Of a stretch of 64,000 nucleotides of DNA, positions 1-64,000 are shown piece after piece. Both the position numbers and the translations under genes were made by a program. The DNA comes from Cristatella mucedo (lineage: Eukaryota > Bryozoa > Phylactolaemata > Cristatellidae). Positions within the stretch are counted from its first letter, which is position 1. Each line of letters begins with the position of its first letter. The DNA lies in the NCBI GenBank assembly GCA_009760855.2, contig WPIO01000228.1, positions 62,001 to 126,000 on the forward strand, given 5' to 3'. The notes beneath the pieces are model-generated. The model was given only the letters and a program-made list of their open reading frames with translations. It searched no databases and was not told where the DNA came from.

Positions 1-105
1 AGTTGAACAGTGCGAGGCCATTTCGGAAAACAGCAGCAAGATCTGAGCCATCTTTAAACCATTGAAGCGATTGCCGACCGGTGCTCAAAAAAATGGTGCG
101 TAAAC
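1..105. other. Left-edge intron sequence of the XDH/AOX-like gene
   Basis: This stretch follows the donor (CAG/GTTTACG) of the exon ending at 106. No family sequence continues in any minus frame, so the next exon lies beyond the window edge. Confidence 0.7.
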
Positions 106-21234
<21,129 letters not shown>

Positions 21235-21911
21235 CTGTAATTCACAGTAAACGTTTGAAGTGAGGAAAGCAATCATCGTTAGAAAACGTTCAGGTTCACT
21301 GGAGAGCATCTTTTCTAAGTAAAACAAGTTGCGAAATCAAACAGAGAGCGACACTACCGTCCACAGGCCACGAATGGGTAAATTAAGAGTGGGCAAAAGT
21401 CAGCAACTTCATCCGTGTTCCCTGTGCGTACACGGAACTGATGAACGTAGGACTTTTAGGCTGGCTGCCGTCTGTTTCAGGCTCTGGTTCCGGCTTCGGT
21501 TCGGGCTTAACTGTTCAGCGAGTTCTTTTTTGTCGCTTCTCGAGATCTGCATTGTTTGTAGCCGTGGAAAACAACTGGAAATAGGTTATTTGAACTCGGT
21601 CGCCCAATTAGTCCACAGATTAAAGCTAAATTTACACGATAATATTGAGTATCACCCTTTCGTCTAACTTCCTCTGATGGATATTTCGGTGTTCTTTGAT
21701 GTACTTGACCTACTTTTGTTTACGATATTTCTACTTCACCAGTTGATCAACAGTAGTATTGATCGCATTTTTTATGAATGTGCAAACTAAAGTTACATTT
21801 TCTTGGTTGTGCAACAAAAACCAAAACGCAGCTCTGGCAGCCACAGCACTAAAATAGTAATTCACCAGCAGGCAAACTAACGAACGCTAAATTAGTCGAT
21901 TGCTCAATGAC
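21235..21911. other. Region upstream of the XDH/AOX-like first located exon
   Basis: No confident first exon or core promoter was found. The open frame of the first located exon continues upstream to an in-frame ATG at 21325-21327. A first exon in this region or farther right is equally possible. Confidence 0.4.
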
Positions 21912-22111
21912 ATAAAAATTGATCGTCTGAACCAAACATCCATCAATCTCTCGTGATATCTGATTGTTAGACTACGGTAGTAAATGGGAAATCGGAAATT
22001 TAATAATCGATATAAAAATTGATCGTCTGAACCAAACATCCATCAATCTCTCGTGATATCTGATTGTTAGACTACGGTAGTAAATGGGAAATCGGAAATT
22101 CAATAATCGAT
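21912..22111 (+). repeat. 100-bp tandem duplication
   Basis: Two nearly identical 100-bp units, 21912-22011 and 22012-22111, each start ATAAAAATTGATCGTCTG and end AATAATCGAT. The second unit runs directly into the truncated LINE copy. The copies differ at only about one position (TTTAATAATC versus TTCAATAATC), so the duplication is recent. Confidence 0.95.
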
Positions 22112-23221
22112 ACCATTGAAAGCTGTCACCGCTATGCAGATGACACTCAGCTGTACCTTTGCTTTGATCCCTCTCAGCCTTCGAGCACGTCGAATTCTCT
22201 CAACTCCCTTGCTGTATGTATTGATGACATCCGCACATGGATGTCAGCAAATTTTCTTAAATTAAATGATGATAAAACTAACTTACTAGCTATGGGCAAA
22301 CCCAGTTTGATTCAGAAATTGGAAAGGCTAACGCTCAAACTCGGCTCTGCCAGCATATCTCCAGTTGAATCTGCCCGAAATATATGTGTCATGTTCCAAG
22401 GTGACCTTTTGTTAGATGACGACATCAGCTCCACAATCAAGTCTGCCTACTTTCAGCTACAAAACATTGCTAAAATTCGGGCTTGTTTAGATAAGGATAC
22501 CAAATCCAAGTTGGTCACTGCATTTGTGACATCCCATCCCGTCTTGACTTCTGTAACTCTCTGCTTGCTGGCCTACCGGCATGTGCGATCAGGTGCTTAC
22601 AGCTGGTGCAAAACTGCAGCTAGGCTTGTCTGTCGTGAGCATTGCAGTTGCCACATCACACCACTTCTCGCCGACCTGCACTAGCTACCAGTCAAACAAC
22701 GGATCGACTTCAAGGTTTTGTCGCTCACTTTTAGGTCTCTTCATTCTCTGGCTACCTATCAGATGTACTCCCCCACCAGGCCAAGCATCGTACCACCCGC
22801 TTTTTGGAAACTAACTGTTTACCAATACCTCGTTCAGACCTCAAATCCTTTGGAGACCGTGCATTTAGTTCGCATACTCCCAAAGCTTGGAACTCAATCC
22901 CGACTTGCGTAACAGCATCCCCTGACTTGGCCAAACACATTTAAAAGAAATTTAAAATGCACCTATTTTATGACAGTATTTAGTGGGTCCCTGTGATTCG
23001 TTCTGTATGTACTTATGCGTGCTGACACTGTTGCATACTGCCACTAACCACACTTGCATGCTGACCTTGTGCATGTCACCCCTAACCATGTTATTCATAT
23101 TGTTTATCGAGCATGCTACCACTCACCATTTAATCGTGCTTCCTTTGCAGCAAATGTAAAGCGCCAAGAAAGAGACTGAGTTCTCTGAGGGGGCTTTATC
23201 AAATGCATTATTATTATTATT
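22112..23221 (+). mobile_element. LINE family A (CR1/L2-like) 5'-truncated copy
   Basis: The largest single-copy reverse-transcriptase C-terminal region here runs from the catalytic box CHRYADDTQLYLCFDPS through WMSANFLKLNDDKTNLL and ITPLLADLH, broken by a stop at 22682-22684. It then continues with LSLTFRSLHSLA in another frame. The 3' UTR ends with the stem AAAGCGCC...GGGGCTTTAT and ATTATTATTATT. It lacks endonuclease and N-terminal RT, is inactive, and is probably a truncated retrotransposition product. Confidence 0.92.
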
Positions 23222-23324
23222 GAATTACCTCAAACTAAAATAATACCAGTGCTTCAGGGAGGTCCTACGGGCCCAGTCCTCTTTTCGGGTAGGCCTCTCA
23301 GCATGATTGGCTACTCTAGACCTG

Positions 23325-23500
23325 GGTCTAGGCGGCCCAGGGAGGAGGTGCTCGCGCTTTAAGACTTAGGTCGTGGGTTCGAACCCTGCAGTGGGCGATC
23401 CTTTATTTCCCACTGTAAGCGATGGTGATACCTGTTCAGGTTCTTCTGCCGCAATACAAAATGAGACTGTTAAATAAGCTAGCCTTTCCTTTACTTTTTT
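23325..23500 (+). repeat. SINE family C, best-preserved copy (tRNA-derived)
   Basis: It has an A-box-like GGCGGCCCAGGGAGGAGG and an excellent B box GGGTTCGAACCCTGC. A non-tRNA body follows with GGTTCTTCTGC and GACTGTTAAATAAGC, ending in TTTCCTTTACTTT. Confidence 0.72.
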
Positions 23501-24950
23501 AAGATCAGGTTATTCCGTGGCCCGATCTTTGCTACCCTATACATGCGTAGGCTTAGGGAACTTGATCTCGTCGTATTTAGTTCAGCGCCTGTTTTGATCG
23601 GCTCTCGATCATTCATTTTTTACTAAACCCGTTTGTTACAGGCAAGCAAACGACGAAGTAAGCCGGACTCGAAAGTACACAGGGTGAAGTGCGAGCTACC
23701 ATGTATCACACAGATGCTGCAAACACAATCCTGATCTGAAGGAACGATGACCAAGTTAGTGCACCCTAGGGTCAAATATCCACAAGGTTCAGAGGGCATT
23801 ATACCGCCTAGGTGTTGTGGCGTGTTTAAGAAAATCACTCATCGGAGCCCAAGTACGAGTCTTGAAATTTCTCGTTCTTATGAGTTACCCTGCTCTCGCT
23901 GCGATGGGCCTACTTGATGCGCCCACGATGAGCCTTAGCCTATTTTTATGACGATCTCTCCACCGAGCAAGACTGTCAAGAGGACTTGGGCTAAAATCAT
24001 CGAAGCGTATCATGAGCATCAACCTTAAAGACTCGTTTGTCGCTACATTAATGAGGCTGCTGATTCGACTGCAATTCAAAGGAAGTTCGACGAGTTGGCT
24101 CGAAGAAAAGTCGGTGTGTAGGTGTAGCTAAAAGCGTGCTTACTCACGCATCAGCACGTCGAAGAGCTCAATCCTTACCGCGGTAACCAAACTTCCTCCT
24201 GACTTCCATGTTATATCAAGGCTTGCTTAGCTTTTCACCAAGACTGCAGCCTCTCGTCCCATCACCCTTCAGTTAATAAGTAAGCTCGTGTAAAAACAAA
24301 GGAGGAGGGTAAATACTGAGCTCCTATTTGCCTGACGACATTTTCGAAGTATTTTTACGGCTGAGTCTCGGGCGGTGTCGCGTCACGTAGGCACTGCTTC
24401 ATGTTGAATTATGGCCGGAGTCTTGGACGGGTGCCAAGGCGCCGACTTGATGGGCCTCCCCTGACTGGTGCGGCCAACACGACAGCCAATTGCATTACGG
24501 GTCATGTGACCTTCGGCATCGCTCGCTCCTGTATTCGAGGCCTTCCGTCGGCCTGCGAACACGCTATCCTCTCTCATTCGCTTTTAACGCGGAGCTTCCG
24601 ACAAGATCACCAGCGAAGACATCCGCTGTGTATACGCGACCCCACCTAAGCCTTAGATGCTAGGCGTAGCACCTGAACTCGCTATCCGTTTGTCTATGGG
24701 AATAACAATGTCATTTGTATGCACACACCGAGCGTTAGAGACATGCACGTTATCAAGCATGCAAAAGCAAGCAACTGGCATGCTTGAGCCAGTTCGCTAA
24801 AGCGACAGCGGACACTCACGGCCGCTGGTCAGTGGTACCTCCGGCTGGTAGCAAGCACTTAGTCATGCACACGTAAGCGCATGCAAAGCACACACGAATA
24901 AATAAAAAAATAATAATAAAAGGCCAGGTAGCCCATCGGGGCCGAGCAGC
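23501..24950. other. Intergenic sequence without recognised feature
   Basis: No conserved protein, RNA gene or repeated family was recognised in either strand. Only short unsupported open frames occur. Confidence 0.5.
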
Positions 24951-24959
24951 AGCAGCTGA

Positions 24960-26445
24960 CTAGCGAAGAGGCGCACGAGCTTTTCCAGACTGCCGTGTCC
25001 ACGACTCCCGTAGCGGACTCCTACGCGGTTGGCGACTTGCTGACCGTACGTGGCTCCCGTAGCGGTCGACGACAACGCGCCTCCGACTGACAGCGACCGA
25101 TTCACCAGGGACCGGCCTCGAAGCTGCGAGGGGAACTGCGTCGCAGCCCGTCACGTCAAAGTCTTGCACCGTATCGCCGGTCGCTTCCGTCAGCTTCTCA
25201 GTAGCTGCCGTAGCGTCCTGCACATTGCCTGCTTAAGTGCCGTAGCGTCCTGCACATTTGCCTCTTGCTGCTCCGTCGGCCACTCCTTCGCTATTGCCTT
25301 CGGTAGCTCGGCGTACGCCTGTCGCGCCTCGACGAGCATCTTGCTCACGTCTTCTGCTGGCCCCTTGAGCGTCTCCGCCGCCAGCAGTTCGGGAACCAAG
25401 GCTACCACACTGTGCGCCACCATCTGCTGCTGTCACACCTCGGTCTTCGCCTCCGACCGCTCGGCGAGCATCTCGCATGCCTTCCTGGCGAGTGTCTCGC
25501 CGCCTCCGTAGTGGGCGCTTCACGCACTTCCGCCGACGCTAATGCTTCACTTCCGGCCGCCGTCTCCTCCGGAATCATTAGTGCTGACTCGCTGGCCACC
25601 GGTGCTGTCTCGCTCTCTACTATTGCCCTCTCGGCCCGCCGCCGCCTCTCTGACAGACGCTGACGTCTCATCACTGGGCGACGCCGTCTCTTTGCCGGAC
25701 GCTGCCGTCTCTCTGCCGGACGCTGCCGTCTCTCTGCCGGACGCTGCCGTCTCTCTGCCGGGCGCTGCCGTCTCTCTGCCGGACGCTGCCGTCTCTCCGC
25801 CGGGCGCTGCCGTCTCTGCCGGATGCCTCCGCCTCGCTCGTGGACGCCGCCTCTGTAGGCTCTGCCATCGTCTCTGCGGGCTCTGCCGCCGTCTCTGCGG
25901 GCTCCACCAGCGCCTCTGCGGCTCTGCCTTCGTCACCCGGCACACCGTCGGCGATTTCTGCCGCCGCTTCCGGTCGCTCTTGTCGGCCTCCTCAATTCAG
26001 CCAGCGCTTACCCAATCCGAGCGCAGCAGCCCAGCTTTACTGGCCTCCACCTCCAGCCGCTTCTGCGCTATCGCCTGAGCCTTCCTGGCACTCTGTAAAT
26101 CCGAACGCCGAATCCTCTCCTCACCTTCAGGGCTAGCAAACACTTTCACGAGTGCTGCACGCACCTGGGCGAAGTCCTCTTGCACCGAGTCAGGAAGGGT
26201 CGTAGCGAACGTTAATGCACCACCTGCCAGGAACACAAATATGCACACGTGCCACAATGGACTGGATCGACACCTCTTTCGTCAAGCCTCCGCTCCGAGT
26301 CCAGCAGCCGGCTTACGAAGTCGTCCCCCACGTGGTAGTACTCCAGCATCATCTGACGCGGGCCACTCCATCGCTTGCGCCGAAATAACTGGTAGTTTGA
26401 CTTTCTCCCTAAGCGGCAGGTACGCGGCACCGTGCAGAACACGGA
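24960..26445 (-). pseudogene. Gag-like retroelement region, broken
   Basis: Minus-strand frames at 26212-26442 and 25997-26257 give FVSRLLDSERRLDERG and ALTFATTLPDSVQEDFAQVR. The second resembles the capsid-like helical Gag pattern (ALTF..LP..V..DF..VRAAL...F) of Ty3/gypsy elements. Further downstream on the minus strand are long charged Glu/Arg/Ala-rich stretches. The frame changes near 26230 and a stop occurs at 25997. It is probably part of the same or a related LTR element as the neighbouring integrase copies. The match is by pattern only. Confidence 0.4.
25680..25825. repeat. 21-bp coding-compatible minisatellite
   Basis: About seven copies of the unit GACGCTGCCGTCTCTCTGCCG keep the frame and encode heptads such as RQRDGSV on the minus strand. 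A related but more divergent 21-bp-like periodicity continues to about 25925. Confidence 0.92.
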
Positions 26446-26970
26446 AGCGGGCTCAAAGACGTTTATTCACACACACAGACGGCCTGCCCGGCATCCTCGA
26501 CGTAACTCGCCGGGCCTCCTCCGCCCGTTACGTAAATCTCACTGCCATGAATCACAACAGCCCATAAATCACAGGCAGTGTCATAATCTCTGCTAGCCCA
26601 TAAATCACTGTAGGCCATAAACTGACCGTATTAGGAATATCAACGCTATAAATGCTATTGACCTACAAACCACTAACATCTCAAAACAGCCACCGAGTCC
26701 AAAGCTAGTAGAATCTTAGTCGACGCATGCACGGCGCCTGCGCCGCTGGCTCGCCAGCTTCTCCATCCGTCACGTCGGGCCGGCACGTACCTTTTTTCCG
26801 TTAAGAAAAAAAGTCAAGGGCGCATGCTTTAGGTTCGCCAGCATTCCCGTGGACTCCAGCGCGCTTCGTCGCGGTCACGACTGTTCAGAAACTGCTTCGG
26901 AAATGTTTTAACTCCATTTGCTCCGATAGCCTATAATTGCAAAAGAAAGTTTATTAGCCATTATAGCTAT

Positions 26971-27062
26971 AGTTAGCGGCTGCCGGCTCGGTTGTTGTGG
27001 CCGTTGCAATGGTCGGCTCTCCTCTGCGGCTTGCCAATTGGGCGTGCCAAAGAGGAGCTGCA
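26971..27062 (+). repeat. Direct repeat, left copy (partial LTR start)
   Basis: About 92 bp matches 29335-29424 in the same orientation: TGTTGTGGCCGTTGCAATGG...CTTGCCAATTGGG...CAAAGAGGAGCTGC. The right copy continues into a plausible LTR. This left copy stops abruptly at the inverted integrase arm. Confidence 0.8.
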
Positions 27063-27063
27063 A

Positions 27064-27692
27064 GTACCGTCCACTAATACAGGACGTAATCAGCGAACGC
27101 AGCCGGCCGTTGCACGGTTCGCCTAGGCCGAGTAACAACCGGCTGGTTTACGTCATCAATGTGTTCACCATTAGCCGCGTCAGGGACTGGTTCATGTAGA
27201 CCAGCTGCTGTCTCCGGCACAGTGCGAACGTCAGCAACGTGCCGTCCTATCCCGTCTATTTCAATGCCGACTCCAGGTCCGACGCAGGTTACCCGGCCTT
27301 GGGGCCCGTTGGTAGTGCAGCGTGCACCTGGTGGCTTCACGAACACACCTTGCCCACTTGAGTATGCACTTGCTTCCGGTCCAGCCGGTACATCTTCCTC
27401 GTAGCGCACCGGTGGACTTTTCCACTGGTAGCTTGTGGAGCTGGCGGCTTGGCGCGGAGGTTATCTCGCACCGGGTGGCCGGCGCCAAACTATACCAAAG
27501 ACCGCGTCTAAAACATCTCCGCCGCTGCGTGCCGCCATGCTCTTAATGGTGCGATGATTCCGCTCAACAATCGCGTTCCCCGATGGGCGATAGGCACACC
27601 GAAAATGCACGGTAACGCCCCAACACAGCTGCGTACTTGCGATTTAAATACAGCGGCATTGTCTAACAACAGCTGCCGGGTGGGCCGCGCTC
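27064..27692 (-). pseudogene. Integrase C-terminal part of a Ty3/gypsy-like Pol, inverted copy
   Basis: On the minus strand this encodes the end of an integrase, from about the LLLDNAAV catalytic Asp region through AYRPSGNAIVERNHRTIK-type sequence and GVFVKPPGARCTTNGP to DDVNQPVVTRPRRTV and the final DYVLY stop. It is the inverted partner of 28648-29271 and breaks off at 27692, where the plus-strand copy begins. Confidence 0.82.
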
Positions 27693-29271
27693 GTGGAACA
27701 TTTGCTCCAGCCAGCGGGGAAGGCTGGGATTCGCCGGTCAGTGCTAGCGTCTCAAGAGATGGTGGAAGAAGTATATCGCCGCGTTCTTGCCAAAGATCCC
27801 GTTACTGGCGTCTGGTCAGTACCACCTACGACCACTGGGACGCTTTGATGCGATGCGAGTAGCATTGCCATGGGGGTATTCTAGAGATTGGCAGAAACGT
27901 TGCAGGGCACGCGTCGTGGCTTCGGAAGGTTGACGACTCAGCTCACATTAATTTAGCTGAGTTGGAGTCGGTGCTAAAGGGCGTCAACTTGCGATAGCCC
28001 GTTGGAGCCTAAAGAGCGTCGTCGCCGTGACCGATTCCGCCACAGTATTCGGCTGGCTCCGGTCGCTGTGCTCCGAGTATAAGCCGGTGCATTCGCTAAG
28101 GCTGAAGGGGAAGCATCGACACGATTCGAGAACGCAGTTTGCACGTGTCCGTTCGGCTTGCTCCGTCGAACGAGAATGAAGCGGATCGCCTAACTCGTGT
28201 GCCCCATCGGTGGTTGAAACCCAGTCCTACCGACGAGCAATCTCAGGATCGGTTGACTGAAGCCAGCGTTGCCGCCGTAGCAACGAATGAACGCGTGGAT
28301 AGAACGATCGACATTCGAGCCTTCCATGCTAAGCACCACCTCGGCGTTGATCGAACTCTAAGCCTTGCTCGATTGAGCTTCCCAAAGGCCAAAATCACCC
28401 GCGGTCAGGTTGTGAGTGTGGTACGATCGCGTTTCCGTTGCAGATCGGTTGACCCGGCACCCGAGTTGTGGAGCCAAGGCAGCCTTCCCGTGCCCAACAA
28501 CTGGCGCAGGCTAGCGTGTGATGTCAAGCATTTTCTGGGCGAGCCGTACTTAACCGTTGTGGACTGTCGGCCGAGTACGTTCGCGATTTGGGGCGACTGC
28601 AGAATGAGGGCACCACAGCATTGCTCAAAGAGCTGTAGCAAATATTAAGCGCGGCCCACCCCGGCAGCTGTTGTTAGACAATGCCGCTGTATTTAAATCA
28701 CAAGTGTTTACGCAGCTGTGCAATCGTTGGGGCGTCACTGTGCATTTTCGGTGTGCCTATCACCCATCGGGGAACGCGATTGTTGAGCGGAATCATCGCA
28801 CCATTAAGAGCATGGCGGCACGCAGCGGCGGAGATGTTTTAGACATGGTCTTTTGGTATAGTTTGGCGCCGGCCACCCGGTGCGAAATAACCTCCAAGCC
28901 GCCAGCTCCACAAGCTACCAGTGGAAAAGTCCACCGGTGCGCTACGAGGAAGATGTACCGGCTGGACCGGAAGCAGGTACAAACTCAAGTGGGCAAGGTG
29001 TGTTCGTGAAGCCACCAGGTGCACGCTGCACTACCAACGGGCCCCAAGGCCGGGTAACCTGCGTCGGACCTGGAGTCGGCATTGAAATAGACGGAAAACG
29101 ACGGCACGTTGCTGACGTTCGCGACAGCAGCTGGTCTATATGAACCAGTCCCTGACGCGGCTAATGCTGAACGCATCGACGACGTAAACCAGCCGGTCGT
29201 TACTCGGCCTAGGCGAACCGTGCAACGGCCGGCTGCGTTCGGTGATTACGTCCTGTATTAGTGGACGGTAC
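27693..29271 (+). pseudogene. RNase H - integrase region of a Ty3/gypsy-like Pol, broken
   Basis: RNase H comes first, with KDPVTGVWSVPP, CDASSIAMGV, INLAELESVL and VTDSATVFGWL, and NEADRLTRVPHRWL at its end. The integrase zinc finger (FHAKHHLGVDRTLSLAR) follows, then the core with catalytic-site residues ACDVKHFL, LDNAAVFKS and AIVERNHRTIK, and a basic C-terminal domain. Several frame changes and stops (for example near 28640) show it is dead. RNase H preceding integrase fits Ty3/gypsy rather than Copia. Confidence 0.87.
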
Positions 29272-29334
29272 TTTTTTTTGTTGGACTGCCCCGTATATTT
29301 TGTGATGTGTAAATCACGGGAGCGTATAGTTATA

Positions 29335-29610
29335 ATTAGCGGCGGCCGGCTTGGTTGTTGTGGCCGTTGCAATGGTCGGCTCTCCTCTGCTGCTTGCCAA
29401 TTGGGTGTGTCAAAGAGGAGCTGCTGCGTCGGGTAATTATAGCTGCCTGACCTTGGGTTCGGAGAGTTGCGACAGATAGGGAGCGGAGGGGCAGTGGGGA
29501 AGTAAGCACTCGGCGGAGTAGTTGGGGCTCTCTCGCTGGGAGTGAGGAGTGTTACTTGAGAATAAACGATGTGACTTTTTTGTCTACTTCGCGAACCATA
29601 GGCCCAACCA
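29335..29610 (+). mobile_element. Candidate 3' LTR of the Ty3/gypsy-like element
   Basis: It starts TGTTGTGGCC at 29356, has a CTCTCTCGCTGGGAG stretch, carries a polyadenylation signal AATAAA at 29561-29566, and ends near CCCAACCA at 29610. Together these give a TG...CA terminus of about 255 bp. Its first about 70 bp are repeated at 26993-27062. A complete second LTR is not visible, so the boundaries are tentative. Confidence 0.5.
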
Positions 29611-32600
29611 GGTCCCAGCTAATATCTTAACCCTCGTAGAGAAACCGCAAAACTGGCAGTAAGTGTCATTGAATGGAAAATAAAAACCTCGGCATCTAGA
29701 TGGCCATATGTGCATGGACCACACCGCCATTGCCGGTCCGCTGTTCACACAAGTAACAGCTGCTTCGCGTCGTTCGAAGATACATTGAGCCCCAGCTAAT
29801 GCAAAGTTTTTTAGCTGTATGCTGAAGCGAATGCGATACTCTTCTCATACGGAGACATCGTTATTCCTAAGTTTCAGTTCGAGTTACGGCAACAGAGTGC
29901 GCCACGTTGAGGAGCGAGCGGTTATTTGTAGAGACCGCCATGTTGCTGCGTAGAGCGACGTCGGTGGTATTTAACTGCTTTGCCCGAGACGCCGCCTTCT
30001 ATTTAATCTGCTACTCGCCGGTTCCGTCGCGGTCCTCCTAATAGAACGGTCAGCGGACGGACGAGAACGCAGCAATTTCTGGCCAGCCGAAAACTAGCTC
30101 CGGCATATGAGATAGTCCTAGCACTGCATGCCGGCACGACGATTCCGTGCGAGACGCTGAGCTGGTGCACTCCTATCGGAAATTAATCTGGTTTATTGCG
30201 AGCACCGCCTCGCTTACGAAAGAAAAAACTAAAATAAAATTTGATTTGATTGAAAAACCCTTCGATCAGGACTGCTGCTCGAGAAGATGCGGCGGAAGAT
30301 GCTTGGCGAGATTTTGTTTCCAAGTTAAATTTGGATCTTCTGAGAGGTGCGAGCAACTTCGGCCGACGACGGGGCAACGTCTGCTGCCGCCAGCTGCGTA
30401 CGCAGAGAGCGCTAGACTTGCTGGCTTTTTCGAGGCCGTACGAAAGCGCGAAAAGACCTCGAGGCTGCTTGCGTGCTTAGCGATACCTACGAGGAGACGG
30501 AACGAGTCGCGAGTTACCACAGTTACGCCGAGCTACCACAGTTACACCGCGGGCTAGCCGCTGTCCGCGGCTGCTGCCGAGTTGCTGCACTACGCTGGTT
30601 TGCTGGGCATTTTCGACTGAACGCACGCACGAAGGTAGATCGCCCGCCGATAGTCAGGGCTTTCTAGTTCGAGGCACACTCTTTTCAGCCGTCCTGAGCC
30701 GATACTTCTATTGCTATTCACCTCCTGGACTGCTCTCCTGACTTAGCCATGCTTCTCACTTTCTCACTTCGCTGCGCGAGATGAAGTCTGATGAAGTTTC
30801 TGAGTGAATTTTCTGATGAAATTTTGCGAGATGAAGTCTCTGAGTGCGCTATAAAAAAACTCTCCTGCGTAACACCCGCTCGGTCACTCATCTTGCCAAA
30901 GGCAGATAATGTGCCGGCGAGCGGCAGCGATGACGCCATTTTGCACCCAAGTAGTCTCGAAGGGAGGAGGCCTTATTCTCAAACGATCCCAGTTCGACAA
31001 TCCCGCTTTTGCCTACACGGGAGCGCCCGCTGGCTTCGCGCTACTGCTGGCTGCGGACGGATCCGGCACGCGATCGACGATCTTCGAGCCGCGACTGGGC
31101 GGAGCCGGCGGCAGCGGCGACACTGGACGAACGGAAGTACCGTTTCGCTCTCCGTAGCTGCTGCCGTCCGTTTGCCTTACGCTTAGCTACATTCGCATCG
31201 CTATCCGTTGACTTTTGCAGCGCCTTGCGACGCTCCGAGCGCCGAGGTCCCGCCGCTGCGTCCGCTAGTCTAGGAGATCGTTCACTACATCCGGTCAATC
31301 GCTTCTCAATCTACTCGAAAATTTGCAGCCGCATCGGAAGAACCGAGAGTATTAGGGTCTCCAGCTATCGTGCGGAGATCGTTACGTTCGCGAAGCGGCG
31401 GCGGCGGCACCCACCGGAGGCGCTCGAGCGGCGAGGCGAGTGCGCCCGATAAGCGGCGGCGGCTGCGGCGATTAATTGCTAGCGGGGCTCCGTTCGAGCG
31501 CCGGAGCGCTAATCATACGACGGCAGAAAACTTATGGCAGCCAGCGTAGTGCACCGCGAGCGGAATGGCAGATCGTCGCAGAGCCTGAATACGCATGCGG
31601 ATCGAAGACGTAACTCGCTGGCGTTTTCTTTCCGTTGCTTCAAATGTCACGAAAAAGCGCCATTGGATCGCCGAAACGAATTCCGATGCATTTACAACGC
31701 GAGCCACGCGGACTTCCTGCGAATCCAGCGTGCCTACGCCGGGCGCCTGAGAATTCAAGTGCCACCGTGCAGCATCTAGCCGACGGTCATTCATTTAATC
31801 GCTGAGGTGCGCGAGCCGCCCCCCCCCCCCCCGCCCGTCAATCGCCGCGGCGACGTGAAACCTTGGACCCGCCAGTTGCCATAGCTAAGCTCGCATTCGA
31901 TCGCCGTCAATAGCGCGGTACCTATAGGCGAGCAGCTGCAGACAAAATTGAATGAGGTTATGAGAAACGTGCGCCGACGCGAACCTCAAACCTCTCGCTG
32001 GCGGACGACAGCCGCCGTCGCCGCCGCCGTCCGGACACGCCTCGTTGCCTCAGCGATCGGCTGCTCGGCCTTTGCCCGCTCGGAGCGCCGGCTGCAGGAG
32101 GCTGAGTGAGACCCGGCGCCGCCGTGGCCAATTAATGACGGTCGTGCGCCCTGCCTCGACGCATGCGACGTACCTGGAAATGTTCCGGCGACAAAATCCC
32201 TAGGGCATTCCGCCATACCTGCATTTGTCGCATAGTTCGGTGAACCGCCTGTCAGCGGTTGACCGTTCATGACTCCTGCAGCCCAGGCGCGTGTCACGGC
32301 CTCCGCGCCAGCCAGTGCGCTGCGAGCATACAGGAGCAACAGGACGCGTACCCGACGATTCTCGTCCGTGCACTCTCCTGGTGGTCAGCGATCGTCGCCG
32401 TATTTTTAAAGCAAACATTGACCGTGGACGTCGCACGCACGGACTGAAATACGATAATGCCTCAGATAGCAAACACAGAGGCCACGGTTCGCGGAGGCGG
32501 CGTTTAAGTGCGGCATAAGCCCTCGTGCGTTGAAGAACGAACGCGCTCCGCTTAAGCCCGACCTACGACCGGAAGTGGGCAGGGCTCCTGTAGTCCATTG

Positions 32601-32800
32601 CACCCTCTCCTTCGATTCCGACCAGCTCGCGGTAGGTGGGGGTTGGCCCGGAGTTTCTGTGTGTAGTCTGCCGCTGAAACTTTTTCTCCTACGAATCGCA
32701 GAGTAAGCCTCCTGGTCTCCCAAGCCGTTCTCTGTAATAGCGCGTATCATTTAATTGGTTTTCATACGCTCAGCTGGAAGAACTTGGCGTTGCGAATCGA
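29611..32800. other. GC- and CpG-rich spacer without recognised gene
   Basis: The stretch is rich in CG dinucleotides, for example CGGCGGCGGC near 31390 and a C homopolymer near 31820. A LINE B fragment lies at 30685. No protein family was recognised in the many open frames, which are expected in GC-rich DNA. Confidence 0.5.
30685..30885 (+). mobile_element. LINE family B fragment
   Basis: It contains CAGCCGTCCTGAGCC, CTGCTCTCCTGACTTAGCC, TTCTCACTTTCTC and GAGTGCGCTATAAAA in the same order as the copies at 5872 and 62070. A short internal duplication (GATGAAGTCTGATGAAGTTT...) interrupts it. Confidence 0.65.
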
Positions 32801-35800
32801 AAGAGTGCAATGCTTCGGGTATGTCGGCTTTCGGGCCCCTAGCCAGGAATAATTCTTCATGGAATGGCCTTGAGTGGGCGTGACTCGAAGGAATCAGAAG
32901 TGGATCGTCAGTCAATCCCTTTTCCTATCCCGAAGGCTTCAAAAATCCACGGCAGACGCGCTTTTACCCGAGATAATATTGAATGCACCCCCCGTATTTA
33001 GCAATGCGATAGACTATTGGCATTCGTTGAAAAAGAGTGCACAATTCTGCGCCATAAGGCGCGCAGCCGGCAAATTCTCTCGAGCCCCATCGGCGAAGCA
33101 TTCGGTCTTATTCCCACCTTGAGCTCGAGCCTGAAGCTCCTCGCTGTAGGCGCACCGTCCACTATGTAGGCCTCCGTAGGCCGAATGCATAATTAGGAGA
33201 CAGGAGCCACCCGTTTGGAGAAACCGGAAGAACGCTGCTTGGCAGGCTTGTTTGACCGTACCTACAGAGAAAGAGGGTAGCGCCACCCCCTCTGAAAAAG
33301 GCCGCGAGGGCGAGCGTCGAAGGCGTACCGCTCTCCTTAGTTCTTCCAGCCGTACCTTCCTCCTCCTCCTCCTCCTCCTCCTCCTCCTCCTCCTCCTCCT
33401 CCTCCTCCTCCTCCTCTTCCTCCTCCTCCTCCTCCTCTTCATCCCTGAAGGTCTTTAACCATTGGCTTGCTGCGAACGCCTTCGCTGAGCCGGTGCAGAG
33501 CAGAAGCGCCCGCTTGTCATCGACACCAGCAGGCGCTCGCTGTAAAGGAAGTCATTGCCCGATTCTGTAGGATTAGCTTAACCAATAACGCTGACAATTT
33601 TGCAGTGGCAGGTGTCACACGTCAAGACGAGCAAAAGAGCGACCTGACCAAGCACTCCTCTAGGCTTCGACGTCGTGAATCAACTTAGTTGTGGATGGAG
33701 ATCCGGATTTAAGCTTAGCGAGCTCGGTCTTCGTACAGGAGTTCAGTTTGACGTTACGGATTTTTCTGTTAGAATGACAGACGGCTAATAACCCCGTGTG
33801 GGTCAGTCCGTAAGTGGATCATCTTTTCAAAAGTGGCGGCTAGAAACGCTGTACATCCATCAATATGCTTAGGTTTGACTTGAGCGTTTGGAGCACCCGA
33901 CATTAGAGTGACAGGATATTGAATGTTTTCAGAGCCTCCATTTGCTTCTTCTTGTGAGCGGAAGCACATTTGATATCAGATTCATTCTCCCCCGTTGGTT
34001 TCGCTCGATAAACTCCTGAGAAAGCTCTCAGATAATGAGGCGCTGCTCACATTCCGCTAAGCGTTTTGAAAAATGTCAGCCATCACGCCGTCCTAGGGGT
34101 CAGTGTCGCGGACTCCTGACCCTGGGGTCTTGGGCTCGACTAGCGCTGGTGGCAAGGCTTTTCGCTGGTCAATCGGTGGTAGCCACAGCCGAGTGTCACG
34201 TGGTCAGTGACGAGGCACTTGGGGGCACGATGGCAACCTAAAGGGCAAAACTGCAGGCTGTCGCCAGAGCGCACGAGATCGGCTCGATTGAAGGAATCGA
34301 GTCGACTGATCGGCAGAGTCAACAGCTTACTTCATTCGTGCAGCAGCATCAGAAGCGACTTAGCGGCCATTGGAAATCCTCGCTAGATTTCAATAAAGCT
34401 TGCCCGCTGCTTGGCTCAGACGACCCTACGATCTCGGTTCGCGAAGTGGGCGAACCATACCCATGCGCGCTAAGACGTCCTCAAAGTAAGGTCAACAGAA
34501 TTACTTGGAAAACTAATTACTGAGACACAAAACAAGCACTAATTATAGAAGAGAGGAGAGGCTGAGACGTGCTGTGAATACGTCTAGAAGTCAGGAATCC
34601 TTTCGCATACCTTCATCGCACGCTCTCTAAACGCACACACTTGGAAGTGCACGCTCACGCAAGCTGAAGCAATCCGCAAGTAATTGAAGAGAATCGGAAT
34701 GGCGGCAGGCTGCACTTCCGTCACTGCAGCCATCTGCGATTTCCTCAATACTAAAATGAGCTTTTGTTGTCAATAGAGGTGAGGTGATTGTCAGAATAGA
34801 AAGCTTAAGATAGCGCATGGCCAAATCTCTGGATAATAATATTAGCAAGGGCGGTTCGTGACGTCAAAACTGCTTAGTGCGTGAAATTGGGTAAGCGTAC
34901 TCTCGTTTGCCGTAATCTAGCGAGCAAGTGTGTAAGTGAGGCTGAGGTACTGCTTTTTTTTATCAAGGCCTGCGATAATGCTATTAACCACTTAGTGCAA
35001 AGAGAGGCCTTGGTGCGTGAGAAAAAGCTGGTCGCATGACTTGTCTCATAGGATTCTCTGCCAAGTTGAAGGCTAAAACTTTGCGGTTATCAGCCGCTCT
35101 AGAATCATGAGTTGGTAAGTTGAACCGAGCTTCAACGGCAGATGTCGCGAGCTGTCTATAGCTGCCGCCGAGTTCCCTGAAAAGCCGCAGCACTGCGCGC
35201 GCGTGCTGTCAGGGTTGCCTAATGAGTAAAAGCCGCGAGTCGAAACAGCCAGAATCCAACTCTGGTTGCTCTTCGCAGGGATTGGTTGAGCGCCCTCGGT
35301 CAACCCAGCAGTATAAAGCGCGCACGCGCTAGATAAACTGTCAGCTGGCTCATGCTGCTGCAGACCGAGCAACCGACCTGAAAGGGCAACCTTGAACGCG
35401 CGCTTGGGGCGGAGCGAAAAACGACACGGAACGACATTCTTATAGATAGGCAAATACGCTCGCACAGGCCAGCGAAACGACGAATCAAAACCTCGCGCCA
35501 AACTTCCCTGACCGAGCGTGAATTCCGACGAGTACCCAATGCACCACGTACCTCTATTGATATGTCTAGCAAACTAGCAAGTGCAGGTCAGCAGACTCCA
35601 CGGCTTCTCATGTATACGGCGGCAGAACGGTATTAGCGGCTGTCACTCTGCCTAAAGTGGGCAAACTGAAGTTATGCATTGTAAGACGTGAATCCACGAC
35701 CCAGGTACAGAGGCGAAGTCAGGTTTGGAGCGCCGGGGTGTGGATGTGGGTCTGCTGGCATCTCCCAGCGCCTGTGGGTGTCGTGCAGCCTGGCCAAGCA

Positions 35801-36240
35801 CCGAGGGCACCGGCCGCCGCGCAAGAGCGGCCTCTGGCCGTGCGACCGCGCGTCAGACTCGGCTCCGGCCTACCACGCCAGGGGTGGCAGCTGCCACCCC
35901 TGCCACTCCCCCTGGTTTCGCCTCTGCTTGGGTCGTGAAGCGCGACCTCTTTACCATCGGCTAGGTAATTCTTGCGGACGCTTTCGTGAGAGCTTTCCGA
36001 AGTGCTTTCGCGCGGCGACCGACAGCGAGTGCGACCAAGGTAAATTACTGGACTATTCTCCTTTCCCATGAGCTTTCTTATTATTATTATTATCATTATT
36101 TCTTTCTTATTCTTATTTAAGCGTAGGTGGAAATCTTTCGGCAATTGATCAAGTCCGCCTGCGCCTAACGCGATCCGAACTCCGCGCACGCTGTCATCCT
36201 GTCATCGCGGTACTCACGTTCATGCGACCGGCAAGTTTCG
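32801..36240. other. Intergenic sequence without recognised gene
   Basis: Apart from the TCC microsatellite, no conserved family was recognised. A TATAAAG at 35311-35317 in GC-rich surroundings is the only promoter-like motif, and no gene follows it. Confidence 0.45.
33357..33440. repeat. (TCC)n microsatellite
   Basis: A nearly pure TCC trinucleotide tract of about 84 bp with two interruptions. Confidence 0.97.
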
Positions 36241-36262
36241 TATTCAGCAAGAAAGTGGCCAT

Positions 36263-36277
36263 TTAAAGTCAGTCGGC

Positions 36278-36308
<31 letters not shown>

Positions 36309-36451
36309 TATTAACAGGTGATATCGAAGAACGCACCTGCACCCAGCAATAGGAAAATGAAATTACGCCAATATCACCCGGAATCTCTTTAAGGTCAAAG
36401 AAAAAATAGTCCAAATATCTTATCCAAATATTAAAGTCAGTCGGCATTATT
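36263..36451 (-). mobile_element. SINE family E copy flanked by a 21-bp target-site duplication
   Basis: The 21-mer TTAAAGTCAGTCGGCATTATT occurs at 36263-36283 and again at 36431-36451. Between them lies about 147 bp ending, on the minus strand, in an (AAT)n tail. The body is repeated at 37512-37619. Direct flanking repeats plus a simple-sequence 3' tail are the mark of target-primed reverse transcription. Confidence 0.85.
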
Positions 36452-36559
36452 CCCCTTAAAATTTTAATTGGAAAAAATTCATCGGTCCGTTGGCACTATC
36501 CGGGTCTGAGGCAGCGTTTCACTATCCCGCCTCTTTCAGGTAGTGAGGCTCGGTGTACC

Positions 36560-37110
36560 TATGGCACGTCCTTTCCAGCCGTCCTGAGCTGCTACTTCCA
36601 TGTCACTCACTACCTCAACTGCATGCCTATTTTTCAAAATGGACTTCCCGTCTGCTGTGGATGGACTGATTGACACATGCTTGAATCGCGGAAGACAGGA
36701 ACGGCTCACGGAACCCGCGATAGTTGATGACATTTCGACAGCTACGTCTTGACAAATTGAAAAGAATGAAGTCAATCCTTGCTTCATCGGTTATAAGGCC
36801 AACTTCTTTAGTCAGCAAGATGGGCTGGGCTTCTTCAACAATGACTTCCACAATTCTTATGCGACGACATCTAATCTCTTACTGCCGATTGTGGTACATC
36901 CTTTCCAACCCTCTTGAGCTACTAATTCTATTTCCTCGACCGCCCTCCTGACTTAGCTGTGCTTCTCACTTCTTCTTCATTGTGTGAGATAAGTCTGCTT
37001 GCTACCAACTGCACACCGAAAGCCCCCTAGGCTATGAGTGGGTTACAGAAACGCTCCTGCGTAACACCCACAAAGTCCTTTTGGCTTCGTAGAGTTGCAA
37101 AGGGATATAT
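36560..37110 (+). mobile_element. LINE family B fragments (two, around 230 bp of unassigned DNA)
   Basis: The 36560-36612 piece (TCCTTTCCAGCCGTCCTGAG...) and the 36845-37110 piece (CCACAATTCTTATGCGACGA...GAGTGGGTTACAGAAAC) both match the copy at 62070-62445. The 36613-36844 stretch matches nothing here and is open on the minus strand. Confidence 0.6.
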
Positions 37111-37511
37111 TACTCATTTTTATTGTTATTACTGGTGAGCAAAAATACATAGGCGCGAGTGACATTGACGAAAATCATTATGTACCAGAGTAGATTCCTG
37201 TTATTTTTTCCACGTAAAAGATTAAAGGTCTCTCATGGTTCGTATTGTTTTACTTTTTCCGAAAATAAGCATACTTTTCTCTGCACATGCATCTGCTCTA
37301 CTTGACAGCCTTCTTCCAACTTGCATAAGGTGATGCAAGGGCGAAACTCGCTCAGTTTGGAAAAATTCAGCCATTTTTCCACGGCAACTTTTCAGCATGA
37401 TTTTTCTGTCTTGCATTTGCTACTTCTACAAGGCACAGCAGGCTATTTTTTATCAACTGTCCACAGAGCCACCGCGTGCTTCAAAGCCCACACAACGACC
37501 GATTCGTACAC

Positions 37512-37619
37512 TTAACAGGTGATATCGAAGAACGCACCTGCACCCAGCAATAGGAAAATGAAATTACGCCAATATCACCCGGAATCTCTTTAAGGTCACA
37601 GAAAAAATATTCCAAATAT
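37512..37619 (-). repeat. SINE family E, second copy without tail
   Basis: 108 bp is almost identical to 36311-36418 (AACAGGTGATATCGAAGAAC...AATCTCTTTAAGGTCA), 1,201 bp away in the same orientation. It lacks the trinucleotide tail and an obvious target-site duplication. Confidence 0.85.
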
Positions 37620-38755
37620 GACTTTACAAACTACCGATGGGCAAAGCTGCCGAAGGGCCAGCATTTTCCTCAAGTTGCAATAGGTCGACAGTGTGAATGA
37701 CAATACTATGCTATCTCTAATGCTTGCGTCGAAGAAAGCCGAGATAACTCTATCGTCAAGCGTGATCAATTGACGATGATGGTTCTGTTTCTCTTAAAAA
37801 TAGTGTCCCCGTAATGAAAGTTGCACTTACAGCGCGGCTGCCGAGCTGAGCGCAAAGCTAGCCAAACTACTGGTCTAGTCAGCTAAACGTGGTTCCGAAT
37901 GGAAGAACAAAGTTATTTGACTTTACGCCCAAAACTCCCGCGTTTATTTTATTTTTACCGGAGGATTCTTAGCATCGTTCATGCCGTCTAAATGTTACAT
38001 TTTGCAGGGCCAGCGACCTAGCGCATTTTGACAGAGCTCGAGCGGAGCCCCGCCCCTCGGCCACACACACAGCGCACAGGCCGACGTCCTGCGCTCCAAC
38101 GCCTCGGCTGCCTCTCTGGCGTCCTCAAGACTACCCCAAGGTAAATCAATCAACCAGAGGGCTAGCTTTCGGGCGCACTACCTCATTCAACGCGAGCACA
38201 GGCTGCTCGCAAGACATACCGATCGAGGGGCTGCACTGCGTGCTCGCACGCCACGGCAAACGAGGATCGTTAATGGCAGTCCCATCCCGACGCTCTCGGC
38301 GTAGGCCGATCTGAAAATCTGGTTACGCGCGTAAGCCACGGCAGCAAATAATGCACCATACCCCTGTCAAGATCTCAAACCCGCGCCGCCGGTCAGCATC
38401 GCGGGGCTGGAAGTCCGGAAGTGGAGTCCCAGTTTCGGATTTCCAGTGATTTTCCGTTGGAGTTTCGTTTCTGGACCTTGCTTAGAGTAACTTATCGTCG
38501 GTGACCCGACATACAAAAATAATTAGGAATGATAATTTAATCATGCATTTAAGTTAAATCGTATTCATGCGTTTGTACTATTTTCGACCGATGTGTCTGC
38601 ATACAGCGGCGATTATTTAGCGATCCTCAGAGTGTATCTATGGTTGCACTCACACAATGTGAAGGATGCTCGTGCAGCCGATCCATTTATTCCGCCGACG
38701 CGATCGATACGAGGCTGGTGACGGAGAGTCTGCACGTTGGCGAGTTTCAAGCGAG
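37620..38755 (+). promoter_or_regulatory. RTRAF upstream region (probable promoter and 5' UTR)
   Basis: The sequence before the RTRAF start holds a GC box CCCCGCCCC around 38048-38056 within a CG-rich stretch at 38040-38450. No TATA box was seen near the start. The assignment rests on position only; no transcription start site can be placed. Confidence 0.35.
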
Positions 38756-41700
38756 ATGTCGCGGCGGAAATTAAAAGCCTTGGGCTATTCCGAACAGAAG
38801 ACATTCGAAATTAACGGTAGCGTTGTGCAACCCCTATGCTATCGTGTGTGTGCTACAGGTCGATATCGGCATCGATAGACGGCGTTATTTTTCTGAAAGT
38901 CAAGGCTTTTGGCCTGCTCTTCTTTGCCAAGCTGCGTACAGTTACAGGAGTGGGTAATAATTCATGAGCTCACGTTACATTGACTCATAGTAGGTTTTCT
39001 GAGCCTGTCTCGACCATCTCGTTGCCTCTCTTGCATAGTCCGCTGTCAAGTCAAGTCACTGCATCCTGTTGGTATTATATTTATACAAGTTCTGTTAGGC
39101 TTGTGCGTAGCAACAGTTGAAGATTAGAACGACGTAAGGGAAGCAGCACGTTTTATTACGCTCGATTTATCTATCGTTTTGTGCGAAGCCACTGCCTGTC
39201 GCGGCACATGCATATATGCACAAGTTGTATTATGCTTATGCGTAGTTGCAGTTGAACCCGAAGCTGAACTTGACTTGAGTTCGAAATAGCGTTGAACTGC
39301 AGGTTCAACTATCAAGAAAAACACCAATTTCTTTATTTCTCTGTAGCGCTGCAATATCCGTTGGGCGGTATGAGGCTGTAGAAATCCTTTTGACGGTTCG
39401 GCCACAATTGCATTTGTTTTTATTATGAAGACAAATTATCTATGAGTATCGCTCCACTCATAAATAGGTCTTGCATTTAAGGCTTGGAAAAGCTCAGCAT
39501 TTCTTGATCCTATCAGTCTCACAAGGCTGTAGCAAAACGTGGCCGTGGCACGTGTGTTCATGCAAATGCACGTGTACACTTACACACGCGGTCTCGACTT
39601 CCCGACGTTAGATGTCGAGGAACAATAAAGTTAGCTCTCGCCTGATGCCTTTTAAAGTGCAGTTAGGGTTGGATGGCGGGTTGTATGGGAACAACAGCCA
39701 CAGTCTGCTCGTTGCCGTAATGATACTGAGTATCTCTCCGATGGGATGTTCGCGATTGCATCTATCCATGTCAAGCCGACTTTGGTCGCCAGCTCGTGTT
39801 ATGGTGCCATTGGATTGCACCAAGCCATCATTAGCTCTCTTCCTCAACTCTTTTGCTATCCGTGCTCCCTACACTTTGGCATGAAATACCGTGGGACATT
39901 CTCCGGCCTGGTTTGGCCCGGAGCAAGGTTAAAGCAAAACCGGCAGGTGCCGGTGTCTAACAATCCGACGTGCATTGCTATCCAAGCTGCCCATGCATTG
40001 CTACGGCTGCCACCTTGGGAGCCCAAAGGAAAATTCTCTGCTGCTAGTTTTGTTTTGTGGGCGTCTTTCTTCGGTATGGCCGTTTTGAAAAGAGAACACT
40101 TTTACATGAAGTAGAAAGTAGCCAAGTAAACAGCCTCATCACTGCAGCTGCAGAAGAGCCCCGTTGGCTTTTTCGAGCTTGCAGTGGTTAGTGAGAAATC
40201 CTGCTGCCGCATTGCACGAACCCACGACATGGGCCGTGAAGGGCCGACATCTTACTATAGGGCTTATATTGGCCGGCGGATAGCCAAGCCAAGTCTAAGC
40301 ACTTGCCCAGTCTTTCGAGTCGTTGCAGTGGTGAGATGTGCCAGGTCACGTCATCTGCTTCAGCGCTTGCTGCGTGCTGTGCCTCCTCACGTTTGCTGTG
40401 CTGTACGTTTCAGACGAGGCTCAGTATCGGAGCCTCGTTGCCTGGTTAGAAGACCAGAAAGTCAGGCAACTGAAAATCGAAGAGCGTGGGCCGCTTCGAG
40501 ACTTGGATAGCGCCACCTGGCCAGCGGTGTACGGCAAGGTACTGCACGGCAGGTCGTGGCAGACCGACCTGCGAGCTCATTGGTGGCCATTTCCTTTTGT
40601 TTTTTTATGAGACCTCTCGACATGAAAAGCAGGCCGCTAGGCCGTGCTGTGCATAAGCTCTGCAATCATCTAGAGCAGCGGTTCTCAACCTGTAGGTCGC
40701 CACCCCTTTGGGGGGGGGGTCAAACGACCCTTTCACAGGGGTCGCCTACGACCATTGGAAAACACGCACTTCCACATTTTGCACACAATAATTGTATGGC
40801 TGGGGGTCGCCACAACATGAGGAACTGTGTTAAAGGGTGCTTTCGGCCACGATGTGTGTTCGGCTCCGGTACGGTGTGCTTCCGGCCACGGTGAGCACTG
40901 TGCTGCTATGTCCCATTTAATTGACAGAGCCGTGATTTTCGGGTTATCTTGTTCTTGCTATGACATGTTGTAGCAAATGTTTGATGTTTTATTGAGAGTG
41001 ATGAGTGGGCTCTGCTCTCAGGTGATATGCTCTCAGGTGATCTCATTCGACATGAGCACGGTAGAAGCGGCACATTTATCTGAAATTTCTTGTCTCGGTG
41101 AACCCAGTGGATCACAGCAGCAATTCAATAATGACAGTAATATTAAAACGTGTATAGTATTCTAAGAGAATTAATTCTTTTTCTAGGCACCAAATAGGTT
41201 TTGGAAGGCAGCATGTCGATGATTAGTGATAATATGCAAGTTTCTGCATGCACAAGCACATAAAGGACAGCTGATACCCACAGAGCAGATGCTGTGAAGA
41301 ATATGTTTTTTTTTTACTTCTTTCTAAATGAATAGTCAGAGGATGTTGTGATGTCAGTCATGCTTTGGTGGGAGCAGTATGAGCTGACAGCACAGTCTCC
41401 ACACGATTTGAGGTTGGCAAGATGCACCACTATATGACATGTCATCAGAGCTTGTGGTACGATGTGATGCATCACTGAGAAGTATTTTGCGATAGGTGGG
41501 CCGCAGCTTATGAAGGGACCTGAAATGAGCAACATGAAAAAATTGATGAACTGAGCAGCAGAAACTTGAAGTCGATACCCTGTTTGATGGGGAATCTTGG
41601 TGTGTACAATTTTATTTAAGCAATAATTTATAAAGTTAATAATCTCTTAATAAACAGACATGAAATCGGCCCAAGGGTAGCAGCGTTACTTTCTTCGTTG

Positions 41701-43075
41701 TGATGAGCTTTCAGTTGCTTTGGTTGGACAAGTTTTTGCCCTGAACAATGCATGACACCCGAAATACCGACCCCTTTCTTGAGGCAGCAGCTGAAATCAA
41801 ATGGACTCATGGATCACCGAATGCCTTCTCCTTTCGATCAATGGATCACCGAAGGCCTTCGCCTTAAGCAGCCTTGATTCATGCAAGCTCTGCTGTCGTT
41901 TTTCTCTCGACAACTTTTTTGGAAATTAAGGGGAACAAGGAGGCAACTTAGTGCAGACAATGAAATCGTGACGTTACGAGGACCCTTGCATTGGACCCGA
42001 CTCACGAGTCAGAGAGAGCCGTATCGAAACGTCGCGACTCATCCGATGTATCTGCTTTAAGGCATTTATGGTCTCGGACATGCTGTAGCTCACATTGTCT
42101 GCTGCTGTTGTAGTACTTATCCGAACTGAAGTGTCCTCTACCGTCATCCGACCGTGCCGGCTGTCTGGAGTGGCTGCTCGGCTTGGCCATCAGGCTGGAA
42201 TATTCTGACAACGCAGAGAAATACCGGTCCGTGGAACCGAAACCGGCGACCCCGGCCGAGGCAAAGTCTGTTGGTGGCCGACCGAGCTCTGCCGGCAGAA
42301 ATCCTCTGGCCGACCTGGATTGTGAGTGGCGACCTGTGCAGACCCAGCTGCCACCGGCGTGCCACAAGCGGTTGGCCGTCGTTTAATAATAATACTAAAA
42401 CTACATTTGTTATAGCATCCTCAGAGAACTCAATCTCTTTCTAGGCACTTCACATTTGCTGTAAAGGAAGCACGATCGAATAGTCAATGGTAGCATGCTC
42501 ATTGACAACGAGCGTAGCATGGTTAGAGGTGCCATGCATAGGTCGCATGCAAATATCGTTAGTGGCAACATGCGCAGTGTCAGCATGCATAAGCACACTA
42601 AGGACGGATCACGTGGACCCACTTAATGCTGTAATAAGTAGATTTACCTGCTTGCTGCTCGTTTGCATGCAGCGGGCACTCACCGTCCTTCAAACCTGCA
42701 GGATTCGGGGGTGGGGGCTTGAGCGTGCAGCCCATAGAGGCGTGCTCAGATGCAGCCAGAGCCTATCTCACACGATGCTACACGCATAACTCGCCAGCCT
42801 TGCCCTTTTGGCTGGTCACGTGGCGATGAGGATTAGGACAGCATTTAGTGGGTCCCTGTGATTCGTCCTTGATGTGCTTATGCGTGCTGACACTGTGCAT
42901 GCTGCCACTAACCACATTTGCATGCTGACCCTGTGCATGTCACCCCTAACCATATTATTCATTTCGTTTGTTTTTCAAGAATGATTTTACTTACCATTCA
43001 ATTGCATTTCACTTTACAGCAAATGTAAAGCGCCTAGAGAGAGATTAAGTTCTCTGAGGGCGCTTTATCAAGTGA

Positions 43076-43110
<35 letters not shown>

Positions 43111-46100
43111 GAGAACCAGCCTGCCGTAGGTACGAGTGCGTAAAGGCAGGTTCAAACGGTCGGTGTCTACCTGCTCGTGGTCGTGCTCCGATCTTGCTTT
43201 TGTCTTTGCGAACACGTCACCAAGACTGGGGCGGTAGTGAGGGGGGCACGTGAGAGACAGGCTGCCTGAACAAGATTCAGTCACTCAGTGCTGTTGAAGG
43301 GCAGGTCGCAGCAAAGAGTGCAGCTTTTGTTTCATTTAGTGTCGTGAGAAGACGCTAGAGCACCAGAGCTCGGCCAGCCAGTGCCCTGCCGACGGTCTTC
43401 GATGGGGCGTGTAGGCTGTAGGCTTTTCGTCAGACTCGGTCGCTCCCATCCATCGGGCCCGGTCGGTGGTCGGAGGCCTCCCACTGGATACAGTCAGTCC
43501 GCCTGCGCGACTGTCGTCGCCGCTGCAGCAGCAGCTCTGCCTGCTCGCTGTGCCACTTGACCGCTGCAATGCAGCAGTGCTTTGGACTCGGTGGTGCTTG
43601 AACGTCATGTTTTCTTCCCACGCTTCCTTGCCAGCTTGGCATTCAGTCTCGGTCTTCTTGGGGCATCCGCCATTGTGTTGAGCCACACCGTGCCAGATGT
43701 GCTGCTGCTGCTGCTCTTTCAGACCAGAGTGCCGAATTCAAGGCGGCCGTGACGTCGCTGCAGTGCCTCCTGCAGCTGCCCGCGCATCCGGACCACCTCG
43801 AGTTGTTGAAGGTAAAGCCGTTGCGCAGGCGCTGCTCGTACGATAAGGATGGCTATATGCAGCCGCTTGCGGAATAGCCTGCGGAGCGAGGAGTATAGGG
43901 CGATGGATTTCACAGTCTCACTGGCATGGTAGCAGGAAACTTTCGGCGGCTTTCACTTCGAGCTTGCAGCAGAAAATCAAGAACTACCCTCTGCAGAACT
44001 GGAAGCCTAGACACGTGTCTCAAAGCGCCAGCACCTTACCGCTGGGCAAAGACCCTTATGCTAGCCATTTAGAGCTCCGTCACACGTGGACTGGTGTTAC
44101 CATTCTCTGCTCACCAGTCTCTGCACACAGCTTAGCACTGCAGCAGCCTGCTTGTTAGGGAATGCCTGCCCGCGTTTGCTTGTATGTCTTTATTTGCTTT
44201 GCTTGTATGCATTTGCGTGCACACCTGTCTCTGTTGCATTTTATGTGTTGTGTGTGTGTGTGTGTGTGTGTGGATTTTTTTTAGCTGCACATGCTCCAAA
44301 AACAGGTTATCCAAGTACCTAGGATTTCTATGGTGCAGAAAACTGTTACTTGCTGTGCGTTTTATCAGCCTTCTTGTAGCAAATCACATGCTAAGATTCC
44401 CGTGTTGTGAGCTTTCTTGGAGTCCCTCTGGCATTGGAAGCCTTGCATGTACCTGTGTGAAGCATCCAGTCGCTCTGTGCTTGTGCTTTGCCTGCATCGG
44501 TCGCTCGCTACAAGTATGAATATAGTGGGATGTAAAGTGCAAAGAAAGAGATGTAGTTCTCCTAGGGTGCTATATACATCTTTTATTATATGTTATTATT
44601 ATTACTGCTCACGACTATTGTGGGCTGGCTTCATAGGCAGCGTGTTCAATCCCTGAGGACGGCACGACGAATCCTTTCCTTTCAAGCACTGCGCCATCCC
44701 TTGGGGGGGGGGTGTGTTGAATCTCATTAAAACGCGGCAGACAGGTCAGCCAATGCTGCTGCTACATCTGCTATTTCTGTCACTTTATTTCTATCACTTG
44801 ATCACCTCTATCACTTTAAAGATTCAAGGAGCTTGGTTTTTGCTATCTACTGGCGCCGCAATGTACGTCTCGTAAGTATCTTGTAGCTGCTACCGTCCTC
44901 TGTCTGTCACGTCTCGAAGTATCTCCGAAGGTCCTCCTCTCCCTGCTGCACTCGCTGTGCTGCTGCTGTACATGTGATTTGGTCGAGCTACATGCTCGCT
45001 CCGATCGAGCGGCAGCGGTGCGAGTAGGTTGCCGATCCCAAAGTAGCTGGCGGGTGGCGATGCAGCAGTGCTGTGGCTTTCTCAAGGTCGGTTCTGTCTC
45101 CCCAAAGCGACGCCGTGGACCGGGTGGCGCTGGCTTTCCATCTGCGGCATTATCCTCAGTTTGTCATAAGGACATTCTGCCCTGCGAAACCCTCTGCATG
45201 ACAGCGTGGTACTTGCAAGGAGCGAAACCCTCCGCATGACAGTGTGGTACTTGCAAGGAGCCAAGGTCTCAACTGATGTCGTTACACACTTGCAGGCCGT
45301 CAATCTGCTGGTGCAAGAGCGGCTTTCGAAGGACAGGAAACCATCGGCAGCAGCATCAACTGCTGCTGGTAGTGCTGCACCGGCGACGCTGAGTCTCAAG
45401 ACTATCGATGCCGGCATCGACACCGGCGGTAAGTGCCAACTGAAGCATGTGTGGCGTACGACATGAACCAGGTTGGGCCACTGTGCTCGGCGCTGCAAAG
45501 TTGTCCCTCGTGCAGCCATCTGTTCTATAGGTTTTCCTTTAGTGTTACCCTTTACCTTTACCTTTTTTAATGTGTCCGGTCTTTTTGCTCACTGGCGCTG
45601 AACTACGGTCTCCACCTGGCTAAGATACCCTACGAGGCTGCCGGACACCTAGAGAAGCCGCTTAAGAGGGGGGGAGGGGAGGTTGATGGACTTTGCCTTA
45701 GAGGAAATCGGTGTTACAAGCATAGTCTTGGAATATTTTTTTTACTGGAAAGGGTTTGAGCATAGATTAGCAGTTGAATTCTGATTAGGCCACCAATCAT
45801 CAAGCTACCTACCCTGTTGGGTCCACCGACTTGCCTAGCCACTGCCCTCTTCCGGTCGAGAACAGCTGACCCACTTTTGGGTAAGCTCAGTAACTGATCA
45901 GCTAGCACGGTGCTACGGCTGTCTGAGCCGTATTTTGCTGTATGCGACTGCTCGCACAAATCCAACATACCCTGTCGAGTGAAAGTGGCACTGCAGCTCT
46001 CACAACTGTTGGCATTCTCAGTATGAAGCCGCACTGGTTCATCTTTGCTAGATATGTCAGGCAGCTGCTGCAGTTGCACAAACTTAGTCAGATGCCAGGT

Positions 46101-46789
46101 CACTATTGCAGGGCTAGCCGTTTCTTTACCGGCAAGTCCCAGAGCAGGCTGTGGTGGGGAGTTGTTCCGAGGTTGCAGCATCTTCTCTAATGGGTGGGGG
46201 GATGTCACCCCACCATATTGGCGTCTGCTCAAGGGACAAGATATATCGTGAATATATAGCGATATATATATATATATATATATATTGTATTATTTATTTA
46301 TATTATATGTAAAGATATAATAGATATATAACGTGAAAGAAAACTTAATTCCTGTTCGTTTTTACTAGAAGTTTCTAGTAACCCAAGTCCGGCGCTGCAA
46401 CTTCCAGCTGTATGGCAGCATCACGATGGCGATGCTTCAGTAAGGAGATGCGGCTTTGAGTGAGCCGTTTCGTTGGGATTTAGCTCGTCCACTGCATAAC
46501 TATGGATGACTCTGCTTGGCTTTTCTTCTCTTCATTTCCGGGTCATTGTCGAGGCTGACATAGCCTCGGTAAAGCCCGCGGCTGCCCTGGCCGTAGTGAT
46601 GTCTGCTGACTGAGCGCTTTATCACACTTTGTAGATTATGTCGTCAACGATGCGGCCAGGATACTGCGTCTGCTGCACTTGCGTGAGCTGCGGGACCTGC
46701 AGACGCGCATTAACGAGGCTATCGTGGCTGTGCAGGCACTTGTGGCTGATCCTAAGACCGACCAGAGGCTTGGCAGAATAGGCCGATAA
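38756..46789 (+). CDS. RTRAF: RTRAF (C14orf166/hCLE) orthologue, complete, six exons
   Basis: RTRAF (CLE) is a small nuclear and cytoplasmic RNA-associated protein. In vertebrates it belongs to the tRNA-splicing RNA ligase complex and associates with RNA polymerase II. Exons: 38756-38816, 40414-40538, 42114-42321, 43723-43811, 45296-45428, 46635-46789. All introns are GT-AG with matching phases, and the CDS totals 771 nt, giving 256 aa against 244 in human. Motifs: MSRRKLKALGY at the N-terminus; YRSLVAWLEDQKVRQLKIEE; DRAGCLEWLLGLAIRLEYSD; AEFKAAVTSLQCLL; LLVQERLSKD; and the near-invariant C-terminus INEAIVAVQALVADPKTD ending LGRIGR. The start ATG has G at -3 and matches the family N-terminus. 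Extra length lies in Ala/Ser/Pro-rich stretches after NAEKYRS and after QERLSKD. The gene is convergent with the downstream kinase. Confidence 0.96.
40676..40835 (+). mobile_element. SPIN-like hAT MITE, 3' end degraded
   Basis: It opens with the terminal sequence CAGCGGTTCTCAACCTG after ATCTAGAG, a typical 8-bp hAT target. It continues CCCCTTTGGGG...ACGACCCTTTCACAGGGG, TCGCCTACGACCATTGG, AAAACAC and CACCACAACATGAGGAACTG-like sequence (CGCCACAACATGAGGAACTG), ending at TTAAAGGGT. These blocks match, from memory, the SPIN/OposCharlie non-autonomous hAT families. The 3' terminal repeat (GGTTGAGAACCACTG type) is not found. The copy lies in RTRAF intron 2, same strand. Confidence 0.82.
41135..41595 (-). 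mobile_element. LINE family A fragment, minus strand
   Basis: The 3' tail ATACACGTTTTAATATTACT faces low coordinates, followed upstream by a body resembling 57980-58190 (GGTACGATG..., GAAGGGACCTGAAA). It lies within RTRAF intron 2. Confidence 0.6.
42385..42645 (-). mobile_element. LINE family A 3' end, minus strand
   Basis: On the minus strand: CCACTTAATGC... side upstream, then CACGTGATCCGTCC, GCTGACACTGCGCATG, and a 3' stem GTGAAGTGCCTAGAAAGAGA...TCTGAGGATGCTATAAC with an (ATT)n tail at 42385. It lies in RTRAF intron 3, head to head with the next copy. Confidence 0.75.
42838..43110 (+). mobile_element. LINE family A 3' end with best-preserved hairpin and (ATT)n tail
   Basis: It runs from GTGGGTCCCTGTGATTCG and GTGCTGACACTGTGCATGC to the terminal hairpin AAAGCGCC...GGGCGCTTTAT and an (ATT)n tail at 43075-43110. 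It lies in RTRAF intron 3. Confidence 0.85.
44251..44272. repeat. (TG)n microsatellite
   Basis: About eleven TG units in RTRAF intron 4. Confidence 0.9.
44516..44610 (+). repeat. LINE/SINE-type 3' tail fragment
   Basis: GTAAAGTGCAAAGAAAGAGA...TTCTCCTAGGGTGCTATATA is followed by an ATT-rich tail, as in the family A and SINE D 3' ends. It lies in RTRAF intron 4. Confidence 0.6.
45184..45259 (+). repeat. 38-bp tandem duplication
   Basis: Two copies of a 38-bp unit starting GCGAAACCCTC and ending TGGTACTTGCAAGGA, differing at two positions. They lie just upstream of RTRAF exon 45296-45428. Confidence 0.92.
46257..46330. repeat. (TA)n-rich tract
   Basis: A TA dinucleotide run followed by AT-only sequence in the last RTRAF intron. 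Confidence 0.85.
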
Positions 46790-47861
46790 TGCCTCCTTGG
46801 ATGGACGATCGCCACTTCGAATGGATAGCTACCGTCTCAGACGCATGGCAGATCGGCAAGTCGTTGCACCTGTGAACCGATGTTCGCTGGAGGAATGGCG
46901 GTCGATACTTTCAAACAAAGTGCATTTGCTTTCCTCGTTGGGAGCTCGTGATTGATTAAATTCCAATGGTACAAGCCAAATAGATTGCCTCGGTTGTTCA
47001 TGACTTGATTGGAGCCGCACGGCCCATCCCGTGTATCGTGGTGTTTGCAGTTTATCACACTGCCTTTCATTAAGCCCACTGTGCTGCAGTAGTTTGCATC
47101 CTCACGTGGTCATGCGCAAAACACTGCAGCCTGACGAAGAATTGCTTCTGGATAGCGTGTATGTAGCAATGTCGCTGCTCTGCATTCGTGGAATAGTTTC
47201 AGTCACTTGTTTTTGCTCAAGGTTTGAATGAAGCTGTGATGAGCTACATTATGCCTACGTGTTAACTCTCCGTGGCCTACATTTGAATTTGGATCTGTCG
47301 CTGTACACCGGCAGCTTTAAATTGCACACGCTAGTATTAGCAGATGGTATCACCCGTGTGGTTGCACGGCTGCCCACGCTCGATGGCTAACCTGCAACTA
47401 ACAACTCAGTGAACTTAAAGCAGTTAATAAGGAGGACCGGCCTGCCTGCACGGCCAGCGATCCTAAAATCATTTTTGCCTATTCATTTGTCCTATTCCCT
47501 CGTCTTGCATAATCGATCTCGAGGTTAACAGCACGAGGTTAGCAACAACAGTCTTTCAATCGTAGCTGCTGAAAATGTAGGTGTAGCCACGTGGTGAGCT
47601 GCTATTATCCTCGCCGACGGTTACTGACAAGTGGGCTAACACTGGCCGAGCTTTGAGCATTGCCATTCCTATCTGGACGACACCAACAGGTTCTGTGTGA
47701 CGACCATGTTTCGACCTTGTAGTTTGGTTGCACAGCAGAGAGCCAGCCGATGCCCAACACCGACAGTTTATTCCCAGCACACGGAGCCCAAGAGCGCACG
47801 GCTTCTCTCAGCCCCTGCCCTCACACAACTGCCCTCCCCTGGTCGACTCCGATGACTCATC

Positions 47862-48060
47862 GACCACAACTGTGCACCGGCCGACCCTGATGGTGAATCC
47901 ACCATCTGGCCACCAGCTGGTCCATGCCACATCAAAGACGGACCACAGCAGTGCAATGGCCGACCCTGATGGTGAATCCACCATCTAGCCACCAGCTGGT
48001 TACCGGCCTGCGTCCATACCACATCACAGGCGGACCACAGCTGTGCACCGGCCCCTCTCG
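47862..48060. repeat. Minisatellite, about 80-92-bp unit
   Basis: Units start ACCACAACTGTGCACCGG (47862), ACCACAGCAGTGCAATGG (47942) and ACCACAGCTGTGCACCGG (48034). The shared core is CCACCATCT-GCCACCAGC. Confidence 0.85.
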
Positions 48061-48316
48061 GTGGTGCTTCTAACAGCTCACCAGTAGCTTATCCGAGGAG
48101 CCTGCATACGATACATACATGCGAACTACAGACCTTGCTTTCCTTTTCTGCGGAGCACTATAGAGATCACAGCCCTTGGGGTGCTCTGCTTTGCTACTCA
48201 AACACTCGTATCAAAAAGTCACTGTCCGATGCCGTCGTCGGATCTTTTCGATCTCACTTTCGGTCCAATTTCGTGCCGGCACCCAACTCCTCCCACAAGC
48301 TCCAGATGTTGTGCAC

Positions 48317-48352
48317 GCACCCTGGATCGTACAAGCACCCTGGATCGTACAA
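48317..48352. repeat. 18-bp tandem duplication
   Basis: GCACCCTGGATCGTACAA is repeated twice in direct succession. Confidence 0.93.
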
Positions 48353-48439
48353 GAACGAACTATGTTGGCTTGAACAGCCAACTACGCTTCAAAAAGAAGC
48401 TATGATACCTTGCTTGTCGTTACTGCTTTTCTTGCAGCA

Positions 48440-48515
48440 AGTTGTCAAGCGTCTGGATAGGGAGTTGGTTCTCTAGGGGCACTACATATCAGACTTACGG
48501 TTATTATTATTACTA
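48440..48515 (+). repeat. SINE/LINE-type 3' tail fragment, plus strand
   Basis: AAGCGTCTGGATAGGGAGTT...TCTCTAGGGGCACTACAT is followed by ATTATTATTACT, matching the shared 3' tail. Confidence 0.5.
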
Positions 48516-48519
48516 TCAT

Positions 48520-48690
48520 TATAAAATATATATACATTTCATTTGTAAAGCATCCTAGGAGAAATTAATCTCTATTCAGGCGCTTCACATATGCCATGTG
48601 GCTCGAGCTCACGACCTTAGTCATCAAATACAGTCACCTTGATCTTGGTTCGACGTGAGCACCTTAGCCACTGGGCCAAATCAGTGCGGA
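48520..48690 (-). repeat. SINE family D: tRNA-like head, LINE A tail
   Basis: On the minus strand the A box is TGGCCCAGTGGCTAAGG and the B-box-like element is GAGCTCGAGCC. The tail is GAAGCGCCTGAATAGAGA...TCCTAGGATGCTTTACAAAT. The tail matches the LINE A 3' stem-loop position by position. Confidence 0.75.
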
Positions 48691-49221
48691 TTCCTTCAGG
48701 TCCACCAGCACGAGTTGATCAAGGACCCACGTAGCTCACGGTTCCAAACTCACCTCGGTATACACTGCCAGTTTGCATCCAAACGAGCCAGGGACGGTCA
48801 CGTGCACGGTCACTTCGGTTAGGACAGGCTATACACGATGCTACTTTGAAAGACTGCACGAAACAGCAGTGCTGCTGCTATCGATAGATACTACAGAAAG
48901 AAGTTAAGGGTACAGGCCCGCCTGGAGCACGCGACAATAAAGGCAGACATGATTGCTGTCTCGGCACACTATTTTAATAGAAAACAATGTCGCGCTATAA
49001 AGGCAGCAGAGTAGCGGCTCCGTGTAGGCCGTACAAGCGGCCGTCGACGAGCCATGCTGCCTCCTGCTTGACGGCTGCAGGAGCACGCTTGATGGTGCAG
49101 CCAACATCCTGAGCTACGACCGGTGCGTTGCCACCGATGCTGTCTCACTTCCGGCGCGCCTTGAGACCCTTGAGGGACGGTGAAGTCTGCGTGCTCGCCG
49201 AGCTGACGAGCTTCGCTCGGT

Positions 49222-49809
49222 TTACCGACGGCATCGGATGACCTGCAAGCGCAACGGCACGAACACGCCACGATTGGCAACGACGGGAAGCCGAACTAAG
49301 GAAAACGAATCGCCGAGTATGCCGTGCGAGGCTCGCTGTGCGACTCGCCCGCTCTGGCTTTGGCTAATCAGCGCAGGCAGGAAGGACTCACCGTTCGCCG
49401 ACGCCGAGCTGCCCGATGTTACCAGCGGAGCCGGACTGCGGCCCTTGGCTGCCGGACTGCGGCCCTTGGCTGCCGGACTGCGGCCCTTGGCCTGGACCGG
49501 ACGGGCGGTGACAGGCAAACTGCTGCCACCGCTGACCTCCATGCGGGCATCGCCGACGGGCACCGACTTGAGCGCTGTCGAGCCGACGGCTTTCCTCGGT
49601 CTCTTGACTGCCAGGCCGTCGGAGCTAACAGTGCCCGACGAAGACTCGGCAGCCGATAAAGAGGCCGCTGCCACCTCTGCCCTTGCGGCGCCACTCTTCG
49701 ACGAGGCCCTCGGCTTTGCCCTTCCGCTGCTGGTGGCGGCTGCTCCGGGGCTCGATGCACCGGCGGCAAATGTTCGCTTCCTTCCCGTCTTGCTGGCACT
49801 TTTCACCGG
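49222..49809 (-). CDS. Terminal exon of the VRK gene: long basic Ser/Ala/Pro-rich tail
   Basis: A 195-codon terminal exon is joined in phase 0 through acceptor GTTTGTAG to the kinase-domain exon ending LVFSETQ. It opens PVKSASKTGRKRTF and contains KRPRKAVGS, both plausible nuclear localisation signals. It is rich in Ala, Ser, Lys, Arg and Pro and ends RLQVIRCRR before TAA at 49222-49224. A 21-bp tandem repeat at 49430-49494 encodes three copies of KGRSPAA-type heptads with S-P sites. Human VRK1 has a basic tail of only about 50-60 residues, so this tail is long. The exon assignment is inferred from the phase, the open frame and the acceptor; transcript data are lacking. Confidence 0.75.
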   Translation of the reverse strand, partial: PVKSASKTGRKRTFAAGASSPGAAATSSGRAKPRASSKSGAARAEVAAASLSAAESSSGTVSSDGLAVKRPRKAVGSTALKSVPVGDARMEVSGGSSLPVTARPVQAKGRSPAAKGRSPAAKGRSPAPLVTSGSSASANGESFLPALISQSQSGRVAQRASHGILGDSFSLVRLPVVANRGVFVPLRLQVIRCRR

Positions 49810-52800
49810 CTACAAACGAATAGGCCAAGCACGGCCGGCACGTACAGGTCCGGCTCGGACTAGGAGAAGCAGTAGCACCGACCCGACCTCGCGCCGGCAG
49901 TAGCAGCGAGCCGGTTCGGTAGCAGCAAGGTGCTACACACGAGCGCACGTGCACACCAGATCGAGCAACGATCCGGTCCGGTTCAGGTGTGTTGCTCATA
50001 ATTTACGGCCAGACATTCAATCGCTAACGAGCCCACGCGAGGAGCTGACGTCAAGACTGCTAGCTTGCCCCCCTTCCGTTCGAGCACCCGTTAAAGCATC
50101 GAGATAGCATAGACTGGAGTCGAGTTGCCATCACAGCTTTACTCAGCAAAATCATAAGCTACTAGTTAAAATACTTATATATTTCAACTTCGTCTTCTCT
50201 TATGAAAAAGAAAACTTTTTTCTGTGGATGCAACATGGAAAAAAGAGGGAGCGACAGGATTTCTCCACTGCTAGTCAGAGTGCTCCAGCGATTCGAAAGC
50301 GGACAGCAGCACACCAACACAGCATACCAAGTTTTAAAAAAACGATAACTACAGAATGCATTACATCTGAGGCAAATCCAACCCATACACCTGGTCACTA
50401 GTATCATTGGCCCAAGCATGTAAATATGTTAAAGAGCATAAGAGCTCAAAAAGCACAACACAGATGCAACACAACAGTTAATCCAAGTCTGGCTACAGTG
50501 GCTAAGGCACAATCATTTGCATCGATGCAAGAAGTGTGTTACACACATGCGCACAAAACACACTCATATGCATCATTGCCTTTGCTCAAAAAGGAAATTT
50601 CAACCTTTTTTAATGCAATTACAATCAGGCCGTGATACCTGAGTTTCTGAGAAAACCAGTGTAGTATCGTAGTTTTGTTTCAGTCCACGTCTAAGAATAT
50701 CCCTTAAGAGATCGTATTCTGGTGCTTCCTTGTAGTCTAACTGGGTCACATAGTTGAAATACTCGAAGAACAGGTCTACGAAACGACAGTAGCACCAATG
50801 CCTGCTTATGACTACAGTCTCAGCCAGCAGTGGCACACAGACTGCTCAGCGGCACGATGAACATCGTGGCATGCTGAGTCTCTAGCCAGGCATAGGAAAG
50901 CCAAGCACAACACCGCAATGGTGGCCGCCTCTGCCATGCACAGCCCATAAACGCCCGGAGTCTCTCGATAAGCAGACAAAAAGAAAGGAACAATGTAGGC
51001 CCTGTCAAATCTCGCCAAGACTGATTTTGCACATCTGACGTACATTGCAGCAGAGCACGTCAAGAGCCAGAGCAAACAAGTGCGGAAAAACGGCAGCAGC
51101 ATCCTTAATGTAGTAGACAAGCGCAAGTAAGCCTGTGCCATACAACAGCGATGCTAGCTAAATAAAGAGTAGCTGACAGCCGACGATACGGTACACTTTT
51201 CTATGGGTATGTGTGCTTGAGCTAGTCAGTGCTACGGAAGCCACACAGTTGTACATCAGTCAAGCTGCTCTCTGGTATCTCACTTTGAGTGGCAGAGAGA
51301 GCACAGCACTCCCCAGTGCAAGCCCTGGTGCAGACCTGACATCGTGATGCTGGTGCGCTACCCTTAACAACCACATGTAACATTCAGCCAGGCGTACACG
51401 GTAACAAAGGGCAAACAAGATAACCATTTGCTATGACTCTTAAAAGAGTACAAAGACAATGATAAGAAAGTACAGTGATTCGCATAAAAAATTATAGGAA
51501 TCCTTTGCATCACTATGCTTCCCGTACATGTGCATCCAGTGCTCAACGAATGACGGCTTTGAGAAGGAAGCAGACTTCGCAAGCATCTCAACAAAGCGTT
51601 TTTGGGAGATCAGAGCCATCTTTATAAAAAAATATATTGCTCAATTTGGTCAATCCCGACCTCTGATAGCCTAGTACACCACGTGGTGATTGATAGTCAA
51701 CTTGATTTAGATACGGATGGCTCAAATCATAAAATACAAAAGCTATTTTGAAATTAAATTTAATAACGTGTATTCCCAAAGGATTATATAGTTTTGACCA
51801 TGAACTGCATTCGAAAGCTGCTCATGGATGCCATCTCACTATTGCCGATCGGCTGCCTCTGACTTTGATAATACTGATATTGGAGGACCAACCTCTCAAT
51901 AACTAGGGCTATACATCACCAGCTAGAAACTGTCTGATTCTCAGGAGTCACAACGATGCAAGTTCTCCCCAGAATGTGATAACGAATCTCGTCGGGTTAC
52001 TTCTAGCGATACCAATCAAAGATGAGATCGCCAGCCGCTCAGAGAGTGCTTGAAACTTATGTCACCTCTGATCACAGCCCGAGTTTCAATAAGTGCACTA
52101 AAAAGAAAAGCAATCCTGCTCTGCTCAAACTTGCATCAGCATTGCTTATTCTGTCCATTTAATATTTTCATACCGATGCACTGCCTACAGTTCGAACAAC
52201 TGTAAACGTTTGACTAATCCTTAGTACATCAATTACCATTCGCTCAGTCATAGCCAAAGCTCTCAGACCCCTAGAACTAGCGCTCAACCAGGCGACCAAT
52301 TAGCGTACAGTTGCTCCCACATCTCGCTAAGACCCCTATGCTAGCTTCTGGGGCGCTACACAATCATTAACTATTCCAACTCTCACCTTCACATCACTAC
52401 ATAGCAGCTGCTTAAACGCTTCGGGTTTAAGATCACATCTGCAAGTTGAAAGAATTTTGCCTAGAGCAAAAAAGTAATTGCCATTTAGGAGATAACATTT
52501 AGTATCCATCTTCTGCGACGCCATTCAGACGACGGTATTAACTGTGTAGAAATGTCAGCCCTCTTCATATGGACAAGGCTCGCTTGCTGACAGAGTAGCA
52601 GGTTCGCAACGCTTGGCAAGACTCGCAGAGAGATGCGAGTTTCGTGAACGAGACCATTAAAACGGACGGACGAAACATTAGTATTCAGTTCTGTATTTAA
52701 AAAAAGAACAAGTGATAAAGAATCTACAGCTGCAATGGCTAAGCTGCCAGCTTGAGCTACGCAAGATACCATACCTGATGGGTCACTAATTTTGCAAGCA

Positions 52801-54348
52801 CTGATAAGTGAACGGACATCGTTCATGTACCTAAAACGGTGTGTGCAATGTAATACTGCAGGCTCACTTCAAGTAAACATCGTCTGCTCATGTCACACAT
52901 AACGGCAAGCATACACATGCGACCGGCTGCTAAGAGCTTGTTGGCCCAGCCACCCAACAAAGCCACAACCAGCCAGTCACCGAAAAGCTTCGGCCGGACG
53001 ACCGACCAGCAAAATACGAATGGCATGCAGAAGCGACCTACCTGATTTTCATGTCTCGCACGGCGTCTTTATCGGCGATGAATCTTAACCAAGGAAGCGT
53101 GCCGGAGTACCACTGAAGCAGGCAGTAGCCCAGGATCTCGATGTCACCTCTGCGAGACGGTTCTGAAGAGGAAATGTCGTGCAAGCGTGCTCACAGTGAG
53201 TCCAGTAAAGGCTACTGGCACACGAGCCACAATCAACTGCTGGCTTCTTGAGCAACGGCGCAGACAGCACGACGATTTCACACTGCCGATTACTTTACGA
53301 CAGCAAAGGACGATTTCCCCTCCACCAGCTCGGCTATACGACCTAACTGAGTGTACGAGAGTAAACAAACAATGCTGACATACAAGGTATGCTGAGTGAG
53401 CTGTCGAACAATCTAGAGCGGTGTGTGGGGGACAAGTTCGAGCGATCGAGTTACGATGAAGAAGAGCACTTCAAAAAACGTGTCTGAGATGAACTGACAT
53501 CAGCTTCGCGAGAGAGATAGTGGGAAGATTATCCGTGAAGCAGCTGTTCCTACAGAGCTATTTGGAGGGACCCACTACGCAGCTCCTCGGGGGGGGGGGA
53601 GGCCCCCAAGGAGCCACATAAAGTACTGACAGCTCCGATAGCAAAATAATAATAGTACCTAATATCTAATACCTCGTGCCACACCAACAAGAGCACCTAA
53701 TAGCAATGCACAACCACTCAGACTCATAGCAGCTGTTGCCCCGAGGTAGGATAAATCTTTTCACAAGACAAGCACAGGTATTCTTCGGCGTAGAGTCAAT
53801 GGAACGCTTACGTAACCGCTATATGAATGAGGTGAGATACCGAATACCAGCAAGGCATTCCAACGAGAGCATATTTCTTATCAAGCTCCTACTAGCTCGA
53901 AGTAATTCGCTGGCACTAGCCTGTATGCAGCTGTACGTCACCAGGCCAGTATCGCTAACACTGACGAAGGCAAAACATGGGATTGAAATCATGGCCGACA
54001 TTAGCTTTGCTGGCAGCAATGGGTAGGAGTAGCCGTTCCACTTACTCACTCCTTTGTGGGCGTCCCTACTTGTGAAGTCAACAGTCCCGTCATGCGCTTT
54101 CCTAGGGTCTTCTTTGTATTCGTGGTGAGAAGTGTCCAACTGAAACTTGCTTGCCAAGCCATAATCAACCAGATACACATGCTGCGGGATTGGCTGCCCA
54201 TCAACAAGCAAGATATTGGAGGCCTTAATGTCGGCGTGGACATAGCCGTTACTATGAATGTACTCCAAGGCATCCAGCTACAACGAAGCACGGTATTATT
54301 TCATTCAAAATCCGTTATTTATACATCAGTTCACACATTCATGAGCAC

Positions 54349-54436
<88 letters not shown>

Positions 54437-57400
54437 CACACACATACATATACATATTCATTTGCATAGTGCCCCAAGAGAACTTGACCTCTATTCGGGT
54501 GCTTCACATATGACACACGATCTTGATCATCAAATACATTCACTTTGACCTTGGTCGAGACAAATGCCTTAACCACTGGGCTAAACAAGCGCAAATGCTG
54601 TGGAGAGTCAGGCAAAAGCAAACAGTAACACAGAGGCTGGCAAGTCAAACGAGCCTAGCAAGTGGTCATGCTTAAAACTAGCATTTGTTGATACTTAAAC
54701 TCCAAAAAAAGTAAGTAAGCACTATTAATAGTCATGCGACTGTGCAAATATTTTGGATTTACCGAGGTTCTTTATGTTGACAGGATCATGGATTGCACAC
54801 TTTAGCTGACACACACAACTTAGTGCATATATAATTATGGCAAACTAGAACAATCGAATCCCTCCTGTACACATACCGACATCAGATGATTTTCTAAGCA
54901 GCATATAGTGAGTTGGTTCCTACAGGGACTTGGTGATGTTCACTGTCTCTCAAGAAATGTACAGGATCAAAATGCCTCAGGCAAGCATTTCCTACTAGGT
55001 CTGATGCTACAGATATTGCAAGCAAGGCCTTCCAGTCAGTGTTTACTCTATAATGTATGCAAATTTATTTCGGTGATTTATTTTGGGGATTTATTTCGGT
55101 GATTCGGGGATTTCGGCTTGTGTCACCAATTCAGGACCTTACGTTCCGGGTTTAAATTATATGTGTGGTAGGATATTTTGCTGGATCGGTATTTGACAGC
55201 TACCATTAACAAGCTGGTGCACAACATCCACGTGGCACTAAAGAGGAGAGACAGCAATCTGAAGAACGACCCAAAAAATCTCACCACCAAACTGCACGAT
55301 CGGCAAAATGCATAAACAACGCGACTAAAACAAGAAAAATGAGTTTGTCCATGTAGTTCAAGAACTGCAGCACAATCTCTACCTGCAGTGTTGGCACTCC
55401 TTAACTAGCCAAGAATTTCAATCAACAGCCAGCATTACTTTCCAGGTGATAAGACAATCAAGCCGTACTAAGCAACCCAGTCGTTTGTAAGCTAGGAAGC
55501 TAGATGTGGCTCTAATGAAGGTAGCTAAACTCAGTCAGAAACCAAAAGGACATTAAACCTTGTTATGAAACCACTAAATAAATAGCCCCTCTAAAGGCAT
55601 GGAAATTATGCTTCAGATGTCATTCTTCTAGCAAATGGACAGCCATTTCCTACCGAAGAATGCATTAGCTTGAAAGCTGCTTGCTAAGCATTTACACTAC
55701 ATAGTGCATGCTAATGTTACTGTTTTCCTTGAGTTTGCTGTCTATGTGCTCGTAGGAGGAGAGAAGCTCGCTTCGGTTGTTTATGGACACATTTTCCAAA
55801 AAAAGAGTAAGGCATGTATTTTGTGTGCAGCAAAGCAGTCAGGCAAAGGGCTGATCCAACGGCATGTCGAGCAAGTGGTCAGACGGAGTGTGAGTGTGTC
55901 TAGTTCAGCCCGGAACCGACAGAGTCCGGAACAGAATAACGGCACATTCGTGTACCACTGCCGGCTGCTTCTTAGAAACGTGTGCTATGCATGAATCACA
56001 ACGCAGCAACCAAAATAACTATGGATCAACCAACGGCTCTTGGTTAGCTTCACTCTGCAGCACCAGGATTCGTCTATGTGGAGCCAAAATCCACAAATTT
56101 CACTTCTATGTAGATGCAACTCAGCTTTACATTTGCTTTGATCCCTCTCAGCCCTCAAGCATGTCGAATTCTCTCAAATACCTTGCTGCATGTATTGATG
56201 ACACCAGCACGTGGATGGCAGCAAACTTTGTCAAATTGAATAATGCGTAATGAATGCTATTACCAAATTGATAGTTCCTTTGGAGACTGTGGCTTTAGTT
56301 CTCATGCTCACAAAACCTGGAACTCACTTCCGACTTTTGCCAGGACATCACCTGACCTGACCACATTTAAAACGAAGCTACAAACGCATCTATTTATCAC
56401 AGCATTTAATGGGTCCACGTGATTTGTCCTGTGTGTGGATATGGGAGCTCTTCGTATGCATTCTGCCACTAACCATATTTGCATGTCGACCTTGTGCATG
56501 TCACCTCTAAACATGTTATGCTTGTTCTCATTGAAAAGAAGAGATCAAGTTCTATGAGAACTTTATACAAATATATTATTATTATATCATATAGCGGAAA
56601 GCAATATGTTTAGCCTGTGCTCATCCCGTGTGCCTGAATAACTAATCTCGGTGTTACGGTCTTCGAGTCTTAAAAATGCATAGTTCTACTGACGATCCCA
56701 TTTTGGCTTATGCTTGCCAGTGCTGCCATTGCTCTGCTAGCTGGGTTGTGATATATGAGGATTGCTGGTAACTGAGTCACTGACCGATCACACTGCTGAA
56801 GCAAACACTCTCCATACATGTGCACGTTTTGCGGCTGTGGCTAATATAGATTTAGATAGTAACTTATAGTGCAAGAGCATAACCATTATGTAGTGGCAGC
56901 TAGAGCTCTTATCAGTTATATAAAACCTACAATACAAGCATTGGACACCATGGGAAATGCATTGTGGGTACTGACTGCTTACATTTGTTCTGTGCTCATT
57001 GGCTACTATTGGTCGGCTGCGCATGCTTCATCGTGCGCTCATGGAACACACGAACAAACAGACAAAAAGAAAAAAGGTAAACAAAAAGGTACACATAAAT
57101 GTTCAGCAACCCCCACATACACACTGACAAAACACCAAAGTTACTAGGAGAACTGGCTGGAGTGGGTACATGTATAGCCAACAAGATGTTTCAGTACAAG
57201 TGATAAAAGCAGTACAACCACCAGCAGGTTAAGCTCAACAGCTAAAGCATCCATCAGAGAAACCACAAAGTTCAAAAAAGCTCTAACCAGCCTTCAGTCT
57301 TACACTTATAACTTATAACAAGTGATCACATGCAGGTCGTTAGAAGAAATGGGGCCAGTGGGCACGCAAGAAAACTCAGACCTACCATCTGCAATCCCAG

Positions 57401-60400
57401 CAGAAGGACCGTCTTTAAAGGAAAGCGCTGACCGTTCTTGTCAAAAACTTGCTGAAGATCTGTGCCAAAACGTTCCATGACCATAAATCTGTATTTTGTC
57501 TGACGGTTGTCTTCATATGACCCAGACGCAATGTATTTCGGGACGCCAAGGTGCAGCAGCTTACGCGCTTTCTTCCACTGTTCAACTAAAAATGGTGAAT
57601 ATGCAAAATATAGCAGCAGCTGTGGACGCACAGGCACTGCAGTACTAAATGTATGCATCATGGCTCATCGAAAAATAATAATATAAAATAATAATAATAC
57701 GCTTGATACATCGCCCTTTGAGAACTCAATCTCTTCCTAAGCGCTTTACATTTGCTGCAAAGGAAACCCAATCGAATGGTGAGTGGTATCATGCTTGATA
57801 AACAACATGAATAACATGGTTACGGGTGACATGCACAGGGTCAGCATGCAAGTGTGGTTAGTGGCAGCATGCACAGTGTCAGCACGCATGAGCACATAAA
57901 GGACGAATCACAGGGACCCACTAAATGCTGTCATAAATAAGAAGTTTTTTAAGTTTTTTTTAACGTGGTCAAGTCGGGGGATGTCGTGATGCAAGTCGGG
58001 GGGGGGCGAGTTCCAGGCTTTGGGAGCATACGAACTAAATGCAAGGTCTCCAAAGGATTTGAGGTTTGTACGAGGTATTGGTAAACAGTTAGATTTCGAA
58101 AAGCAGGTGGTACGATGCTTGGCCTGGTGGGGGAGTAGATCTGATAGATAGGCTGGAGCCACAGAATGAAGGGACCTAAAAGTGAGCGACAAAACCTTGA
58201 AGTCGGTCCATTGTTTGACTGGTAGCCAGTGCAGGTCGGCGAGAAGTGGTGTGATGTGGCAACTCACAGACAAGCCTAGCTGCAGAGTTTTGCACCAGCT
58301 GTAAGAGCTTGATTGCACGTGACGATAGGCCAGCAAGCAGTGAGTTACAGAAGTCAAGACAGCATAAGCACATCATCCTAGCAATGTGCAATATTCATAC
58401 TTTGGTTCCCAATATGCCGACGACACTGCTTAACTCCCAACCCCCTCACTGGTGCAACGTAACAACTCGACACTAGCCGATGTCATTGACAAGCTTGCTC
58501 CTCTGACTCAGTATACTGCAAGTCCTAGCCCAGATTGCCTTTGGTATACCGAAGGCATTAAACTAACCAGATCTATCAAGTGCAAGTTCACAGCCACTCA
58601 CTAAGAAGGCCAGACTAGACCAGAGAACTTCAGCTATGCCCCCAACCCAGTCTGCCTACTGCCGCTACTATAAAAAAATCTGGAACCAGCAGCGGCAGAC
58701 CAAGTAGACTCATATATCAAATTTTCAAACCTAAGCAACTGCCTGCCACGTTTTAGTGCTAATCATTCAACTGAGACGACATTGCTGCGAGTGTATAAAG
58801 ACCCTCTCGAGAATGCAGACTAGAGTAGCATAAAGTCACTTTGCTTGCTTCGATGGATCTTTGGGCTGCTATTGATATTACTGATCACCAAGTCATTCTT
58901 CCTTTTTTCTTGAGCCCCTCTCATCTCGCCAGGGCATCACTGGCACTGCACTGCAATAGTTTAGGTCCTATCTCGGTAGGAAACTCAAGAGCATTGCTGT
59001 CAAAAAAATATGCAACAACCAACAGAAGAGCCTCCGAAGTAGGGGTAACCCCCCAAGCTCTGTGCTTGGCCCACGTCTTTCCACAATTTATATTCTTCCT
59101 CTTGCCGATGTAATTGCCTATCACAATATAGGTTTCATTTCTATGCAGATGACACAAAGCTGTAACTAACCTCGGTTTAAAAAAAAAATTGTCGCAGTAT
59201 GACCGCAGGTGCTATTACTGCTACTCTGTTCGAGCAATAAAGAGATTTTCTACGACGGCAGGCATCCGGAAGTTGTGCACAGTAATTTATAATAAAAATA
59301 TATTTGTATAGCACCCTCAGAGAACTGCATCTCGTTCTAGGCAGTTTACAGATGCTGCATAGAAAGCATTACCAAACTATTGGTGGTAACATCCACAAGC
59401 AGCAGGTATAGTGTAAGCAGATACGTGCACACGAAGGACGAACTACAAAGGCCCACCAAACGCCACAATACAGGTGTTTTTAAACTTTTTTTTTTTAAAT
59501 GTCGCCATGTCAGGGGACATTGTGACGAGTGTGGATAGTGAGTTCCAGGCTTTGGGGGCATAGAAACCAAAGGCACGGTCTCTAACGGTTTTGAGGCTCG
59601 TACGAGGTATGGCTAAACGATTCGAGTCAGAACAGTGATGTGAGCTGCCCAAGAGGATGCTTGGATAATTCCCAGCTGGCCAGAGTTCCCAAATACTCAG
59701 TGGCTTTGTTTAGTGCTCTGGCAAGTCCGAACAATGAAAATTAAGGTGTTTTAAGATTTTTTTTTACTACTCAATGTATCCTTTGATCCATCCCCACCTT
59801 CCTGCACGGCAACCTCTGTTAACTCCTTTGCTGCATGTACTACTGACATTCGTAAATGGATGACAGTAAACTTTCTCAGATTGAACTGCGATAAAACCAA
59901 CTTATGGGCAAACGAAGTGCTACTCAAAAAGTAGAAAGCTTGACATTTAAATCAGCTCTGCCGTCATATCTCCGGTAGAATCTGCACGACATCTAGGTGT
60001 CCAGTTCCAAAGTGACCTCTCACTAGACGACCACATGAGCTCATCAGTCAAATCGACCTTCTTTCAGCTATGTAAAATTGCAAAAACAAATTAGGCTTGC
60101 TTAGACAGTACTATACCCAAGTTTGTCCTTGCATTTGTGACATTCTGTCTCGACTTCTGTAACTCACTGCTTGCTGGTCTACCGGCCTGCGCAATCAAGC
60201 GCTTACAGTTGATGCAAAACTCTGCAGCTAGGCTTGTCTGTCGTGAGCGTTGCAGTTGCCACACCTCACCACTTCTCGTCAACTTGCACTGGCTCCTAAT
60301 CAAACAGCTTATTTTTAAGGTGTTATCACTCACTTTTAAGTCCCTTAATTCTTTTGTTCGAGCTTACCTTTCTGGAGCACTTGCTCGGCAGGCCTTTCCT

Positions 60401-61219
60401 GTTCCCATTGACTCCCATTGATTAGTTGTGCCTCTAACTAACCTCACTCCCATGGAGTCTATGACTTCAGTTCCTATGCATGCAGAACCAGAAACTTACT
60501 GGCGACTGACACCACGACATCTCCTGATGGGAGAAAATTTAATACAGAGCTAAAAGGCCACATTTTCTTTACAGCATGTTTGCTGTCTGTGCAAATCGTC
60601 CATCATGTGCCTCCGTATGCTGAAAGTGTGCAGGTCTGTGTCACTAATCGAGCTCATACGCTTTCCCACGCGATGTATCTACATAAAGATTTAGTTATGT
60701 CAAGGTACAACACAAATGCATTGTTGTTATTATCTTCCCAAGCCAGACATTAAACGACTGGCCTTTCTCAGGTTCTTGTAGTGGTGGATACAGAAGATAA
60801 GTCCTTAGGAGGAGATACGTGATCAAGATGCTATTGAGTTTTCCTGTATGAGCATGCTCCTACAGTCAGAATGTGATGCTTACTGTGCAGTGCTGTACAC
60901 CTATATTGATGCAATGCGACACTCTTCAAGCCCATCAGAGGTTAACAACATCATATTATAATAATGTAAATATTCAACGCTGGTAACTAACTTATAGATG
61001 TGCCACAGCAAACATAAAATGCTTATTCCAAACAGCAGACCGTTTGAAGACTATTTTTTTAACTGGTCACGGCAGTGCTACAGCGCACACAAAAACAGCA
61101 TTACACTGATGACAGGAAATAGTAGAGGCATACATGTGCACAGTCATACTTAGCTCGGGCTTTGCAGCCCTCTGATAGTAATGCAGCTCGCAAAAGAGTG
61201 GTCCATTGTCATGTGGTTC
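49222..61219 (-). CDS. Vaccinia-related kinase (VRK) family Ser/Thr kinase, seven exons, 5' end not found
   Basis: VRKs are nuclear Ser/Thr kinases of the CK1 group. Exons in transcript order: 61150-61219, 57386-57585, 54046-54277, 53042-53162, 52775-52830, 50639-50775, 49222-49809, 467 codons plus stop. Motifs: NGPLFCELHYYQRAAKPE; WKKARKLLHLGVPKYIASGS; YRFMVMERFGTDLQQV; catalytic loop YVHADIKASNILL with the Asp and Lys retained; VYLVDYGLA in place of DFG, as in VRKs; HEYKEDPRKAHDGTVDFTS; RRGDIEILGYCLLQWYSGTL; and NYVTQLDYKEAPEYDLLRDI. Junctions are phase matched and restore AHKGVKPSRRGD, KIRYMNDVRSLI and PELIEQWKK. The glycine loop and the ATP-binding Lys must be encoded upstream of 61,219 and were not found in the window. 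The type closest to VRK1 or VRK2 is favoured because the catalytic residues are intact, which excludes VRK3-like pseudokinases. Confidence 0.95.
49430..49494 (-). repeat. 21-bp tandem repeat inside the VRK terminal exon
   Basis: Three units of CCGGACTGCGGCCCTTGGCTG keep the frame and encode KGRSPAA heptads in the kinase tail. Confidence 0.95.
53588..53602 (+). repeat. G homopolymer
   Basis: A run of about ten G, then A and further G, in the VRK intron between exons 53042-53162 and 54046-54277. Confidence 0.85.
54352..54452. repeat. (TA)n microsatellite with CATATA/CACATA extension
   Basis: About 100 bp of almost pure TA lies next to the SINE tail at 54453, so it probably began as the SINE's simple-sequence tail. 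Confidence 0.95.
54453..54600 (-). repeat. SINE family D copy
   Basis: On the minus strand the A box is TAGCCCAGTGGTTAAGG, followed by CTCGACCAAGGTCAAAG and the tail GAAGCACCCGAATAGAGG...TCTTGGGGCACTATGCAAA. It lies in the VRK intron upstream of the catalytic-loop exon. Confidence 0.75.
54601..56099. other. VRK intron sequence without recognised feature
   Basis: This is part of the 3.1-kb intron between exons 54046-54277 and 57386-57585. A short repeated phrase TTTATTTCGGTGATT occurs near 55070-55100. No coding region was recognised. Confidence 0.6.
56100..56585 (+). mobile_element. LINE family A copy with internal deletion
   Basis: The RT catalytic region HFYVDATQLYICFDPSQ runs to MAANFVKLNN and then jumps straight to the extreme C-terminus and 3' UTR (PLETVALV..., TGGGTCCACGTGATTTG), ending in ATTATTATT. 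The canonical YADD is YVDA here. It lies in a VRK intron. Confidence 0.75.
57668..58395 (-). mobile_element. LINE family A copy, minus strand
   Basis: On the minus strand it encodes HITPLLADLHWLPVKQ, VLSLTFRSLHSVAPAYLSDL, NCLPIPRTNLKSFGDLA and YAPKAWNS, followed by a 3' UTR and tail with (ATT)n at 57668-57700. It lies 83 bp upstream of VRK exon 57386-57585 in the transcript. Confidence 0.9.
58430..59165 (+). mobile_element. LINE family A reverse-transcriptase core, 5' half of a split copy
   Basis: It contains DLWAAIDITDHQVIL (RT motif A; the usual form is LDLSAAFDTIDH) and VTPQALCLAHVFPQF (degenerate GVPQGSVLGPLLF). It ends at HFYADDTKL-type sequence at 59165, exactly where the copy resuming at 59770 starts. 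Many stops are present. Confidence 0.72.
59166..59769 (-). mobile_element. LINE family A copy, minus strand, inserted into another copy
   Basis: On the minus strand it encodes NRLAIPRTSLKTVRDRAFGF and YAPKAWNSL, with the 3' tail ATACAAATATATTTTTATTA at about 59285-59310. The flanking plus-strand copies are contiguous in the RT protein once this piece is skipped. The outer about 110 bp on each side is less certain. Confidence 0.7.
59770..60735 (+). mobile_element. LINE family A copy, 3' half of the split copy
   Basis: It resumes at FDPSPPSCTATSVNSFAA and passes through SPVESARHLGVQFQSDLSLD, LDFCNSLLAGLPACAIKRL and QNSAARLVCRERCSCHTSPL to a 3' region ending near ATTGTTGTTATTAT. Stops and frameshifts are scattered throughout. 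Confidence 0.82.
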
Positions 61220-62066
61220 CTTTAATTAAAAAAAAAGAGCAATGACGGGTGCACAAAGAAAGAGCTCTGGCTACAATGTACTGACATCCGAACCCAAAGC
61301 CATCAATCATAAACAAGAAAGCATGCTGGCTTCACATTGAGAGATCAGTTATCGTGCAGCTAAAAATGAATGTCAAGATGTGCCTTCAACACCACCCTGA
61401 TCATTGACAGCAACCAACACCAAGGTAATCAACAATGCGAGCAGGCGTCAAACAGCCATCAGAGTATGATCCCATTCCAATGTTTCAGAGCCAATCACAA
61501 AATGGCCCAAGATAGCATCGATATAAAGATGTCTACATAGAGCTCATGGCCATGATTAAATTCAGTGTCAAACAAGTATCCTTCTTTTGTATATGCAATG
61601 CAACTGAGGCAATTAAGCAACTGTGGAAATAGAATCGTATAGGCCTCTTGCAAGACGAGTAAAGGAATGTGTTACATTAAAAATCTTAGTCACGATGAAA
61701 TCTGCTACATCTTTCAAAAGAACCAAAATCTGTGTCGTCGAGCATTGAGAAAATTCGGTCAATGTATGTAGGACGAGGTGCCACGGTTCCATTTACTTAA
61801 ATGCACGTACCACATTCAGATTAAATAATATGTGCCACGAAAGTCCTCATCATGCAGCACTCCCATGTCATCACCGACCAACAAAAGCCGACCACGAAGA
61901 AAAGGCCTACGTGCAGTGCACTACGATTTCCAATGACCACTAGACGTAATGCCGAACACACTGATTTTGGACTGCATCTCCGTAAGATTGCTGTCCACAC
62001 TCGACATCACCTTCATACTTAGCTGAATAGCTTCACCAGTATCAGCCTCCTCGTGCCCTCGAATCC
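61220..62066. other. Sequence upstream of the first located VRK exon
   Basis: The missing N-lobe exon(s), with the glycine-rich loop and the ATP-binding Lys, should lie on the minus strand here or farther right. No GxGGFG pattern or phase-0 donor following a V-V-K-V motif was recognised. Confidence 0.5.
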
Positions 62067-62445
62067 CCTATGGACAATAAATTAGCTGTTCCATTCCTCC
62101 CCTTAAAGACCGTTGGCGACAGAAGCTTTTACTCTGCAGGTCCTCGACTGTGGAGCTCATTTCCACAATTCTTATGCAACGACATCTACTCTCCGGCTGC
62201 CGAACTACGGCAGATCCTTTCCAGCCGCCCTGAGCTGCAACTTCCTTGCTGCTCGCTAATAAAAGCTGCTCTCCTGACTCAGCTATGCTTCTCACTTTCT
62301 CTTTGTTGCATGAGATTAAGTTTGTTGGCTATTGACCGGGTACCGAAAGCGACTTAGGCTTCGAGTGCGCTACACAAAACTCTCAGGCGAAACACAGACA
62401 TAGCCTTTGTGGATTACAGACAGAGATACATTACATTCCATTACA
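62067..62445 (+). mobile_element. LINE family B copy with RT C-terminal sequence
   Basis: It encodes VPFLPLKTVGDRSFYSAGPR and LWSSFPQFLCND, typical of the extreme C-terminus of non-LTR reverse transcriptases. A 3' UTR follows, shared with 5872, 30685 and 36845, ending ATTACATTCCATTACAT. This copy defines family B. Confidence 0.8.
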
Positions 62446-62599
62446 TGCAGTGCATCTTCGTTGCTGCATGAGCTTTAACGTTGCCTGCACCATAAAGCTA
62501 ACAAGGGTAAGGCAAGTGCGAATACGAATACATATAGCCATAGTTTCGCTAAGTAACGGAACAGCCGGTCAGCACTGGAAATGGACATAATTATTACTA

Positions 62600-62870
62600 G
62601 ACGTAGTTTAGTCAGGGATACCGTGAAGTCAGTCGGGAGTGAGCTCCAGGCTTATGGAGCATACAAACTGAAGACACGATTTCCAAAGAATTTCTGGTAG
62701 GTTGGAGGCACAACTAAACAATTTGAGTCAGAAGAGATTCGGTGACTAGGGAACCGGAACGAGAGAATGAAAAGCCCTAGAAGCAAGTGACAGAGCCTCG
62801 AAGTCAGTTCCCGACTGGTAGATCGGGATGCACACAGACTGCAGCACCTATGCAGGGATATAATTGTGTA
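62600..62870 (-). mobile_element. LINE family A fragment, minus strand
   Basis: On the minus strand it encodes LLLGLFILSFRFPSHRISSD, SNCLVVPPTYQKFFGNRVF and SLYAP, matching the C-terminal region of the copies at 57668 and 22112. Confidence 0.65.
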
Positions 62871-63734
62871 CACACCAACTAATCTGCTCCAGTGAACACC
62901 ATAAGACGGTAGAAGGCAAATACTTACTATTTTCATGATGTAATATGTATCTTGGCTGCTGGATTCAGAAACGGCTGAGCCTGCAAGCACCAAGCCAGTG
63001 CTTACGACAGAGAAAGAAAATAACCCGACAGTTTCAATAAGCAGAACTGCCCACACGGAGACAAGATTGCTTGCAGACAAACTTCGTAAGGCGTAACTTG
63101 ACTTTAATAGCCTTGAGAAAGCTAGGAAAGAGCGGCACGACGGCTGCACGGCACTCAGTGGTAGCTGCTAGGAGGCTGCTCGCTTGAACAACGGCGGTTT
63201 GAGTTTTTGCATGCACATGCCCAGGCTATCTGCCACAAACAATCCATCACCGAGCACGCCCATGTGTGCAGTGACAGATGCGGAATCAGAGATGCAGGTG
63301 CTTACGGTCTGCTTGCATGCATTGCCCAACACAGGCTGGCTAGAGCCTCAGCGGCTGAACTAAGTCTTTTCAAGTCCCACTACATCTCAGGGTGGCTCGT
63401 GCGGGCAGCAGTTTCAACAGCCTGTGTCCAAGCTGCAACCCACTGATATAAGACCATACATTCCGGAGTCGAGATTGGTCTGCCGCCTCCAGCAGTCACC
63501 GCCACACGTTGTGCCCCTCGCTCAGAACTGTACATTGCAGCATCGTGCTACGCTGCTGGGTCAGCGCACGTAGGCATGCGTTCACTCGATGCCAGCGCTT
63601 ATGCCAGCAAATCGATAACCAGGCGTCGTCATCAAAATTTGTTTTTAGAAGCAAAAATGTCACGATCGGCTTTTGTAGCAGAGTGGAAAGACAGGAGCAA
63701 GCATGACCGAAGCTTTACTTTTGTACCCCACTAT
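62871..63734. other. No recognised feature
   Basis: No conserved protein or repeat family was recognised. Short open frames on both strands carry no known motif. Confidence 0.5.
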
Positions 63735-64000
63735 TCAGAGGTCTGGGCAAGAAAGCGCTTGCAGCTGGTATACATCTCAGCAACTAGGCTGGTTTATTGT
63801 GAAGTCGCAAATAACGACATTACCACACTTCTCACCGGCTTGTACGGTTTTCACATCATGATATTATAACTTCAAGATTCTGACACTCAATTCCAGGTCC
63901 CTTTATTCTCTTGCACCAGACTACCTATCGAAATAGCTCCCGGACAATACTTGCCAGCCACCAAGTCATTCTAGCCCTTTCGGCTCGTTCACCATGTCTC
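63735..64000 (+). mobile_element. LINE family A fragment running off the window
   Basis: RKRLQLVYISATRLVYCE and ITTLLTGLYGFH match KRLQLMQNSAARLVCRE...ITPLLADLHW of the other copies. The sequence continues with GGTCCCTTTATTCTCTTGCA to the end of the window. Confidence 0.68.

What the first reader, a model, noticed from the sequence alone, without database searches (positions are those of the whole stretch)
40676..40835. SPIN-like hAT MITE in an RTRAF intron of an apparently invertebrate genome
The terminal CAGCGGTTCTCAACCTG, the CCCTTTCACAGGGG palindrome and the ACAACATGAGGAACTG block match the SPIN/OposCharlie family. That family is known for repeated horizontal transfer among tetrapods and a few invertebrates. 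A long G run suggests some age, and the 3' terminal repeat has been lost or replaced.
Basis: partly seen in the sequence, partly recalled or inferred. Interest (0 to 1): 0.72.

Follow-up and report, generated by a model that had tools for sequence, protein, structure and literature searches.

The report
SPIN-type jumping-gene remnant in invertebrate intron
A short dead copy of a jumping gene, almost identical in its ends to one known for leaping between vertebrates, lies in a gene of an unnamed invertebrate whose genome holds many more copies, which suggests that invertebrate too was invaded from outside.

Summary
Window 40676-40838 (+) is a 163-bp, 3'-truncated copy of a hAT MITE, about 140 bp past an RTRAF exon. 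The host genome (572 Mb, 688 contigs) holds a real family: 2049 first-look candidates, 40 scored, 40 of 40 matching (one is the window copy), on 30 contigs, which argues against contamination. The 40 copies give a 187-bp consensus with CAGCGGTTCTCAACC termini and an 8-bp target duplication, nTCTAGAn, exact in 11 of 40. An internal 67-mer of that recall, absent from the window copy, found longer SPIN forms: 40 of 40 scored match, of 87 candidates. SPIN membership is well supported, and horizontal transfer is the best explanation. No database consensus was available. No autonomous partner was found at 70 hAT transposase loci. This is a probable new host for a known kind, not a new kind.

The parts
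40668..40675 (+). 5' half of the target site duplication (ATCTAGAG, fits nTCTAGAn)
   Evidence: family target-site counts (T at position 4 in 36 of 40, A at position 5 in 38 of 40)
40676..40838 (+). SPIN-type hAT MITE, 3'-truncated (consensus positions 1-158 of 187), 6 transitions and 3 transversions from the family consensus
40676..40690 (+). 5' terminal inverted repeat, CAGCGGTTCTCAACC
   Evidence: in the consensus, 14 of 15 positions match the 3' end reverse-complemented
40710..40719 (+). G run lengthened from 5 to 10
40728..40741 (+). subterminal palindrome CCCTTTCACAGGGG
40812..40827 (+). conserved 3' subterminal block ACAACATGAGGAACTG
40413..40538 (+). RTRAF exon upstream of the intron that holds the element (donor GT at 40539)
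42132..42284 (+). next RTRAF coding piece found downstream (approximate bounds)

Best explanation
It is a dead, non-autonomous copy of a SPIN-type hAT transposon. Inferred history: an autonomous SPIN element entered this invertebrate lineage from outside. Non-autonomous derivatives (an abundant 187-bp form and rarer, longer forms) were mobilised in trans by its transposase, which recognised the CAGCGGTTCTCAACC termini, cut and pasted them into nTCTAGAn targets and left 8-bp duplications. One copy landed in an RTRAF intron, then lost its last 29 bp including the 3' terminal repeat, so it should no longer move and is presumably spliced out with the intron. Shown here: the anatomy, the target site, the family and several internal forms. 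Inferred: the transposase in trans, the entry by horizontal transfer and its direction.
For: Family in the host genome: 40 of 40 scored match (one is the window copy), 2049 candidates, 30 contigs. Consensus of 40 copies with exact 8-bp duplications in 11 of 40 and at least 7 of 8 in 26 of 40. Outer blocks 85 of 85 and 80 of 81 identical to the recalled tetrapod-type sequence. That recall was typed before other copies were seen, and it equals the family consensus at 9 of the 12 positions where the window copy departs from it. The recalled internal 67-mer found 40 of 40 scored matches at 85-93%. In 14 fetched copies the 3' region gives a majority sequence identical to the recall in 128 of 132 columns, the differences being one 3-bp gap and one substitution. 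Copies diverge from their consensus by a mean K2P of 0.064.
Against: The reference is recalled, not from a database. Upstream of those 132 columns the longer copies carry internal sequence that my recalled sequence lacks. No transposase with these ends was found at 70 hAT loci, so no coding sequence could be compared. The 40 copies are the scored 40 of 2049 candidates, which may bias divergence downward.
Confidence: 0.88

Rival explanations
1. An old hAT family of this host lineage, inherited vertically, that merely shares SPIN-like ends.
For: hAT ends are short and conserved, other hAT families abound in this genome, and no autonomous SPIN copy was found.
Against: The likeness covers 166 outer bases with one difference and 132 columns of the longer copies with one substitution and one 3-bp gap, all apparently non-coding. 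Such DNA should not stay that similar since the split of vertebrates and invertebrates (established reasoning; the reference is recalled).
Confidence: 0.06
2. Vertebrate DNA contaminating the assembly.
For: SPIN is recorded in vertebrates (PMC11008031 and PMC11614815, passages read).
Against: 40 of 40 scored candidates match, on 30 contigs, the longest 24.8 Mb. The window copy sits between RTRAF exons of an invertebrate-like gene. The copies share their own internal junction.
Confidence: 0.01
3. The OC1 (OposCharlie1) hAT family rather than SPIN.
For: OC1 too has recorded transfers among tetrapods and Rhodnius (PMC3621081 and PMC11614815, passages read).
Against: The sequence that predicted both the consensus and the longer copies was one recalled as SPIN/URR1. 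No OC1 sequence was available to compare.
Confidence: 0.04
4. The intronic copy has been co-opted, for example as a splicing or regulatory element of RTRAF.
For: It lies about 140 bp from a splice donor in sense orientation, and the single strand folds better than most shuffles (z -2.49; 3 of 200 shuffles as good).
Against: It has drifted about as much as the other copies (K2P 0.060 over 158 columns against a family mean of 0.064), and folding is expected of SPIN's palindromes.
Confidence: 0.01

Closest known systems
SPIN (SPACE INVADERS) hAT MITEs of tetrapods, including rodent URR1-type elements (sequence recalled)
   Same: Outer 166 bases with one difference; terminus; target nTCTAGAn (the SPIN preference is recalled); 132 columns of longer copies with one substitution and one 3-bp gap.
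   Different: The abundant 187-bp form has its own internal junction. The longer copies carry upstream internal sequence absent from my recalled sequence. The host is an invertebrate.
SPIN in the bug Rhodnius prolixus (PMC11614815, passages read)
   Same: SPIN MITEs in an invertebrate, explained by horizontal transfer.
   Different: This genome gave no Chitin_bind_4 match, which argues weakly against an arthropod. No Rhodnius sequence was compared.
SPIN-like hAT of the snail Biomphalaria glabrata, about 1,000 copies, no intact transposases detected (PMC5440852, passages read)
   Same: High-copy SPIN-like hAT in an invertebrate, without an intact transposase found.
   Different: Sequences not compared. 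The GC of the genome sample here, 46%, is higher than I recall for that snail.

Membership tests
SPIN (hAT, Buster group) | Terminal inverted repeats CAGCGGTTCTCAACC / GGTTGAGAACCACTG | tested here: met
   Consensus of 40 copies. The window copy has the 5' repeat only. Motif recalled.
SPIN (hAT, Buster group) | 8-bp target duplication with TA in the middle, nTCTAGAn preferred | tested here: met
   11 of 40 exact, 26 of 40 with at least 7 of 8; T at position 4 in 36 of 40, A at position 5 in 38 of 40. The window copy itself has no 3' partner. Preference recalled.
SPIN (hAT, Buster group) | Subterminal and internal non-coding sequence near-identical to tetrapod SPIN | tested here: met
SPIN (hAT, Buster group) | Autonomous partner encoding a hAT transposase with the same ends | tested here: inconclusive
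   None of 70 hAT transposase loci examined carries the ends: 30 with about 1.5 kb on each side, 20 in 6.2-7 kb stretches, 20 with 0.9 kb on the 3' side only. Of 138 PF05699 matches, 68 were not examined. PF14291 did not complete.
SPIN (hAT, Buster group) | Transposon divergence below host-gene divergence, patchy distribution | not testable with these tools
   No vertebrate or named invertebrate genome was on hand; the own genome 'has no relatives here'.
OC1 (OposCharlie1) | Near-identity to the OC1 consensus | not tested
   No OC1 sequence on hand

The most novel reading that the evidence does not exclude
An invertebrate lineage outside arthropods and the known snails was invaded by SPIN, carries the 187-bp form in perhaps 2,000 copies plus longer forms close to the tetrapod sequence, and may belong to the chain of hosts (reservoir or vector) that linked the vertebrate invasions.
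Probability: 0.3. Interest if true: 0.7.

Novelty: new member of a known kind. Interest (0 to 1): 0.5.

Why it matters
Invertebrate hosts of SPIN are few in the papers I could search, and which animals carried it between vertebrates is an open question. A dense, datable SPIN population in another invertebrate adds a node to that network. If the host is a parasite of vertebrates, it becomes a candidate go-between.

Tried and rejected
Tick as host: my first guess from base composition. It is not supported: 0 matches for tick histamine-binding PF02098 and 0 for Chitin_bind_4 PF00379. Both searches rang in no control genome, so they are weak, and the tick idea is dropped rather than disproved.

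The young hAT family as autonomous partner: rejected. Its termini read TAGGGCTGTACCGGATTTGA, not SPIN.

Two longer copies (L111, L121) with another upstream sequence as possible autonomous elements: I fetched their upstream (L125, L126). In L125 the SPIN ends lie at 2447 and 2928, so the element is about 482 bp, and L126 likewise has the 5' end at 2124. It is a further non-autonomous form; there is no room for a transposase.

Collections: SPIN-like patterns gave 0 matches in viral contigs and genome contigs; the element gave none in phages. No tRNA and no Rfam match in the window. Nine paper searches listed nothing that I recognised as SPIN in ticks or in a host I could equate with this one; the listings are cut at 15 to 25 rows. 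Searching papers for the motif letters found none. The founding SPIN papers are not held.

A 23-bp self-match at 44692-44713 is a G run in unrelated sequence. Weak end-like hits at L050 and L056 (E 0.57 and 0.16) were taken as chance.

Errors in my notes, corrected here: notes 3 and 4 say about 24 bp lost and 10 exact duplications. The calls show 29 bp and 11.

Full report
What is there. In the ungapped blocks, 131 of 143 positions are identical.

Where it is. It lies in sense orientation in an intron of RTRAF, about 140 bp past the donor at 40539. RTRAF pieces were found with a recalled human probe: three strong ones (E about 1e-12 to 1e-11) and three weak ones in the right order (E 0.005, 0.19 and 3.2). 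Pfam PF10036 confirms the three strong pieces; the 23-residue first piece gave no family. PDB chain 9i8v_E matches the last piece. The six pieces are 45 to 76% identical to the human probe, too low for a vertebrate by my knowledge of this conserved protein.

Is it a family. The window is part of contig C142 of a 572-Mb genome in 688 contigs. The first look gave 2049 candidates; 40 were scored and 40 of 40 matched, one being the window copy itself and the best other copy 90% identical. I fetched all 40. They lie on 30 contigs. Their majority consensus is 187 bp, equal to the start probe I had read off the first eight copies; the copies were aligned to that probe, so the two are not independent. 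Exact 8-bp duplications flank 11 of 40, and at least 7 of 8 bases agree in 26 of 40. The target reads nTCTAGAn, with T at position 4 in 36 of 40 and A at position 5 in 38 of 40. All 39 other matches to the 261-base query end at its positions 197-200, so the sequence after 40838 is not part of the family.

The window copy. It matches consensus positions 1-158 with 6 transitions and 3 transversions (K2P 0.060), plus 5 extra G in the G run. The last 29 bp, with the 3' terminal repeat, are gone, and no such repeat lies in 40839-41800. It should no longer be mobile (inference).

Is it SPIN. The consensus shares its first 85 bases and 80 of its last 81 with the recalled sequence. That sequence was typed, before any other copy was fetched. 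At the 12 positions where the window copy differs from it, the family consensus sides with the recalled sequence at 9 and with the window copy at 3. A second check used a 67-base internal part that the window copy lacks: 87 candidates, 40 scored, 40 of 40 matching at 85 to 93%. Of these 40, I fetched 14. Their last stretch gives a majority equal to the recalled sequence in 128 of 132 columns, the rest being a 3-bp gap and one substitution. Upstream of it they carry internal sequence that my recalled sequence lacks, and by eye in more than one form. One of them, L111, lies in an element of about 482 bp with SPIN ends on both sides (L125, 2447-2928) and no transposase; L121 has its 5' end likewise (L126, 2124). 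Memory could be at fault about the species label, but not easily about a sequence that predicts unseen copies.

Age. The mean K2P from the consensus is 0.064, median 0.059, and 0.054 outside CpG (the window copy's row there, 0.112, is inflated by its replaced end). The 40 are the scored part of 2049 candidates, so the true mean may be higher. For the longer copies, the mean over 14 is 0.115; without three whose 3' end is replaced (L115, L116, L119) it is 0.073 over 11, by hand from the rows. The host's substitution rate is unknown. At an assumed 1e-9 to 1e-8 per site and year, 0.06 means 6 to 60 million years, which overlaps the 15 to 45 million years given for such transfers in PMC3621081 (passages read).

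Autonomous partner. PF05699 found 138 matches among 150 scored of 766 candidates. 63 of them form one tight group (69 bits or more, against 45 or less for the rest). In the 30 fetched loci of that group, all 29 others share pieces of at least 99% identity with L020. Frames of 635-642 codons are open at several places, and the termini are not SPIN: another, recently active hAT family. None of 70 hAT loci (254,396 bases) carries SPIN ends. Of these, 30 were read with about 1.5 kb on each side, 20 in stretches of 6.2-7 kb and 20 with 0.9 kb on the 3' side only; 68 of 138 matches were not examined. The partner may be extinct, as no intact transposase was detected for DNA elements in Biomphalaria (PMC5440852, passages read), or simply not reached.

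Host. GC of a 139-kb sample of hAT loci is 46%. PF02098 and PF00379 gave no match. Since arthropods carry many Chitin_bind_4 genes (my knowledge), the second result points away from arthropods, but no control rang, so it is only a hint.

Known ground. SPIN is recorded in squamates (PMC11008031) and, from tetrapods, in Rhodnius (PMC11614815), and a SPIN-like hAT in Biomphalaria (PMC5440852), all from passages read; Lymnaea is recalled. This is therefore a known kind in what is probably a further invertebrate host. My nine searches (listed under tried and rejected) showed no such report, but most subscription papers are not held.

Noticed in passing
L009-L038 (G000): A young hAT family unrelated to SPIN by its ends: 63 of 138 PF05699 matches in one tight score group, 29 of 29 other fetched copies sharing pieces of at least 99% identity with L020, open frames of about 640 codons at several places, termini TAGGGCTGTACCGGATTTGA. 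Probably active recently; L046 and L047 also hold pieces of it.
   Followed up: partly
L125 2447-2928 and L126 from 2124: A further non-autonomous SPIN form of about 482 bp with its own internal sequence; the 5' parts of the two copies are 78% identical over 274 bp.
   Followed up: partly
L115 and L116: Two longer SPIN copies on different contigs (C653, C468) share nearly the same element and flanks, including the same replaced 3' end: perhaps a segmental duplication or haplotype contig.
   Followed up: no
window 40835-40899: At the broken end of the element an imperfect direct repeat of about 39 bp period begins (19 of 26 compared bases alike), perhaps a trace of how the 3' end was lost.
   Followed up: no
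window 53819-54277 (-): Exon of a protein kinase (PF00069, E 3.3e-10) that looks like a VRK by its motif (name recalled).
   Followed up: no
window 21912-22112 and 22064-22684 (+): A 99% identical 100-bp tandem duplication overlaps a reverse transcriptase fragment (PF00078, E 0.00037, below cut-off); similar L2/CR1-like pieces seem to lie near 57.9 and 62.6 kb on the minus strand, without a Pfam match (LINE type recalled).
   Followed up: no
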